From Candidatus Aminicenantota bacterium (GTDB taxonomy: Bacteria > Acidobacteriota > Aminicenantia > S016-38): DNA of 64,000 nucleotides. Location: NCBI GenBank assembly GCA_027068075.1, contig JAMOUJ010000005.1, forward strand, positions 1-64,000, read 5' to 3'. Under the pieces are notes generated by a model. That model did not search any database and had not been told where the DNA came from. It saw only the letters and a list, made by a program, of their open reading frames with translations. How positions within the stretch are numbered: the first letter of the stretch is position 1; every line of letters starts with the position of its first letter. Positions 1 to 64,000 of the stretch are shown here, one piece after another. Position numbers and translations under genes: made by a program.

Positions 1-127
1 TGTCAGGAAATTTCTTGTGCAATACCTTCGTTATAGCCGCAGTCAATGTGGTCTTCCCATGATCAACATGGCCTATCGTACCCACATTCACATGGGGCTT
101 CGTCCTTTCAAATTTAGGCTTAGCCAT
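1..127 (-). CDS. tuf: Elongation factor Tu, N-terminal fragment (runs off the window)
   Basis: Delivers aminoacyl-tRNA to the ribosome as a GTPase. Only the first 42 codons are present; the gene continues beyond base 1. The protein begins [20 protein letters not shown] and reaches the P-loop GHVDHGKT near residues 19-26, which is diagnostic of EF-Tu. The ATG at 127 follows a strong AGGAGG ribosome binding site at about 134-139. It lies 54 bases downstream of tRNA-Thr(GGT) with no terminator between, so cotranscription with the tRNA cluster is likely. Its codons look more AT-rich than those of neighbouring genes. Confidence 0.97.
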
Positions 128-181
128 ATCCTAACCTCCTTTAAGTTTCTTATCTATTTTTAAAAATTACCGTCCAATAAG

Positions 182-254
182 AGCCCACGGCCAGATTTGA
201 ACTGGCGACCCCGTCCTTACCAAGGACGTGCTCTGCCGACTGAGCTACGTGGGC
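182..254 (-). tRNA. tRNA-Thr (anticodon GGT)
   Basis: The minus strand folds as a cloverleaf: the acceptor stem GCCCACG pairs with CGTGGGC, the anticodon stem is CGTCC/GGACG, and the loop TTGGTAA gives anticodon GGT. The T-arm carries GTTCAAATC. The discriminator is U and no CCA is encoded. It is the last tRNA before tuf, the position of thrT in the E. coli thrU-tyrU-glyT-thrT-tufB array. Confidence 0.95.
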
Positions 255-261
255 CCGGGAA

Positions 262-337
262 TGGAGCGGGAGACGGGACTCGAACCCGCAACCATCGGCT
301 TGGAAGGCCGATGCTCTTCCAGTTGAGCTACTCCCGC
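262..337 (-). tRNA. tRNA-Gly (anticodon TCC)
   Basis: The acceptor GCGGGAG pairs with CTCCCGC, the anticodon loop CTTCCAA reads TCC, and the T-loop carries GTTCGAGTC. The 3' CCA is encoded (262-264). It is the third tRNA of the four-gene cluster leading into tuf. Confidence 0.95.
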
Positions 338-342
338 CCGGA

Positions 343-428
343 TGGTGGGCAGGGATGGATTCGAACCACCGAAGCCTTGCGGCAGCGGGTTTACAGCCCG
401 CCCCATTTGGCCACTCTGGAACCTGCCC
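343..428 (-). tRNA. tRNA-Tyr (anticodon GTA)
   Basis: A class II tRNA with a long variable arm, 86 bases including the encoded CCA (343-345). The acceptor is GGGCAGG/CCTGCCC; the anticodon stem GCGGG/CCCGC encloses CTGTAAA, anticodon GTA. It is the second tRNA of the cluster. Confidence 0.95.
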
Positions 429-437
429 ATCCACATT

Positions 438-510
438 AGCTAGCGGAGGGACTCGAACCCCCGACCAGCTGATTACAAATCAGCCGCTCTGCCTGCTGAG
501 CTACGCTAGC
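438..510 (-). tRNA. tRNA-Thr (anticodon TGT)
   Basis: The acceptor GCTAGCG pairs with CGCTAGC, the anticodon loop TTTGTAA reads TGT, and the T-arm carries GTTCGAGTC. The discriminator is U and no CCA is encoded. It is the first gene of the tRNA-tuf unit; the promoter lies directly upstream at 523-552. Confidence 0.95.
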
Positions 511-522
511 GTTCAAATTCGT

Positions 523-552
523 ATTCTATCACGAAAAACACCCCCCTGTCAA
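523..552 (-). promoter_or_regulatory. Sigma-70-type promoter of the tRNA-tuf unit
   Basis: On the minus strand TTGACA (552-547) and TAGAAT (528-523) are separated by 18 bases. Transcription would start near 516, a few bases before the mature 5' end of tRNA-Thr(TGT). The -35 hexamer overlaps the terminator hairpin of the upstream gene. The gyrA promoter at 63298-63327 has the same two hexamers and the same spacing. Confidence 0.8.
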
Positions 553-568
553 CAGACAAAGCAGGGGG
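534..568 (-). terminator. Rho-independent terminator downstream of the PflX-like gene
   Basis: On the minus strand CCCCCTG (568-562) pairs with CAGGGGG (548-542) across a 13-base loop. The tail reads TGTTTTT (540-534). It lies 9 bases past the stop codon of the PflX-like gene and insulates it from the tRNA-tuf unit, whose -35 element it overlaps. Confidence 0.8.
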
Positions 569-576
569 AAGGTTTA

Positions 577-1524
577 TTATAGCAAAAAATATTCCTGAAT
601 CCAACCCCTTCTGAGGCCTAACCGATCCATGATTTCAAGAACCCTCTCGTATTCCTCCGGGGAAATGGGCCTGGAAAGTTCCTCTATTTTTCTGGCCCTG
701 TATGCCGGAAAGTATTGACTCATAAGGCTTATGGGAACTTCCGGGGACAGTTCCCGGGCAATGAAGTTGAGGCTTTCCTCGGAACCGGCGATGTCGTTGG
801 GGAGGACGAGATGTCTTATAAGAAGGCCCCTTACCGCCACCCCTTTTCCATCAACCTTCAGGGGACCTACCTGACGGAACATCTCCTTAAGGGCCTTGCG
901 GTTGTTCTCCACATAATTCATGGCCCGGGAGTATTTCTTCGCCATGCGGTCCGAGGAATATTTTATGTCCGGCAGATATATGTCCACCACCCCCTCCAGG
1001 AGTTTTAGGGTCTCCACCCTCTCGTATCCCGAGGTGTTGTAGACTATGGGAAGACGAAATCCCCTTTCCACCGCCATGACCAGGGCCTTGAGGATGGAGG
1101 GGACGAAGTGGGTGGGGGTTACGAAGTTTATGTTGTGGGCTCCCCGGCTCTGGAGGTAAAGCATCATCTCCGCCAGTTCCCGGTGGGTGTAGGGCCTGCC
1201 TGCCCCCAGTTGGCTAATGGGATAATTCTGGCAGTAAACGCAACGGAGGGTGCAGTTGGTGAAGAAAATAGTCCCCGAACCCCTTTCACCGCTTATGGGA
1301 GGTTCCTCCCCGTGGTGAAGGTTGTAACTGGCGACCAGGGGCTGTGCCCCGCTTCTACAGACCCCCTTTTTCTCCATGGAGATCCTGTCCACCCCGCACT
1401 TCCAGGGACAGAGTTCGCATCTGGAGTAGGAATCGTAGGCCTCCTCGGCCCGGCGGCGAAGTTCCCGGAGGCCAATGTTCAGGTAGGAGGGTTTATCCCA
1501 GGAAACGCCTTCTGACCTCCTCAT
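577..1524 (-). CDS. Radical SAM protein, PflX-like (pyruvate formate-lyase activase family)
   Basis: A 315-residue member of the radical SAM family related to pyruvate formate-lyase activating enzymes (PflX/COG1313 type). These use a [4Fe-4S] cluster and S-adenosylmethionine to make a glycyl or other substrate radical; the substrate here is unknown. The cluster motif is CxxxCxxC at C91, C95 and C98. An extra N-terminal group (C36, C39, C43, C56) precedes it, as in PflX-type proteins. The ATG at 1524 overlaps the end of lptB by 32 bases and is preceded by GAGG. No pyruvate formate-lyase gene is visible nearby, so the partner is unidentified. The gene ends at a clear terminator. Confidence 0.85.
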   Translation of the reverse strand: MRRSEGVSWDKPSYLNIGLRELRRRAEEAYDSYSRCELCPWKCGVDRISMEKKGVCRSGAQPLVASYNLHHGEEPPISGERGSGTIFFTNCTLRCVYCQNYPISQLGAGRPYTHRELAEMMLYLQSRGAHNINFVTPTHFVPSILKALVMAVERGFRLPIVYNTSGYERVETLKLLEGVVDIYLPDIKYSSDRMAKKYSRAMNYVENNRKALKEMFRQVGPLKVDGKGVAVRGLLIRHLVLPNDIAGSEESLNFIARELSPEVPISLMSQYFPAYRARKIEELSRPISPEEYERVLEIMDRLGLRRGWIQEYFLL

Positions 1525-2188
1525 TTTTCCTCAGGTCCTTCGGGCTCCCATGGGCGATGACCCTTCCCTCGTCAATTATGTAGGCCCGGGAGGCCACGGA
1601 GAAGACATCCTCCACATTGTGGTCCGTTATCACTATGCCTATTCCCTGGGAGGCCAGCGACCTTATCAGTTTTTTGATTTCCCCCACGGTAATGGGATCC
1701 ACCCCGCTGAAGGGCTCATCCAGGAAAAGAAAACTGGGAGCAAGAAGAAGGGCCCTGGCCATCTCCAATCTCCTCATCTCCCCCCCGGAAAGGGTCTCCG
1801 CCCTCTGGCGAGCCAGGGAGGAAATGCCCATCCACTTCATTACTTGCTCTATTCTCTCCTCCACGCCGTTTTCCTTGGCCACCATCAACAGGTTTTCGTA
1901 AACCGAGGCCCTGCGAAACACCGAGTTTTCCTGGGGCAGGTATATGAGGCCCAATTTAGCCTTTTTGTGGGTGGGCACCAGGGTGATGTCTTTACCGTTG
2001 AGGTAAATTTTCCCCCGGTCCGGGGCCAGAAGCCCCACCAGACAATGGAAGGTGGTGGTCTTCCCGGCTCCGTTTTTGCCGAGAAGCCCCACTATCTCAC
2101 CGGAGAGGAACTCCAGGTCCACACCCCGCAGAACCTGAAAATTTCCGTAAAATTTGACGAGGCCTTTGACTTCAATCTTATTTTGCAT
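1493..2188 (-). CDS. lptB: LPS export ABC transporter ATP-binding protein LptB
   Basis: The cytoplasmic ATPase that, with LptF and LptG, powers lipopolysaccharide extraction from the inner membrane. At 231 residues it is slightly short for the family (about 240). Walker A GKNGAGKTT is at 37-45, the signature LSGGE at 133-137, Walker B with FLFLDEP at 153-159 and the switch histidine in ITDHN. The long conserved run after the Q-loop (LPQENSVFR) resembles LptB more than the branched-chain amino-acid ATPases. The start overlaps the end of the sulfatase-fold gene by 11 bases, so translational coupling is likely. LptE is also in the window (28699-29208). Confidence 0.9.
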   Translation of the reverse strand: MQNKIEVKGLVKFYGNFQVLRGVDLEFLSGEIVGLLGKNGAGKTTTFHCLVGLLAPDRGKIYLNGKDITLVPTHKKAKLGLIYLPQENSVFRRASVYENLLMVAKENGVEERIEQVMKWMGISSLARQRAETLSGGEMRRLEMARALLLAPSFLFLDEPFSGVDPITVGEIKKLIRSLASQGIGIVITDHNVEDVFSVASRAYIIDEGRVIAHGSPKDLRKNEEVRRRFLG

Positions 2189-4226
2189 AGCCCAGGGTCC
2201 TGAGTTTTCTCAATTCTTCCCGGCTGGGCCTGTATTCCGGGCCCTTTATGTAAAATTTTTCCATGGGGGAAAGGAGGCGGAAGAGGGAGATTCCCTCCCG
2301 GGAACTTCCATAAAGGTTCTTCTTCTCGCCGGGGTCCCGGGACAGTCGGTAGAGTTCAGCCATGGGTAACCTGGGAACCGGCTTGAATATGGAGCGGTCC
2401 AGGCTAAGGTTGTGGATCAATTTGTACTCCCCCTTTACGATTCCCGCCTTCCTGGGAAAGTAAAGGGGCGGGGAGGATTTAGGGGTAAAGAGAAGGACGA
2501 AATCCCTCCGGGGTTTCCATGTTTTATCCCCCTGACATCCGCAGATTTTAACGACGATTTCCCAAAGGGAAACGAGGGAGATGAGTCGGGAGTCCTCCCC
2601 GGGATTAAATTTTGGGGAACGAACCACCAGGGGAACATGGACTTCCTCTTCGTAGAGGGAATATCCGTGTTCCCAGTTGCCGTGCTCGTAGAACTGCTCC
2701 CCGTGGTCGGCGAATATCACCAGGTGCGACCTTCCCCACAGTCCTTCCTCCCTGAGAAACTTCACCAGGGGGCCCAGCAGGTCCCTGTCTATTATGGAAA
2801 TCTCGCTTTCGTACAAACTCCGGGCCATCTCCCGGTCCCGGTCCGGCAGGGGTTTGAAAACCCCGGGGATGCCACCCACGGCGCTCATGGGGTCAAACCT
2901 CCGTCCCCGGGCCAGGTATGGGCTGTGGGCCTGGTAGGTGTGGAGGAAAAGGAAAAGGGGTTTATCCCTGTTCTTCTCTATGAAATCCCGGGCCTGGTCA
3001 AAAAGCCGTTGTGAGGAGCGGCGGTCAAATACATCGTAGGGTCTCACCGCATAAAGGAGAAATCCCCTGGCGAAACCCATGTTGGGGGAAACCAGGCCTC
3101 CTCCGGTGAAGGCGGCGGTGTAAAAGCCCCGGGCCTGGAGAACCTCCGCCAGGGCTCTGACCGGTTTTTCCCACGGATACTTGGAAAAAAGCGCTGCCAT
3201 GTGCCCATCGTAGGTCCAGGGAACCGGGGTGTAGGCCCGGCGGAAAACCAGGGATTCCTTCGCCAGGGAATCCAGGGCCGGGGTCCTGGCCTTTCCCCCG
3301 AAGATAGAAAGGCTTCTGGCCCGGACGGTGTCCATGGACACGAGAAGCACCACAGGGGCCCGGGGGGATGGGTCGTAAAAATACGGATTTGAAACGAAGG
3401 CCAGATTCCCAAATTCCCTTCCCTCCCTCTTCACCTCTATTCTGGTGGCCCACGGTGGGACATCGTATCTTCTCAGAACAAAGCCCTTCTTCTGGAAAAA
3501 CTCGCCTAAAACCTCCCTTTTTCCAGGCCCGATGGCCGTTATCTTAAACTTGAAACCCGGAGCAGGAAAGATCAATCCCAGGGGAGGAGGAACCGTCATT
3601 ACCGCCGTGTAAAACTCCACCCTCCTTCTGTCCCCGGTGAAAAAACTGAGGAAATCCTGGGGGAAAAACGGTATCACCTGAAAAACCCTGCGGTTTCCCA
3701 GGTAAGTGACGGTGGAGAACTCCTCCCGCACCTTCTCCCAGCCCCTGTAGTCCAGGACCTGGGCCAGAACGATGTTCTTGGGGGGTATTGGAAATTTTCC
3801 CCGGAAGGGAAAGAGGCTGAACTTGAACCGCTCCCCATCCTCCTGACCCAGGAGGTATATTCCCTCGGATAGAATGACGAATTCCCTATTTCCCTTTCCC
3901 CCCTTTCCCTGAAAAATTATGCTCCCGGAGGGGATCACCGCCGCCCTGCACGGCGAGGAGCGGAGTTTCATTCCCTTCGCCCACTTCACCCCTTCCCCGG
4001 GGAGGAGTTTAACGGTCTTTCCCTCCCTCTCCAGGGAGCAGGGCTGAAGGGCAAGGAAATAGGCCCCTTCCCCGGGGGAGGCCGAAAGGTGTTTTATCAA
4101 CCTCTCCTTCCCGGTCCACTCCAGGAATTTCCAGCCCACTTCCGATCTTCCCCAGGTTCCCATGGGAGTGCGCCCACAGCCCCAGAAAAGCACCGCCAGA
4201 GAGATTAAGACAAGAAGTTTTTTCAC
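2178..4226 (-). CDS. Sulfatase-fold (alkaline phosphatase superfamily) lipoprotein with a large N-terminal domain
   Basis: About 682 residues from a GTG start at 4226. The start gives a lipoprotein signal, MKKLLVLISLAVLFWGC, and has a TAAAAT hexamer 7 bases upstream; a TTG at 4250 is an alternative. Residues 20-290 form a domain I do not recognise. The sulfatase/phosphotransferase core follows: metal Asp in SMDTVRA (about D299), then PWTYDGH, where Thr (about T338) takes the nucleophile position, and a later ADHGEQF metal site near 507. With Thr rather than Cys or Ser in C/S-x-P-x-R, formylglycine formation is impossible, so I infer a phosphodiesterase or phosphotransferase, not a true sulfatase. 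The C-terminus ends LRTLGYAK, like other sulfatase-fold proteins. Confidence 0.85.
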   Translation of the reverse strand: MKKLLVLISLAVLFWGCGRTPMGTWGRSEVGWKFLEWTGKERLIKHLSASPGEGAYFLALQPCSLEREGKTVKLLPGEGVKWAKGMKLRSSPCRAAVIPSGSIIFQGKGGKGNREFVILSEGIYLLGQEDGERFKFSLFPFRGKFPIPPKNIVLAQVLDYRGWEKVREEFSTVTYLGNRRVFQVIPFFPQDFLSFFTGDRRRVEFYTAVMTVPPPLGLIFPAPGFKFKITAIGPGKREVLGEFFQKKGFVLRRYDVPPWATRIEVKREGREFGNLAFVSNPYFYDPSPRAPVVLLVSMDTVRARSLSIFGGKARTPALDSLAKESLVFRRAYTPVPWTYDGHMAALFSKYPWEKPVRALAEVLQARGFYTAAFTGGGLVSPNMGFARGFLLYAVRPYDVFDRRSSQRLFDQARDFIEKNRDKPLFLFLHTYQAHSPYLARGRRFDPMSAVGGIPGVFKPLPDRDREMARSLYESEISIIDRDLLGPLVKFLREEGLWGRSHLVIFADHGEQFYEHGNWEHGYSLYEEEVHVPLVVRSPKFNPGEDSRLISLVSLWEIVVKICGCQGDKTWKPRRDFVLLFTPKSSPPLYFPRKAGIVKGEYKLIHNLSLDRSIFKPVPRLPMAELYRLSRDPGEKKNLYGSSREGISLFRLLSPMEKFYIKGPEYRPSREELRKLRTLGYAK

Positions 4227-4233
4227 TTCACCT

Positions 4234-4239
4234 ATTTTA
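4234..4239 (-). promoter_or_regulatory. Candidate -10 element directly before the sulfatase-fold gene (leaderless type)
   Basis: TAAAAT lies 7 bases before the GTG at 4226. There is no useful Shine-Dalgarno sequence at a normal distance; AGGTGA abuts the start. The arrangement repeats at several other starts in the window. No good -35 hexamer is visible. Confidence 0.4.
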
Positions 4240-5619
4240 TTATTTTTCAAAAACCGAATAAAGGGGGGAAGGGTCCTCTCCCTCCTCCCTCAGAAGGCTT
4301 AAAAGCAGGGAGGAGGCCCCGTAAAGGTCCCCTTCCTTCAATCTGGCCAAAAACTCACCGGCCCTCATCCAGGGAATCAGGGTTTTTTCCGGATTCAAAA
4401 AATGATATAGGGCCGAAGAAGCGGGTTTTTCGTAGAGGACCAGGGGGTACTCCACACCGTTTTTCCTTAGAACCTCCCGATAAACTACCCTTTCACTGCA
4501 TTTGAGAAGGGCCCTTTTGTATGAGGGCGTGTACGGATAGGGTATGAGGAAGGGAGAATTGGGAAGGAGGTGAAACCGGGAAAAATCCCTCATGAGCCTT
4601 CCCACCACGGAGAACTCCCTGGCGAACTCCCCCAGGGTGGACTGGCAATCCGAAAGAATCCAATAATGGTAATTCCCCATGCCCCTTTCCTCCAGTTCTT
4701 TCACCACGGCGAAGATTTCCTCCTCCCTGGCCCTCTTGGCCAGGCGCCGGGCCCGGGGGCTTATGAAGGCGTCGGTGCCTATCCACACCACCGGCCCCGA
4801 AGCGAAGGGAACTTCCTCCAGAACCTCCAGGGCCAGAGGATCCCTGAGGCTGTCCATGGAGGTTTGAATCCCCCATACTTCCACCCCTTCCTCACCCATA
4901 ATCCTGAAAACTTCCCGGGCGTATTCAGGATGGAGGAGGATGTCGTCGTCTGCCAGGTTTATTCTCCTTCCACCCCTTCTCCTGTATTCCCTCATCCAGG
5001 CCCTCACCAGGGAAAGGGGGGTTCTTCTCTGAACCCTGCCGTGGGGGTGGGTACAGAAAATACATGAGCGGGGGCAACCCCTGGTGAGAACCAACTCCAG
5101 TTCGCCCCCCTCCCCCAGCAGGGAAAGGTCCAGAAGGGTGTTGGCCAGGTTCTCCCGGACGGGTTCCGGATGGGGCATTTTTTCCCTGCTCATCCACCTT
5201 ATTCCCCAGGGTCCTTCTGGAAATTTCCCCTCCCTCAAAGAAGAAAGGACCCTGGCGAACTCCCTGTCCCCCTCCCCGGGAAACACAAGATTGGCCCTTC
5301 CGAATATTTGGAATACCTCCCGGGGCGCCATGGTGGCGGTTATCCCTCCCAGGGCCACCAGAGTCTCCTGGGGTATGGATTGGACGAAGGCGTAAACCTC
5401 CGGAAGGAAATCGTCAAAGAGGCTCAGGCCCACGGCAAAATAATCTTCCAGGCTCCGGGGAGGAGTAAGTTCCAGGGAGGGAATTTCAAGGTAGGAGAAG
5501 TCTGAGTGGAATCCCTCCTCCCTCAACCCTCCGGAAAGGAAAGCCGCCGAAGGGGGAAGTTTAACCCCCTTCCACCGTTCCTCCCCGCTGCGGGGAAATA
5601 GGAGAAGGACCTTTTCCAT
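4240..5619 (-). CDS. Radical SAM protein with N-terminal B12-binding-like domain
   Basis: 459 residues. Residues 1-140 look like a Rossmann, B12-binding-type domain without an obvious DxHxxG cobalamin motif (VALGGITATM and LVFPGEGD are typical of this class). The radical SAM core follows, with CxxxCxxC at C182, C186 and C189 in GCPRSCIFCTHPHG. Substrate unknown; relatives modify lipids, RNA or natural products. It lies 4 bases downstream of polX and just upstream of the sulfatase-fold gene, whose Thr nucleophile argues against this being a sulfatase-maturating enzyme. The ATG at 5619 has only a weak ribosome binding site. Confidence 0.8.
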   Translation of the reverse strand: MEKVLLLFPRSGEERWKGVKLPPSAAFLSGGLREEGFHSDFSYLEIPSLELTPPRSLEDYFAVGLSLFDDFLPEVYAFVQSIPQETLVALGGITATMAPREVFQIFGRANLVFPGEGDREFARVLSSLREGKFPEGPWGIRWMSREKMPHPEPVRENLANTLLDLSLLGEGGELELVLTRGCPRSCIFCTHPHGRVQRRTPLSLVRAWMREYRRRGGRRINLADDDILLHPEYAREVFRIMGEEGVEVWGIQTSMDSLRDPLALEVLEEVPFASGPVVWIGTDAFISPRARRLAKRAREEEIFAVVKELEERGMGNYHYWILSDCQSTLGEFAREFSVVGRLMRDFSRFHLLPNSPFLIPYPYTPSYKRALLKCSERVVYREVLRKNGVEYPLVLYEKPASSALYHFLNPEKTLIPWMRAGEFLARLKEGDLYGASSLLLSLLREEGEDPSPLYSVFEK

Positions 5620-5623
5620 AAAG

Positions 5624-7255
5624 TCAAAGTCCAGACCGGAAAAATTTTTCCAGCCTCTCCCTGTCCCAGGTGTTTATTATCCGCTCCGGAGGCAGGGCTG
5701 CCTTCCTGGCCACCATGATCCCGTATCTTCGGAGTCTCTCCATGTTGGCGGCGGAATGGGCGTCGGTGGTAACGGCGAAGTAAACCCCATAGCCCAGGGC
5801 CTTCTCCGCCAGATAATAGGGAAGGTCCAGACGCTGAATCTGAGAATTTATTTCTATGGCCACATTCCTCCGGGCTGCCTTTTTGAAAACCTCATCCCAA
5901 TCCGCCTCCGCCGGGGGCCTTTTTCCCAGGAGCCTTCCTGTGGGGTGGCCCAGGATCCTGACATAGGGATTGTCCAGAGCCCGGAGGAGTCTCCGGGTCA
6001 TCTCCTCCTTCCCCATGTCCAATTTAAGGTGGGGGGAGGCCACAACATAATCCAGCCTGGAAAGAACCAGGTCGGGGTAATCCAGCCTCCCGTCCTCCAG
6101 GATGTCCACCTCCGCCCCGGCGAAAACCTTTATGGGAAAACCTCCCGTCCTTATGAGGTTTACCTGCTCCATTAATCTCTCGGCGGAAAGCCCTCCGGCG
6201 ATTTTGGAGGAAACCGAGTGATCGGTAATCCCCAGGTAAGCGTATCCCATCTCCGCAGCCTTTCTGACCATTTCGTCTAAGGTGCTTCTGCCGTCGGTCC
6301 AGTCGGTGTGGGAGTGGAGTTCCCCCCTCAGGTCCCTTTCCTCCACCAGAGGAGGAATTTTCTCGGGGTTCAGGTGACGCACCTCCGGAGGAATGACCTC
6401 CAACCCCAGGGCGTGGTATATCTCTTCCTCGCTGGAGTGGAGAACCCTGTTTTTGACGAACAACCCCTCCGGAGTGAGTCTGTATCCCATCCGAGAAGAC
6501 CTTTCCTTCAGCCATTCCCAGTGGGAGCGGGGGCCCGTCAGGATTATCTTCCATATCCCCCTCCTGGCCCGGTTGAAAAATTCCACGGGGATCCCCGAAG
6601 GAAAGAAGAATCTTACCCGATCCTCCAGTTCCTCCCGGGGCCAGGGAAATTTTAGCGGTTTGGCAAAGTAAAGGATGTCCAGGTCCTCAAAGAGTTCATC
6701 AAACCTTCTGAAACTGCCCACGGGCTCCGCACCCTCCACCTCCTCCAGAACCAGGGAAAGGGCCTCCTCCGCCTCCTCCAAGGTAAACCTGCCCAGATAA
6801 ACCCTCATCCTCTCCAGACTTCTCAAAACCTTTTCTATCTTCTTAGGTCCGAACTTGGGAAGTTCCCGGGCCCTTTCGGACTTGAGAAATTCCCGGAGTT
6901 CGTCCACGCTCTTTATACCGTAAGAAAAATAAAGCAATCCCACGGTTTTAGGACCCAGGCCGGGAATCCGGAGCAGGGAAAGGAGGGAATAGGGCATCTC
7001 CGCCAGGAGTCTTCGGTGGAGGTTGCAATCCCCGGTCTCCAGAATTTCCTTTATCTTCTTCTCAATGGCCTCCCCTATCCCCTCAATCCTCTTCAAATCC
7101 CCGCCTTCCCTCACATAATCCTCAATTCGCCGGGGAAAAGCCCTTATAACCTCCGCCGCCCGGCGGTAGGACCTTATTTTAAAGGGATTTTCCCCTTTTA
7201 TTTCAAGAAAATCGGCTATTTCGTCAAAAATCCTCGCAATTACCCGGTTCTCCAT
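5624..7255 (-). CDS. polX: Family X DNA polymerase/PHP protein with altered polymerase site
   Basis: 543 residues, shorter than the usual 570-580. Helix-hairpin-helix repeats (RIEGIGEAI near 57-65, RIPGLGPKT near 96-104) precede a polymerase palm, then a C-terminal PHP phosphoesterase domain from about 310. The palm keeps GSFRR and DLD (D191, D193). The third carboxylate region, normally VDLR, reads VEFF (E225), and the stretch between is much shortened. The PHP domain keeps HSHTDWTDG, ITDHS, ASPHL, LGHP and TDAHS, so its nuclease/esterase site looks intact. The family acts in base-excision repair gap filling. Start ATG 7255 follows GGAG, 2 bases after nadB. Confidence 0.9.
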   Translation of the reverse strand: MENRVIARIFDEIADFLEIKGENPFKIRSYRRAAEVIRAFPRRIEDYVREGGDLKRIEGIGEAIEKKIKEILETGDCNLHRRLLAEMPYSLLSLLRIPGLGPKTVGLLYFSYGIKSVDELREFLKSERARELPKFGPKKIEKVLRSLERMRVYLGRFTLEEAEEALSLVLEEVEGAEPVGSFRRFDELFEDLDILYFAKPLKFPWPREELEDRVRFFFPSGIPVEFFNRARRGIWKIILTGPRSHWEWLKERSSRMGYRLTPEGLFVKNRVLHSSEEEIYHALGLEVIPPEVRHLNPEKIPPLVEERDLRGELHSHTDWTDGRSTLDEMVRKAAEMGYAYLGITDHSVSSKIAGGLSAERLMEQVNLIRTGGFPIKVFAGAEVDILEDGRLDYPDLVLSRLDYVVASPHLKLDMGKEEMTRRLLRALDNPYVRILGHPTGRLLGKRPPAEADWDEVFKKAARRNVAIEINSQIQRLDLPYYLAEKALGYGVYFAVTTDAHSAANMERLRRYGIMVARKAALPPERIINTWDRERLEKFFRSGL

Positions 7256-7257
7256 GC

Positions 7258-8832
7258 CTAAATCTCCCCGTCCTCTTCCTTTATGTAGTGGGCACCTATG
7301 CTCCTACGGTTCATCATGGCCGCCCTCACCACCTCCTGGGCCACTATTATCCCGTTTCTCAACCCCACTATGCCGTCGTTGAGCCGGGCGGTCCTGTAGA
7401 AACTCTCAATCCTGTGGTAGAGGTACCTCAGGTCCGAAATGGCCCTTTCCAGGCGGCGTCGGGTTCTTATTATCCCGGCGTAGTTCCACATGGTGTGCTT
7501 TATGGAAACCCAGTCCTGAACTATGAGGGCCGGGTCCACCTCCAGTTCGTGGCGGGGTCGTCTCCAGCGGGGAATTTTGTGAAAGGGAAGTTCCTCCCGG
7601 TGATCCCTTCGGGCCATATCCCGGGCCGCCCTCCATCCCCATAGGAGACCCTCCAAAAGGGATGTGGAGGCCAGGCGGTTGGCCCCGTGAAGGCCGGTGC
7701 AACTCACCTCCCCCACCGCATAAAGACCTTCCAGGGAGGACCTGCCCCAGGTATCCACCAGAACCCCGCCTATGGAATAATGAGCGGCGGGCACCACCGG
7801 TATAGGCTGGCGGGTTATGTCTATTCCCAATTCCAGACACTTCCTGTATATCCCAGGGAACCTCTCGGGAATGTTGACCTTAAGGGATGAAAGGTCCAAG
7901 AGAACATAATTATCTCCCCTGCGGTGGAGTTCCTCGTAGATGGCCCGGGCCACCACATCCCTGGGGGCCAGTTCCCCCTGGGGGGTGTATTTGTGGAGGA
8001 AGGGCTGACCGTCCCTGGTGAGGAGCCTGGCCCCCTCGCCCCGCACCGCCTCGGAGATAAGAAAACCGTCGGCATCCCGGTGGAAAAGGGAAGTTGGGTG
8101 AAACTGGATGAACTCCATGTGGAGGAGCCTGGCCCCGGCCCTGGAAGCCATGGCATATCCATCACCCCGGGCCCCCTGGGGGTTGGTGGTGTGAAGGTAA
8201 ATTCTTCCCAGTCCCCCGGTGGCCAAGGCGGTGAAGCGGGCAAAAAACCTCCTTATTTCCCCGCTCCGGTTGTCCAAGACATAGGCCCCCAGGCACCTCG
8301 GCCTTCTGTAAGCCTCCAGGGGATCTTCAGCATGATGGGTGTTGGTGATAAGGTCCACGGCGGTCTGGCCGGTGTAGACATCTATCCCGGGGTGGGAGGC
8401 AAGGGCCTTCCACAGGGCTTCCATGATGGCCTTCCCCGTCTGGTCCCCCACGAAGAGAATTCTCCTGCGGGAGTGGGCCGCCTCCTTTCCGTAGAGAAAA
8501 TCCCCGTTTTTCCGGGCAAAGGGGACCTTCAGGATCCTCACCAGAAATTCGTCCACCACCCGGGGGCCCTCGGTGGCGATGACCTCCACCGCCTCGGGGT
8601 TGTTTATGCCGGCCCCGGCCTTAATTATGTCCTGGGCAAGGAGTTGAGGACTGTCGTCTTCCCCCAGGGTCACTATACCCCCCTGGGCAAGATAGGTATT
8701 GCTGTGGGAGGGACCGTCCCCCCTGGTCACCAGGGCCACCTTGAGGCCCATCTGAGCCGCCTTCCACGCTAAACTTCCCCCGGCAATGCCTCCTCCCAGC
8801 ACCAGAACATCGTAAAAAAGGGGTTCGCTCAT
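7258..8832 (-). CDS. nadB: L-aspartate oxidase
   Basis: Flavoenzyme oxidising L-aspartate to iminoaspartate, the first step of de novo NAD synthesis. 524 residues, usual family length. The N-terminal FAD site GGGIAGGS is at 13-20. The dehydrogenase/fumarate-reductase family segments QFHPTSLF, SEAVRGEGARLL and the FAD-binding GLHGANRLASTSLLEG are present. The start follows GGAGG and overlaps the end of nadC by 4 bases. NadC, the third pathway enzyme, is next to it; nadA is not in this window. Confidence 0.97.
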   Translation of the reverse strand: MSEPLFYDVLVLGGGIAGGSLAWKAAQMGLKVALVTRGDGPSHSNTYLAQGGIVTLGEDDSPQLLAQDIIKAGAGINNPEAVEVIATEGPRVVDEFLVRILKVPFARKNGDFLYGKEAAHSRRRILFVGDQTGKAIMEALWKALASHPGIDVYTGQTAVDLITNTHHAEDPLEAYRRPRCLGAYVLDNRSGEIRRFFARFTALATGGLGRIYLHTTNPQGARGDGYAMASRAGARLLHMEFIQFHPTSLFHRDADGFLISEAVRGEGARLLTRDGQPFLHKYTPQGELAPRDVVARAIYEELHRRGDNYVLLDLSSLKVNIPERFPGIYRKCLELGIDITRQPIPVVPAAHYSIGGVLVDTWGRSSLEGLYAVGEVSCTGLHGANRLASTSLLEGLLWGWRAARDMARRDHREELPFHKIPRWRRPRHELEVDPALIVQDWVSIKHTMWNYAGIIRTRRRLERAISDLRYLYHRIESFYRTARLNDGIVGLRNGIIVAQEVVRAAMMNRRSIGAHYIKEEDGEI

Positions 8833-9650
8833 AAAACCTCCACTAGAAGGCTTATGTCCGAGGAACGGAAGGAATGGGTGAGGCCTCCTATGGAAATCAG
8901 GTCCACCCCGGTCTCGGCTATTTCCCTGACATTTTCAAGGTTCACCCCCCCCGAGGCCTCCAGTTCCACCCTGCCGCGAACCAGTCCCACCGCCCTTCTT
9001 ATCTCCTCCGGCGAAAAATTGTCCAGCATTATCCTGTCGGGACCGCAGGACAGGGCCTCCCTCAACTCCTCCAGGCTCTTTACCTCCACCTCCACGAACT
9101 TCCCGCTTTTCTTGGCCCTGCGGATGGCCTCCCTGAGAGAACCAGCCAGGACTATGTGGTTTTCCTTTATAAGAACCATCTCCCGAAGGTCAAAGCGGTG
9201 GTTTTCCCCTCCCCCCATCTTCACCGCGTATTTCTCCAGCAACCTTAAAAGAGGGGTGGTTTTGCGGGTGTCCATTATCTTAACCCCGGTTCCCTCCACC
9301 GCCCTGACGAACTCCCTGGTAAGGGAGGCTATGCCGCAAAGGCGCTGGAGGAAGTTCAGGGCAACCCTTTCCCCCTTCAAAATGGAGGAGGCTTCCCCCT
9401 CCACAGTAAAAAGGACTTCCCCTGGAAGGAACTCCTCGCCTTCTTTCTTGTATTGACGAAAAACGAGGCCGGGGTCCACAGCGGAGAAAACCTTTTCCGC
9501 CACCCAGCCCCCCGCCATCACCCCCCGGGACTTTGCCAAGGCCCTTCCCCGGGCCCTCTTGCCCTCGGGAACCACATAGGCCGTGGTCACATCTTCAAAG
9601 GCCCTGTCTTCTTCCAGGGCGTATTTTATTATTTCGTCCAGGCTGAGCAT
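8829..9650 (-). CDS. nadC: Nicotinate-nucleotide pyrophosphorylase (quinolinate phosphoribosyltransferase)
   Basis: Converts quinolinate and PRPP to nicotinate mononucleotide. The ATG at 9650 gives 273 residues, the normal family length; a longer open frame runs upstream to 9815 but lies inside the preceding membrane-protein gene. The start and that gene's stop share TGATG, so the genes are translationally coupled. Visible family motifs: EDVTT at the N-terminus, LNFLQRLCGIA, DTRKTTPLLR, GGGENHRFDL, EVEVKSLEE and the C-terminal LEASGGVNLENV. Confidence 0.97.
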   Translation of the reverse strand: MLSLDEIIKYALEEDRAFEDVTTAYVVPEGKRARGRALAKSRGVMAGGWVAEKVFSAVDPGLVFRQYKKEGEEFLPGEVLFTVEGEASSILKGERVALNFLQRLCGIASLTREFVRAVEGTGVKIMDTRKTTPLLRLLEKYAVKMGGGENHRFDLREMVLIKENHIVLAGSLREAIRRAKKSGKFVEVEVKSLEELREALSCGPDRIMLDNFSPEEIRRAVGLVRGRVELEASGGVNLENVREIAETGVDLISIGGLTHSFRSSDISLLVEVL

Positions 9651-10447
9651 CAGAACTCTATTCCCAATTTCTTGTGAACGGGAAGGACCATGATCAGGAT
9701 TAAAAGGAGATACCACAGAATCCAATGGGCCCTTATCCCCATAAAAGAAATAAGCCGCGACGGGTAACGGACCTTTATCCAGCGGGCACAGGTGGAGTTC
9801 ATGGGCGGTTCCCATGGATAGAGGAGCATTTCCCAGCAGGGCCGTGAAAACCTCTTGGGAACCATGTATTGACCGGGTATTCCGCTTATCAACCTCTTCT
9901 CCACCCTCTCTCCATCGCAGGAAAAAACCAGTCTTCCCTTGCCCTTCCCCGTAATTTTCACCCTGAAGTCCACCTCATGAAGGGCCTTAACCCTGACCTT
10001 CAACTCCTTGCGGTAAAGGGCAGAGGGAAGAAGGTCCGCATCGGCCTCGGTGCTTACCTTCACCGTGGTAACTTCCCCTGGCCTCAGGGGCCTAACACCG
10101 TACCTCCATTCCATTTGAACGAAGAGGAAAAAAAGCACCGGAAACAGGACCATAAGGGGAACCAGGTTCAGGGCGAAGTACTTTAGAACATTGGCCATGG
10201 CGGCGAAAAAGGACTTCACTATAACGCCGGGATGGTCCCGGTAAATTCTTATGGCCAGGATGTGGGCCTTTATGGAATCCTTGGCCCTCCTGACCTGGAC
10301 CGGGAAGGAGACCCACCGGTAAACCAGAAGAACGAGAACAGAGGTTATAAAACTCAGCCAGAGAACTCCCCAGAAGGGAGGAAGCCCCTTAAAGGGAACG
10401 AGCAGGAAGTCGGTTACGGCCGTGGAGGACTTTACAAGAAAAGCCAT
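9650..10447 (-). CDS. Integral membrane protein, Oxa1/EMC3-like topology, AP-island partner
   Basis: 265 residues with no function I can name. A membrane segment near 25-45 is followed by a basic cytoplasmic stretch rich in RRAKDSIKAH and RIYRDHP. A second segment near 90-112 (LVPLMVLFPVLFFLFVQ) precedes a soluble, beta-rich region of about 125 residues, then a C-terminal segment near 240-258 (WILWYLLLILIMVLPV). Helix, charged hairpin, helix recalls the Oxa1/YidC/EMC3 superfamily with an inserted extracytoplasmic domain; that is inference from layout only. The start overlaps the stop of the 59-residue gene by TGATG, tying it to the alkaline-phosphatase-superfamily genes upstream. Confidence 0.75.
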   Translation of the reverse strand: MAFLVKSSTAVTDFLLVPFKGLPPFWGVLWLSFITSVLVLLVYRWVSFPVQVRRAKDSIKAHILAIRIYRDHPGVIVKSFFAAMANVLKYFALNLVPLMVLFPVLFFLFVQMEWRYGVRPLRPGEVTTVKVSTEADADLLPSALYRKELKVRVKALHEVDFRVKITGKGKGRLVFSCDGERVEKRLISGIPGQYMVPKRFSRPCWEMLLYPWEPPMNSTCARWIKVRYPSRLISFMGIRAHWILWYLLLILIMVLPVHKKLGIEF

Positions 10448-10626
10448 CAGGAAATGTAACCCAGACCCTTAAGCCTCTCCTCTTCACCTCCGCCTTCGCC
10501 TTCCTCGGAGTATTCCCTGTTGATTAAATGCTCCACCAGTTCTTCCACCGAGGAATAACCCTTTTTTTCAACCAGTTCCCTGGCCTTTTCGTAGGCTTCG
10601 TCGCTTATCTTCACCTTTTTAGCCAT
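10447..10626 (-). CDS. 59-residue protein: ribbon-helix-helix-like N-terminus, Leu-Gly-Tyr tail
   Basis: A small gene between the AP-type phosphodiesterase (8-base gap upstream) and the membrane protein (TGATG overlap downstream). A strong AGGAGG precedes the ATG at 10626. The product begins MAKKVKISDEAYEKARELVE, continues with GYSSVEELVEHLI, has an acidic Gly/Glu linker near 41-50, and ends RLKGLGYIS. Residues 1-37 look like a ribbon-helix-helix or antitoxin-type fold (beta strand, two helices). The tail matches the LxxLGY signature seen in the sulfatase-fold proteins of this window. It may be a regulatory or assembly partner of the enzymes; function unknown. Confidence 0.8.
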   Translation of the reverse strand: MAKKVKISDEAYEKARELVEKKGYSSVEELVEHLINREYSEEGEGGGEEERLKGLGYIS

Positions 10627-10634
10627 GACTCCTC

Positions 10635-12602
10635 CTATATAAGTGGTTTTCCTTTAAAATCCGGTGGGGTTTCAACCCCGAAAAGTTTCAGTATGGTGGC
10701 AGGGACATCCCACATATGGGGCGTTCTGCCTATTTTAAAGTTGCTCATAAAGGTGGCGAGGACCTGGTTGGGGTCAATGCAGTGGTCTCCGCTCCACCAA
10801 TCAAGGTTATCGTGAATGGACTCCCTGGTGATTCCCCCTATGGCGGAGGAATTGTCCATTCTGTATCCCCGGTTGAACCCTATTATCAGGTCCGGAGCCC
10901 GGTCCAGGTAGTCCTTGGAGAAAATGTCCTCCGAAATGAAGACCGCCGTTATGGGAGATTCACCGGTTTTGGGGTCCCTCATGGAGAGGAGTTTTGCCTT
11001 GATCTCCTCCATTAATCCCCTCTTTTCCGAGGGAGGAACCCTCCCCTCCCCTTCCCTGCCCTGAAGGTTTATGTAAAGTCCGTTCAAACCTATGGAGTAG
11101 GCCACCGAATTCCCCCAGTCCGCCACCTCCACTATGTTGGAGTCCGCATAATCTGAGACCGAAGGTTTAAGGTATCCCTGTTCTATGAGCCATTTGTTAA
11201 TGTTAACTCCGCGGCGGAAGGGGGCAAAGCCGTGGTCTGATATCACCATGAGGGGAAGGTCCCGGGGGATTCTCTTGAGGGTGTATCCCACCACCTTGTC
11301 AAACTCCATGTAGAGTTCCTCTATCATGTTTCCATATTTTTTGCTGTCCTCCGGATGGTAATAAGGGTGGCGTGGGTCCGAAAGGGCCCAGAACATGTGC
11401 TGGCCCTGGTCCAGGGAGGAGTAATAGAAGAAGAGAAATCCTTTTTTGAGGGAAAGAAACCTCTCCAGTTCGTAGTGGTAGATTCTGTTGCTCTCCTCTA
11501 AAATGGACATGGACTGGGTTATGAAGTCCCCCACGGTGAAGGTGAGGTTTGAAAGGGCCTTGGTGTCTGCAGGGAGTCCCAAGGTGTGAAAAAGCCCCAG
11601 TTTTTCTGCCAGTTCCCTGGAGTAGTCCTCGGGGGTGGAAATGGGAAGGGCGGGATCCCGGGGGTCTATACACAGGGGAGAGATGTAAAGACGGAATTTT
11701 TCGCCGGCGTTTAACAGGAGGAATCTCACCATGGCGGTTATCCCCTGGATACCCTTTACCACCTCAAACTTTATCTCCACCCAGGGGCTGAGTTCCCCCT
11801 CCTTGAGCAGGATTTCGTTTCCCTGAATGTCTATTCTCACCGCCCGCGATCCCCTGTCCAGGTAGACCTTAAAGGGAACGGTGAGGGGTTCTTCCTCTTC
11901 CTTCAGGGGGTTCTGAGGCCCCTCTATTTCGGTTTCCATCTCGTCGTAATCGTTAAAATAGGCGTAGTAGACCCTGGCTCCGGGAAGGTCCGCCTGGGCC
12001 TCCCTTTCGTCGCTGGTGTAGAGAAAATAGGTGCCGTAGGTCCCCAGGAGGTCCGGGGTGCCCATCCCCGCCATGGTCCTGGCCCTGCTCTCCTCCGGAG
12101 GATAATTGGAGGGAACCTTGAAAACAGTGGAGTCAATCTCCGCCTCTTCAAGATAATTCCAGAAGGCCTTGCCGCCACGGTTCAGAACAACCTTCCCGCC
12201 TTTAAGGGGGATTTTCCAGGAGCCCAGTTTCACGAAGTGGCTGGCGGGAATGGTGTCGGACTGGGAAAACTTGGGCATGTAGGTTTTGGGGTCCCTGTGG
12301 ATGAAGTCGTATATCCCGTATCCCCCGGGGTCCTTACCCGTGATGAAACTTCCCCAGGCCACAGGGCTCTGGGGGGGAGGGGTGGTGGCCATCTTCCGTA
12401 TGTGCCCCCTCTGGAGAAACCTCTTTATGTTGGGAAGTTTCCCCTCCTGCACCATCTTCATAACCCTGTTGGGATCCATGCCGTCAAATCCCAGGACCAG
12501 AACCCTTCGCCGGGAGGCGGCGGAGGAAAACAGGTTCCGGGAAAACACCATCGGAGCCACCAATCCGGCACCCGCCAGTTTTAAAAATTCCCTTCTTTTC
12601 AT
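10635..12602 (-). CDS. Alkaline phosphatase superfamily phosphodiesterase (type I PDE/NPP-like), twin-arginine-like exported
   Basis: 655 residues. The N-terminus MKRREFLKLAGAGLVAP resembles a twin-arginine signal. The catalytic core starts with VLGFDGMDPN (metal Asp D40), then QSPVAWGSFITG near 78-89, where the nucleophile of the superfamily is expected (Ser), and a later ISDHGFAPFRRGVN metal site. The substrate is unknown; relatives hydrolyse phosphodiesters or nucleotides, and envelope lipids are possible. The ATG overlaps the stop of the upstream paralogue by ATGA. This enzyme, its paralogue, the 59-residue protein and the membrane protein form one coupled unit. Confidence 0.88.
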   Translation of the reverse strand: MKRREFLKLAGAGLVAPMVFSRNLFSSAASRRRVLVLGFDGMDPNRVMKMVQEGKLPNIKRFLQRGHIRKMATTPPPQSPVAWGSFITGKDPGGYGIYDFIHRDPKTYMPKFSQSDTIPASHFVKLGSWKIPLKGGKVVLNRGGKAFWNYLEEAEIDSTVFKVPSNYPPEESRARTMAGMGTPDLLGTYGTYFLYTSDEREAQADLPGARVYYAYFNDYDEMETEIEGPQNPLKEEEEPLTVPFKVYLDRGSRAVRIDIQGNEILLKEGELSPWVEIKFEVVKGIQGITAMVRFLLLNAGEKFRLYISPLCIDPRDPALPISTPEDYSRELAEKLGLFHTLGLPADTKALSNLTFTVGDFITQSMSILEESNRIYHYELERFLSLKKGFLFFYYSSLDQGQHMFWALSDPRHPYYHPEDSKKYGNMIEELYMEFDKVVGYTLKRIPRDLPLMVISDHGFAPFRRGVNINKWLIEQGYLKPSVSDYADSNIVEVADWGNSVAYSIGLNGLYINLQGREGEGRVPPSEKRGLMEEIKAKLLSMRDPKTGESPITAVFISEDIFSKDYLDRAPDLIIGFNRGYRMDNSSAIGGITRESIHDNLDWWSGDHCIDPNQVLATFMSNFKIGRTPHMWDVPATILKLFGVETPPDFKGKPLI

Positions 12603-14677
12603 AACTTCACTCCCAGATTTTTGCCCTCCACAAAGGCAGGGGTTTTAACCCCCAGAAGATCGTAAACCGTGGGCGCAATGTCCATGAGACTGGCCCTTTC
12701 GGAGGCGACCTTCTTGTTGCAGAAGAAAATTCCCGGTATTTGCTCGGAGGTGAAGCCGTGGTCTCCGCTCCACCTTCTGGTGTTGTCCACCACCACCGGC
12801 TCCACCACCTTGCCCACGGCGCTTTCCCAGGAAACCCTGTATCCCAATCTATAACCCACTATTATGTCCGGAGCGTTTTTAACATAGGGTCCTTTGTATA
12901 TCTCCTCCCGGAGGAAGGCGGCGGCTACGGGGCGTTCCCCCTTTTCCTCGTCGTAGAGTTTCAGCAGTTTTTCCCTTATTTCCCTCTTCAGCGCCTCCGC
13001 TTCCTTGGGAGCAACTATCCCTTCCTTTTCCCTTCCCTTCATGTTTATGTAAACCCCGGAGAGACCGAATCCGTAGGCCACGGTCCTTGACCAGTCCACA
13101 TCGGCGAACCATTTGCCGCTTCCATCCCTCCCCTCTTTGAGGTGAAGGTAACCCTCCTTCATCAGCCAACCGTTTATGTTCACCCCCCTCCTGAAGGGAC
13201 CAAAACCGTGGTCTGAAACTATCATGAGGAGGTCTCCCTTCCTGAGCCTCTTCGTGGTCTCCCCCACTATCCTGTCCGCATCCTGGTAAACCCTGTATAT
13301 GGCCTCCACCACCTCCTTCTTCCTGCTGTCGCGAGGGGCAGGGGATTGGGGATCAATGTACCGCCAGAACATGTGCTGAATCCTGTCGGGATACTCAAAG
13401 ACCGAAATGAGCAGGCCTTCCCTGGACTTGGGAAGGGCGTCAAAGAATATCCTCTCCCTCTCCCGGTTGGCGTTGTAAACCTGCTGTATGTAGCCCTCTT
13501 CGTCCAGGACCCCTTCGTTAAGGGCCCATGTATCCTCGGCCATGCCCAGGGTGGCGAAGGGACCGTTCTTTTTGGCCAGGTAAACGGCAAAGATGGAAGG
13601 GTGGGAAAGGGGCATGGCGGGCTTTTCGGGATTGAGGTTTATGGGTGAGAGATAAATTCTCAGGGGGGAAGTGGAGTGGAGATACCACTGGGCGATGCCG
13701 GAAACCTTCGCCACCCCGGCCCGGAAATCCATCCGGAACCAGGGGGAAAGAACCCCTTTCCTCACCTCCATTTCCCCGTCCTCGGTCTTAATCTTCACCG
13801 CATCCTCCCCCAGGGGGAAAACTTTAAACTCCTTGTTCAGTACCTCGCCCTTTTTGAAGGGGTGGGGAGGTCCGGGAATCCTACCCTTGTAATAACCGTT
13901 TACCTTTTCCAGTTTGAGAAAGATCCCCTCGGAAAGTTCAAAGTCCCCGGGCTTTTCCTCTTCGGAAAAGTAGGTAAAGGTACCCTGGGTTCCCCTGAGG
14001 TCCGGGGTTCCCAGACCCGCCAGTTGAAGTCCGTAGAATTTCTCCGGAGGAAAGGTGAAGGGCACCCGGAGGACCTGGGCGTAAACCCCGCTGTCCCCCA
14101 GGACCTTCCACATGGCCCTGCTCTTTCTTAGGAGTTCAATCTTGGGCTTGCTGATGGGAATCTGCCATTTTCCAATCTTCAGATATTTTTTCGGGGGGAG
14201 AATCTCCGAGGCTGAAAGTTTGGGAAGATAAGTTTTGGGATCCCGTGCCAAAAAGTCAAAGATGTTGTGTTTTCCAGGATTCACCCCGGTGGAAAAGGTG
14301 GACCATGCCACCGGGGAAAGAGGCGGCTCCGTGCTCTTCAAAGGAAGGAAACTGCCCTCCTCCGCCAGTTTTTTAAAATTAGGAAGCCTCCCCTGCTTCA
14401 TAAGTTCGGAAGCAAGTTTGTAGTCCATGCCGTCAAAGCCCAGGATAATCACCCTTTTGACCCTGGCCCTCTTCAGGGCTCTGGACCTTCTTATTGCCCG
14501 GATAACCACCCTTATGGGCAGGGTAACGAGGTTGAAAAGGGCCACGAAGAAGGCCAGAAAAACGAAGAGGAAGGATCCCAGGAACGCAAATCCCGCCCCG
14601 GGCCCCACATAGGCCAAAAGGGGCAGGGGAAGGAAAATGCCCCCCACGAAATAAATCAACCTTTTTCTCATTTCCAA
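12599..14677 (-). CDS. Membrane-anchored alkaline phosphatase superfamily phosphodiesterase (paralogue of the next gene)
   Basis: 692 residues from TTG 14677; ATG 14671 is two codons in. Two hydrophobic segments (about 8-24 and 28-55, containing YVGPGAGFAFLGS) anchor it, followed by a basic linker and the core: ILGFDGMDYK near 78-87, PLSPVAWSTFSTG near 118-130, and VSDHGFGPFRRGVN. These match the neighbouring enzyme segment by segment, so the pair arose by duplication, one membrane-bound and one with a twin-arginine-like signal. Substrate unknown. A perfect TATAAT ends 6 bases before the TTG, suggesting leaderless transcription; GGAG lies too far upstream to serve either start codon well. Confidence 0.87.
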   Translation of the reverse strand: MEMRKRLIYFVGGIFLPLPLLAYVGPGAGFAFLGSFLFVFLAFFVALFNLVTLPIRVVIRAIRRSRALKRARVKRVIILGFDGMDYKLASELMKQGRLPNFKKLAEEGSFLPLKSTEPPLSPVAWSTFSTGVNPGKHNIFDFLARDPKTYLPKLSASEILPPKKYLKIGKWQIPISKPKIELLRKSRAMWKVLGDSGVYAQVLRVPFTFPPEKFYGLQLAGLGTPDLRGTQGTFTYFSEEEKPGDFELSEGIFLKLEKVNGYYKGRIPGPPHPFKKGEVLNKEFKVFPLGEDAVKIKTEDGEMEVRKGVLSPWFRMDFRAGVAKVSGIAQWYLHSTSPLRIYLSPINLNPEKPAMPLSHPSIFAVYLAKKNGPFATLGMAEDTWALNEGVLDEEGYIQQVYNANRERERIFFDALPKSREGLLISVFEYPDRIQHMFWRYIDPQSPAPRDSRKKEVVEAIYRVYQDADRIVGETTKRLRKGDLLMIVSDHGFGPFRRGVNINGWLMKEGYLHLKEGRDGSGKWFADVDWSRTVAYGFGLSGVYINMKGREKEGIVAPKEAEALKREIREKLLKLYDEEKGERPVAAAFLREEIYKGPYVKNAPDIIVGYRLGYRVSWESAVGKVVEPVVVDNTRRWSGDHGFTSEQIPGIFFCNKKVASERASLMDIAPTVYDLLGVKTPAFVEGKNLGVKL

Positions 14678-14683
14678 CTTTTT

Positions 14684-14689
14684 ATTATA
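14684..14689 (-). promoter_or_regulatory. Perfect -10 hexamer of the AP-phosphodiesterase operon (leaderless type)
   Basis: TATAAT on the minus strand with 6 bases to the TTG at 14677. The -35 region is poor. It heads the operon 14677-9650 or longer and lies in a 193-base divergent region shared with the TetR gene; apart from the promoters and TTTAAAC repeats described I see nothing else there. Confidence 0.5.
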
Positions 14690-14810
14690 ACTCCTTTTTT
14701 TCTTCCTTCATCACTTCACTTTGAAACCTGAAATCCACAGGAGGAAACGGAAAATATTAAAACTATTCCAAGTTTAAAACAATTATCACAAAAAATCAAG
14801 AAACTTCCCG

Positions 14811-14839
14811 TTGCGTTTTTATACTAATGAGTTTATAAT
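14811..14839 (+). promoter_or_regulatory. Promoter of the TetR-efflux operon
   Basis: TTGCGT (14811-14816) and TATAAT (14834-14839) with a 17-base spacer. Transcription would start near 14846, giving a leader of about 25 bases with a strong GAGGAGG ribosome binding site before the ATG at 14871. Confidence 0.7.
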
Positions 14840-14859
14840 TTAAACCATAAAGTTTAAAC
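14831..14859. promoter_or_regulatory. Candidate operator for the TetR-family repressor
   Basis: GTTTA and TAAAC (14831-14835, 14841-14845) form an inverted repeat across the -10 box. The palindrome GTTTAAAC follows at 14852-14859, between the start point and the ribosome binding site. A related GTTTAAAAC lies at 14772-14780. The placement suits autorepression by the downstream TetR protein; binding is inferred. Confidence 0.45.
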
Positions 14860-14870
14860 GAGGAGGCAAC

Positions 14871-15488
14871 ATGGCCGAGACCTGGAGGGACTTGGCACGG
14901 CGGGCCCAGGAGACCGCCGTCCTCAGGGCAGCCACGGAACTCATAGGAGAAAAGGGGTTCGCCTTCACCACCATGGACGAAATTGCGGAAAGGGCCGGGA
15001 TATCCAAGGCCACCATCTACAAACTCTTCCCGTCCAAGGAAAACCTTCTTCTCCGGGTCCTTGAAGCCCTGAACGAAGAAATCGTCCGGGAGGTTAAGGA
15101 ACTGCCCCGGGATAAATTCCCGGAGGCCTTTCCCAGACTCCTGGACCTGTTTTTGGCACAGGTGGAAAAAAGGCAGAATTTCGTGAAGATCCTGGCATCG
15201 GAAACCTTTTCCCACGGCCCCTTCCTCCGGGAAGGCCGAAGGGACCTCTATCGGAGGATCAGTGAAAACAGGAATTTTTACCGCCGCACCATAGAGGAAA
15301 TCCTCCGTCAGGGGAAAAAGGACGGTTACATAAAGGAACCCCCGGGGATGGTCTCAGGCCTTGTGCTGGCCACCCTGAAGGGCGTGGTTTCGGAAATCCC
15401 CTTCTACCAGGAGGAAGAATTCAAAAGATTCCTTTCCTACACCAGGGAAAAGATACTTCAACTGGTGGGACTGGGAGGTGAAGTATGA
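14871..15488 (+). CDS. TetR/AcrR-family transcriptional regulator
   Basis: 205 residues. The N-terminal helix-turn-helix (about 18-62) has the family pattern: VLRAATELIGEKGFAFTTMD, then IAERAGISKATIYKLFPSKE. The variable C-terminal half would bind the ligand. The gene heads an operon with TolC-like, membrane-fusion and RND genes, whose starts overlap successive stops, so it probably represses its own efflux operon. The ATG follows GAGGAGG. Palindromic TTTAAAC repeats lie over and after the promoter. Confidence 0.93.
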   Translation: MAETWRDLARRAQETAVLRAATELIGEKGFAFTTMDEIAERAGISKATIYKLFPSKENLLLRVLEALNEEIVREVKELPRDKFPEAFPRLLDLFLAQVEKRQNFVKILASETFSHGPFLREGRRDLYRRISENRNFYRRTIEEILRQGKKDGYIKEPPGMVSGLVLATLKGVVSEIPFYQEEEFKRFLSYTREKILQLVGLGGEV

Positions 15489-16792
15489 AAAAAGGGATTT
15501 TGATTCTCATGGCCCTGCCGGTCCTCCTGTGGGGAAGGGTAAAGTTCAACCTGGAAGGGGCTGTATCCTACGCCCTGGCTCATTCGCCCTCCTACCTTCA
15601 GGCCTTGAAGGCCGTGGAGGCCCAAAGGGCCAGGGCCCGAAAGGCCACATCCCTCTTTCTCCCCCAGGTGAACCTCCAGGGACAGGACATCCTCAAGAAA
15701 AAACCTTTTACCGTGGAACTTCCTCCCCTCTTTCCCGGAGCACAGCCCAGAAAGGTGAGGATGGACTTTACCCGAAGATACCAGTTCGGCCTCAACCTGA
15801 CCCAACCCCTTTTCACCAGCGGCAGGCTCTCCGCCGCCTATCGGTTAAACCAACTCCAACTCCGGACCGCGGAGATGGAACTTCTCCAGAAGAAACTCAA
15901 CCTGGTTTACCAGGTAAAAAGAGCCTTTTACTCCATTTTGCTTGCGGAAAAAATGCTGGAAATTCAAAGGGAATCCTCCCGGATCGCCCGGGAGCACTAC
16001 AAGCAGGTCAAGGCCCTTTACGAGGCCGGCTCGGCCACGAAATTTGAACTTCTCCAGGCCAGGGTCCGGTGGGAGAACACGAAGCCGGAACTCATGAGGG
16101 CGGAAAACGCCCTGAAATTAGCCCGTTTAAACTTCTCAGCCCTCCTGGGACTGGAGGAAGAATTTGAGGTGGAGGGAAGCCTTCCCTACATTCCCCTGGA
16201 AATTGACCTGAAAACCCTGGAAGAATTTGCCCTCTCCCACTCCCCCACCCTCCGGGCCTCCGTCTTTAGAACCCGGGCCGCCGCCCAGGGCATCAACCTG
16301 GCCAGGGCTCAATTCGGCCCCTCCATGGCCCTGGTTCTGGACTACAATTTCCGCTCGGAAAACTTCAACTTCCGGGCCAACAACTGGGAAGACTACTACA
16401 CCCTGGCCCTTTCCTTTTCCATACCCCTTTTCTCAGGATTCTCCAGGGTGGAGGACCTCAGGGCAGCATCCAGCCAGTTCTACTCGGCAAAATACGGAGA
16501 GCAGGCTCTCCGGCAGGCGATAATATCAAAACTCCACGCCGCCTACCGCAGGGCAGAACTGGCCCGGGCCAGTTATCTCTCGGCCAGGGAAACGGTGGAA
16601 GAAGCCAGGGAAGGCGTAAGGCTCGCCAGGGTTAACTACAGGGAATCGCTAATCACTTCCCTGGAGGTGGATCAGGCCAGGCTCTCCCTGAAAATGGCCG
16701 AAATAAACATGTTCAACGCCCTTTACCAGTACAACGAAGCCCTGGCGGAAATAGAAAGCATAACGGGATATAAATTCGGAGGTGAAAAATGA
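15485..16792 (+). CDS. TolC-family outer-membrane efflux protein
   Basis: 435 residues, outer-membrane channel of a tripartite efflux pump. The signal peptide MKKGILILMALPVLLWG is followed by a two-fold repeat typical of TolC-like proteins, with long coiled-coil helices (residues about 120-200 and 320-420) rich in Ala, Arg and Glu. The conserved YEAGSATKFELLQARVRWEN and its counterpart NYRESLITSLEVDQARLS mark the two repeats. The ATG overlaps the tetR stop and has GGGAGGTG upstream. It lies directly before the membrane fusion and RND genes. Confidence 0.92.
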   Translation: MKKGILILMALPVLLWGRVKFNLEGAVSYALAHSPSYLQALKAVEAQRARARKATSLFLPQVNLQGQDILKKKPFTVELPPLFPGAQPRKVRMDFTRRYQFGLNLTQPLFTSGRLSAAYRLNQLQLRTAEMELLQKKLNLVYQVKRAFYSILLAEKMLEIQRESSRIAREHYKQVKALYEAGSATKFELLQARVRWENTKPELMRAENALKLARLNFSALLGLEEEFEVEGSLPYIPLEIDLKTLEEFALSHSPTLRASVFRTRAAAQGINLARAQFGPSMALVLDYNFRSENFNFRANNWEDYYTLALSFSIPLFSGFSRVEDLRAASSQFYSAKYGEQALRQAIISKLHAAYRRAELARASYLSARETVEEAREGVRLARVNYRESLITSLEVDQARLSLKMAEINMFNALYQYNEALAEIESITGYKFGGEK

Positions 16793-17868
16793 GGTCCCTT
16801 AAACACCTGGTTTTGCCCCTTACCCTGATCTTTCTGGTCTTCTGCGGAGGCTCCCCCGGTCCCCGGGGCAGCGAAGGGGAAACGGGGGTGAAATTCAGGG
16901 TCAAAACCAGGAGGGTTCAATACCGGATGGTTCAAAAAACCCTCCGCCACACAGGCACCGTGGAAGCCTACAGAAAGAGGAGCATAGTTCCACGGATAAA
17001 CGGAAGGATAAAGAGAATCCTGGTGGAGGAGGGCCAGATAGTCTCCAGGGGCCAGGTTCTGGTGGAACTGGACAGACAGCAGGCGGAAATTCAACTCCGC
17101 CAGGCCCAAGCAGGGCTGGAGGCGGCCAGGGTGAATTTTGAGGAAGCCAGGAGAAACTTTCTCCGGGCCCAAAAACTCCTGGAAGAAAGGGCCATCTCAC
17201 GCCAGCGCTACGAAAAGGCGGAGATGGCCTTCAAGGCCGCCGGGGCCCGGCTAAAACAGGCCCGGGCATCGGTGGAGATGGCCAGGTTTCTTCTGGACTC
17301 CTCCAGGCTCAGGGCTCCCTTCTCCGGCGTAATTACCCGGAAACTGAAGGAAGAGGGAGATTTCGTAAATCCCGCCATGGCCGGATTCGGGGGAGGACCG
17401 GGAATCCTGGTCCTCATGAACTTTGAGAGGATAAAAGTTTATGTGGATGTGCCCTCTTCGGAGATAGCCCTGGTCAAGCCCGGGGCCCCCTCCCTGATAC
17501 GCCGCGGGAAATTTACCCTCCAGGGCAAGGTTTTCTCCGTGGCCCAGGCCGCCGACCCCGCCTCCAGAACCTTCAGGGTGGGTGTTCTGGCGGAGAACAA
17601 GGACCTCCTTTTAAAACCCGGCACCGATGTGGAGGTTAGCATCGTAATCGCCCGAAGGAAGGCCCTGGCGGTTCCCCTGGCCTCACTGGTGGAAGGGAAA
17701 TACATCTTCGTGGTGGAGGGGGAAACTGCCCACCGAAAAGAGGTTCTTACGGGTTTGAAGGGGGATCAATTCGTTGAAATACGCCAGGGGCTGAGGGAAG
17801 GGGAAAGGATTGTGGTGGAAGGACTTTTCGGCCTCTACGACGGGGCCAGGGTGGAGGAGGTAAAATGA
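16789..17868 (+). CDS. Efflux membrane fusion (periplasmic adaptor) protein
   Basis: 359 residues; links the RND pump to the TolC-like channel. The N-terminus is hydrophobic and ends FLVFCGG, so a lipoprotein is possible although Phe before Cys is unusual. A lipoyl-like half (IVPRINGRIKRILVEEGQIV, about 65-84), a coiled-coil hairpin (about 95-170), the second lipoyl half (RLRAPFSGVITRKLKEEGDF) and beta-barrel regions follow in the usual HlyD/AcrA order. It overlaps both neighbours by 4 bases (ATGA). Confidence 0.93.
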   Translation: MRSLKHLVLPLTLIFLVFCGGSPGPRGSEGETGVKFRVKTRRVQYRMVQKTLRHTGTVEAYRKRSIVPRINGRIKRILVEEGQIVSRGQVLVELDRQQAEIQLRQAQAGLEAARVNFEEARRNFLRAQKLLEERAISRQRYEKAEMAFKAAGARLKQARASVEMARFLLDSSRLRAPFSGVITRKLKEEGDFVNPAMAGFGGGPGILVLMNFERIKVYVDVPSSEIALVKPGAPSLIRRGKFTLQGKVFSVAQAADPASRTFRVGVLAENKDLLLKPGTDVEVSIVIARRKALAVPLASLVEGKYIFVVEGETAHRKEVLTGLKGDQFVEIRQGLREGERIVVEGLFGLYDGARVEEVK

Positions 17869-20800
17869 GCATCCCTGCCTTTTCGGTCAAACGAAAGGTC
17901 ACCATTACCATGCTGATCTTGATAATAGTGGCGGTGGGAGCCATATCCTACACCAAACTGGGGCTGGACCTCATGCCCAGCATAGAATACCCCACCCTCA
18001 CGGTGATGACCTCCTACCCGGGAGCCTCCCCGGAGGATGTGGAACAACTGGTCACGGCCCCCCTGGAAGAAATAGTGTCCTCGGTCACCAGGGTCAAGGA
18101 GGTGAAGTCCATATCCCAGGAAGGCCTATCCATGATCACCGTGGAGTTTGAATGGGGAACCAACATGGATGCGGCGGCCCAGGACATAAGGGATAGGATT
18201 GCCCGGTTCAGGAAATTCATTCCCCAGGAGGCGGAAGACCCCATAGTCTACAAATTTAACATCTCCGATTTTCCCATCCTCTACTACGGGGTTAGCAGCA
18301 AAACCCTTTCCCAGTCCCGGTTAAAAAAACTCCTTGACGACCAGGTGGTGGAAAGGCTCTCCAGGCTTGATGGAGTGGCGGCGGTTCAGGTCCTCTCACC
18401 CAGAAAGAGAGAACTTCTCATAACCCCCAGCCTGGAGAAAATGGCGGCCTACGGGATAGGAGTGGACAGGATAGTTCAGGCCCTCAGGAGGGAAAACATA
18501 AATCAACCGGCGGGTTTCGTTATTTCGTCCCATCGGGAGAGAAACCTCAGGATAAAGGGCCAGTTTAACAGCCTGGATGAGGTGAAAGGGGTGGTGGTGG
18601 GAGTAACCCGGGAAGGAAGAACCGTTCACCTGGGGGATGTGGCCGAGGTGAGGTTCGGGGACTATCGGGAGCGGTCCACTTCCAGTATAAACGGGGAACC
18701 GGCGGTGGTGATGCTGGTGACCAAGACCTCCAGCGCCAACACGGTCCTGGTGGCCCGAAGGGTGAAGAAAACCCTGGGAGAACTCAGGAAAAGGTTGCCC
18801 GCCGATGTGGAATTCCACCTGGTGTTTGACCAGGAAAAGCCCATAACCCTTATGGCCATAAGAACCGTGGCCAACATCCTGGTGGGAGGGATCTTAGCGG
18901 TGGGCATCCTTTTCCTATTTCTGGGGAATTGGAGACCCACCCTGGTGATTTCCCTTTCCATCCCAATATCCATAATCTCAACCTTTATAGCCTTTTATGT
19001 GGCCGGCTACACCCTGAACCTCCTTACCCTGGGAGGACTGGCCCTGGGGGTGGGAATGCTGGTAGACAACGCGGTGGTGGTCATAGAAAACACCTACAGG
19101 CATTTTGAGGAAAAGGGGTTGTCCCCGGACCAGGCCTCGGTGGTGGGAACCGAGGAGGTAGCCATGGCCATAGCGGCCTCCACCTTCACCACCATCGCCG
19201 TCTTCTTCCCCATGGTATTCGCCGGAGGTATAACCGGCAAACTTTCCCGGGCCCTGGCCCTATCCATATCCTTTGCCCTTCTCTCCTCCCTTTTCGTGGC
19301 TTTAACCATAACCCCCATGTTGACCTCCGTCCTTTACAAGAAGGAGAGGAAAAAAGGTAAACTGACCCAGTTCGTGAGGAGGTTTTCGGACTCCTTCGTA
19401 AAGGGCAAGATGAGAAGGTCCTACGAAGGGGCCCTGAGATGGGCCCTGGCCCACCGAGGTCCCGTCCTGGGCGCCGTCCTCGTCCTCTTCATTCTCTCCT
19501 TCGGGGTTTTGAAAATCGTGGGGACGGAATTCATGCCCAAGGTGGACAGGGCCATCGTGGTCATGAAGATAAAGACTCCGGTGGGAACTCCCCTGGAAGT
19601 AACCGACAAACTGGCCAGGGAAGACGCCAAAATCCTCTCCTCCTTCCCCGAAACCATTTCGGTCCTGACCAGCGTGGGCGTAACCCAGGAGGGTGGCGTG
19701 GGAAGCGCCTCCTTTGAATTTTCACCCTCAGGCCCCCACGAAGCCATGCTTTGGGCGAAGGTAAAGTACAGGGAGGAAAGGGAGAGGTCCCTGGACGAAA
19801 TACTGGAGGAGTTCCGCAGGAAGGTGCCCCGTTACAGGGGAGTGGAGAATCAGGTTCTGGACCTGGGCAGGATGATGACCGGGGGAGGTCTCTATCCGGT
19901 GGAGATAGAGGTTTACGGCAAGGACCTACAGGCCATCCACACCCTGGCCATGAGGGTAGCCAGGGTCCTCCGCAGCGTAAGGGGGATGAGGGATGTAAAC
20001 CTCACCTATCAGGCAGGGAAGCCGGAGGTGGTTCTTCTGCCCCGCCGGGATGTAATATCCAGGCTGGGGCTTTCCACGGGATACATAGCCACCCTTCTCA
20101 ATTACGCCACCACCGGCGAACTGGCCACCCGATTAAACTACCGGGGGGACAACTACGATGTCAGGGTCCAACTGCCGGAAGGGGAGAGGGAAAACCTGGA
20201 GGAAATATTGAAGTTCCCGGTGATCACCCCCCGGGGGGACAGGGTTTACCTCTCGGAACTGGTCAACACCAGGGAAAGAAGAGGACCCGTTAGGATATAC
20301 CGCTCCTCCAAGGAGAGGGTGATTACCGTCCGGGCCAACATAGTGGGAAGGAGTTTGGGCCAGGCGGTGGGGGAGGCCATAAGAAAATTAAAACCCCTGG
20401 GAAAGAACCTTCCCCCGGGCTACTCCCTGGAAGTGGCAGGACAGTATAAAGACATGGTGGACGCCATAAAGACCATGATTCAGGTTTTCCTCCTGGCCGC
20501 CCTTTTAACCTACATGATAATGGCCGCAGAATTTGAACACCTTTCCCATCCCTTCGTCATAATGTTCACCGTTCCCCTGGCCATAATAGGGGTCTTCCTG
20601 GCCTTCCTCCTGGCCCGCAAGCCCCTCTCCCTGCCGGGGATGATGGGAATAGTTATGCTGGCGGGCATAGCGGTGAACAACGGGATCGTCATGGTGGACT
20701 ACATTAACCAACTCATAAGACGAGGGCAGGATAAATACGAGGCGGTGGTGGAGGGGGCGGTGACCAGGCTGAGGCCCGTCCTCATAACCGCCCTTACCAC

Positions 20801-20963
20801 GGTCTTCGGGACCCTTCCCATGGCAGTATCCCGAAGCACCGGCTCCGAAATGAGGGCTCCCATGGGATTGGCCATAGTGGGAGGGCTAACGGTGGCCACC
20901 TTTCTCACCCTCTTCGTGGTTCCTATAATCTACACCTATGTCAACAAAATAAGGCCCCGCTAA
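17865..20963 (+). CDS. RND-family inner-membrane efflux transporter
   Basis: 1032 residues, AcrB-like length: N-terminal membrane helix, two large periplasmic loops and two blocks of membrane helices. Proton-relay helix 4 reads GMLVDNAVVVIEN, so one of AcrB's two Asp residues (D407) is kept and the other is Asn. Helix 10 reads AGIAVNNGIVMVDYIN, with no Lys at the K940 position but an Asp in VDY. This pattern is common in a sister branch of HAE-type exporters. Substrate unknown. The ATG overlaps the adaptor stop. The gene ends 7 bases from the convergent sulfatase-TPR gene with no terminator visible. Confidence 0.93.
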   Translation: MSIPAFSVKRKVTITMLILIIVAVGAISYTKLGLDLMPSIEYPTLTVMTSYPGASPEDVEQLVTAPLEEIVSSVTRVKEVKSISQEGLSMITVEFEWGTNMDAAAQDIRDRIARFRKFIPQEAEDPIVYKFNISDFPILYYGVSSKTLSQSRLKKLLDDQVVERLSRLDGVAAVQVLSPRKRELLITPSLEKMAAYGIGVDRIVQALRRENINQPAGFVISSHRERNLRIKGQFNSLDEVKGVVVGVTREGRTVHLGDVAEVRFGDYRERSTSSINGEPAVVMLVTKTSSANTVLVARRVKKTLGELRKRLPADVEFHLVFDQEKPITLMAIRTVANILVGGILAVGILFLFLGNWRPTLVISLSIPISIISTFIAFYVAGYTLNLLTLGGLALGVGMLVDNAVVVIENTYRHFEEKGLSPDQASVVGTEEVAMAIAASTFTTIAVFFPMVFAGGITGKLSRALALSISFALLSSLFVALTITPMLTSVLYKKERKKGKLTQFVRRFSDSFVKGKMRRSYEGALRWALAHRGPVLGAVLVLFILSFGVLKIVGTEFMPKVDRAIVVMKIKTPVGTPLEVTDKLAREDAKILSSFPETISVLTSVGVTQEGGVGSASFEFSPSGPHEAMLWAKVKYREERERSLDEILEEFRRKVPRYRGVENQVLDLGRMMTGGGLYPVEIEVYGKDLQAIHTLAMRVARVLRSVRGMRDVNLTYQAGKPEVVLLPRRDVISRLGLSTGYIATLLNYATTGELATRLNYRGDNYDVRVQLPEGERENLEEILKFPVITPRGDRVYLSELVNTRERRGPVRIYRSSKERVITVRANIVGRSLGQAVGEAIRKLKPLGKNLPPGYSLEVAGQYKDMVDAIKTMIQVFLLAALLTYMIMAAEFEHLSHPFVIMFTVPLAIIGVFLAFLLARKPLSLPGMMGIVMLAGIAVNNGIVMVDYINQLIRRGQDKYEAVVEGAVTRLRPVLITALTTVFGTLPMAVSRSTGSEMRAPMGLAIVGGLTVATFLTLFVVPIIYTYVNKIRPR

Positions 20964-20970
20964 GACCCCA

Positions 20971-23043
20971 TCAGCGGCGGAGGATCCGTTCCATCCTGGC
21001 TTTGTCCGCCGGGGAGATGTTCCTGCCCAGAAGTTTCAAATACTTCCGGGCGTATTCCCTGGCCTCCTTGAGTTTCCCCTCCTTCTCCAGGGCTATCGCC
21101 AGGTTGTAAGCGGCCAGGGCATACCAGGGGTTCTTTTCCAGGGCCTTTTTCCACAGTTCTATGGCCTTATCCCTCTTCCCCATGGCCTCGTAGCAATCGC
21201 CCAATCCGTTGTAAGCGGCGGCCAGGGAGGGGTCAAGGTCCAGGGCTTTCTGGAAGTACTTGGCGGCATCCTCGTAGATGCGCATGGAAAGGAACAGCGA
21301 GCCCAGATTGTTGTAAACCAGGGCGTAGTTGGGCTCCAGGGAAAGGGCCCTTTTGTAGGCCTGGAGGGCCTGATCGTAAAGCCCCGCCTTCCAATATGCG
21401 ATCCCCAGATAATTCCAGGCCTCGGGGTCAAAGTCCACGATGGAAATGGCCTTTTTGAGGACCTTGATGGCCTCCTCCGGCCTGCCGGCTTCGGTGAGGG
21501 TCAGCCCGTAGAAGGTGTAAAAACTGTATTCCTTTATCCCCCTCTTTTCGCCCTCCCTGAAAACCTCCAGGGCCTTCCTTATGTCCCCCTTGGCCTTGTA
21601 AAAGGTGGCCAGGGTTACATAGGCCTGGGGGAAGTCGGGCCGTTTTTTAAGGACTTCCTCCTCCAGTTTTATAGCCTGGTCCAGTTTTCCTGCGGAGTAG
21701 AGTTTTATGGCCTTCAGATGAGCCAGGTGAATGGGAAGAAGGGTCTTCAGGTCGTCCTCCCGGGTGAATTTTTCCTTCCCCCTCACCCTTCCGGAAACAT
21801 AGCCCAGGGAAAGAAGTTTCTCCATGTCTCCCCGGGATACCCCGGTGGCCTGGACCTTCCCCCTGGAATACTTATCCATTACCCGGGGAAGTTCCCTTTC
21901 CAGTTCCCGGGATTTAGGGGTTCCGTAAATGTTGTGCTCCTCGGAAAAATCCCTGGTGAGGTCGTAGGCCTCCTTTATGGGAAGGTCAATGAACTTGAAC
22001 CGGTCCTTTATCAACCCCCGGAGGGGTGCCCATCCCCTGGAAAGGAAGGGGGAGAGGGATTCAAAATAGATCTCCTCGTCCTCCATCTTCTTGCCCCGAA
22101 GGGCCGGCACCAGCGAACGGCCCTGAACCTGAGAAGGAGGTTTCTCACCTATTATTTCGGCCACCGTAGGGAATATGTCCCAGTGGGCCACATAGGTATC
22201 CACCTTGCGGTGGGGAAAAATCCCGGGGGCGTAGAAAATGAGGGGTATGTGGATGGTGGAATTGTAGGCGAAGTATCCGTGGGTGGATTCCCCGTGATCC
22301 CCCAGGCCTTCGCCGTGGTCGGAAGTTATAACTACCAGGGTATTCTCCTCCAGTCCCTTTTCCTTTAAATACTCAAAAAGCCTCCCCAGTTGAGCGTCGG
22401 TGTAGGCTATCTCGCCGGAATAAAGATCGTCCTTGTACTGGCTGTCGTAGGGGGGAGGCGGATCGTAGGGCTGATGGGGATCAAAAACATGAACCCAGAC
22501 GAAAAATCTCTTTCCCTGATTGGCGGAAAGCCACGCCAGGGCGGCATCTATCACCTTCTTAGCCTTCCTTTCCGGAAAGAAGAAGGTCCTCATGTTTTTG
22601 GAAGGATATTTTTCGTCGTACAGGTCAAAGCCCTGGGCGAGGCCGAACCTTGAATCCAGGGGAAAGGCTCCTATGAAGGCGGCGGTGGCATAGCCCCGGG
22701 CCTTGAGAAACTCCGCCATGGTCGTCAGTTTCTCGCTGGCCCTGAACCCGTAGTTGTCGTGGATGCCGTGGTATAAAGGAAGGGTTCCGGTGAGGATGGA
22801 GGTGTGGGAGGGAAGGGTCATGGGTACATGGGCAAAGGCATGGGTGAAGAGCACCCCCTTTTCCGCCAGGGCATCTATGTGGGGAGTTCTGGCAAAACCG
22901 GGATTGTAGCAACTCAGGTGGTCTGCCCTGAGGGTGTCTATGGTTATCAGAACCACATTGAGTTTTCTGTTCCCATGGCCCCCGCAGGAAAGGAAAAGGG
23001 AAACGGCCACCAAACCCACCAACAGAACAAGTATCCTTCTCAT
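20971..23043 (-). CDS. Sulfatase-fold (AP superfamily) lipoprotein fused to TPR repeats
   Basis: 690 residues from ATG 23043, which gives the lipoprotein signal MRRILVLLVGLVAVSLFLSC; an upstream ATG at 23058 would add five residues. The catalytic half (about 25-410) has LITIDTLRADHLSCYN, PMTLPSHTSILTG and TSDHGEGLGDHGESTHGYF. The nucleophile position is Thr in TLPSH rather than C/S-x-P-x-R, so I infer phosphodiester chemistry, not sulfate hydrolysis. The segment ends EKLLSLGYVSG, the LGY signature, and about six tetratricopeptide repeats follow (about 430-690). TATAAT lies 6 bases before ATG 23043, overlapping the end of gltX. No terminator is visible at the 3' end. Confidence 0.9.
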   Translation of the reverse strand: MRRILVLLVGLVAVSLFLSCGGHGNRKLNVVLITIDTLRADHLSCYNPGFARTPHIDALAEKGVLFTHAFAHVPMTLPSHTSILTGTLPLYHGIHDNYGFRASEKLTTMAEFLKARGYATAAFIGAFPLDSRFGLAQGFDLYDEKYPSKNMRTFFFPERKAKKVIDAALAWLSANQGKRFFVWVHVFDPHQPYDPPPPYDSQYKDDLYSGEIAYTDAQLGRLFEYLKEKGLEENTLVVITSDHGEGLGDHGESTHGYFAYNSTIHIPLIFYAPGIFPHRKVDTYVAHWDIFPTVAEIIGEKPPSQVQGRSLVPALRGKKMEDEEIYFESLSPFLSRGWAPLRGLIKDRFKFIDLPIKEAYDLTRDFSEEHNIYGTPKSRELERELPRVMDKYSRGKVQATGVSRGDMEKLLSLGYVSGRVRGKEKFTREDDLKTLLPIHLAHLKAIKLYSAGKLDQAIKLEEEVLKKRPDFPQAYVTLATFYKAKGDIRKALEVFREGEKRGIKEYSFYTFYGLTLTEAGRPEEAIKVLKKAISIVDFDPEAWNYLGIAYWKAGLYDQALQAYKRALSLEPNYALVYNNLGSLFLSMRIYEDAAKYFQKALDLDPSLAAAYNGLGDCYEAMGKRDKAIELWKKALEKNPWYALAAYNLAIALEKEGKLKEAREYARKYLKLLGRNISPADKARMERILRR

Positions 23044-23049
23044 GCTTAA

Positions 23050-23055
23050 ATTATA
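23050..23055 (-). promoter_or_regulatory. Perfect -10 hexamer before the sulfatase-TPR gene (leaderless type)
   Basis: TATAAT overlaps the last codons of gltX and ends 6 bases before ATG 23043. No ribosome binding site separates them. It could give this gene its own leaderless mRNA in addition to readthrough. Confidence 0.45.
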
Positions 23056-24469
23056 CATCGGGGAGTTCCCTCAGGGCCCTGTCTATCCGGCGGATGACCT
23101 CATCCTTCCCCAGGACCTCCACCACATCAAAAATGGGCGGGGAAACCCTCTCCCCCAGAAGGGCTATCCGGAGGGGATGAATAAGTTTGCCGGCCTTTAC
23201 CCCCATCTCTTCCGCCAGGGACCTCAGGACAGCCTCCGCCCTGGCGGCGTCCAGGGAATCCAGGTCAGCGTAGACCTGCCTCAACCTCCTGAGCCCCTCC
23301 CTGGCTCCTTCCTTCCAGTGTTTCTTCAGGGCATCCCCGGCGTATTCAAAATCGCTTCTCAAATACCTCTTTATCTTGGAGGCCATCTCCAGAAGGTCCC
23401 TGGACCGTTCCTTGACCAGGTCTATGACCCTGAAAACCCATTCTTTCCTTGCCTCCGCCTCCTCCCCGATCCCTTCCCTTTCAAGGAAAGGGAAAAGTTC
23501 AGGCCAGATTTCTTCGGCGGGGAGGGAGGAAAGAACCCGGGAGTTCAGCCAGGCCAGTTTGTCCAGATCAAAGACCGGGTTGGACTTTCTCACCCTATCT
23601 ATGGAGAACCTCTCCACCAGTTCCTCCATGGTGTAGAAGTCCCTGTCTTCCCCCGGCGACCAACTCAACTGAGCCAGGAAGTTAATCATGGCCAAGGAAA
23701 CAATCCCCTTCTCTTTAAAGGCCAGGACCGAGGTTTCCCCATGTCTCTTGCTCAACTTCTTCCTGTCCTTGCCCAGGATCAGGGGCAGGTGAGCAAAGCG
23801 GGGCGGCTCCCAGCCCAGGGCCCGGTAGAGAAGGATCTGCTTGGGGGTATTGGCTATGTGGTCTGCCCCCCTTATCACATGGGAAATCTTCATCAAGTGG
23901 TCGTCCACCACCACCGAGAGGTGATAGGTGGGGTAGCCATCCGATTTGAGAAGGACGAAATCTTCTATTTCGTCGTTTTTCACCGAAACCCTTCCCAGGA
24001 TGAGGTCCTCAAACTCAGTAACCCCCGGAGGGACCAAAAACCTCACCGCCTTGGGCCTGCCTTCCCTCTCAAACCTCTCCTTCTCCTCTGGACTCAGGTG
24101 AAGACACCTTCTATCGTACTTCCACGCCTTCTTTCCGGAGGCCCTCCTCCTTTCCTCTATTTCCTCCCTGGTGCAATAGCAATGATACGCCTTACCCTCC
24201 TCTACGAGCCTCTCAGCCATCCTCCTGTAAAGTCTTAGTCTCCTGCTCTGATATGTGGGGCCCTCATCCCACTCAAGGCGGAGCCACCTCAGGGCCTGAA
24301 GAATCTCAAAACTCATTTCCTGGCTGGAGCGCTCCACATCGGTATCCTCAATTCTGAGGACGAATTTTCCGCCGTTTTTACGGGCGAAAAGCCAGTTGAA
24401 AAGGGCGGTCCTTGCTCCCCCCACATGAAGGTGACCGGTGGGGGAGGGGGCGAATCTAACTCTCACCAT
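23051..24469 (-). CDS. gltX: Glutamyl-tRNA synthetase
   Basis: 472 residues, normal bacterial length. Charges tRNA-Glu in the cytoplasm. The class I HIGH-equivalent is PSPTGHLHVGGARTAL near residues 8-23, and the KMSKS loop reads KKLSKRHG near 242. A CYCTREE segment sits in the zinc-knuckle region. Whether it also charges tRNA-Gln is not decidable here. Start ATG 24469 has GGAG upstream and overlaps the end of the NtrX-like gene by 14 bases. Confidence 0.97.
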   Translation of the reverse strand: MVRVRFAPSPTGHLHVGGARTALFNWLFARKNGGKFVLRIEDTDVERSSQEMSFEILQALRWLRLEWDEGPTYQSRRLRLYRRMAERLVEEGKAYHCYCTREEIEERRRASGKKAWKYDRRCLHLSPEEKERFEREGRPKAVRFLVPPGVTEFEDLILGRVSVKNDEIEDFVLLKSDGYPTYHLSVVVDDHLMKISHVIRGADHIANTPKQILLYRALGWEPPRFAHLPLILGKDRKKLSKRHGETSVLAFKEKGIVSLAMINFLAQLSWSPGEDRDFYTMEELVERFSIDRVRKSNPVFDLDKLAWLNSRVLSSLPAEEIWPELFPFLEREGIGEEAEARKEWVFRVIDLVKERSRDLLEMASKIKRYLRSDFEYAGDALKKHWKEGAREGLRRLRQVYADLDSLDAARAEAVLRSLAEEMGVKAGKLIHPLRIALLGERVSPPIFDVVEVLGKDEVIRRIDRALRELPDV

Positions 24470-25820
24470 GTTCGTTCTCCTTTTCTATTCCCAAAATTTT
24501 CATCTTCCTGTGAAGATTGGATCGGTCAATGCCCAGGGCCTCGGCGGTCTTGGTTATGTTCCAATCGTGTTCCCGAAGTTTTCGGATTATAAACTCCCTT
24601 TCAAAGGACCTCGTGGCCTCCTGAAGGGAAGAAAGGCCGAAAAGCCTTCCCTCCATTCCCTCCCGGGGAAGTTGGAGGTCTCCCGGCATAAGAACACTTC
24701 CCTGCCTTTTCATTATCACGGCTCTCTCAACCGTGTTCTTGAGTTCCCTCACATTTCCAGGCCAGGGATAGGAGAGGAGGAGTTTCTCTGCGGAGGGGGA
24801 AAACTTAAGGTCCACCTTATTGTACTTCCTGGAGAATATTCCCAGGTAGTAGCGGGCTATGGGGATAATATCCTCGGGTCTTTCCCTGAGGGCCGGAATG
24901 TGTATGGGCAGAACATTTATTCTGTAAAAGAGGTCCCGGCGAAAATTTCCCCTCCTGACCTCCTCCTGAAGGTTCTTGTTGGTGGCGGCGATGAACCGGG
25001 TGTCTATTTCCACCACCTGGGTGGATCCCAGGGGCTCAAACCTCTGCTCCTCTATTACCCGCAGTATCTTCGCCTGGATCCTGAGGCTCATGTCCCCTAT
25101 CTCATCCATGAAAAGGGTTCCTCCGTCGGCCATCTGGAGTTTTCCTTTCTTGTTTTTCACGGCGTTGGTAAAGGCCCCCCTTACATACCCGAAAAGTTCG
25201 CTTTCCATGAGGTCCTCCGGGATGGCGGAGCAGTTCAGGGGAACGAACCGGCCCCGGGACCTGGGGCTTTTTTCGTGGATAAGCCGGGCCACCAGTTCCT
25301 TGCCGGTCCCTGTCTCTCCGGTGATGAGAACGGTTCCATCGGTGGGGGCCACCTCATCCACCAGGCGGAGGACCTCCTGGGTTGCCCGGCTCTCACCCAC
25401 GAACTCCACCCTCTCCCGGACGCTCAAAAGAACTTCGCGCTCCTCCCGGAGTTTTCTTTCGTTTAAAGCGTTCCTGGCCACCACTATTATTCTGTCCATG
25501 GTAAGAGGCTTTTCCAGAAAATCGTAGGCCCCCAATTTTATAGCCTCCACCGCATCGGGTATGGTCCCGTGGCCCGAGATCATAACCACATAGGGCCGGG
25601 GTTCCCTTTCCTTTACCTCCTTTAGCACCTCCAGACCATCCATGCCGGGCAACCGTATATCAAGGAACAGAAGTTCGTAAGCCCGCCTTTCCAGCATGGC
25701 CAAAGCCTCTTCCCCGGACTCCGCCAGATCCACATGGTAGCCTTCGTCTTCTAAAATTTCCTTCATAAGTTCCCTGATGGGCTCTTCGTCGTCCACCACT
25801 AAAATCCTTCCCCTTCTCAA
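24456..25820 (-). CDS. ntrX: NtrC/NtrX-family response regulator with AAA+ domain
   Basis: 454 residues: receiver domain with phosphoacceptor D54 and acidic pair D10/D11, AAA+ ATPase, and a C-terminal Fis-type helix-turn-helix (WNITKTAEALGIDRSNLHRK). Walker A GETGTGKE is at 168-175 and Walker B TLFMDE at 235-240. The sigma-54 contact loop, normally GAFTGA, reads GAFTNA (215-220). It overlaps its histidine kinase upstream by 4 bases; together they resemble the NtrY/NtrX pair. The altered loop makes classical sigma-54 activation uncertain; some NtrX-type regulators act on sigma-70 promoters instead. Confidence 0.9.
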   Translation of the reverse strand: MRRGRILVVDDEEPIRELMKEILEDEGYHVDLAESGEEALAMLERRAYELLFLDIRLPGMDGLEVLKEVKEREPRPYVVMISGHGTIPDAVEAIKLGAYDFLEKPLTMDRIIVVARNALNERKLREEREVLLSVRERVEFVGESRATQEVLRLVDEVAPTDGTVLITGETGTGKELVARLIHEKSPRSRGRFVPLNCSAIPEDLMESELFGYVRGAFTNAVKNKKGKLQMADGGTLFMDEIGDMSLRIQAKILRVIEEQRFEPLGSTQVVEIDTRFIAATNKNLQEEVRRGNFRRDLFYRINVLPIHIPALRERPEDIIPIARYYLGIFSRKYNKVDLKFSPSAEKLLLSYPWPGNVRELKNTVERAVIMKRQGSVLMPGDLQLPREGMEGRLFGLSSLQEATRSFEREFIIRKLREHDWNITKTAEALGIDRSNLHRKMKILGIEKENEHGES

Positions 25821-27904
25821 ATCGGCACCTCCAGTATAAATCTGGCTCCCCGGGGCTGGTTATCTTCCACATAAATTCTTCCGTTGTGCTCCCTTATTAT
25901 GTGCATGGCAATGGAAAGGCCCAGCCCGGAACCTTCCTTCTTTTTGGAAAAATAAGGGGTAAAGATCCTCTCCTTATCCTGGTCCGGAATACCAGGTCCC
26001 GTATCGGATATTATAACCCTCCACACCCCCTTCTCCAGGTCAGCCTCTGCCTCTATAGTAATTTCATCGCCCTCCTCCACCGCCTCCACCGCATTGTTGA
26101 GTATGTTTCTTATGGCCCTTTTAATTTGATCCGGGTCAAAATAAAGGGTGGAGGGAAAATCCCTTTCTATTTTCAGGGAAAAATTTATTTCAGGATAGGT
26201 GGCTCTGTAGGCTTCGTAAAGTTCCCTCAACAGTTTTTTCAACGAATAGGGAATTTTCCTCATCTGGGGCATCCTGGCCATCTGGGAGAAATCTTCCGCC
26301 AGGGCCTTAATGGTAACCGCCTCCGAAAGTATTCTCCCGGCCTCCCGGTCTATTTCCTCGGGGGTAAACTTCCCGGAAGCCAATTTTGCCTTTATCCTCT
26401 GGGCCGCCAGGGTGATGGGGGTGAGGGGATTCTTTATTTCGTGGGCAATTCTGCGGGCCACCTCCCTCCATACCTCCATTTTCTGGGTGGTAATCACCGG
26501 GGTTATATCCTCCAGAACCGCTATGTAAGCCTGAACCTCCCCATCCCTTTTGATGGGAACCAGGTTGAGGATCAGATGTTTCGGGCTTCCACCCCGGGTG
26601 AGAACCACCTCCCTGGCCTCCAGGGTTTCTCCCCGGGCCACCGCTTCCTTCAGAAGTTTTTTCAAACCCTCGTCCTCTACGGCCTCATCCAGGGGAAGGC
26701 CCACCTTTCCCTCCAGCCCCAGAAGGGAAACCGCCGAGGGATTGGCGGATATTATTTTTCCATCCCTGGAGATTTCTATGACTCCGGGGTTTATGGTATC
26801 AAGAAGAACCTCTATGTAGTTCTTCCTGGCTTCAATTTCCCGCCTCTGTTTTTTCAATTCCTCCACCATGCGGTTGAAGGCCTGAACCAGTAGCCCCATT
26901 TCGTCCTCTCCCCGGGCCTCCAGTTTCACGGAGAAATCCCCCCGGGAAAGTTTTTCGGTGGCCCCCAGGAGTTCTTCCACCGGCCTGGTTATGTTTTTGG
27001 CTATTTGGAGTCCCACCCAGGAGGCGGAAAAGAGAATGAGAAGGGAAAGCAGCAAAAGGAAAAGAATGTATGTGGTCTTCATGGGATTTCTCAGGAGTTT
27101 AACCTCCCGGTAGCGGGTAACCACGGATTTTAAAAGGGCCACCTTCTGGGAAATGCTCTGGGGGAAAAACTTTCCCACGGCCACCACGAATCTCCCCTGC
27201 CCCCGGGGAGCCACGCACCTGATGAGATCCCCCTTCTCCATGGTGTCCACCACGCACTGAGACTCCCCGATGAGGCCCTTTTTAACGGTGAGGGGAGGAA
27301 GGTCCCTGTAGTCGTGGAGGGGCAGGGACGGATTCAGCAAGGTGAAGACCTCCTCCTCTCCGGAATAAATACCCACCAGGTCTATGTTGTATTCAATCAT
27401 CCTGGACCTCACCCTGGAGAAAAGGGTTTTGAAGTCCTCGTCCCCCTGGATCTCCTTCCGGATAAGTTTGGCGTAGTGAAGCAGGTGGGGTTTCCATATT
27501 TCGTAGAAATCCCGGGATAATTCGTCTATGTCCTCCATTATGGTGTCCATGGGGGTTTTAAACCAACTTTCCACGGATCGGCCTATTATGTCGGAGGCGA
27601 AGAAAAAAATCATTATGGTGGGCACCAGGGTAAAGAGGAAAAAGAACATCACCAGTTTGGTTTTCAGTTTGGCCCCCAGGACCATCCTTCTTCTTTCCAG
27701 GTAAAGTTTGAAGAAGTTTCGCCCCAGGACGAAGGCCAGAACGAGGAAGAGAATGATGACTATGTTCCAGAGGAAAAAGAGAAGGAGGGTCTCAGAGGGC
27801 CCGGCGCTGGGGGAGATTTTGGATATGTAAACCTCTATGGCAAACAGAAGGGCAAAAACCCCCAGGATTATCCCTGCCGAGAGCAGAACCTTTCTCTTAA
27901 ACAC
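25817..27904 (-). CDS. ntrY: NtrY-like membrane histidine kinase
   Basis: 695 residues. Three N-terminal membrane helices (about 7-29, 39-64, 87-106), an extracytoplasmic sensor region of about 175 residues, a fourth helix (286-308), HAMP, PAS (about 370-480), HisKA with phosphoacceptor in RRIAHEIKNPLTP, and a HATPase domain with NAVEAVEEG, DTGPGIP and GSGLGLSIA. This order is that of NtrY. The start is GTG 27904; the sequence before it has no Shine-Dalgarno but does have TGTTATAAT ending 6 bases upstream, so a leaderless mRNA is likely. The signal sensed is unknown. Confidence 0.9.
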   Translation of the reverse strand: MFKRKVLLSAGIILGVFALLFAIEVYISKISPSAGPSETLLLFFLWNIVIILFLVLAFVLGRNFFKLYLERRRMVLGAKLKTKLVMFFFLFTLVPTIMIFFFASDIIGRSVESWFKTPMDTIMEDIDELSRDFYEIWKPHLLHYAKLIRKEIQGDEDFKTLFSRVRSRMIEYNIDLVGIYSGEEEVFTLLNPSLPLHDYRDLPPLTVKKGLIGESQCVVDTMEKGDLIRCVAPRGQGRFVVAVGKFFPQSISQKVALLKSVVTRYREVKLLRNPMKTTYILFLLLLSLLILFSASWVGLQIAKNITRPVEELLGATEKLSRGDFSVKLEARGEDEMGLLVQAFNRMVEELKKQRREIEARKNYIEVLLDTINPGVIEISRDGKIISANPSAVSLLGLEGKVGLPLDEAVEDEGLKKLLKEAVARGETLEAREVVLTRGGSPKHLILNLVPIKRDGEVQAYIAVLEDITPVITTQKMEVWREVARRIAHEIKNPLTPITLAAQRIKAKLASGKFTPEEIDREAGRILSEAVTIKALAEDFSQMARMPQMRKIPYSLKKLLRELYEAYRATYPEINFSLKIERDFPSTLYFDPDQIKRAIRNILNNAVEAVEEGDEITIEAEADLEKGVWRVIISDTGPGIPDQDKERIFTPYFSKKKEGSGLGLSIAMHIIREHNGRIYVEDNQPRGARFILEVPI

Positions 27905-27910
27905 GAGGAA

Positions 27911-27919
27911 ATTATAACA
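27911..27919 (-). promoter_or_regulatory. Extended -10 promoter of ntrYX (leaderless type)
   Basis: TGTTATAAT on the minus strand is a perfect extended -10 (TGn plus TATAAT). It ends 6 bases before the GTG start of the kinase. It lies in the 16-base gap after the holA stop. No -35 match is evident, which extended -10 promoters tolerate. Confidence 0.55.
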
Positions 27920-27920
27920 T

Positions 27921-28712
27921 TTAGCAACTGCCGAGGAGATTCAGAACAAAGAGGTGAATGGAATCCCAGGGGGAATAACCCATTTTCACCCTCCAGTCCA
28001 GGTCAAAAATCTCCCCGGAGAGGTCCTTCCGGCATATCCTCTTTATCATGTAATTGAGGCTGCCCACCACCAGTTGGGGGGCCTGCCCCCTCCTCTTGAG
28101 GTCCTCCAGCACCTCCCAGGCCCTGGGGTAATCCCGATTGGCCAGGGCCACCTCCAGTTCCCACACGGGATATTCCCTGAGGGGGGCCACCGTCTCTTCC
28201 ACATGGGAAAGAAGAATCCTCTCGTCAGGAAAATGCTTCAGTTTTTCCACCTCGGCCCACAGGGCCAGGGTATCCTCCCCCAGGGTTTTCACCAGGTAAA
28301 AGAGGGCATCGTCGGCTATTTCCTTCCCTGACCTGGCCAATTCCTCCCTCACCAGTGCCGCCCTTTCCCTTTCGTAAAGGGCCTTGTAATATTCCATCCT
28401 GCAAGGGAGTTCTTTAAGTAGCCGTTTAAGTTCGCTCTTTTCGGAATACTCGGAGGAGATGACGGCTCCTGTGCGGATCACCTCCTTTATCGTGTCCCTA
28501 TCCTCCTTCCTGACCTTCTCTTCCCTGCCCTGGAGTATCCTTATCCCCACCAGGGAGGATGAAAAAAGGGATGGATGTTTTACTTCCTCCAGGATGTCAG
28601 CCCAACTGGTCTCAAAGAGGTAAAAAACCCTTCCCCTGGCCAGGGCCTTGAATCTCTTCCAGCGCCCCAGCGAATCCGGTCCGTAAAGATAAGTGCTCTT
28701 AGAATCCCTCAA
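27921..28712 (-). CDS. holA: DNA polymerase III delta subunit (divergent, short)
   Basis: 263 residues, against about 340 for typical delta subunits; the N-terminal AAA+ region is reduced. Delta opens the sliding clamp within the clamp loader. Support comes from the C-terminal pattern (ALWAEVEKLKHF, PVWELEVALANRDYPRAWEVLEDL, PQLVVGSLNYMIKRICR) and from the conserved order leuS-lptE-holA shared with E. coli. The open frame starts with TTG at 28712, overlapping lptE by 14 bases with a weak ribosome binding site, so the exact start is uncertain. Confidence 0.8.
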   Translation of the reverse strand: MRDSKSTYLYGPDSLGRWKRFKALARGRVFYLFETSWADILEEVKHPSLFSSSLVGIRILQGREEKVRKEDRDTIKEVIRTGAVISSEYSEKSELKRLLKELPCRMEYYKALYERERAALVREELARSGKEIADDALFYLVKTLGEDTLALWAEVEKLKHFPDERILLSHVEETVAPLREYPVWELEVALANRDYPRAWEVLEDLKRRGQAPQLVVGSLNYMIKRICRKDLSGEIFDLDWRVKMGYSPWDSIHLFVLNLLGSC

Positions 28713-29208
28713 GGATGGTGCTCACCACTGACCTTGCAAACTCTCTGGCTATTCTATCTATGGCATCGCTCTGGAGGGAAAGAAAATTTACTCCCCGGGA
28801 ACCCTGGGCCTGGTATTCGTCCCGGAAGGTGTAGGAGGAACTCTGGAATATTACCCTGTCGGTTTTAAGGTCCCTGAGATAAAACCTGCCGGTTATGACT
28901 ATGGAAAACCTCCTCCCCTCACCGCCGGTGGTTATGCCCACGGGCACCATCCGGAAGGCCACTATGGTCCCCAGGAGTTCAGCATCCGCCGCCTCCTCCC
29001 GGTCCACCACCTTCTTTCCCCTTTTTATCATCTCCTCCCGGATGGCGGCGGTGAAAAAACTCTCCACCTCGGGGCGGGCCGTCATGTTCTTTATGGGTGG
29101 AATGTAAATCTTCTTTATGTAAGGGGGCAGAGTGGTCCCGGTCCCCGCCAGGTGATACCCGCATCCCACCAGGAGGGGGAGGAGTAGAACCAGAGCAGTT
29201 TTCTTCAT
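28699..29208 (-). CDS. lptE: LPS assembly lipoprotein LptE
   Basis: 169 residues. A lipoprotein signal with [20 protein letters not shown] puts the lipidated Cys at 16; the CGYHL start is typical of LptE. Residues 30-165 form the small alpha/beta fold that plugs LptD in the outer membrane. The gene overlaps leuS upstream by 4 bases and is followed by holA, as in E. coli. With LptB at 1493-2188 it shows an LPS-type outer membrane. Confidence 0.9.
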
Positions 29209-31670
29209 TTCACCTGGATGCTGTAAATCTTTCCCGGCACATAAACTTCCTTGACCACTTCCTTTCCCTCAAGAAACTTCCTTACCCTTTCCGAGGAGTG
29301 GACTCTTTTTTTAACTTCTTCCCTGGGAAGATCCCTGGGAATTTTTATCTTATCCCTTACCTTCCCGTTTATCTGAACCACCACCGTGGCCTCTTCCTCT
29401 TCCATGAGCGCCGGGTCGTAGGAAGGCCAGGGAGCCCTGGTGATGAATCCCTCTCCCCCCACGGCCTCCCAAACTTCCTCCGCCAGGTGGGGGGTGAAGG
29501 GGGAGATGAGGTGGAGCATGGACAGGAGGGCCTCCCTTAACACTGCCTTCCCCCCGGGAGTTTTCCTGAGTTCTTCCTCCCTTTCGGTGAGGAAGTTGTA
29601 AAACTCCATCAGGGAGGCTATGGCCGTATTAAAATGCATTCTATCCTGGATTTCCTCGGTGACCTTTTTTATGGTCCTGTGGGTGGCCCGCCGGAGTTCG
29701 GGGTAATCCCCCGGGGAGAGCTCAAGGCTCTCCCGCATCACATCCAGGTTCCTCTGGAAGAGGGACCAGAGTTTTTTGACGAAGCGGTAGGCCCCCTCTA
29801 TGCCGGCATTGGACCACTCCAGGTCCCTCTCCGGCGGAGCGGCAAAGAGGATAAAGAGCCTAACGGCGTCGGCCCCGTATTTCTTTATCATTTCGTCGGG
29901 CTCCACCACATTTCCCAGGGACTTACTCATTTTCCTCCCGTCCTTAAGGACCATTCCCTGGGTGAGCAACCGGGGAAACGGCTCCGAAAACCCGATGAGG
30001 CCTATGTCCCTGATGAATTTGGTGAAGAACCTGGCGTATATCAGGTGGAGGATGGCGTGCTCCACCCCGCCTATGTATATTTCAGGGGGGGCCCAAAACT
30101 CGGCCTTTTCCCTCTCAAAGGGAGCCCTATCGTTGTGGGGATCTGCGTAGCGAAGGAAATACCATGAGGAGTCAAAAAAGGTGTCCATGGTGTCGGTTTC
30201 CCGATGGGCAGGCCCGCCGCACCGGGGGCAGGTGGTGTGGACGAAGGACGGGGAGGTCTTCAGGGGATTCCCCTCCCCGGTAAACTTCACATCCTTGGGA
30301 AGTTCCACCGGCAACTGGTCCTCCGGCACGGGAACTATCCCGCATTTTTCACAGTAAACCACCGGAATAGGGGTCCCCCAGTAGCGCTGACGGGAAATTC
30401 CCCAGTCCCTTATCCTGTAGGAAACGGCCTTGTTTCCGAACTGCTGGTCCTCGGCGAAGGCCACCATCCGCCTTATGGCCTCGTCGCTTTTCAGCCCGGT
30501 GTATCCGGAGGAATTTACCAGAACCCCCTTTTCTTCAAAGGCCTCCTGAAGGGGAAGTTCCAGTTTTCCATCCTCGGGCATGATAACCACCTTTATGGGG
30601 AGGTTGTATTTTTTTGCGAACTCAAAATCCCTCTGGTCGTGGGCAGGCACCGCCATTATGGCGCCGGTGCCGTATTCCATTAAGACATAATCCCCTATCC
30701 ATATGGGGATCCTTTCCCGGTTGAAGGGGTTTATGGCGTAGGCCCCGGTGAATATTCCCTCCTTCTCCGGCTCCTCATCCCTTTCCTTTTTGAGAACCCT
30801 CATCTGCCTTATCTTGCGATAGCACCACTCCAGGATTTCATCCCTCCGGGGATTGTCCTTCACCAGGTCCTCTATCAGGGGGTGCTCCGGGGAGAGAACC
30901 AGGTATGTGGCTCCGTAAATGGTATCCAGGCGGGTGGTGAAAATCCTTATTTTTTTGTCCAACCCCTCCACGGGAAAATCTATCTCCACCCCCTCTCCCC
31001 GACCTATCCAGTTCTTCTGCATGGTGAGGACCTTCTCAGGCCACTTTCCCTGGAGGACTTCGTGTCCCTCCAAGAGTTCCTGGGCGTAATCCCTTATCTT
31101 GAGAAACCACTGTTTGAGGCGGCGGGGCTCTACCGGGGTTCCGCACCTCCAGCACTTGCCGTCCTTAACCTGCTCGTTGGCCAGGACCGTCTTGCACCTG
31201 GGGCACCAGTTTACCCATTCCTCCTTTCTGTAGGCCAGACCCTTTTCCAGCATTTTCAAGAAAAACCACTGGTTCCACCGATAGTATTCCGGATCGCAGG
31301 TGGCCACCTCCCTGTCCCAGTCGTAACTTATCCCCAAACTCTTGAGTTGTTTTTTCATCCGCTCTATGTTTTCCCGGGTCCACTTTTCCGGTTCCACCCC
31401 GTGCTGGATGGCGGCGTTTTCCGCAGGAAGACCCAGGGCATCCCAGCCTATGGGATGGAGGACATTGTATCCCCTCTTCATGTAATAGCGGGCCACCACA
31501 TCCCCTATGGCGTAGTTCCGCACATGGCCCATGTGTAGTTTCCCCGAAGGATAGGGAAACATCTCCAGAACATAGTATTTTTTGCCCTTGAAGTCCTCGG
31601 CGCGAAAAACCTTCTTCTTATCCCACCGCTCCTGCCACTTCTTCTCTATCTCAGAAAAATTGAACTGCAT
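29205..31670 (-). CDS. leuS: Leucyl-tRNA synthetase
   Basis: 821 residues from ATG 31670, which has GGGAGG six bases upstream; a TTG two codons earlier is less likely. Class I motifs are [17 protein letters not shown] near 35-51 (HIGH region) and KMSKSLGN (KMSKS loop, near 577). The zinc-type Cys pairs (CPRC, CWRC) and the CP1 editing domain are present. The gene has its own promoter in the 59-base gap after nadK and leads into lptE and holA. Confidence 0.97.
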
Positions 31671-31697
31671 GGACAACCTCCCGGGAATTTAAATGAT

Positions 31698-31725
31698 ATT
31701 ATACCCCAAGGGGAAACCAAGTAAA
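31698..31725 (-). promoter_or_regulatory. Promoter of leuS-lptE-holA
   Basis: TTTACT (31725-31720) and a perfect TATAAT (31703-31698) with a 16-base spacer. It starts a leader of about 20 bases carrying the GGGAGG ribosome binding site of leuS. The spacer contains the inverted repeat CCCC-AA-GGGG (31705-31714). Confidence 0.65.
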
Positions 31726-31729
31726 GGCC

Positions 31730-32563
31730 TTAACTCCCCCAGCCCAATTTTTCCCTTAGCATCTGGTAATAACTCCTGCCGGAGGGCCTCACCAGCAGGA
31801 GTTTTTCCCGGGCTTCCCCTATGGAAACCCTGTCCCCTTCGTCCATGGCCCCTCCCCTCTGACCGTCCAGGGTAAGGTAAACCTCCTCTCCGCTTACCAG
31901 ACTCAGCCTCACCCGGGACGAGGAGGGTATAACGATGGGCCTCTGGGTCAGGGCGTGGGGACAGATGGGGGTTAGTATGATGGCGGAAACCTGGGGGTTT
32001 ATAATGGGTCCCCCGGCGGACAGATTGTACCCCGTGGAACCCGTGGGGGTTGAAACTATTATTCCGTCGGCCCTTATCTTTGAAATCTCCGTCCCGTCCA
32101 CGCAAACCCTTACCGAGATCATCCTGGCCAGGGCGCTTTTGTTTATCACGGCGTCGTTCAGGACCAGGTGGGAGGCCCCCTTGAACTCCACCTCCAGCAT
32201 CTGCCGCTGCTCCACCATAGCCCTTCCCTCTAAAAACTCCTCCAGGGCCTCCTCCAGTTCGTCCTTTTTTATTTCCGTCAGAAAGCCCAAAAACCCCAGG
32301 TTCACACCCAGAAGCGGGATTCCAGCCCGGGCAGAGGCCTCCGCCACCGAAAGCAAGGTCCCATCGCCCCCCAGCACCACCAGAAAATCCACATGGAAGG
32401 GCAATTCCCTCCTGGGGTATTTCCCTTCAAAGGCCCCCATCCTTCCCCGCAGGTCCCTTTCCAGGAGCACCTCCACCCCCTTTCCCTGAAGGAAGGAAAC
32501 TGCCCTGCGGAGATAAAAATCAAGGTCCTCGGCGTGACCCTTAGCGACTATCCCTGCCTTCAC
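31730..32563 (-). CDS. nadK: NAD kinase
   Basis: 277 residues; phosphorylates NAD to NADP. The diagnostic GGDGTLL is near 65-71 and TPTGSTGYNLSAGGPI near 171-186. The usual NE pair reads ND (VLNDAVI), a variant known in the family. GTG 32563 is the start, preceded by AAAGGAG, overlapping tlyA by 23 bases. NadB, nadC and nadD are also in the window. Confidence 0.96.
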   Translation of the reverse strand: MKAGIVAKGHAEDLDFYLRRAVSFLQGKGVEVLLERDLRGRMGAFEGKYPRRELPFHVDFLVVLGGDGTLLSVAEASARAGIPLLGVNLGFLGFLTEIKKDELEEALEEFLEGRAMVEQRQMLEVEFKGASHLVLNDAVINKSALARMISVRVCVDGTEISKIRADGIIVSTPTGSTGYNLSAGGPIINPQVSAIILTPICPHALTQRPIVIPSSSRVRLSLVSGEEVYLTLDGQRGGAMDEGDRVSIGEAREKLLLVRPSGRSYYQMLREKLGWGS

Positions 32564-33326
32564 GGAGTTTCTCCTTTAAGACTTTCTCCTCGTCTATTCC
32601 CGGAGGCCTTCTCCTGAAGAGAACGAAAACCTCCTGATTTCCCTCCTTTCCCGGTATGGGAAGGCTTATACCCTGGGGATAAAACCCCATTTCTCGGGCC
32701 CTTCTACAGAACTCCCGGACCACTTCAATTATAACATTGCGATCCCTTATAATCCCTCCCCTTCCCACCTTTCCTCTGCCGGCCTCAAATTGGGGTTTAA
32801 CCAGAACCAGAAGGGGCACATCCCCCAGGAATGCAGAAAGGGGTTCCAGAATCTTTAAGGCTGAGATGAAGGAAACATCCACGGTAACCAGGTCCGGAGG
32901 TTCCGGGATATCTTCCCGGGTCATATACCTGGCGTTCATCTTTACCGGCACTACTTCTTCCCTTTTCCTCAACTTCCAGTGGAGTTGTCTGGGGTCCACA
33001 TCTATGGCGTAAACCTTCCGGGCACCGTGCTCCAGGAGACAGTGGGTGAAGCCCCCGGTGGAGGCCCCTATGTCCCAGCAGAGGAACCCCCGGGGATTCA
33101 AATTAAACTCCTCCAGGGCCTTCTCCAGTTTGAGGCCTCCCCGACTCACATACCGGGGTCTGGCCTTCAAAATTAACCGGGTATCCTCATCTATCTTCTG
33201 GGATGGCTTCTCTATTCTGAAGTGGGGAGTGTAAACCTCTCCGGCGTTTATGAGGGCCCTGGCCTTCTCCCTGCTTTCCACCAGCCCCTTTTCCACCAGA
33301 AGGACATCAGCCCTTTTTTTTGCCAT
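32541..33326 (-). CDS. tlyA: TlyA family rRNA (cytidine-2'-O)-methyltransferase
   Basis: 261 residues from ATG 33326. The start MAKKRADVLLVEKGL opens an S4 RNA-binding domain; the open frame extends 14 codons further upstream but that part lies inside dxs. The FtsJ-like methyltransferase domain follows with DIGASTGGFTHCLL (SAM site), VDVSFIS and LVKPQFEAG. The family methylates 16S C1409 and/or 23S C1920 (TlyA type I or II). GAGGA precedes the start. It overlaps dxs by 20 bases. Confidence 0.93.
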   Translation of the reverse strand: MAKKRADVLLVEKGLVESREKARALINAGEVYTPHFRIEKPSQKIDEDTRLILKARPRYVSRGGLKLEKALEEFNLNPRGFLCWDIGASTGGFTHCLLEHGARKVYAIDVDPRQLHWKLRKREEVVPVKMNARYMTREDIPEPPDLVTVDVSFISALKILEPLSAFLGDVPLLVLVKPQFEAGRGKVGRGGIIRDRNVIIEVVREFCRRAREMGFYPQGISLPIPGKEGNQEVFVLFRRRPPGIDEEKVLKEKLREGRDSR

Positions 33327-35205
33327 GGAGGAATTCCTCTGCCCGGCGGGCAATGCCCGGGGCGTCAAGGCCCAGTTCTCGCAGGAGTTCTTCCCTCCCT
33401 CCGTGGGGAATCAGGGTGGAGGGCACTCCTATCCTGGAAAACCGCACATCCACCCCCCGGCGGTCCAGGGCTTCCCTCACGGCGGAGCCGAAGCCTCCGT
33501 CCACCACCCCCTCCTCCAGGGTGATAACCGCATGGTGCTCCCTGGCCAGGGAAGTTATGAGGTCCTCGTCCAGGGGTTTTACGAACCTGGCGTTGACCAC
33601 CGTGGGGTTTATACCCCGGGCGGCCAGGGCCTCCGCCGCCTCCAGGGTTGGGCGGACCATGGTTCCTATGGCCACCATGAGCAGGTCTTTACCCCTGCGG
33701 AGAACCTCCCCCTTTCCTATGGGGAGGTTTTTGAGTTCTTCGTCAAGTTCCACCCCGTAAACCATGTCCCTGGGATAGCGCAGGGTGGATGGCCCTGGAT
33801 AATAGACCGAAGTGTAGAGCATGTGCCTGAGTTCGTTTTCGTCCGCCGGCGCCATTATCACGAAATTGGGGAAAATCCGAATGTAGGCCATGTCAAAGAT
33901 TCCCTGGTGGGTGGGGCCGTCGCCCCCCACAACCCCGGCCCGGTCTATCCCTATGGTCACCTGAAGGTTCATTATGGCAAGATCGTGGTAAAGCATGTCG
34001 TAGGCCCTCTGAAGGAAGGTAGAATAAATGGCCGCCACCGGCAGAAGTCCCTCCCTGGAAAGACCGGCGGCAAAGAGGACGGCGTGCTGTTCGGCTATCC
34101 CCACATCAAAAAACCGGCGGGGAAACCTTTCCTTGAACTCAATCAGTCCGGTGCCCTCGGGCATGGCGGCGGTTATGGCGATTATCCTCTCGTCCTTCTC
34201 CGCCATCTCCATGAGGGTTCTGGAAAAAATCTGGGAGAAGGAGGGCCTGGGCTTTTTCTTGAACTCTCCGGTTTTTATGTCAAATTTAGGGGAGGAATGA
34301 AATAGGTTAGCGGATTTTTCAGCGGGTTTGTATCCCTTGCCTTTTTTGGTAACCACATGGAGGAGAACGGGATACTCGTATTGTTTGGCATCCTCCAGGG
34401 CCTTCTTCAGGTGCCTTATGGAATGACCGCTTATGGGGCCCATGTATTTTATTCCCAACTGTTCAAACAGCATTCCCGGCACGAAGAGTTTTTTGAGTTT
34501 GTCCTCCAGGGCCCTCCCCACCTCTATCATCTTCCTCCCCCCGGGGAGATGCTCCAGGAGTCCCGCCACCTGCTCCTTCATCTTCAGGTAGAACTGGCCG
34601 GAAATTATGTAGTTCAGGTAGCCTGACAGGGCTCCCACATTGGGGGAAATGCTGTATTTGTTGTCGTTGAGGATTATGATGAGCCTTTTTTTGAGGAAGC
34701 CAATCTGGTTCAGGGCCTCCAGGGCCACCCCTCCGGTGAGGGAGCCGTCACCCACCACCGCCGCCACATGGAAGTCTTCCCCCTTCAGATCCCGGGCGGT
34801 GGCCATGCCCAGGGCCACCGACAGGGCCGTGGAGGCGTGCCCTGCTCCGTATATGTCGTAGGGGCTTTCCTCCGGGGTGGTGAAACCGCTGAGGCCTCCC
34901 CTCTGACGGAGGGTGGGAAACAAATCCCTTCTTCCGGTTATTATCTTATGGGTGTAGGTCTGATGCCCTACATCCCAGATTATCTTGTCCCGGGGCAGGT
35001 CAAAAACCAGGTGGAGGGCCAGGGTAAGTTCCACCGTTCCCAGGTTGGAGGAGAGATGTCCTCCGGTCCTGGAGACCACCTCTATTAGCATTTTCCGGAT
35101 CTCCACCGCCAGACGGTTCAATTCCTCCCAGGAGAGGCCCCGGAGGTCCCGGGGCGAGTTTATCCTCTGGAGGATGCTCTCTCCAGCGTGTTTTCCGCCA
35201 GCCAT
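33307..35205 (-). CDS. dxs: 1-deoxy-D-xylulose-5-phosphate synthase
   Basis: 632 residues; makes DXP from pyruvate and glyceraldehyde-3-phosphate, first step of the non-mevalonate isoprenoid pathway. The thiamine-diphosphate motif begins GDGSLTGGVALEALNQ (about 152-167). DVGHQTYTHK and the transketolase pyrimidine-binding segment DRAGVVGGDGPTHQGIFD are intact. The ATG at 35205 has AAGGAAGG upstream and adds about 12 residues over typical starts. It overlaps ispA by 46 bases. Confidence 0.97.
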   Translation of the reverse strand: MAGGKHAGESILQRINSPRDLRGLSWEELNRLAVEIRKMLIEVVSRTGGHLSSNLGTVELTLALHLVFDLPRDKIIWDVGHQTYTHKIITGRRDLFPTLRQRGGLSGFTTPEESPYDIYGAGHASTALSVALGMATARDLKGEDFHVAAVVGDGSLTGGVALEALNQIGFLKKRLIIILNDNKYSISPNVGALSGYLNYIISGQFYLKMKEQVAGLLEHLPGGRKMIEVGRALEDKLKKLFVPGMLFEQLGIKYMGPISGHSIRHLKKALEDAKQYEYPVLLHVVTKKGKGYKPAEKSANLFHSSPKFDIKTGEFKKKPRPSFSQIFSRTLMEMAEKDERIIAITAAMPEGTGLIEFKERFPRRFFDVGIAEQHAVLFAAGLSREGLLPVAAIYSTFLQRAYDMLYHDLAIMNLQVTIGIDRAGVVGGDGPTHQGIFDMAYIRIFPNFVIMAPADENELRHMLYTSVYYPGPSTLRYPRDMVYGVELDEELKNLPIGKGEVLRRGKDLLMVAIGTMVRPTLEAAEALAARGINPTVVNARFVKPLDEDLITSLAREHHAVITLEEGVVDGGFGSAVREALDRRGVDVRFSRIGVPSTLIPHGGREELLRELGLDAPGIARRAEEFLHGKKKG

Positions 35206-35942
35206 CTTATTACCTTCCTTCCTGGAAATTCTTCCGCCTTCCTCACCACCCCCTCAAAATACTCCTGAGCCAGGGCTCTGGATTTTTCCATACCCAAGAT
35301 TTTAACCACATTGGGCTCTTCCCCACAAGTTTCGCTGTCCAGTATGTCGTCCACGGTTTGAAAAAGGAGGCCCATTTCCCTTCCCAGGACGGCCCCCCTT
35401 TCCATAAGGTCCCTCCTACCCGAGGCAAGAAGCCCCAGGAGGAAGGAAGATTCCATAAGCCTTGCCGTTTTGCGAAGGTGAATTTCACGGATTTCCTCCA
35501 TGCTCCTGGCCCCCTGAAGATCCAGTATCTGTCCCCCCGCCACCCCGTCCATTCCCCCGGCCCTGGCCAGCAGGGCCACCGCCTCACCTCCCAGCCTGGA
35601 GGCGTATTCAAAGGCCAGGCAGAGAAGGGCATCGCCCACCATCACCGCCACGCCCTCGCCGAATTTTACATGGGCCGCCGGCTTTCCCCGCCTCACCTTT
35701 CCGTTGTCCACCGCCGGGAGGTCGTCGTGGACCAGGGAGGAGGCGTGGAGTATCTCCACCGCCGCCGAGGCCCATAGAACCTCCGGAGAAACCAGGGGAT
35801 AGGCCCCGGCGTAAACCATGGTGGGCCTTATCATCTTTCCCGGGGGCAGGAGGGGATAGGAAAGATAGGGGTCCTTCACCTCCCTACTCAGGACTTCCTC
35901 CACCCTCCGGCGGAACTCCTTTACCTCGTCCTCAACCTTCAT
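35160..35942 (-). CDS. ispA: Polyprenyl (farnesyl/geranylgeranyl) diphosphate synthase
   Basis: 260 residues, somewhat short for IspA (about 290). Condenses isopentenyl diphosphate with allylic diphosphates. The first Asp-rich motif is VHDDLPAVDN (about 72-81) with VRRGKP after it; the second is QTVDDILD (about 194-201). Product chain length cannot be settled by eye. It lies between xseB and dxs, the common xseB-ispA-dxs order. Confidence 0.94.
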   Translation of the reverse strand: MKVEDEVKEFRRRVEEVLSREVKDPYLSYPLLPPGKMIRPTMVYAGAYPLVSPEVLWASAAVEILHASSLVHDDLPAVDNGKVRRGKPAAHVKFGEGVAVMVGDALLCLAFEYASRLGGEAVALLARAGGMDGVAGGQILDLQGARSMEEIREIHLRKTARLMESSFLLGLLASGRRDLMERGAVLGREMGLLFQTVDDILDSETCGEEPNVVKILGMEKSRALAQEYFEGVVRKAEEFPGRKVIRWLAENTLERASSRG

Positions 35943-36168
35943 CCGCTTCGGTCCTGTGCTTGAACTCTTCGGTCTTGAACCCTTCCTCGGTCTCCATTAA
36001 CTTCTCCACCCTCATCTCTATTTCCTCAAGTTTCGCCTTGAGGGCCCTGGCCAGTTTTATCCCCTCCTCGTAGAGGGAAATGGCCTCCTCCAGGGGGACC
36101 TCGCCGGACTCCAGTTTCCCCACGATTTCCTCCAGCCTCTTTAAACCCTCTTCAAACTTTATCTCCAT
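35932..36168 (-). CDS. xseB: Exodeoxyribonuclease VII small subunit
   Basis: 78 residues. Pairs with XseA to degrade single-stranded DNA. The family pattern FEEGLKRLEEIVGKLESGEV, then PLEEAISLYEEGIKLA, is clear. It overlaps ispA by 11 bases. xseA itself is not in the window. The start follows AGGAGGTTTAG directly after the preceding gene. Confidence 0.95.
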   Translation of the reverse strand: MEIKFEEGLKRLEEIVGKLESGEVPLEEAISLYEEGIKLARALKAKLEEIEMRVEKLMETEEGFKTEEFKHRTEADEG

Positions 36169-36888
36169 CTAAACCTCCTTTCCCAGCAGGAGTTTCACCC
36201 TCTTAAGTATAACATCCGGCTGACCCGGGCTTTTCTCTATCTGCCTTAGTTGGGGTTTGCTCAGTTCTCCCAGGATCCTCAACACCAAGGGGACGGGGGA
36301 ATTCCGGGAGATGGCTATTTTAAACTTCACCTCCGGACGAAGTCCCCATTTGGTCCTGTGGTAGAGGTAATTGTAAAACTCCGGGGGAAGGTTTCCCCGA
36401 TCCAGGAGCCTGAGCACAGAGGCCAGGGTCAGGGAGGGATTCTGAAGGAAGGCCCCCAGAACATCCATGTCCTTTTCCTGGAGCATGAGAAAATGAGCGT
36501 TGGGGGGAAGCCTCCGGGCCAGGGATATCCTCAAGCCCTTGGGATATTTTTTCATTCCCTCGGCCAGGGCCGCCACCGCCTTCTTCTTTACCTGGGGTTT
36601 AGCCCCCGGGTTTTTCGCCACCTCCAGGAGTTCCCCAGGAAGAAGATGAGGAAGAAGGTCCAGGGCCAGATGAAGGGGAACATTGGGATGGCTTACCAGA
36701 AGAACCTTAAACCTCCCCTTGCCCATAAGTTCCCTGTCCCGGGAGAGTTGCTCCAGCAGGGATGGGTCCAGGGCCCTGTTCTTCAGAAGGAGAAAGGCGT
36801 GCTCCCCGGAAAAATCCGGATGGTTGAACCCCTCCCACTGCTTCCGGGGGGAAGGCGAAAGCAACAGAGACCTTAAATCCTCTACCAT
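36169..36888 (-). CDS. Uncharacterised helical-repeat protein
   Basis: 239 residues, all helical by composition, no signal peptide. Residues 60-235 repeat a pattern of about 35 residues: an N-P or S-H-P turn, a helix such as VPLHLALDLLPHL, then LxxLA (SHPNVPLHL, KNPGAKPQV, QNPSLTLAS, SRNSPVPLV). This recalls HEAT-like or DUF2336-type repeats. Function unknown. It overlaps the UbiA-like gene by 7 bases and abuts xseB, so it is cotranscribed with isoprenoid genes. Confidence 0.75.
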   Translation of the reverse strand: MVEDLRSLLLSPSPRKQWEGFNHPDFSGEHAFLLLKNRALDPSLLEQLSRDRELMGKGRFKVLLVSHPNVPLHLALDLLPHLLPGELLEVAKNPGAKPQVKKKAVAALAEGMKKYPKGLRISLARRLPPNAHFLMLQEKDMDVLGAFLQNPSLTLASVLRLLDRGNLPPEFYNYLYHRTKWGLRPEVKFKIAISRNSPVPLVLRILGELSKPQLRQIEKSPGQPDVILKRVKLLLGKEV

Positions 36889-37751
36889 CCGGTGAATATT
36901 ATAACCCCCGCCACCACCATCCAGAGGAGGAGGTTTACTTGAAAGGGCCTATCTTTAAGTATGACCTCCATGGGGTCCTCCCCCATGTTCTCGCTGTAGG
37001 CGAGGAAAAGATACCTCAGTATTCCGTAGAGGACGAAGGGGGTAGTCAGGTAGAGGTGCTCGCCCAGTTTGTGGCGGATCTCCGGAGTTAGAGTGTAGAT
37101 TATGTAGGAAAGCACCGTAACTGCGGAAATTATGGTGATGAACTGCTCCAGGAAGGGCAGGGGATACCTCAGGAGGGTCTGCCGGGAAACATCTTCCATT
37201 TTAACCAGTTCCTGCCTCCGCTTTACCGTGGCCAGGAAAAGGGCCAGGAGAAAGGTCACGGCGAAGAGCCACGGGGACAGATAAATTCCGGAGGCCAGCC
37301 CGCCGGCAGCCTCCCTCAGGTCAAAGCCCAGGGCCACCACGAAAACATCCAGGATCACCACCTTCTTCAGGGAGGAGGAGTAGAGGAAGTTCAGAAGGAA
37401 GTAAAAGAGCATGACGAAGAACACCGGCCTCCTCCACAGGAAGGCCAAGGCCAGGGAAAGACCCGCCAGAAACAGGGCCCCCACCAGGGCCGGGTAGGCA
37501 GGAAGTTGGCCCGAGGCTATGGGCCTGTGCCTCTTCACCGGGTGGCGGCGGTCCTCCTCCCGGTCAAAAAAATCGTTTATTATGTAGATGGAGGAAGACA
37601 GGATACAGAAAAGGACGAAAACGAAAAACGCCTCCCGGGCCACCCTTTCCTGAAAAATCTCCTTGGAAAACACCGCCGGGGCGAAGACGAAAACATTTTT
37701 TACCCACTGGTGGGGCCTCATGGCCCGAAGGAAGAGAAGGACCTTTCTCAT
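36882..37751 (-). CDS. UbiA-family prenyltransferase, decaprenyl-phosphate phosphoribosyltransferase-like
   Basis: 289 residues with about nine membrane helices. The N-terminus reads MRPHQWVKNVFVFAP, and the metal-binding motif is INDFFDREEDRRHPVKRHRP (about 57-76). This combination, NDxxDxxxDRxHPxKxxRP, is that of the branch that transfers phosphoribose from PRPP to a polyprenyl phosphate, rather than ubiquinone-type UbiA. It abuts pyrF and sits upstream of ispA and dxs, which supply isoprenoids. A lipid-linked pentose donor for envelope glycans is a reasonable inference. Confidence 0.82.
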   Translation of the reverse strand: MRKVLLFLRAMRPHQWVKNVFVFAPAVFSKEIFQERVAREAFFVFVLFCILSSSIYIINDFFDREEDRRHPVKRHRPIASGQLPAYPALVGALFLAGLSLALAFLWRRPVFFVMLFYFLLNFLYSSSLKKVVILDVFVVALGFDLREAAGGLASGIYLSPWLFAVTFLLALFLATVKRRQELVKMEDVSRQTLLRYPLPFLEQFITIISAVTVLSYIIYTLTPEIRHKLGEHLYLTTPFVLYGILRYLFLAYSENMGEDPMEVILKDRPFQVNLLLWMVVAGVIIFTGW

Positions 37752-38434
37752 CAGTGGGAGAAATCCAGAAATCCGGCGTCCATCAGTATTTCTATAAAGC
37801 GGCGCCGGGGATCCGGGGCGTGGAGGATCTCCCGACCCACCACTATGAAATCTGCGCCGGACTGGAAGGCCTCGTAAGGGGTGGCCACCCTTTTCTGGTC
37901 TCCCTTTTCCTCTGCCAGTCTTATGCCCGGAACCACCTTCAAAAGTTTGAAATCCTTAAGGAGCATAAGTTCCTGGGCAGAGCAGACGACGCCGTCGCCT
38001 CCCCCCGCCTCCACCACGCCGGCCAGGGCCTTAACCCCTTCCTCCACCGAAGCAATACCCATGGCTTTTACATCCTCGGAGGAAAGGCTCGTTAAAAGGG
38101 TAACCCCCAGGATTATGGTGTCCTTTCCCATTTCCTCCCGCAGGGCCCGGGCCCGGACAAAGGCCTCCTTGCCGCTGACGGCGTGGATGGTGGTCATGTA
38201 GGGGCTGTATTTGAAAATCTCCCGCAGGGCCGCCTCCACGGCGGAGGGAATGTCCCCCAGTTTCAGGTCCAGAAAGACCTTCTTGCCTTTGCCCTCCAGG
38301 AATTTGAGGGCCTTAAAACCCTCCCTGGCAAAAAGCCTCCACCCCACCTTGTAGACATAGGCCTCCGGGAAAATAAACCTTTCCGCCTCCTCCAGACTGT
38401 CCACATCCAGCGCCACTATAACCCTTCTATACAC
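37751..38434 (-). CDS. pyrF: Orotidine-5'-phosphate decarboxylase
   Basis: About 227 residues from GTG 38434, which has GGGAGG 7 bases upstream; a TTG at 38440 lies one base from the same site and is less suitable. Final step of UMP synthesis. The start of the barrel reads VIVALDVDSLEEA, the catalytic motif is FLDLKLGDIPSAV (about 55-67), and the phosphate-binding end is VVPGIRL with ADFIVVGREI. It overlaps the end of pyrD. Confidence 0.96.
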   Translation of the reverse strand: MYRRVIVALDVDSLEEAERFIFPEAYVYKVGWRLFAREGFKALKFLEGKGKKVFLDLKLGDIPSAVEAALREIFKYSPYMTTIHAVSGKEAFVRARALREEMGKDTIILGVTLLTSLSSEDVKAMGIASVEEGVKALAGVVEAGGGDGVVCSAQELMLLKDFKLLKVVPGIRLAEEKGDQKRVATPYEAFQSGADFIVVGREILHAPDPRRRFIEILMDAGFLDFSH

Positions 38435-39338
38435 CTTCAAACCTCCCTATGATTTCGTTGAAATTATTATAACCTTCCTGCTGAAGAAGGGAAACTGCCT
38501 CCTCAAGAATTCTCTCTGCGGCGGAGGGTTCCCTGAGGTTTATGGAACCTATCTGGACTGCCCGGGCCCCCACCAGCAGAAATTCAAGAACATCCTCGCC
38601 GCTGGCTATCCCCCCTATACCCACCACATCCACATCCACGGAGGAGGCCACGGTGTAAACTGCCCTCAGGGCCAGGGGTTTTATGGCAGGGCCCGACAGG
38701 CCGGCGAAAAGGGTGGAGAGGCGGCTCCTCCTGGTTCTGAAATCCACGGCCATACCAAGATAGGTGTTCACCAGGGAAACCGCATCCGCCCCGGCCTCCC
38801 GGCAGGCGGAGGCCACTTCCACCAGGGCAGAGGTGTTGGGGGTAAGTTTTGCCCAGAGGGGTTTGTGGGTAAGACCCCTGGCCCCCTTCACTATTTCGTA
38901 GGACCACTGGGGCCACATGGCCGGGCACCGTCCCCCCTCCCGGACATTGGGGCAGGACAGGTTGAGTTCAAAGCCGGCCACGGCATCAAACCCCTGGAGG
39001 TAATCCACCACCCTCAAATATTCCTCGTCTTCCTCGCCGCAGGCGTTTACTATTATCCGGGTGTCGTATTTTTCCAGCCGGGGCAAATACTCCCGGGCGA
39101 ATTTTTCCATCCCCACGCCCTGGAGACCGATGGTGTTGAGGAGTCCGCAGGGGGTTTCCCATACCCGGGGGGGCGGGTTTCCCTCCCTCTCGTAGGGATA
39201 AAGCCCCTTTACCACCACTGCCCCCACCCGGTTAAGGTCCAGAAAGGGGGCGAGTTCCACCCCGTAGCCTGCGGTCCCGGAGGCCAGAATTATGGGGTTT
39301 TTAAGGTCCAGCCCCCCAACCTTCACCCTTGTGTCCAT
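38427..39338 (-). CDS. pyrD: Dihydroorotate dehydrogenase B, catalytic subunit
   Basis: 303 residues from ATG 39338 (ribosome binding site GGAGAGGAG); the open frame extends upstream into pyrK. FMN enzyme oxidising dihydroorotate to orotate. Motifs: NPIILASGTAGYG, NTIGLQGVG, the NLSCPNV segment with the class 1 catalytic Cys, LVNTYLGMAVD and VGIGGIASGEDVLEFLLVGA. Pairing with pyrK makes this the NAD-linked type 1B enzyme. It overlaps pyrK by 16 bases and pyrF by 8. Confidence 0.96.
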   Translation of the reverse strand: MDTRVKVGGLDLKNPIILASGTAGYGVELAPFLDLNRVGAVVVKGLYPYEREGNPPPRVWETPCGLLNTIGLQGVGMEKFAREYLPRLEKYDTRIIVNACGEEDEEYLRVVDYLQGFDAVAGFELNLSCPNVREGGRCPAMWPQWSYEIVKGARGLTHKPLWAKLTPNTSALVEVASACREAGADAVSLVNTYLGMAVDFRTRRSRLSTLFAGLSGPAIKPLALRAVYTVASSVDVDVVGIGGIASGEDVLEFLLVGARAVQIGSINLREPSAAERILEEAVSLLQQEGYNNFNEIIGRFEGV

Positions 39339-40069
39339 ATTATCTCCTCTCCTTTGAAAACAGGGCCCTCCACGCAGGCCCTTACCATCCTTTCCCTTCC
39401 TTCTCTCATCACCTTCACCGCACAACCGAAGCAGGCCCCAAATCCACAGGCCATCCTGGTCTCCAGGGAAAATTCCGCCTTACCGGGGTAAACCCTGTGG
39501 AACTCCCTCATCATGGCCCAGGGTCCGGAAACATAGGCCATGTGGAATTCCCCCGGCGGGATGTGCCGGGTCAAGAGGCCCTTTTTCCCCAGGGAGCCGT
39601 CCTCCGTCACCACCACCACTTCCCTGGCCCTCTCTTGAAGGTGTGGAAAGGCATCCAGGAAAACCTCCCGCCGGGTCCGGGCCCCGTAAACGAGGGTGTA
39701 GCCGGAAAGGCGGGAGGCTAAAAATACCAGAGGAACTATGCCGGAGCCTCCTCCCGCCAGCAGTGCTCTACCCTGGATCGGGGAGAAACCTTTGCCCAGG
39801 GGGGTCACCAGCGATATTTTCTCACCCCTTCTCCTGCGGGAAAGCATGGCGGTACCCCGACCCACGATTTTCACCAGAAAAATCAGGGCATCCCTCTCCT
39901 GCATGGCGATGCCGAAGGGCCTTCCCAAAAAGGGTTCCAGGGAGGAGGAAACCGAAACCATGGCGAACTGACCTGGCTCCGCCGGAGGAAAATCCCCCCC
40001 TATTTTCAGGAGGAAAAAATCCTGGCTCAGACGCCGGTTTTCCAGAACCTCCCCGGGGACGACCTTCAT
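39323..40069 (-). CDS. pyrK: Dihydroorotate dehydrogenase B, electron-transfer subunit
   Basis: 248 residues. Passes electrons from PyrD's FMN to NAD through FAD and a [2Fe-2S] cluster. The FAD site GRPFGIA is near 49-55, the NAD-binding LLAGGGSGIVPLVF near 104-117, and the iron-sulfur motif CGFGACFGC near 209-217, with the last Cys in RACVEGP. It overlaps the secretin gene by ATGA and pyrD by 16 bases. Confidence 0.95.
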   Translation of the reverse strand: MKVVPGEVLENRRLSQDFFLLKIGGDFPPAEPGQFAMVSVSSSLEPFLGRPFGIAMQERDALIFLVKIVGRGTAMLSRRRRGEKISLVTPLGKGFSPIQGRALLAGGGSGIVPLVFLASRLSGYTLVYGARTRREVFLDAFPHLQERAREVVVVTEDGSLGKKGLLTRHIPPGEFHMAYVSGPWAMMREFHRVYPGKAEFSLETRMACGFGACFGCAVKVMREGRERMVRACVEGPVFKGEEIIWTQG

Positions 40070-42147
40070 TTTCTGGAAGTTATCTGAACCGGCTCCGGAA
40101 GGCTCAGGGCAATGGGCTGCTGGGTCCGGTCCCTGAGGGTGGCGGAAACTATGCTCACCTCCCCCTGATCTCCCTTAAGTTTGAACTTCAACACCGCCAG
40201 TTGACCTATCTTTACCGTGGCATCCCCCTTTATGGTGAAGCCCACCAGAACCCTGTGGTCCTCCTTGTTCTTCAAAAAGGACTGGTTGTCCAGGAAAGCC
40301 CCGGGAATCACATCCTCCAGTTCCAGTTCCGGGGAAAACTCTATGACCACCTCCCCGGACTTTATGGGCTCTCCCCTGTAGGTCAGGGAGAGGGAGAAAG
40401 TGGAGCCGCTGGAGACGAAAACCCTCTTGGGAAAGAGGTTGAGTACAGACCCCTTGTCCCCCTTAATTTTGCTGGCGGGTGGCTGGTTGATGGAGGCCGG
40501 GGTTTTCTCCTTCTTTCCCTCAAGTTTTAAGCCCCGACCCTCGGAGGTGATTATGGCCTTTTCTTCCTCCCGGGTGGGTTCCACATAGTTAACTATGTAG
40601 GGGGTTATCGCTATGACCACATCGGTCTGCTCCTTCCTTGTTTCCGCGTTGGAGAAAAGCCAACCCAGAACCGGTATTTTTGAGAAAAAGGGAGGGGACT
40701 TAACCGTTTCCGTCTCCTGGTTTCGGAAAAGGCCGGCTATGATGACCGTTTCGCCCCCCCTTACCCGGGCCGTCATCTCCACCTCCCGGTTGCCCAGGAC
40801 CGGAAGGTTGTTGTAACCGGTCCCGGCGATGGAGGAAACCTCAATTTTTATCTTGAGGGTAACCTCGTCCTTGGAATTTATCCTGGGTTCCATTTCCATT
40901 ATTATTCCCACATCCTGATACTGGAAGGAGGTTACCGGCTGGATGCTCAAACCACCGGCGGCGATGGGGGAAAAGGTGGTCTGGGGAATGGGAACCTTGT
41001 TGCCGATTTTCAGGGTAACCTTGTCCCCGTCTATGCCCCTGAGGAGGGGTCTCGCCATTACCCGGGTCTGGGTGTTGGTCTCAAGAAACCTCAAATAGGC
41101 GGTGGGCATTATAACGGCTATATCGTCTCCGGTAAGGTTCCTCAGGGTGTTGAGGGTAACGGTGGGTGAGGTATCGCCTCCCTCCTCATCGCCGGTGGTT
41201 CCTCCCATGGAAACCTCAGCCCCTATGGCGTACTGGGTGAGGTCCAGCCCTGCCTGCATAAGTTTGGAGCGGTTAACCTCCAGGATCTCCGCCTGGATTA
41301 TAACCTCCCCCTTGGGCCTATCCAGCCTTTCTATCAGTTGGGCTATGTACTCTATTTGCTCATCGGTGCCCTTCACTATGACGGCGTTGAGGTTGTTATC
41401 GTAGGAAATGGTTATGGCCCTCCTCATCCTTGAAATCACCATGGTAGCCAGGGCCATCCTTATGCTCTTTACATCGGAATACCTCAGGTAAAATATCTTG
41501 ACCTTCTTGGCCAGGTACTGTTCCCTCTTCTGGGGTGTATCCGGAATTATCAGGTAGTTTTTATCGTCAATTTTGTAGTAAAAATTCTGGGTGGAGGCGC
41601 ACAGCAACCTCAGAGCATCCTCAAAATCCACATTTTCCATGGAAATGGAATACCTGATGTTGCGGAACCCCTCGTCAAATATCAGGTTAACCCCGGCATA
41701 TTTTCCCAGGGCCTGAAATATGGTCTTGAGCCTGGCGTTGGAAAAGTGGAGTGAAACCTTGGGTCTGGCCCGCCGATAACGGGTAACCCTCCTTTTTTCC
41801 ACCTTTTTCCCGGTAAGGGCCTCCACTCTCTTCAAAACCGCCTCGTTGCTGGGCTGATAGGAAAGGGCCTTCTTGTAATAAGCCAGGGCCTTGGCCTTAT
41901 CTCCCTTGCTCAGGGCCTCCTCCCCCTTCATCCAGTAGTGGATGGCCGCCGAGAGTTTGGCCTTGTAGAGGCCCGCCTTGTACTGGGGATTCATGGGGTC
42001 CTCCTCCACTGCCTTCTTGTAGGCCTCCACGGCTTCATCGTATTTTCCCTTAAGAAGGTAAAGTTCCCCCTGCTTAGCGTAGGGGGAAACCGTGGCGCAA
42101 GAATAGAAAAAAAGGCCCATCAGGGCAAAAAGAAGGATTCTTTTCAT
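40066..42147 (-). CDS. Secretin (GspD/PilQ-like) with N-terminal TPR and C-terminal cohesin-like domain
   Basis: 693 residues. Lipoprotein-type signal MKRILLFALMGLFFYSC, then TPR-like repeats (about 25-115). A short secretin N-domain (LHFSNARLKTIFQALGKYAG), an N1-like domain (about 215-275) and the secretin core (about 280-545, with VPIPQT, GGLSIQPV and the C-terminal PVLGWLFSN) follow. After a linker, residues about 590-693 look like a cohesin-type beta domain (VFVSSGSTFSLSL, VVIEFSPELELEDV). Forms the outer-membrane channel of a type II secretion or type IV pilus system encoded just upstream. Confidence 0.88.
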   Translation of the reverse strand: MKRILLFALMGLFFYSCATVSPYAKQGELYLLKGKYDEAVEAYKKAVEEDPMNPQYKAGLYKAKLSAAIHYWMKGEEALSKGDKAKALAYYKKALSYQPSNEAVLKRVEALTGKKVEKRRVTRYRRARPKVSLHFSNARLKTIFQALGKYAGVNLIFDEGFRNIRYSISMENVDFEDALRLLCASTQNFYYKIDDKNYLIIPDTPQKREQYLAKKVKIFYLRYSDVKSIRMALATMVISRMRRAITISYDNNLNAVIVKGTDEQIEYIAQLIERLDRPKGEVIIQAEILEVNRSKLMQAGLDLTQYAIGAEVSMGGTTGDEEGGDTSPTVTLNTLRNLTGDDIAVIMPTAYLRFLETNTQTRVMARPLLRGIDGDKVTLKIGNKVPIPQTTFSPIAAGGLSIQPVTSFQYQDVGIIMEMEPRINSKDEVTLKIKIEVSSIAGTGYNNLPVLGNREVEMTARVRGGETVIIAGLFRNQETETVKSPPFFSKIPVLGWLFSNAETRKEQTDVVIAITPYIVNYVEPTREEEKAIITSEGRGLKLEGKKEKTPASINQPPASKIKGDKGSVLNLFPKRVFVSSGSTFSLSLTYRGEPIKSGEVVIEFSPELELEDVIPGAFLDNQSFLKNKEDHRVLVGFTIKGDATVKIGQLAVLKFKLKGDQGEVSIVSATLRDRTQQPIALSLPEPVQITSRK

Positions 42148-42519
42148 TCAGCCCTCCTTGATCCTGACTGTTATTTTTTTGTTGCTCTTCTCATTGAGAA
42201 GTATAACCCTATCCGAATATATTTTCACCACCCTGTACTTTTTGCCCAGAACCTCTCCCTCCCTTACGGTGTAAACCTCACCGTTGAGGCTCAACACTGC
42301 CACGGTTCCCTGGGCCCCCTTGGTGTTGCCGTAGTATTCTATCGTATCGGAGGGTTCCGCCGGGGCCTGGACGGGAGACGGCGCTGACCTGACGACCAGT
42401 TGGGAGGCCATGTAGAAAAGGTTTCTTACCGGCTTGTGGTATTTTTTGGGTTTCAGGTAATCGGTCCTGAGGACCACGAACATGAGAAGCAAAGGCAAAG
42501 CCCAGATTCTAACCCTCAT
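42148..42519 (-). CDS. PilP/GspC-like inner-membrane protein
   Basis: 123 residues: an N-terminal hydrophobic segment (5-16), a Pro-rich linker (about 45-58) and a small beta domain (about 70-123) with VAVLSLNGEVYTVREGEVL then YRVVKIYSDRVILL. This is the homology-region fold of GspC and PilP, which touches the secretin. It sits between the PilO-like gene (11-base overlap) and the secretin gene (abutting), the expected place. It is shorter than typical GspC. Confidence 0.75.
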   Translation of the reverse strand: MRVRIWALPLLLMFVVLRTDYLKPKKYHKPVRNLFYMASQLVVRSAPSPVQAPAEPSDTIEYYGNTKGAQGTVAVLSLNGEVYTVREGEVLGKKYRVVKIYSDRVILLNEKSNKKITVRIKEG

Positions 42520-43027
42520 GGAAAAAAGCCTCCAGGTTTATACTTCCAGCCACCTTCCCCCCTCCCTTCCTCTTGGCGGTAACGCTTTTTATCACCAGCA
42601 TCTTGGGGGTATTCTCCAGGTGGTAAATAAGGAGCCGGAGTTTGGGGTAGGAGGTCAATACCGGCGGAAGGCTGATACCGATTTTGTAGTATCCGGCCAC
42701 CGCCTCGGTGGGGTTGGAAAAGGTGAGACCCTGGAAATTAACCCCCGCCCGGGAAAAGGCCTTCCTTATGATCTCCCGAACCTCCACCACCCCGGAATCC
42801 CCCAGGAAGAGGCTGGTCCTTCGGAATTCCTCCAGTTTTTTGCCCTCCTTTAAAAGGGAGTTCTTCTCCTTCTGAAGTTCTTGAAGTTTCCTCTCCAGAG
42901 CGATCTTCTCGCTCCTCATTTTTTCCCTGCCCAGGACAATCCTTTTGTAGTCCCGGTGCATGGGCAGAAAAAGAACCAGCAACAGCAAAAGGTCCACCAG
43001 CCCCAGGGCTATAACCTTGCGCTTCAC
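42509..43027 (-). CDS. PilO/GspM-like assembly protein
   Basis: 172 residues: one membrane helix near 5-22, a coiled coil (about 25-70) and a ferredoxin-like C-terminal domain (about 80-170). This is the PilO/GspM layout, which bridges the inner-membrane platform and periplasm. Sequence identity to any one family is not obvious by eye; the call rests on architecture and position between PilN-like and PilP-like genes, with 4- and 11-base overlaps. Confidence 0.75.
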   Translation of the reverse strand: MKRKVIALGLVDLLLLLVLFLPMHRDYKRIVLGREKMRSEKIALERKLQELQKEKNSLLKEGKKLEEFRRTSLFLGDSGVVEVREIIRKAFSRAGVNFQGLTFSNPTEAVAGYYKIGISLPPVLTSYPKLRLLIYHLENTPKMLVIKSVTAKRKGGGKVAGSINLEAFFHEG

Positions 43028-43563
43028 TTACCACCTCCCTTGAGGTCCCAGGCTATGGTGGCCACGCTACCCCCGGCCTTCCTTTCCTCCCTCATGAGGT
43101 AAACCTGGTATTTCCCCTTCTGGGAGAGGGAGTCAACGAAACTTTTTATGGAAGAGGAACTGGCAAAGAAACCGGTAAACACCACCTTGCCGTTGGATGA
43201 GACGGTCAGTTCCGTAAGGTACGCCCTGGACGGGAGGGCCTTTTCCAGCATGTAAAAAACCTCGGTGTAGGAAAATCCCTTCCTCTCAAGTCCCGAATTC
43301 AAAAAACTTATCCCCGGGAGAAGTCGGGCTTCCAGACTCTTTATTTCCCTTTTCTCCCTCTCCACGCTGGAGCGGAGTTGGTTCAAGGCGAGGTTCAGGG
43401 ACTCGTATTGGGGTTTCACCGCCTTTATTTTGAAGTAGAAATATGCGGAAACCAGAAAGAGAAGGGCCAGGAGGGAAAGAAGGGCGTAGTAGGAAAATTT
43501 CAGACCTTCGTTCTCCCATGAGAACCGTCTTTTCTGAAGGAAGTTCAACTCTATTCTCTTCAT
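43024..43563 (-). CDS. PilN-like assembly protein
   Basis: 179 residues from ATG 43563, which overlaps the PilM-like stop by ATGA; the open frame runs 27 codons further inside that gene. The start MKRIELNFLQKRR resembles PilN's conserved INLLP-type N-terminus, which binds PilM. One membrane helix (about 24-46), a coiled coil (about 50-80) and a small C-terminal domain follow. Part of the pilM-pilN-pilO-like inner-membrane platform. Confidence 0.8.
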   Translation of the reverse strand: MKRIELNFLQKRRFSWENEGLKFSYYALLSLLALLFLVSAYFYFKIKAVKPQYESLNLALNQLRSSVEREKREIKSLEARLLPGISFLNSGLERKGFSYTEVFYMLEKALPSRAYLTELTVSSNGKVVFTGFFASSSSIKSFVDSLSQKGKYQVYLMREERKAGGSVATIAWDLKGGGK

Positions 43564-44321
43564 TCTATCTCTCCCAGCACTGGAAGTTTCCAGCAGGGCT
43601 CCTCCAGAATTTGAAAACCGGAAAGGTCCAGGGAATCCCTGCAAAGGAATTTGTCGGTTTCAACCTGTAGAAAACGGTCTATAAGTTCCAACTCCTCCAG
43701 GAGTTCCTTCTCTTCAAAGGGAGGTCTTATCCTCCTGTAAACCTCCAGCCGGCCTCCCCGTCCCCCCATTATCACGGCGAAACCATCCACGGGGAATACG
43801 AAACTGAAGGCCTCCACATCTCCCCGCCCCAGGAAATAATTCAGGGCGGATATGGAGGCCGGCTTAACTGAACGGAGTTTCACCCTACGCTTTTCAAAGA
43901 ACTCCTTGAGCCTCAGGAGGTTGGACAGGGCCATGGTGGCCACCAGAAATTTTCCCTCCCCCAGGTGGTGGTAAGTCACCGCCACATCACCCTCCCAGTG
44001 CAACCTCTTGCTCATGTAAAAATGGAGCATTTTCTGGCGCTCGTAGGTGGAGTCCGGGACCTGCGGGAGTTCCACGAAATTTATCAGAAAGGAGTTTTCC
44101 GGAAGAAGGAGTTTCACCCTCCTCAGGGGACCCACCTCCTTTTCGGCACTCCCCAGGGCCCCCTCCAAATCCTCCTCCCTTAACTCCATTTTAAAGGGAG
44201 AAATTTCGTGGAAAAGGGTAGCCGGATAGCGGCGGATCTCCTTGTCCTTGCCCTTTTTTCTTCCCACCGCCAGGGCTTCCTTCCCCAGGGCCAAAGCGGT
44301 CTTTCCTCTGAAAAGCATCAT
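43560..44321 (-). CDS. PilM/GspL-like actin-fold assembly protein
   Basis: 253 residues, cytoplasmic, shorter than PilM (about 350). Patterns such as VKLLLPENSFLINFVELP, SISALNYFLGRG and FAVIMGGRGGRLEVYR fit the ATPase-like PilM or cytoplasmic GspL domain. Identification depends strongly on its place between gspE- and pilN-like genes. The start overlaps the gspE stop by ATGA. Confidence 0.72.
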   Translation of the reverse strand: MMLFRGKTALALGKEALAVGRKKGKDKEIRRYPATLFHEISPFKMELREEDLEGALGSAEKEVGPLRRVKLLLPENSFLINFVELPQVPDSTYERQKMLHFYMSKRLHWEGDVAVTYHHLGEGKFLVATMALSNLLRLKEFFEKRRVKLRSVKPASISALNYFLGRGDVEAFSFVFPVDGFAVIMGGRGGRLEVYRRIRPPFEEKELLEELELIDRFLQVETDKFLCRDSLDLSGFQILEEPCWKLPVLGEIE

Positions 44322-45829
44322 TTTTCCAGGCTCACGAAGGTCACCTTGTTGAGTTCCTCCAGGGAGGTCTCCCCGGCGAGAACCTTGTCCATTCCGTTTT
44401 CCCTTATAAACCTCATTCCCAGACGGCGCGCTTCCTGCTTTATCAGCCTGGGGGACTTTCTTTCCACTATCATTTCTTTAATTGTATCAGAAAGTTCTAA
44501 AAACTCCCCTATGGCCATTCTTCCACGGTATCCCGTGTGGGAGCAAAAATCACACCCGCCGGGGTTGTAGAACACATGGTCGGAAAACCTTTCCGGATCC
44601 AGACCGTTCTCCGCCAGAACATCCCTGTCCAAACGGGTCTCCACCTTACAGTAGGGACAGAGTTTCCTCACCAGCCTTTGGGCGAGAACGGCGTTGAGGG
44701 CCGAAACCAAACTGTGGAGGTCTATGCCCATGTGAACGAACCTGCTGATAACATCAAAAACATTGTTGGCGTGGACGGTGGTCATGACCAGGTGACCGGT
44801 CAAGGCTGCCTGAACCGCTATTTCCGCCGTTTCCGGGTCCCTTATCTCCCCCACCATTATCCTGTCCGGATCGTGCCTCAGGATGGAGCGAAGCCCCCGG
44901 GCAAAGGTAAGGCCCTTTTTCTCGTTGACCGGAATTTGAAGGATGCCGGGGATGTTGTATTCCACCGGATCCTCAATGGTTATTATTTTCTCCTCCTCGG
45001 TGACGATTTCGTTGAGGGCGGCGTAGAGGGTGGTGGTTTTTCCCGAACCGGTGGGCCCGGTAACCAGAAACATCCCGTAGGGAAGCCTTATGTGGCGTCT
45101 TATCCTCTCTACTATGTCGCCGTCAAAACCCAGTTTGTCCAGGGTGAGTTCCTTGAAGGAAGAGGCCAGGTATTCCTTGTCCAGAATCCTTATCACGCAT
45201 TCTTCCCCGTGGATTCCCGGCAGGATGGAAACCCTGAAGTCTATCTTCTTCCCCTTTATTTTCAACTGAAACCTACCATCCTGGGGTATGCGCCTTTCGG
45301 CTATGTCCAGGTCCGCCATAACCTTTATCCTGGATATTATCCCGGGATGGAATTTTTTGTGGATAGGCTCCATGGCAGGGTAGAGAACCCCGTCTATTCT
45401 GTACTTAACCTTAACATTCTTGTCGGTGGCCTCAATGTGGATGTCCGAAGCCCCCCGATGAACCGCGGTGAACACGATGGAATTTACGAGTTTCACTATG
45501 GAGGCCTCCTGAAGGGTAAGGCTCTCCACGGAAACCTCCTCTTCCCCCACCTCCATTACCTCTTCGCCGGCAAATTCCGCCGAGGCCTCCTCCAGGACTC
45601 CCTTGATAAGGTCCGCCCTCCTCAGTTCCTCCTCAAATTCCTCCTCGGAAATCTTTACTGGATTTATCCTGGCGTCTATAAAATCCTCAATTTCCTCCCG
45701 GTGAATGGGGTTGTCCGGATCCACCATGGCCACCTGGAGCCTGCCGTCCTTCCACCCCAGGGGAAGGAATTTTATCCGGTAAATCATCTCCGGAGGAAAT
45801 TTTCTGGCTTCTTCCACATCTATTTTCAT
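44318..45829 (-). CDS. gspE: GspE/PilB secretion or pilus assembly ATPase
   Basis: 503 residues. Hexameric ATPase driving pseudopilus or pilus extension. Walker A GPTGSGKTTTLYAALNE near 261-277, Asp box ITIEDPVEY, Walker B RSILRHDPDRIMVGEIRDPE and His box TGHLVMTTVHANN are all intact. The zinc tetracysteine is KLCPYC plus CDFC. The N-terminal domain is short (about 110 residues). It overlaps the platform genes on both sides by 4 bases. Confidence 0.94.
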   Translation of the reverse strand: MKIDVEEARKFPPEMIYRIKFLPLGWKDGRLQVAMVDPDNPIHREEIEDFIDARINPVKISEEEFEEELRRADLIKGVLEEASAEFAGEEVMEVGEEEVSVESLTLQEASIVKLVNSIVFTAVHRGASDIHIEATDKNVKVKYRIDGVLYPAMEPIHKKFHPGIISRIKVMADLDIAERRIPQDGRFQLKIKGKKIDFRVSILPGIHGEECVIRILDKEYLASSFKELTLDKLGFDGDIVERIRRHIRLPYGMFLVTGPTGSGKTTTLYAALNEIVTEEEKIITIEDPVEYNIPGILQIPVNEKKGLTFARGLRSILRHDPDRIMVGEIRDPETAEIAVQAALTGHLVMTTVHANNVFDVISRFVHMGIDLHSLVSALNAVLAQRLVRKLCPYCKVETRLDRDVLAENGLDPERFSDHVFYNPGGCDFCSHTGYRGRMAIGEFLELSDTIKEMIVERKSPRLIKQEARRLGMRFIRENGMDKVLAGETSLEELNKVTFVSLEK

Positions 45830-47010
45830 CTTACCCCCCTTGCCAGTTCAAATATGGGAAGATAAACCGAAAGGAGCATTATACCCACCACCACCCCTAG
45901 GAAGAGAATAGTCAGGGGCTCAAGGATCCCCAGGTATCTCCTCACCTTGAACTCAAATTCCTTTTCCAGGTAATCGGCCCCCTGAAAGAGAAGTTCCGCC
46001 AGTTGACCCGAGCCCTCCCCCACCCTCACCATTTCCACCCCCAGTTCCTCCACGGCCCCGCTTTCCTCCAGGGCCCTGGAAAGGCTTTCTCCCTGGCTCA
46101 CCTTCTCCGGCACCTCCTTGAGTTTCTCCCTGAGATAGCCGTTGGGGGAAGCCTCGGCGGCGGTCCTTGCTGCCTGGACCACCGGGATACCCCCCTCCAG
46201 GAGGAAGGAAAGGGTCCTCAGGTAAAGGGCAGAGGAAATGAGAAAAATTCCCTCCCCCAGGAAGGGAACCGCCAGCTTCGCCCTCTCCACCCACATGTGA
46301 ACCGGCTTTACCCTTGGAGAATTTTTATAGCCCAGGTACAGGAGAACCAGGCCGAGGATAATGTAGGGCCAGTGGGCCTTCATGAAAGAGGAGAAGGAAA
46401 GGATGAGGAGGGTTAAGGCCGGAAGTTGAATCCGGGCCGATTTGTAAAAGGAGGCGAACCTGGGGATAACGAAGGTGGTGAGCAAAAACACCAGAAAAAA
46501 GGACACCGTTATCACCACCGTGGGATAGGTCAGCGAAGCCTTGATCTTGGAGGTAATGTCCTCCATGAAGTGGGCGTATTCCAAGTATTTCTCCAGGGTA
46601 TGGGCTATCTTCCCGCTCCTTTCCCCGGCGGCCAGGGCCGTTACGAACAGGACCCCCAGATCCCTGGTGTAGGGGCGAAAGGCCTCGGAAAGTTCCGCTC
46701 CGTCCAGTATTCTCTCCCGGGCACCGGTGATGATCTCCAGCATCCTGGGATTTTTCATCCGGGCCCCTATAATTTCCAGAATCCTCACAAAGGGAACCCC
46801 TGCCCTCACCAGGGCCAGAAACTGCTGGGTGAAGATAATCCTGTCCCTCCACTTCAACCTGGCCCGGGAGAGGGAGATTTTCTTTCTTATTTTTAATACT
46901 ACGATTCCCTTTTTCTCGTATATTTTCCGGACCTCCTCCGGATCGCTGCCCCAACATTCCTCCGTCCAAACCCTCTCCTCGGAGGCCAGTTTAACCACGA
47001 ACTTGGGCAT
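45826..47010 (-). CDS. gspF: GspF/PilC inner-membrane platform protein
   Basis: 394 residues, with the family's two repeated helical domains and three membrane segments (about 164-190, 215-235, 365-388). Repeat signatures: FTQQFLALVRAGVPFVRILE with LAAGERSGKI, and ALYLRTLSFLLEGGIPVVQA with VRVGEGSGQLAELL. It anchors the GspE ATPase. The start shares TAATG with the ridA stop. Confidence 0.94.
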   Translation of the reverse strand: MPKFVVKLASEERVWTEECWGSDPEEVRKIYEKKGIVVLKIRKKISLSRARLKWRDRIIFTQQFLALVRAGVPFVRILEIIGARMKNPRMLEIITGARERILDGAELSEAFRPYTRDLGVLFVTALAAGERSGKIAHTLEKYLEYAHFMEDITSKIKASLTYPTVVITVSFFLVFLLTTFVIPRFASFYKSARIQLPALTLLILSFSSFMKAHWPYIILGLVLLYLGYKNSPRVKPVHMWVERAKLAVPFLGEGIFLISSALYLRTLSFLLEGGIPVVQAARTAAEASPNGYLREKLKEVPEKVSQGESLSRALEESGAVEELGVEMVRVGEGSGQLAELLFQGADYLEKEFEFKVRRYLGILEPLTILFLGVVVGIMLLSVYLPIFELARGVR

Positions 47011-47408
47011 TAACCTAAGGGTTCCTCCTCCTGGCGAAGTTCTGCTATCACGGAAACCTCAATCTTCACATCCTTGGGCAGGCGGGACGCTTCAAAGATG
47101 AACCGGGCCGGAGGGTTCTCGGAAAAGAACCTTTCGTAAACCTCGTTCATTCCCTTGTATTCGCTGAGGTTGGACAGGGCCATGAAGACCATCACCACCC
47201 GGTCCAGACCGGAACCGGCGTCTTCCAGGATTGCCTTTATGTTGAGCAAAACCCTCTCCGTCTGCCTCTGAATGGGGGGGCCGCAGACATTACCCTTTTC
47301 AGGGTCAATGGGAAGTTGTCCGGAAAGAAAAATGTACTTCCCGGAAATCACGGCCTGGGAATAGGGCCCTATGGGTTTGGGCCCATTTTCCGATAAAAAA
47401 GGCTTCAT
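47010..47408 (-). CDS. ridA: RidA family enamine/imine deaminase
   Basis: 132 residues. Hydrolyses reactive 2-aminoacrylate-type imines. Motifs: PIGPYSQAVISGKYIFLSGQ at the N-terminus and PARFIFEASRLPKDVKIEV at the C-terminus, including the conserved Arg in PAR. It lies 2 bases after fbp and shares its stop with the gspF start; a metabolic gene at the head of the secretion gene run. Confidence 0.95.
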   Translation of the reverse strand: MKPFLSENGPKPIGPYSQAVISGKYIFLSGQLPIDPEKGNVCGPPIQRQTERVLLNIKAILEDAGSGLDRVVMVFMALSNLSEYKGMNEVYERFFSENPPARFIFEASRLPKDVKIEVSVIAELRQEEEPLG

Positions 47409-47410
47409 TT

Positions 47411-48415
47411 TTAACCTCCATATTTTTCCATAAACTCTGTGAAAATCTCCACATTCCTCCTGCTTCCGATGACCAGGGGAGTCCTCTGGTGCAAACTTTC
47501 CGGAACTATGTCCAGAATCCTCCTCCTTCCGTCGGTGGCCGCCCCCCCGGCCTGCTCCACTATAAAGGACAGGGGTGCCGCCTCGTAAAGCAGCCTCAAT
47601 TTACCCCGGGGATGTTTGGCATCGGCAGGATAGAAAAAGATCCCCCCCTTGAGCAGGTTACGGTGGAAATCCGCCACCAGGGAACCTATGTACCGGGCAG
47701 AATAGGGCCTGGAGGTCTCCTTATCCTCCTCCTTCAGGTAATCTACGAACTTCCTGACGGCTTCGCTCCAGCGGTTGTAATATCCCTCGTTGGTGCTGTA
47801 AATTTTCCCCTTTTCCGGGATCTTTATGTCCTGGTGGGAGAGGATGAATTCCCCCACCGAAGGGTCCAGGGTAAAGCCGTGAACCCCCTGCCCGGTGGTG
47901 TAGACCAGCATGGCGGAGGAACCGTAAATCACATAACCTGCCGCCACCAGGGCAGAACCGGGCTGGAAAAAGTCCTCCTCGGTGGCATCGCCGTCCCCAT
48001 CCTGTTTTTTCCATATGCCGAAGATGGTGCCCACGCTCACATTTACATCTATGTTGGAAGATCCGTCCAGGGGATCAAAGGCGAAAAGGTACTTGCCCCG
48101 GGGAACATCCTCGGGAATGGGTATCACCGAAGCGGTCTCCTCCGAGGCCATCCCCGCCAGGTATCCTCCCCTGCCCAGGACGCCAACGAAGGTCTTTAGA
48201 GCAAATTCATCCAGTTTCTGAACCTCTTCGCCGAAGACATTGATGGTGCCTGCGCTGCCAAGAATTTCCGCTATTCCCGCCCGGTTTACCTCCCGGTAAA
48301 CTATCTTGGAAGCGGTGGCTATGTCGCTGAATAGACTGGAAAACTCACCGGTGGCCTGGGGATATTTCCTTTGTTCTTCAATGATAAACCTTGAAAGGGT
48401 GATGTATTCCTTCAT
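47411..48415 (-). CDS. fbp: Fructose-1,6-bisphosphatase class I
   Basis: 334 residues. Gluconeogenic hydrolysis of fructose-1,6-bisphosphate. The diagnostic [20 protein letters not shown] is near 113-132, SEE metal ligands near 91-93, and the C-terminal [17 protein letters not shown] is intact. It has its own promoter and a good GGGAGG ribosome binding site, so gluconeogenesis and the downstream secretion genes may share a transcript. Confidence 0.97.
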
Positions 48416-48432
48416 TTTCCCCTCCCGAAAAA

Positions 48433-48461
48433 ATTATATAATTTATACACGCTCAGGACAA
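48433..48461 (-). promoter_or_regulatory. Promoter of fbp and the downstream gene run
   Basis: TTGTCC (48461-48456) and TATAAT (48438-48433) with a 17-base spacer. The -35 overlaps the stop region of the DHH gene. It gives a short leader with GGGAGG before fbp. Confidence 0.7.
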
Positions 48462-49430
48462 ATCGCCCACAAGGGACCTCAGGTTCACGGGCCGTCCCCT
48501 TTCCCTGAAAAACTCTTCCAGAAGAGCAATGTAGTCCCCCACCCGTTCCCTTTCCACCACGGCCCCTATGACATCCTTCTTTCCCCCGGCGTAAAACCCC
48601 AGGGACTTGGCCCGGCGGACCAGGGGAGAAAGGTCCTCCAGGGAAGTTCTAAGGTAAAAATTGTAAAACTCCCCCTGGTACCCCACCACCATGTTTATGG
48701 ACTCCGGAAACCTGGCGAAGAGGTTACGGGTAAGGTCCGAAACTATTCGGAACCTGGTGGGGGTAAAGAGAAAGTTTAGGTCGGGAAAAACCCTCACCTT
48801 CTTTAATTCCCCCTCTATCTCCTCCTCCACCAGGGATTCCACTTGGGAAAATTCCTTTTTTTCCACCACCGAAAGGAGGGGATTCTCCAGCAAATACCTG
48901 ACCACCCCGTAAACCCTTTCCCTGTCCCCGGTTTTGTATTGAAGGTCCACCACCTTCACCGCCCGGAGAAAATCACCGAATTTTTCCCGGTAAAAAGCCC
49001 TCATTTCCTCCAGGAGCGGATGGCCCTCCTTCAGTTTAAAACCGTTGTCTCCGTAAAGCCCCAGATATTCCATGTCGTTGTGGGGAAGGGAGAACATCTC
49101 CGTGAGAACCCTGGTGTTGGAAGGGGCCTCTCTGCCCTCCAGGGTGGGATTTATAATCCTCACCCCATCCACCCTCCTGCCGTGGTGATGGTCCACCACG
49201 GTAAGGGGCCCCAGGGAATTCAAATAGAGCAGGTCCTCCTCCGGAAGGCTCATGTCCAGCAGGACCAGGGAATCCGCCCCCTTTTCCTCAATCTCCGTCC
49301 TATCCCTTTTTCCCAGAAAATAATTCCCTATTTCCGGGGTAAAATACTGGAAACTCCCGCCCTTTACCCTGGTCCACAGCACCGCAGAACCTATCCCGTC
49401 GGCATCCCAATGATGAATCACCAGTTCCAT
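48453..49430 (-). CDS. DHH-family phosphoesterase
   Basis: 325 residues from ATG 49430. An open frame extends to 49895 but that portion is antisense to the glycosyltransferase gene. N-terminal DHH domain: HHWDADGIGSA near 6-16 replaces the usual DHDADG, VLLDMSLPE carries the Asp, and VVDHHHG near 97-103 is the DHH motif itself. The C-terminal part (about 230-325) has a DHHA1-like GAVVERER region but no clear GGGH. Relatives degrade nanoRNA, cyclic dinucleotides or act as exonucleases; the substrate is open. The start lacks a ribosome binding site; TAAAAT lies 7 bases upstream. Confidence 0.82.
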   Translation of the reverse strand: MELVIHHWDADGIGSAVLWTRVKGGSFQYFTPEIGNYFLGKRDRTEIEEKGADSLVLLDMSLPEEDLLYLNSLGPLTVVDHHHGRRVDGVRIINPTLEGREAPSNTRVLTEMFSLPHNDMEYLGLYGDNGFKLKEGHPLLEEMRAFYREKFGDFLRAVKVVDLQYKTGDRERVYGVVRYLLENPLLSVVEKKEFSQVESLVEEEIEGELKKVRVFPDLNFLFTPTRFRIVSDLTRNLFARFPESINMVVGYQGEFYNFYLRTSLEDLSPLVRRAKSLGFYAGGKKDVIGAVVERERVGDYIALLEEFFRERGRPVNLRSLVGDLS

Positions 49431-49437
49431 AAAAAGG

Positions 49438-49462
49438 ATTTTACCTGAAAATAGGGTAAAAT
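49438..49462. promoter_or_regulatory. Symmetrical divergent promoter for DHH gene and glycosyltransferase operon
   Basis: A perfect 8-base inverted repeat, ATTTTACC (49438-49445) and GGTAAAAT (49455-49462), with a 9-base centre. Each arm contains TAAAAT reading outward, and each lies 7 bases from the start codon on its side (49430 minus, 49470 plus). It may act as paired -10 elements, an operator, or both. No ribosome binding site is present on either side. Confidence 0.55.
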
Positions 49463-49469
49463 AGAACGG

Positions 49470-50207
49470 ATGGGAATTTCCGCAGTGATAATAACCCTGA
49501 ACGAGGAGCGGAGGCTTCCCCGCCTGCTCCGCAGCCTTGACTTCGTGGACGAAATAGTGGTGGTGGACGCCTTCTCCCGGGATGGAACCGCCGAAGTGGC
49601 CAGATCCCTGGGAGCCCGGGTTTACAAAAGGGAGTGGGAGGGCTACGCTTCCCAGAGAAACTTCGCCCTTCAGAAGGCAACTCACCCCTGGGTCCTTTCC
49701 CTGGACGCCGACGAGGTGGTGAGTCCCGAACTCAAGGCGGAAATTCTCTCCCTGGACTTTTCCGCCGACGGATATCTCGTCAGAAGGGAAACCTACTTCG
49801 CCGGAAAGCCCATGCACTGTTGCGGGTGGTGGCCCGACTGGGGGATCCGCCTGTTCAAAAAGGAGAAGGCCCGATGGGAGGGGGAATGGGTCCACGAATC
49901 CCTGGTCTTCCAGGGAAGAACGGGGAAGTTAAGGGGAAAGGTCCTACATTACCCCTACGAAAATTCCAGGGAGTTATTCCGTCGCATGGAAAAATACGCC
50001 GAACTCTGGGCGGAGAAGGAAAAACACCGGGAGCCTTCCTGGGTTAAGGTCTGCACAGAACCGGTGGGAACCTTTCTTTCCTCCTACCTGCTAAAAGGGG
50101 GATTTCTGGCAGGATGGCGGGGATTCACCGTGTCCTTTGCCCAGGCCTATTATTCTTTTTTAAAATATCTTCTCGTGAAGGAGGGAAAATGGACATTGAA
50201 AAAATAA
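49470..50207 (+). CDS. Glycosyltransferase family 2 (KdtX/WaaE-like)
   Basis: 245 residues, GT-A fold. The N-terminus ISAVIITLNEERRLPRLLRS, VDAFSRDGT and the metal-binding SLDADE (near 76-81) are typical. The later WWPDWGIRLFKK, EWVHE and HYPYENSRELFRRMEKYA resemble the KdtX/WaaE group that adds glucose or heptose to the LPS core. First gene of a five-gene glycan operon; a leaderless start is likely (TAAAAT 7 bases upstream, no ribosome binding site). Confidence 0.9.
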   Translation: MGISAVIITLNEERRLPRLLRSLDFVDEIVVVDAFSRDGTAEVARSLGARVYKREWEGYASQRNFALQKATHPWVLSLDADEVVSPELKAEILSLDFSADGYLVRRETYFAGKPMHCCGWWPDWGIRLFKKEKARWEGEWVHESLVFQGRTGKLRGKVLHYPYENSRELFRRMEKYAELWAEKEKHREPSWVKVCTEPVGTFLSSYLLKGGFLAGWRGFTVSFAQAYYSFLKYLLVKEGKWTLKK

Positions 50208-50635
50208 TGGAAGAGGCCCGAAGGAGAATTGAGGAGAAAAAGAAAAAGGGTTATTTCACCGACGAGGAAATCCGGGACATAGAGGAGATGGAATTGAAGA
50301 TTCTCCCGGACGAAGCGGAGGTTCGCTCCTTCTACGAACCCCACATTTTCCAGGAAGAATACCATCCTCCCCGGGGGCTGAAGAAGGTGATAAGGGACCT
50401 GTTCAGGGAAAAATTCCTCAGGCTATTCTTCTTCTTCATGAGACCCCTTCTCTCCCCGGAAAAAATAGGTCAGGCGACGGAATACATAAGGATCCTTCAC
50501 AACTTATCCCACAACCTGGTAACGGAACTGTCCAAGCAGAGGGTTAAAACCCTGGAATTGGAGGCCCGGGTGAAGGCCCTGGAGGAAAAACTTGAAATTC
50601 TTCAGAGGAGAATAAGAATATACGAAGGCAAATGA
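50189..50635 (+). CDS. Small coiled-coil protein of the glycan operon
   Basis: 148 residues from ATG 50189 (GGAGGG upstream), overlapping the GT2 gene by 19 bases. Highly charged helix at 1-35 (IMEEARRRIEEKKKKG), then IRDIEEMELKILPDEAEV. A hydrophobic basic stretch near 75-90 (FLRLFFFFMRPLL) may contact the membrane, and a C-terminal coiled coil (about 100-148) follows. No enzyme motif. It may be a scaffold or chain-length factor; unknown. Confidence 0.72.
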   Translation: MDIEKIMEEARRRIEEKKKKGYFTDEEIRDIEEMELKILPDEAEVRSFYEPHIFQEEYHPPRGLKKVIRDLFREKFLRLFFFFMRPLLSPEKIGQATEYIRILHNLSHNLVTELSKQRVKTLELEARVKALEEKLEILQRRIRIYEGK

Positions 50636-51777
50636 AAGCAGCCATCGTGGTTCAAAGATACGGGCTTAGAATAGCCGGAGGGGCGGAATACCACGCCCGC
50701 CTGGTGGCCGAACACATGAGAAAACATTGGGATGTGGAGGTTCTCACCACCGACGCCGAGGACTATGTCCGGTGGAAAAGGGGAAATTTCCCTGCCAAAG
50801 AGGTGTTGAACGGGGTAAAAATAAGACGGTTCCCTGTGGAGAAGGAGAGGGACCTGTTCAGGTTCGCCCGTCTTCAGGAAAAACTCCAGAGCCAGGAACA
50901 CACCCCCAGGGATGAGGAGGAGTGGATAGACGAAGAGGGGCCCTACGCCCCAGCCCTCATAAAATACATAAGAAACCACCGGGAAGATTACGACCTCTTC
51001 GTTTTCTTTTCCTACAGGTATTACCAGACCCTGAGGGGAATTCCCCAGGCAGAGGGCAAGGCCCTTCTGGTCCCCACGGCGGAACACGACCCCGTCCTCT
51101 ACTTCCCCCTGGCCCGCAGGACCTTCAGAAAGGCCACGGGCTTTCTGTACAACTCCCACGAGGAAAAGGAACTTATTGAAACCATCCACGGGATCTCCGC
51201 TCCCCATGTGGTGGTGGGGGTGGGCATCAAGGAAATGAACCCTGCGGGGGGTAAGTTTTCTCGTTTTTCCCCATACATGCTTTACATCGGGAGAATAGAC
51301 CGGAACAAGGGGGCAGAAAGGCTTTTTTCGTATTACTTGCACTACAAGAGAAAACATCCCGGCCTGAAACTTCTCCTGGTGGGGAAGCCCGTTCTTCCTT
51401 TACCCAAGGACCCGGACATAATCCACCTGGGCTTCCTTCCGGAGGAAGAGAAGTGGGAAGCCCTGGCGGATGCCCTTTTTCTGGTAAATCCCTCCCACCT
51501 GGAAAGCCTGTCCATGATCCTCCTGGAGGCCTGGTCCATAGCCAGGCCGGTGCTGGTCTACGGGGGATGCGAGGTCCTTCAAGGGCAAGTAAAAAGAAGC
51601 GGTGGAGGGCTCTACTTCAACAACTACTACGAATTTGAGGAAGCCGTGGAGATACTCCGCTCCGACGAAGTCCTCCGGCGGAGGATGGGGGAGGCGGGTC
51701 GGGCCTATTACCAGGAAAACTACCGCTGGGATGTAATAGAGGAGAAGTATCTGAAGTTGGCGGAGGAGGTCCTGTGA
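50632..51777 (+). CDS. Glycosyltransferase family 4
   Basis: 381 residues, GT-B fold. The N-terminus has QRYGLRIAGGAEYHARLVAE, the GGAE donor-loop pattern of WaaG-like enzymes. The C-terminal half has YIGRIDRNKGAERL and the E-x7-E catalytic motif in HLESLSMILLEAWS. Sugar specificity unknown. Overlaps its neighbours by 4 bases on each side. Confidence 0.9.
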   Translation: MKAAIVVQRYGLRIAGGAEYHARLVAEHMRKHWDVEVLTTDAEDYVRWKRGNFPAKEVLNGVKIRRFPVEKERDLFRFARLQEKLQSQEHTPRDEEEWIDEEGPYAPALIKYIRNHREDYDLFVFFSYRYYQTLRGIPQAEGKALLVPTAEHDPVLYFPLARRTFRKATGFLYNSHEEKELIETIHGISAPHVVVGVGIKEMNPAGGKFSRFSPYMLYIGRIDRNKGAERLFSYYLHYKRKHPGLKLLLVGKPVLPLPKDPDIIHLGFLPEEEKWEALADALFLVNPSHLESLSMILLEAWSIARPVLVYGGCEVLQGQVKRSGGGLYFNNYYEFEEAVEILRSDEVLRRRMGEAGRAYYQENYRWDVIEEKYLKLAEEVL

Positions 51778-52841
51778 AGGTTCACCAGATGCTTCCCACC
51801 TTCAGTTACGGAGACGCCATAGGAAATCACACCCTGGCCATAAGGGATGCCCTGAGAAAGGCGGGATACACTTCCGAGATCTTCGCCTACAACCACGATC
51901 CCAGGCTGGCGGGGCAGGTGAGGTATTTTGCAGAACTGGAGGAAGAAATGGGCCCCGACGACATTCTCATCTACCACTATTCCCTCTCGTCTCCCCTCTC
52001 CCTACTTTACATGGAACTTAAAAGCAAGAAAATCCTCATCTACCACAACATAACCCCCCACCACTTCTTTTACGATACCAACCTGGCCCTGGCCAAGGAA
52101 TGCTACATGGGAAGGAGGTTTCTTCCGGAATTGGCCCCCCACACCCACCTGGCCCTGGGAGATTCCTCCTACAACGAAGAGGAACTCAAGGAAGCGGGTT
52201 TCAAAAAAACCGGGGTCCTGCCCATAATGATAGATTTTGAAAGGCTGTCTTCTCCCCCCAGTCCCTCCTTTTCCAGCGCCTTCAAGGACGGGAAAAAGAA
52301 TTTTCTCTTCGTGGGTCGGGTAATCAACAACAAGAAATTTGAGGATCTGATAAAGGTTTTCCATTATTATCAGCGCTACTTCAACCCCGGAAGCCGGCTT
52401 ATCCTGGCGGGGAATTATTCGGGATTTGAAAGGTATTACATGGCCCTCTGGGAACTTGCCGGCAGGTTGGGGGTTAAAAACCTGGTCTTTACCGGCCATG
52501 TGAGTTTTCGGGAACTGCTTTCCCTCTACAGAACGGCGGACCTTTTCCTGTGCATGAGCGAACACGAGGGCTTTTGTGTGCCCCTGGTGGAGGCCTTCTT
52601 CTTTAACCTGCCGGCCTTGGCCTACCGGTGCTGCGCCGTGGAGGAGACGGCCAACGGCGGAGGGATCCTCTTTGAAAAAAAGGACTTCCCCCTGATAGCC
52701 GCCACGGCTCACCAGGTCCTGACGGACCGAGACCTCAGGGAAAGGGTCCTGGAGAGCCAGAAAAGGGCCCTGAAAAGATACGAAAGGAAGGCCATTGAGG
52801 CCACCCTTTTGAACTTCGTGAAGGAGGTGGAGGAACTGTGA
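51774..52841 (+). CDS. Glycosyltransferase family 4 (first of a tandem pair)
   Basis: 355 residues; GTG start 51774 overlaps the previous stop as GTGA. The N-terminus MKVHQMLPTFSYGDAIGNHT and IYHNITPHHFF are shared with the next gene. The GT-B C-terminal half has FVGRVINNKKFEDLIK and the E-x7-E motif SEHEGFCVPLVEAF. Sugar specificity unknown. Tandem duplicate of the gene at 52838. Confidence 0.92.
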   Translation: MKVHQMLPTFSYGDAIGNHTLAIRDALRKAGYTSEIFAYNHDPRLAGQVRYFAELEEEMGPDDILIYHYSLSSPLSLLYMELKSKKILIYHNITPHHFFYDTNLALAKECYMGRRFLPELAPHTHLALGDSSYNEEELKEAGFKKTGVLPIMIDFERLSSPPSPSFSSAFKDGKKNFLFVGRVINNKKFEDLIKVFHYYQRYFNPGSRLILAGNYSGFERYYMALWELAGRLGVKNLVFTGHVSFRELLSLYRTADLFLCMSEHEGFCVPLVEAFFFNLPALAYRCCAVEETANGGGILFEKKDFPLIAATAHQVLTDRDLRERVLESQKRALKRYERKAIEATLLNFVKEVEEL

Positions 52842-53908
52842 GGATCGTTCAACTCCTTCCAGCCTTTTCCACCGGAGATGCCATCGGAGAAAACTCCCTG
52901 GCCCTGGCCAGGCACTTCAAGGAAAGGGGACACGAAGCCTGGATTGAATCCCCGGACATAAAAACCCCCCATCCCCTGGTCAGGGAATTGAACCTCCGGG
53001 GCCTATCCTCCCTGGGACCCGGGGATGCGGTGATTTACCACATAGCGGTGGCCACCCCCTACGCCAGGGATTTTCTTTCCCTGAAGGCCAGGAAGGTGGT
53101 GATAAACCACAACATAACCCCTCCGGAATTTTACAGGCCCTTTTCCGAGGAAATAGCCGGCCTCCTGGAAGCCACCCTGGAGGAACTTCGCTTCTTCGTT
53201 GAAAACCGGGACAAAATTTCCCTCTTCGTGGGGGATTCCCACTTTAACTCCAGGATGATTGAGGAAATGGGGGCCCCGGCGGTGACGGTTCCCCTGGCCA
53301 TAAACTGGGAAAGGTTCAATGGACCCTTCAACCCCTACTTCATGGGGATCTTTCAGGACCACAAGGTAAACTTCCTCTTCGTAGGCAGGGTGGTCCCCAA
53401 CAAAAGAATAGAGGACCTCATCAAATTCGCCTTCTACTACAAGGAGATGATATCGCCGGCCATGAGGCTCATCATCGCCGGAAACCACAGGGCCCTTCCC
53501 CGTTATACCTTCTCCCTTATGGACCTGGCCCACAGGTTCCACCTTTCCCGGGACGAAGTGGTTTTTACCGGGTGGGTGGAGGAGGATGAACTGAGGGGCC
53601 TATACAGGACAGCCCACCTCTTCGTCTCCGCCAGCGAACACGAGGGCTTCGGAGCCCCCTTCCTGGAGGCCTTCCACTACTCCCTTCCGGTGCTGGCCTT
53701 CAGGGCCGGGGCGGTGCCCGAAACCGTTGGAAGGGGAGGGATAATTCTGGATACGAAAAACCCGGCCCTGTGGGGAGAAACGGCCTACACCATGGTTTCC
53801 AACGAGGAATTGAGGGAGAAACTCCTGAGGGAAGGCCAGAGGCAGTTGGAATACTTCAAGTCCCTCCGCAGCCCGGAGAAATTGCTCAACCTAATAGAAT
53901 CCCTCTAA
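52838..53908 (+). CDS. Glycosyltransferase family 4 (second of a tandem pair)
   Basis: 356 residues; GTG start 52838 in a GTGA overlap. Paralogue of the preceding gene: IVQLLPAFSTGDAIGENSLA, INHNITPPEFY, FVGRVVPNKRIEDLIKF, then SEHEGFGAPFLEAF (E-x7-E). Last gene of the operon. Its TAA stop overlaps the comF stop on the other strand by CTAA, with no terminator visible. Confidence 0.92.
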   Translation: MRIVQLLPAFSTGDAIGENSLALARHFKERGHEAWIESPDIKTPHPLVRELNLRGLSSLGPGDAVIYHIAVATPYARDFLSLKARKVVINHNITPPEFYRPFSEEIAGLLEATLEELRFFVENRDKISLFVGDSHFNSRMIEEMGAPAVTVPLAINWERFNGPFNPYFMGIFQDHKVNFLFVGRVVPNKRIEDLIKFAFYYKEMISPAMRLIIAGNHRALPRYTFSLMDLAHRFHLSRDEVVFTGWVEEDELRGLYRTAHLFVSASEHEGFGAPFLEAFHYSLPVLAFRAGAVPETVGRGGIILDTKNPALWGETAYTMVSNEELREKLLREGQRQLEYFKSLRSPEKLLNLIESL

Positions 53909-54609
53909 ACCGTCCGGGCCAGGGTCAGGGCATAAACCTCGTATCCTTCCCGTTGCAGGACCCGGGAGGCCTCGGATACGGTGGCCCCGGTGGTCCATAT
54001 GTCGTCTAAAAGCAAAACCCTTCTGCAGTGGTCCCTTCTCGCCAGGGCAAAACTACCCCGGGGATTTTTCAGCCTTTCGCTGCGGGAAAGCCCGGCCTGG
54101 GGAGGAGTAAACCGACTCCGCTTCAAAAGGCGACGAACTTCCATCTTCCGCAACCGTCCCAGGGCCTTGCCCAGCAGGTATATGTGGTCAAACCCCCTTT
54201 GTCTCAGCCTCCGGGGATGGGTGGGAAGGGGAACGATGCAGTCGGCATCCCAGACATCCTCCACCCGTCTGGAGGCAAACTCCGCCAGGGGCCTCGCCAA
54301 ACTCTCGTGGCCGTAAAACTTGAACAGCAAAATGGCCGACCTCAGGGTTCCTTCGTAAAGGCCGGCGGAGCGGTGGACCTTAAAACTTCTTCCGTTCACG
54401 CATTGGGCGCAGGGGATGGAAAGGGCCTTCTGGGAAAAATAGGGCTTTCCGCACACGGGGCAATGGGGTCCTTCGTGGTAAGGGAACTCCTCCACACATC
54501 CCCGGCAGATGACCCGCTCCCCTGGCCTCAGAGCAACGCCGCAAATCTTGCACCGGGAGGGGAAAACCAGGAGTTCCACCCTCTGGAGGGCTTTAATAAT
54601 AGTCTTCAC
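53905..54609 (-). CDS. comF: ComF-family phosphoribosyltransferase-like protein
   Basis: About 234 residues from GTG 54609; an in-frame ATG at 54648 would place 13 more codons inside the DksA-like gene. An N-terminal zinc ribbon has CKIC, CRGC, CPVC and CAQC pairs, and a PRPP-binding loop sits in VLLLDDIWTTGAT near the C-terminus. ComF proteins act in DNA uptake or related processes; the GspE/PilM-type machine in the window could be the pilus partner, but that link is inference. Last gene of the gyrA run. Confidence 0.9.
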   Translation of the reverse strand: MKTIIKALQRVELLVFPSRCKICGVALRPGERVICRGCVEEFPYHEGPHCPVCGKPYFSQKALSIPCAQCVNGRSFKVHRSAGLYEGTLRSAILLFKFYGHESLARPLAEFASRRVEDVWDADCIVPLPTHPRRLRQRGFDHIYLLGKALGRLRKMEVRRLLKRSRFTPPQAGLSRSERLKNPRGSFALARRDHCRRVLLLDDIWTTGATVSEASRVLQREGYEVYALTLARTV

Positions 54610-54967
54610 TGGCCTCGGCTTCTTTCTCAGCCTCCAGCCTCTCGGCACATTCCACGCAGTAGCGGGCCCAGGGAACGGCGGTAAGCCTCTTTACCGAAAT
54701 GGGCTTCCCGCACTCCTCGCAAACCCCGTAGGTGCCCTCCTCCATCTTCCGGAGGGCATCCTCTATGTCCTTCAATATTTCCGCCTCCTTCTCCCCCAGG
54801 GCTATTTTATATTCTCTGTTAAACTGAAAAGCCGCCCTATCGTAATACTCTATAAGAGTTTCCCCCTCTTCGGAGGTCTCCTTGCCCAGTTCCTCCAGAT
54901 TGGAAAGGATCTCCTCCCTCTTCCTGAGCAACTTTCTCTTTAGCCTTTCCATCTCCCTTTTTCTCAT
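54593..54967 (-). CDS. DksA/TraR-family zinc-finger protein
   Basis: 124 residues from ATG 54967 with AAGGAGG upstream; the longer frame overlaps rlmH. An N-terminal coiled-coil hairpin (about 1-75) and a C4 zinc finger CEECGKP...YCVEC (about 81-108) follow the DksA/TraR/YocK plan. DksA-type proteins insert into the RNA polymerase secondary channel. The DxxDxA tip motif of true DksA is not clear (IEYYDRAAFQ is in the right region), so a YocK-like role is possible. Confidence 0.88.
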   Translation of the reverse strand: MRKREMERLKRKLLRKREEILSNLEELGKETSEEGETLIEYYDRAAFQFNREYKIALGEKEAEILKDIEDALRKMEEGTYGVCEECGKPISVKRLTAVPWARYCVECAERLEAEKEAEASEDYY

Positions 54968-54981
54968 ATTTTTCCTCCTTC

Positions 54982-55398
54982 TTATTTTGGGTATGGATGG
55001 GAAAATATTATGCACAGAGCCCTGAAAACCTGTTCTGCCAGCATGATCCGAGCCACCTCGTGGGAAAAGGTCATTTTTGAAAGTGAGATAATTTTAGCAC
55101 AGCCGTCAACGGAAAGACCTTCGGCCCCTCCCACGGCGAAAACCACCGGGGAGCCACGGCCCAGAAGTTCCTTCAAAAAAGAGGCGAACTCGTGGGAATC
55201 CATTTCCTCCCCCCGGGGGGAAAGGCCAACCAGCACGGCCTGGGGATATCTTTTCTTAAGATCACAACAGGAAGAAAGATCCCTGATGTAATCTATCCTG
55301 CAGGGAAGAAACTTGTTGCTCATGTTGCAGAACCTCTCGGTCATCTCCCTGGCCGGGCGGGATTTGCTTCTTCCGCCGAAGGCGAGAACCAACTTCAC
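54982..55398 (-). CDS. rlmH: 23S rRNA pseudouridine-1915 N3-methyltransferase
   Basis: 138 residues, SPOUT family. The C-terminal knot has VVFAVGGAEGLS (about 86-97) and LSKMTFSHEVARIMLAEQVFRA, ending in the HPYPK that matches the family's terminal HPYH motif. RlmH methylates the pseudouridine at 1915 of 23S rRNA. It lies in the nadD-rsfS-rlmH group conserved across bacteria, here with an AAA+ gene inserted before it. Confidence 0.96.
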   Translation of the reverse strand: MKLVLAFGGRSKSRPAREMTERFCNMSNKFLPCRIDYIRDLSSCCDLKKRYPQAVLVGLSPRGEEMDSHEFASFLKELLGRGSPVVFAVGGAEGLSVDGCAKIISLSKMTFSHEVARIMLAEQVFRALCIIFSHPYPK

Positions 55399-56246
55399 TC
55401 TTCCAGCAACCTCCTGAGGGTTTTTCTGGTAATTCCCAGGGCCCGGGCTGCCCGGGTTCGGTTGCCGTGGAAGATCTCCAGGACCCTTCTGGCGTAAATC
55501 CTCTGAACCTCCCTCAGGGTAAGAACCTCCCCTGAGGGAGGAAACACAGCCCTTCCCCGGGGAGCGGTCAGGGACCTTTTACCCAGGGCCATCTCCCTCT
55601 CCACGAAGTTTTTGAGTTCCCTTATGTTCCCGGGCCAGGGGTATGAAATTAAACCTTTTCTATCGGCAATACTGAGTTTACCCCGGGAGAAATGCCTTAT
55701 CAAAGGCAATATATCCCCCCTCCTCTCCCTCAGGGGTGGAATCCTCAACTCCAGGTGGAAAAGATGCTGGTATTTTTCGTAGACCATGCCCCGGGAGACG
55801 GCCTCCTGGAGGGGAAGGGAGCCTGAGGCTATAAGGATGAAATCCGATTCCATGGGTTTAGTGCCTCCCAGAGGCGTGTACTTCCCGCTTTCCAGTGGGT
55901 CAAAGAACTTGACCTGCAATTCCAGGGGCAGGTGATCCAACATGTCAAGGTAAAGGGTCCCCCCGTGAACCCTGCCCAGGAACCCTTCCCTGTCGTGAAG
56001 GGCGTCGGAAAAGGCCCCCTTCACATATCCGAAGAACTGTGCCTCGGCCAGGGTGGAACTAAGGTTGTGGAGACCCAGTTTGAGAAAAACCCCCCGCCTC
56101 CGGCTCAGAAGGTGATAGTACCTGGCCAGGGTATCCTTTCCCACTCCGCTTTCTCCCCAGAGGTAAAGTCGGAGTCTGCGGGGAGCAAATTTGGCGAGTT
56201 TTCCCAGGATCTCCCGGGTAAGGGGATCCTCAGATATTATCTTCAT
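55395..56246 (-). CDS. Degenerate sigma-54-type AAA+ protein with Fis-like DNA-binding domain
   Basis: 283 residues without a receiver domain. Walker A is GESGVGKD (31-38). The GAFTGA loop reads GAFSDA (77-82). Walker B is LYLDM (98-102), the catalytic Glu of the usual LDE replaced by Met. The C-terminal SYPWPGNIRELKNFVE and helix-turn-helix GNRTRAARALGITRKTLRRL remain typical. I infer a DNA-binding protein with weak or no ATPase activity that may not use sigma-54. It overlaps rsfS by 17 bases and rlmH by 4. Confidence 0.85.
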   Translation of the reverse strand: MKIISEDPLTREILGKLAKFAPRRLRLYLWGESGVGKDTLARYYHLLSRRRGVFLKLGLHNLSSTLAEAQFFGYVKGAFSDALHDREGFLGRVHGGTLYLDMLDHLPLELQVKFFDPLESGKYTPLGGTKPMESDFILIASGSLPLQEAVSRGMVYEKYQHLFHLELRIPPLRERRGDILPLIRHFSRGKLSIADRKGLISYPWPGNIRELKNFVEREMALGKRSLTAPRGRAVFPPSGEVLTLREVQRIYARRVLEIFHGNRTRAARALGITRKTLRRLLEE

Positions 56247-56570
56247 CTATCCTGTAAAACCTGCCGTCCATCCAGAGGGACTCCAGGTCGTAATATTCCC
56301 TCTTTTCCCGGGTGAAGATGTGGACCACAAAATCCCCGTAGTCCAGAAGGACCCATTCGCCCCTTTCCTCACCCTCCACCCCCAGGGGGGAGGCCTTCAA
56401 ACTCTCCTGAAGGAAATCGCTCAGGGTCCTGGAATGGCGGGTAGATGAGGCGGTGGCGATGAGGAAATAATCGGTGAAGGAACTTATCCCTTTCAGGTCA
56501 ATGACCACCAGGTCCTGGGCCTTCTTGTCCCTCAGGGCCTGGAGTGACCTTTCAATGTTTTCGGGAAACT

Positions 56571-56574
<4 letters not shown>
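56230..56574 (-). CDS. rsfS: Ribosomal silencing factor RsfS
   Basis: 114 residues. Binds L14 and blocks subunit joining in starvation. The family pattern DLVVIDLKGISSFTDYFLIA, TASSTRHSRTLSDFL and the C-terminal VLLDYGDFVVHIFTREKREY is complete. It overlaps nadD by 4 bases, as is usual for this pair. Confidence 0.96.
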
Positions 56575-58189
<1,615 letters not shown>

Positions 58190-58441
58190 TCAGGAAGGGA
58201 TCACATCCACCACAACTCTTCCCGCCGAACGCCTGAAGGAAACCACTCCATCCTTCAGGGCAAAAATGGTGTAATCCCTTCCCAGACCCACATTCTTGCC
58301 GGGTTTAAACCTGGTGCCCCTCTGGCGGACTATTATGGAACCGGCCCTGACGAACTGGCCGGCAAAACGCTTCACTCCTAACCTTTTGGATATGGAATCT
58401 CTACCGTTCTTTGCAGAGCCTCCGGACTTTTTATGAGCCAT
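58190..58441 (-). CDS. rpmA: 50S ribosomal protein L27
   Basis: 83 residues. Starts [20 protein letters not shown], so no N-terminal cleavage extension, and continues [20 protein letters not shown]. Overlaps rplU by 11 bases. Confidence 0.98.
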
Positions 58442-58757
58442 TTTCTCCCCCTATTATCTCGTCTATTCTCAAAACGGTGAGGTATTGACGGTGTCCCTGT
58501 TTTTTCTTGTAACCGGTCTTGGCCTTCTTTTTAAAAACTATTATTTTCGGGCCCCTCTTCTGGGAAAGGATGGTGGCCTTGACCTTTGCCCCCTCCACCA
58601 GGGGCTTTCCTATCAAAGCCTTTCCGTCGCCTCCCACGAAGAGAACCCGATCCAGTTCCACGGTGGAGCCCTCCTTCCCCTCTATCTTCTCCACCTCCAG
58701 AATCTGTCCTTTCTCCACCATGTATTGTTTTCCACCGGTCTCTATAATTGCAAACAT
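58431..58757 (-). CDS. rplU: 50S ribosomal protein L21
   Basis: 108 residues from ATG 58757 with AAGGAGAGG upstream. [20 protein letters not shown] and [20 protein letters not shown] are diagnostic. The open frame extends upstream but without support. It lies 31 bases after the glycosidase-like gene, the widest gap in this run; no promoter or terminator stands out there. Confidence 0.98.
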
Positions 58758-58788
58758 TGCCCCTCTCCTTGTTTTTTTCCGAGAAATC

Positions 58789-60411
58789 CTACCATAATTT
58801 AGCCTTCCGGTCAAGACTCCCGCGGACTTTTATCCTGGAGAGAACCTTCAGGGCCTGGCCCATTTCCCCGGCGGCGGCGGTATAGGAGAAGGCCCCCCAC
58901 CCCCTGCCCTGCCGGTCAAACCACTCGTATATGGAGAACCATAGGAGGTTCCGGCGAACTATCTCCTTCAGGTATTCTTCTCCTTCCTTATCAAAACCCG
59001 ACGACAACAGGGCCTGGACAAGCCTGGCCCCTATCCAGTCCCACCCTCCCCCGTTCTGGTAATGCCAGGGCTTCATGAGGTGGAAGGGGAAAAAACCTTC
59101 GGGATAGGGAGGGAGGAGAACAAAGGAGGGGGAAGAAACCCCCAGGGTTTCCATCCTCTTCCGGTGGACCTGGAAAAACCTCTTTACCATCCTTCGGCTC
59201 ATAAAGCCCGCCAGCATGGCCTCTGCGTTTCCCCCCACGGGAAGGATTTTCCTTTCCATCTCCAGGTAGCGGGTGGTCCCCAGAACCCTGTGGATCAAGA
59301 AATACCCCTCCCGGGGAAGATAAAGATACCTCAACGAAGCCTGTTTAATCCTCCTGGCCATGGCCTCCAGGGGCGGTCTCCGCCGGAGGGGACACCACCT
59401 CTCCATCCTTACGATGGCCTCCAGGGCCCTGTAAAACCTTGCCTGGGTGTAAATGCCCACCACCTTCAGGTCCCCAGGATGAAAGTGGGTGGGGTCCCGG
59501 GGATGCTGGAGGGAAACATCCCCCCAGTCGGCCTTGAACCCGCTCCAGATGAGGCCGGTTTCAGGATCCCGGCGGTTCCTCCACAGCCACATTAAAGCCC
59601 CGGCCAGGCGGTCCACCACCTTCAGGCCCTTCACTTCCCTGCACAGCCACGAGGGATTCTTCCTCGCCAGGAAGTAGGCCGCCAGGACCAGGGAAGGCTC
59701 CTGGTCCGAGGAGACGGTGTTCTTTCCGGTCTTCAAATCGGTGCCTATCCACCCCGGAATCTCCCCGTCCCTGCCTTGAAGCATCAAAAACGCCTCCAGC
59801 GATCCCCGGAGTTGGTCCCAGCGGTAAAATTCCAGGGCGTAGGGGATGGCGCTGGCCAGATCCCTTATCCAGAGTTGAGGATAATGGCTTCCCGCAGAAA
59901 ATCCCCAGAGGGCACCGTTTTTCCTTATCTCGTTGTTTAGGTAGGTAAGCCTCAGCAGATACTGAAGCCTCACCAGGCTTTCATCCTTGAAGGTAAGGGG
60001 CCTGGGCAGGTATTTCCGGCGGAACTCCGGAGAAAAAAGACCTTTCAGGGAAAGTCTCAGGCGGCACGGCCTCCAGCCCCGGTCCCTTCCCCAGAACTCC
60101 CCCTCCTTCAGAAACTCAAACTCCACCGTATATTCTCCCGGCGGGGCGGCGAAGAAAACCGGCAGGGAAAACTTCCGCCGGGCCGGGGGACGAAACCTGG
60201 GGTTCTCAAACCTCACCAACCTGCCCCTGGAATCGTAAAGGTGATAGGAAAGGGAAAGTTGGCCCAGGGTATCGGGAAGCAATCCCCTGACCTCAAAGGT
60301 CAGATAAACCTTCTCGCCTTGATAGGCACTAACCCCCCCAGGAAAACAGGACAGGGAAACCGCAGGGAAAACGGCCCTCAGAAGGAGAAAAAATAGAAGG
60401 GCCCTCATCAA
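58789..60411 (-). CDS. Exported (alpha/alpha)6-barrel glycosidase-like protein
   Basis: 540 residues. N-terminal signal [20 protein letters not shown], a beta-sandwich (about 25-130), then a helical toroid (about 150-530). [55 protein letters not shown] and [17 protein letters not shown] recall GH families with this fold (GH15/63/78-like). Which family, and the catalytic acids, are not certain. Exported location suggests trimming of an envelope or environmental glycan. It sits between a Nudix gene and rplU. Confidence 0.75.
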
Positions 60412-60857
60412 TCCCTGAAAATTTCTTCCATCTCCCGGCAGTCAATCCCCCTTGCGGACAACCACTCCTTAAATTTAAGGTAATGGGAGATTATTCTTCC
60501 GTGGTCAAAGGCCAGGGGAGGAAGGTCGTGGGGCGAGAAAAGTTCCGCCCTTTTAGCATCGTCCCCACCCCGGGGCACACCCTCCGCCCGGGCTATAAAC
60601 ACCAGGGTGGCGGTGTGAAACCTGGGATCCCTGCGGGGGGAGGAGTAAAGGTGCATCTGACAGAGGAGTTCCACCTTCAGCCCGGTCTCCTCCAGGGCCT
60701 CCCTCACCGCCGCATCCTCGTAAGTTTCGCCGTATTCCACGAATCCTCCGGGGAGGGCCCAACCGTAGGGAGGGTTCTTCCTTTCCACCAGAACTATCTC
60801 CCCACCCACCTCAATGATCAGGTCAACTGTAGGGTAGGGGTTCCTGGGCCGGTCCAT
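60408..60857 (-). CDS. Nudix hydrolase (ADP-ribose pyrophosphatase-like)
   Basis: 149 residues. The Nudix box is [20 protein letters not shown] followed by TGL, matching GX5EX7REUXEEXGU near 38-60. The N-terminal [20 protein letters not shown] and GWALPGGF are typical of a branch that hydrolyses ADP-ribose or related nucleoside diphosphates; exact substrate unknown. The start lies inside gyrA, overlapping by 35 bases. Confidence 0.92.
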
Positions 60858-63264
60858 CCTTCTTTTCCTCCGTCACCTTCTCGCAGTCCACCACCACATC
60901 GTCCTCATCCAGTCTCTGCACCTGAACCCCCTGGGCGGGCCTGTTCTTTTCTTTGAGGTCCTGGCTCCTTATCTTTATTATCTTCCCTTTCCGGGTTATG
61001 AGAACCAGTAATTCCGAATCTATGGGGAAGGAAGCCACCACATCCCCGGTCCTGGAGGTAATGGTGAGGTTTTTCACCCCGGACCCACCCCGGGACTGGA
61101 TGCGGTAACGGGATATGGGGGTTCTCTTTCCGTAACCCCTCTCCGTTATTACCAGAATGTTCCGGTGGGAGGGTTTTACGATCCCTGCGCTAACCACCTC
61201 GTCCCCTTCCTTCAGCCTCATCACCCTTACCCCGGCGGCCGTCCTCCCCATTACCCTCAGTTGCTCCACGGGGAATATGATGGCCTTTCCTTTGCGGCTG
61301 GCCACGAACACATATTTTCCGCAGTCGGGAAACACCGCCACCACCTCGTCCCCCTCCCGGAGGCCTATGGCCCTTTTACCGTTTCTCTTTATGTTCTCAA
61401 ACTCCGAAAGGGGAACCCTTTTCCCCAGGCCTCCTTTGGTGATGATGATGAGGTTTTGCCCCTGAACTTCCTTCAGGGAAATCATCTCCTTTATTTGCTC
61501 TTCGTTCTCTAAACTCATGAGGGACCTGACGCTCCTTCCCCCGCCCCTCTCCCCTGTCTCCGGGATCTCGTAGGTTTTCATGCCGTATACCTTTCCCCGG
61601 TCGGTGAAGAAAAGGAGAAGGGAGTGGGAGTTTGCCAGCACCACCTTCTCCAGGAGGTCCTCCTTGCGGGTAGCCTCGTTCCTGCCCTTGCCCCCCCGGC
61701 GCTGGACCCGGAGGTAGCCCACGGGCCTCTTCTTGAGGAAACCCTTGCGGGTGAGGATCACCAGGTAATCCCTCCTGGGGATCAGGTCCTCGTCCGCCAC
61801 CTCCTCCACATAGGGCTGGATCTCGGTTCTCCTCTCGTCGCCGTATTTCTTTTTTATTTCCTTGAGTTCCCTTTTCACCACATTGTCCAGGGCCCGGCGG
61901 CTGGATAGAATTTCCTTGAGTTCCCTAACCTTCTCCCGGAGGCTCCTCTGTTCCTCCTCCAGTTTTTCCCTTTCCAGCCCCGTGAGCCTTTGAAGTTGCA
62001 TCTCAAGGATGGCCTGGGCCTGGACTCTGGTGAGGGAAAACCTCTTTATCAGGGCGGCCCGGGCGATGGCCACATCCTTGCTCCTCTTTATAATAGCCAC
62101 CACCTCGTCAATGTTGGCCAGGGCCACCAGGAGTCCCTCCAGAATGTGTAGCCTCTCCTCCGCCTTCCTCAACTCGTAACGGCTCCGGCGTATGACCACG
62201 GACCTTCTGTGGGAAAGGAAATGCTCCAGTATCTCCTTGAGGTTCATGACCCGGGGTTGGAGGTTCACTATGGCCAGAAGTATGATCCCGTAGCCTATCT
62301 GAAGTTGGGTGTGCTTGTAGAGGAGGTTGATGATCCTGTGGGGATTCTCGTCCCTCTTGAGTTCCACCACCACCCTTATACCGCTTCTATCGGACTCATC
62401 CCTTATGTCGGTTATCCCCTCTATCCTCCTCTCCTGAACAAGGCGGGCTATCTTGGCCAGAAGTTTGGCCTTGTTCACCTCGTAAGGCAATTCCGTTATC
62501 ACCAGCCGCGGCCGTCCCCTTTCCTCCTCCACATGGACCCTCCCCCTCACCACTATGGACCCTTTACCGGTGGTGTAAGCGTCCTTTATTCCCTGCGTCC
62601 CCGCAATAATGCCGTAGGTGGGAAAGTCCGGCCCTTTAACGAACTCCATTAGTTGCTCCACGGTGGCGGTGGGGTTGTCCACCAGGAAAACAAGGGCGTC
62701 AATCACCTCCGTAAGGTTGTGGGGAGGAATTCTGGTGGCCATTCCCACCGCTATTCCGGAACTCCCGTTGATGAGCAAATTGGGTATCCTGGTGGGGAGA
62801 ACCACCGGCTCCATGACCGTGGTGTCGTAGTTGGGGACGAAATCCACCGTGTCCTTGTCTATGTCCGCCAGCATCTCCTCGGCTATGCGGCTCATCCTTA
62901 CCTCGGTGTACCTCATGGCCGCCGGGGCGTCGCCGTCTATGGAGCCGAAGTTTCCCTGCCCGTCCACCAGGGGATATCTCATGGAAAAGTCCTGGGCCAT
63001 TCTAACCAGAGCGTCGTAAACCGGAGCATCTCCGTGGGGATGGAATTTTCCTATGACCTCTCCCACTATCCTGGCGGATTTTTTGTAGGGGGAGTTGGAG
63101 CGGTTGCCGGCTTCCCACATGGCGTAGAGGATCCTGCGATGGACGGGCTTGAGTCCGTCACGCACATCGGGGATAGCCCTTCCTATGATGACGCTCATGG
63201 CGTAGTCCAGATAACTACGCCGCATTTCGTCTTCAATTTCCACCGGCAGGATTTCTTCACCCAT
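60823..63264 (-). CDS. gyrA: DNA gyrase subunit A
   Basis: 813 residues. The catalytic Tyr is in [10 protein letters not shown] (about Y119). The GyrA-box QRRGGKG near 525-531 distinguishes it from ParC. The C-terminal beta-pinwheel repeats follow. The quinolone pocket reads [10 protein letters not shown], with Ala and Pro at the E. coli S83 and A84 positions. ATG 63264 has AAGGAAGG and a strong promoter upstream. First gene of a run of about 9.4 kb reaching comF. Confidence 0.97.
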
Positions 63265-63297
63265 GACAATACCTTCCTTTAAAAACTCCGAAGTATA

Positions 63298-63327
63298 ATT
63301 CTACCCGTCTAAGCCTCCCTCTGTCAA
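63298..63327 (-). promoter_or_regulatory. Sigma-70-type promoter of gyrA
   Basis: TTGACA (63327-63322) and TAGAAT (63303-63298) with an 18-base spacer, start near 63291. The same hexamers and spacing drive the tRNA-tuf unit at 523-552. A TATACT overlaps just downstream. Confidence 0.8.
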
Positions 63328-63356
63328 ACGGCGGGGCCCTGAAAACCCGGGAAGTA

Positions 63357-63365
63357 TGGTATGAT
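63357..63365 (+). promoter_or_regulatory. Extended -10 promoter of trmI (leaderless type)
   Basis: TGGTATGAT is a TGn-extended -10 element ending 6 bases before ATG 63372. No ribosome binding site intervenes. The -35 region is poor. Confidence 0.5.
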
Positions 63366-63371
63366 TTTGGG

Positions 63372-64000
63372 ATGAAGGAAGGGGAAAAAATCCTGCTCTA
63401 CGGGAAAAGGGAATTTCTGGTGGAATACCGGCCCGGGGAGGAAGTTCACACTCACCTGGGCAAGATAATCCTCAAGGAGGGTCTGGAGTACGGGGACCTT
63501 CTTCGTTCTTCCACCGGGGCGGAGTTCGTGGTTCTGAAGCCATCCTTGGCGGACCTCATGAAGGATGTCCGGAGAAAGACCACCATAATTTATCCCAAGG
63601 ATGCCGGTGTGATGCTACTGGAGGCCGGCGTGGAAAGCGGAAGCACCGTGGGAGAAGCCGGCACCGGTTCCGGGGCCCTTACCCTCCTTCTTTCCCGGAT
63701 AGTGGGAAGGGAGGGAAAGGTAATTTCCTTTGAAGCAAGGAAGGAGTTTATAGACCTGGCCCTGGAAAACCTACGCCAATCCCCCTTCCAGAACTACGAA
63801 ATAATCCACAGGGATGTGGTCAAGGACGGCTTCGGGGAGTTCCGCTTTGATGCCCTTTTCATAGACCTTCCGGAGCCGTGGGAAGCGGTTTCCCGGGCCC
63901 GGGAGGCCATACTTCCCGGGGGGGCCTGGGTCTCCCTTTCCCCCAACATGGAGCAGATGAAAAAAACCGCCCTGACCCTGCGGGAAGAGGGTTTTTTGAG
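63372..64000 (+). CDS. trmI: tRNA (adenine-58-N1)-methyltransferase, N-terminal part (runs off the window)
   Basis: 209 codons are present of an expected 250-280. An N-terminal beta domain (MKEGEKILLYGKREFLVEYR, HTHLGKI) precedes a Rossmann methyltransferase with IYPKDAGVMLLEAGV, the SAM site GEAGTGSGALTLLL (about 96-109) and the catalytic DLPEPW (about 163-168). TrmI makes m1A58 in the T-loop and matters for tRNA stability at high temperature. Divergent from gyrA. Confidence 0.93.
   Translation, partial: MKEGEKILLYGKREFLVEYRPGEEVHTHLGKIILKEGLEYGDLLRSSTGAEFVVLKPSLADLMKDVRRKTTIIYPKDAGVMLLEAGVESGSTVGEAGTGSGALTLLLSRIVGREGKVISFEARKEFIDLALENLRQSPFQNYEIIHRDVVKDGFGEFRFDALFIDLPEPWEAVSRAREAILPGGAWVSLSPNMEQMKKTALTLREEGFL

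Follow-up and report, generated by a model that had tools for sequence, protein, structure and literature searches.

Back-to-back leaderless promoters as the probable basis of an inverted repeat between a DHH-family phosphoesterase gene and a glycosyltransferase operon in an Aminicenantes genome

The short dyad between a DHH-family phosphoesterase gene and a divergent glycosyltransferase operon most probably consists of two separate sigma70-type leaderless promoters placed back to back and probably mutually exclusive, rather than of one operator or shared element, a reading to which we assign a probability of roughly 85%. The main-sigma RNA polymerase would recognize each GG-TAAAAT -10 box separately, and each box would set transcription to start at, or one base before, its own ATG, so that both messages are predicted to be leaderless. 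Since a polymerase footprint on one box would cover the other, the two starts would be expected to exclude each other and to be otherwise independent. The site adds an ordinary example to a class that has been described already, that of leaderless promoters. What exceeds chance expectation is that two promoter-like boxes are placed at start codons; the dyad as such does not.

The divergent gap and its conservation

In the 64,000-nucleotide stretch of DNA that was analysed (the window), the two genes are separated by 39 bases, and the arms of the dyad, ATTTTACC and GGTAAAAT, are exact inverted copies of each other with nine bases between them (Table 1). Each arm carries an outward TAAAAT seven bases from the ATG that it faces. 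The initial annotation was accurate on all of these points; its description of the element as perfectly symmetrical holds for the arms and not for the 25 bases as a whole, of which 18 are unchanged on reverse complementation. The DHH gene starts with an ATG whose reverse complement, CAT, occupies 49428-49430, and the glycosyltransferase ATG lies at 49470; judging from box spacing, transcription would be predicted to start at 49430 on the minus strand and at 49470 on the plus strand, at or within one base. The boxes are separated by 13 bases without overlap, with a distance of 40 bases from one predicted start to the other. None of the tested Shine-Dalgarno 4-mers is present in the stretches that precede the two start codons (AGAACGG and CCTTTTT).

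Table 1. Features of the divergent site, its flanking genes and related sites (window positions unless a contig or locus is given; G000 is the genome that contains the window)
Feature	Position	Strand	Remarks
Left arm ATTTTACC (reversed = GGTAAAAT)	49438-49445	-	-10 box TAAAAT (49443-49438) after GG; for DHH gene
Right arm GGTAAAAT	49455-49462	+	-10 box TAAAAT (49457-49462) after GG; for glycosyltransferase operon
Spacer between arms, 9 bases	49446-49454		Asymmetrical; not conserved in G001, G002
Divergent intergenic region, 39 bases	49431-49469		DHH gene / glycosyltransferase gene
DHH-family phosphoesterase, 325 aa	48453-49430	-	Pfam PF01368, 30.1 bits vs. cut-off 28.1
Class 1 fructose-bisphosphatase	47411-48415	-	Downstream of DHH gene
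Rid-family protein	47010-47408	-	Downstream of DHH gene
Family 2 glycosyltransferase, 245 aa	49470-50207	+	Pfam PF00535; first gene of rightward run
148-aa protein	50189-50635	+	Overlaps preceding gene; no Pfam or NCBIfam match
Three family-1-type glycosyltransferases	50632-51777, 51774-52841, 52838-53908	+	Pfam PF00534 in all three
Second exact dyad copy, 9-base spacer	G000 C5:420120-420144		Beside cobalamin riboswitch
Cobalamin riboswitch match	L015:1333-1504	-
PTPS-like/MerR-like gap	G000 C5:296905-296941 (L027)		Orthologues L063-L065
PFK-like/Mpl-like gap, 18 bases	G000 C5:263413-263430 (L025)		Orthologues L046-L048
Genes flanking PFK/Mpl gap	C5 262225-263412, 263431-264804	-, +	Divergent

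Only the N-terminal DHH domain of the leftward protein was recognized, and no NCBIfam family matched it. To the right, the overlapping ends of the glycosyltransferase genes between 50632 and 53908 suggest that these probably form one operon with the gene at 49470. A Pfam and NCBIfam scan of eight flanking proteins revealed no regulator family, the 148-residue protein matching nothing at all.

The site was compared with three genomes of the same genus (G001, G002, and G003) and three of the same family (G004, G005, and G006). In all four genus genomes, including the host, TAAAAT is kept on the DHH side at 6-7 bases from the ATG and on the glycosyltransferase side at 7 bases, and much of the rest of the gap has diverged. 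Box-to-box distances are 13, 13, 12, and 12 bases, and the two bases before the right box read GG, GT, TG, and TG. Hence, where the initial annotation had made conservation of the arms a check on its proposal, the hexamers are kept and the GG/CC bases of each arm are not. In the family genomes the DHH gene keeps, as judged by eye, ATTTTA (G005 and G006) or ATTCTA (G004; equivalent to TAGAAT) at 6 bases. The glycosyltransferase is not its divergent neighbor in any of these three; no match to it was found at 1e-40 in G005 or G006, and in G004 it lies on another contig, where it keeps TAAAAT 8 bases from its ATG. Each gene thus keeps its own box when the two are unlinked, which argues for the independence of the boxes. 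In class relatives, no box was found upstream of the DHH gene in G007, G018, or G021 (the matches in G012 and G015 were partial and were left out of the box reading), nor upstream of the glycosyltransferase in three genomes (L043-L045).

Other divergent pairs of the genus were collected with this one in an orthologue table (five pairs in four genomes, 20 rows). The names PFK, Mpl, PTPS, MerR, PP2C, MPG, DASS, ArgS, ALDH, and LPG, used below for their genes, are presumptive, being assigned by inspection of the translated sequences. Distances from a box to its own start codon are 6-7 bases on the left in all 20 rows and 6-9 bases on the right in the 19 rows whose start is sound. This constancy is in part a product of the method, which took the best-matching hexamer within 4-10 bases and resolved ties toward about 6.6. 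Two rows were not used for the right-box distances: the ArgS row of G001, in which the right start is wrong, and an extra G004 row with TCAAAT, a poor match, as its right box. Box-to-box distance across the five pairs ranges from overlap up to +39 bases.

A predicted leaderless promoter class and the probable origin of the symmetry

The wider occurrence of such boxes was assessed in a 464-kb sample of the same genome containing 442 genes, with starts taken from a simple hexamer-based gene finder. Among 74 divergent genes, 24 have TAN[AT]NT at 6-7 bases before the start, where other distances predict 4.6 (mean of 2.32 per position at distances 12-39). The corresponding figures are 8 of 75 for tandem genes with a gap of at least 40 bases (mean of 0.89 per position at 12-39) and 11 of 268 for inner genes, which need no promoter and show a small peak too (mean of 1.93 per position). 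The peak recurs in the genus relative G003, at 16 of 60 divergent genes, and in the family relative G004, at 21 of 76. It is absent in the class relative G037 (2 of 96 divergent genes) and in E. coli K-12 (1 of 40), controls for which the same gene finder had a lower yield per kb (266 genes in 362 kb and 153 genes in 200 kb, respectively).

When the box was allowed at 5-9 bases, 38 of 149 first genes formed a leaderless-like set, some of which will be chance matches given that tolerance (about 2.3 per position in divergent genes). A Shine-Dalgarno 4-mer precedes 3 of these 38 genes; the count is 45 of 111 for the other first genes and 157 of 268 for inner genes. GG stands directly before the box in 15 of the 38 promoters, and the exact 8-mer GGTAAAAT is present in 11, including the two described here; the GG preference is weaker in the relatives (7 of 26 in G003 and 5 of 33 in G004). 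Boxes at -35 are nearly absent (1 of 38). The overall pattern points to frequent leaderless initiation in this Aminicenantes family, from a TA[AT]AAT box at the start codon; for this lineage, a search of an open library of papers returned none on leaderless genes or Shine-Dalgarno sequences.

Leaderless bacterial genes have been reported to carry a -10 signal, TANNNT, some 12 bp ahead of the start codon, and were present in all three Acidobacteria genomes counted, at an average of 13.3% (Zheng et al., 2011, PMC3160421). According to the same survey, medium-GC genomes show TAtaaT, and a TG peak is seen in several low-GC genomes. The promoters described here resemble that class as it is outlined there, with the first T of the box 12-13 bases before the start and few Shine-Dalgarno sequences; box distance, lack of a Shine-Dalgarno sequence, and conservation with the gene in relatives all agree with the two boxes belonging to it. 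They differ in that GG often precedes the box in this genome, and in their lineage, an Aminicenantes family.

This promoter class most likely also accounts for the symmetry of the site. GGTAAAAT is the commonest promoter 8-mer of the 464-kb sample, and both arms are copies of it; the exact symmetry would follow from the agreement of each box with the promoter consensus that is common in the genome. Two random leaderless 8-mers are identical with a probability of 0.071 (the window pair being left out), and the one exact dyad among six double-box pairs is not far from the 0.43 expected. Divergent pairs boxed on both sides number 6 of 37 in the host, vs. 6.08 expected if the two sides were independent, 2 of 30 in G003 (3.01 expected), and 6 of 38 in G004 (4.11 expected). 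One of the six pairs in the host, LPG/ALDH, was included in this count and left out of the orthologue table, since its relatives show a Shine-Dalgarno sequence and a downstream ATG for ALDH; the box call on its right side is probably wrong. The 8-mer is frequent, with 54 occurrences on both strands of the 464 kb, so most copies need not be promoters. A copy is also found inside the DHH coding sequence (window 49338-49345), at the same place in G001 and G002.

Alternative readings of the dyad

The initial annotation had also proposed that a dimeric regulator binds the inverted arms as one operator and switches both genes, which we consider improbable. Exact arms in a 39-base divergent gap speak for such an operator, and a genome-wide search, suggested along with the proposal, did find a further copy: ATTTTACC-N5..15-GGTAAAAT is present at two sites in the whole genome of the host (1,906,319 bases), with the same 9-base spacer at the second. 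GGTAWAAT pairs no more than 60 bases apart likewise number two in 464 kb, both back to back with a spacer of 9, none being head-to-head or tandem. The search found no copy in the six genus and family relatives, leaving the exact dyad in one of seven genomes, and with a single further genomic copy and none in these relatives the dyad was rejected as a regulon marker. Moreover, at orthologous sites the GG/CC bases, the flanks, and the spacing all vary, so that no dyad is conserved as a unit, each arm is in itself a common promoter 8-mer, and no regulator family was recognized among the eight flanking proteins, one of which (148 residues) had no match. Taken together, the 16 fixed bases of the dyad are rarer than an exact 8-bp inverted repeat as such: in the window, an exact match to them occurs at the given site alone; with up to three mismatches there are two matches vs. 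0.43 expected, a number reached by 3 of 100 shuffles.

The second copy sits between a cobalamin riboswitch on the minus strand, with what we take to be a receptor-like gene, and a presumed FtsK-like gene, both named from their translations. As called, the FtsK-like gene starts at a GTG with a TATAAT of its own 6 bases ahead, and hence the right arm of this copy lies away from that start codon. The left arm could be the riboswitch promoter, in which case the Rfam match, whose first 4 bases the copy overlaps, would begin slightly upstream of the expected start site.

The stretch between the boxes offers a further point in favor of an operator. In G004, the unlinked DHH (L007) and glycosyltransferase (L041) promoters share the ten-base CCCCTATTTT, located 5 bases upstream of the -10 box, and AAAATAGGGG is present at both; a shorter form of the CCCCTATTTT stretch lies between the boxes in the host and in G003. 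At least ten bases are shared by 142 of 11,026 random promoter pairs (1.3%), and among 149 other G004 upstream regions, one shares at least ten bases with the DHH region and one with the glycosyltransferase region. A common operator could, as a weak alternative account, explain this sharing. The central motif CCNNAAAATAGGG was tried as the operator and rejected, as it shows no excess over its reversed control in any of the seven genomes (5 vs. 18 in the host; equal counts in G005); the orthologous gaps of G001 and G002 lack it.

Divergent pairs under one dimeric regulator are known. In Corynebacterium glutamicum, crtR and crtE form a divergent pair controlled by the MarR-type regulator CrtR, and crtR is reported to be leaderless (PMC5401885). 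As in that system, the genes here are divergent, with inverted repeats in the gap that overlap the promoter boxes. Unlike crtR/crtE as presented in that report, the dyad has no recognized regulator gene next to it, and outside the two hexamers the repeat is not conserved.

It is very unlikely that the site works as a single bidirectional promoter, in which one shared, near-symmetrical -10 element is used both ways. Bidirectional promoters have been described as having one shared -10 element and starts mostly 18 bp apart, with spacings of 10 and 23 also occurring (Warman et al., 2026, PMC12825309). In E. coli, their basal activity was reported to be too low for competition, which occurs on activation only (PMC12825309). 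The present site is like the promoters outlined in these studies (PMC12825309; Middlemiss et al., 2023, PMC10268837) in its outward transcription from a short region and its symmetrical -10 sequences, and in the prediction that one binding event excludes the other; the two genes are predicted to be leaderless with starts on opposite strands, and overlapping boxes do exist in the genus (by 2 bases at PFK/Mpl and by 4 at PTPS/MerR in two genomes). It differs from them in having two separate -10 boxes, with the box and start distances given above; boxes without overlap do not agree with a single shared -10 element. The suggestion that one element drives both genes lacks support for further reasons: spacing and CC/GG bases vary, the unlinked genes of G004 keep their own boxes, and boxes on the two sides of divergent gaps pair as if independent.

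The least probable explanation is a chance inverted repeat without function. Exact 8-bp inverted repeats with spacers of 0-20 abound in DNA of this kind (the window has 52, vs. a mean of 42 and range of 30-67 in 20 simulated windows), which makes the dyad as a repeat the unremarkable part. Both hexamers, though, are kept at the start codons in all four genus genomes in a gap that has otherwise largely diverged, and their distance from the start is that of the positional peak in the genome sample. Two outward leaderless promoters, the leaderless transcripts having been suggested in the initial annotation, are well supported on computational grounds, by the peak in 464 kb and by the retention of the boxes in 4 of 4 genus genomes.

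Other divergent pairs and what the promoters mean for the family

Box spacing varies among the other divergent pairs. The boxes of PP2C/MPG are 20 or 32 bases apart in the genus genomes, and those of DASS/ArgS 35-39 bases apart in the three genus genomes with a sound right start. The PTPS/MerR boxes are separated by 12 bases in the host and G003, where the gap measures 37 or 36 bases, but overlap by 4 in the 21-base gap of G001 and G002, suggesting that promoters may have shifted relative to each other within one genus. PFK/Mpl is the least ordinary divergent case of the genome. Its gap is 18 bases long in the host and 15 in G001 and G002, with TATAAT-like boxes in crossed order that overlap by 2 bases. 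Its predicted starts are 19 bases apart, which brings it nearer than the DHH/glycosyltransferase site to the bidirectional promoters described in PMC12825309. The PFK-like and Mpl-like genes, apparently leaderless, may share one bidirectional promoter. The family genomes G006 and G004 have a different sequence before PFK, with the reverse of a Shine-Dalgarno sequence (CACCTCC and CAACCTCC).

A broader reading, which we offer as speculation and regard as doubtful, joins these cases. Short divergent gaps in this Aminicenantes family might act as compact two-way switches, with two leaderless promoters under one RNA polymerase footprint and each message made only when the other is not. A regulator may in addition bind AAAATAGGG between the DHH and glycosyltransferase boxes, a sequence retained as AAAATAGGGG, at 5 bases from the box, by both of the unlinked genes in G004. 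PFK/Mpl (15-18 bases) would be the extreme form: a single bidirectional promoter with overlapping boxes, bounded at either end by a start codon.

In the preferred reading, that of two separate promoters, what appeared to be a special symmetrical switch is explained as the meeting of two standard promoters. The 15-18-base PFK/Mpl gap would offer a clean natural case for two leaderless genes sharing one overlapping promoter. Finally, leaderless initiation, if as common in this Aminicenantes family as the genome sample indicates, bears on the annotation of gene starts there.
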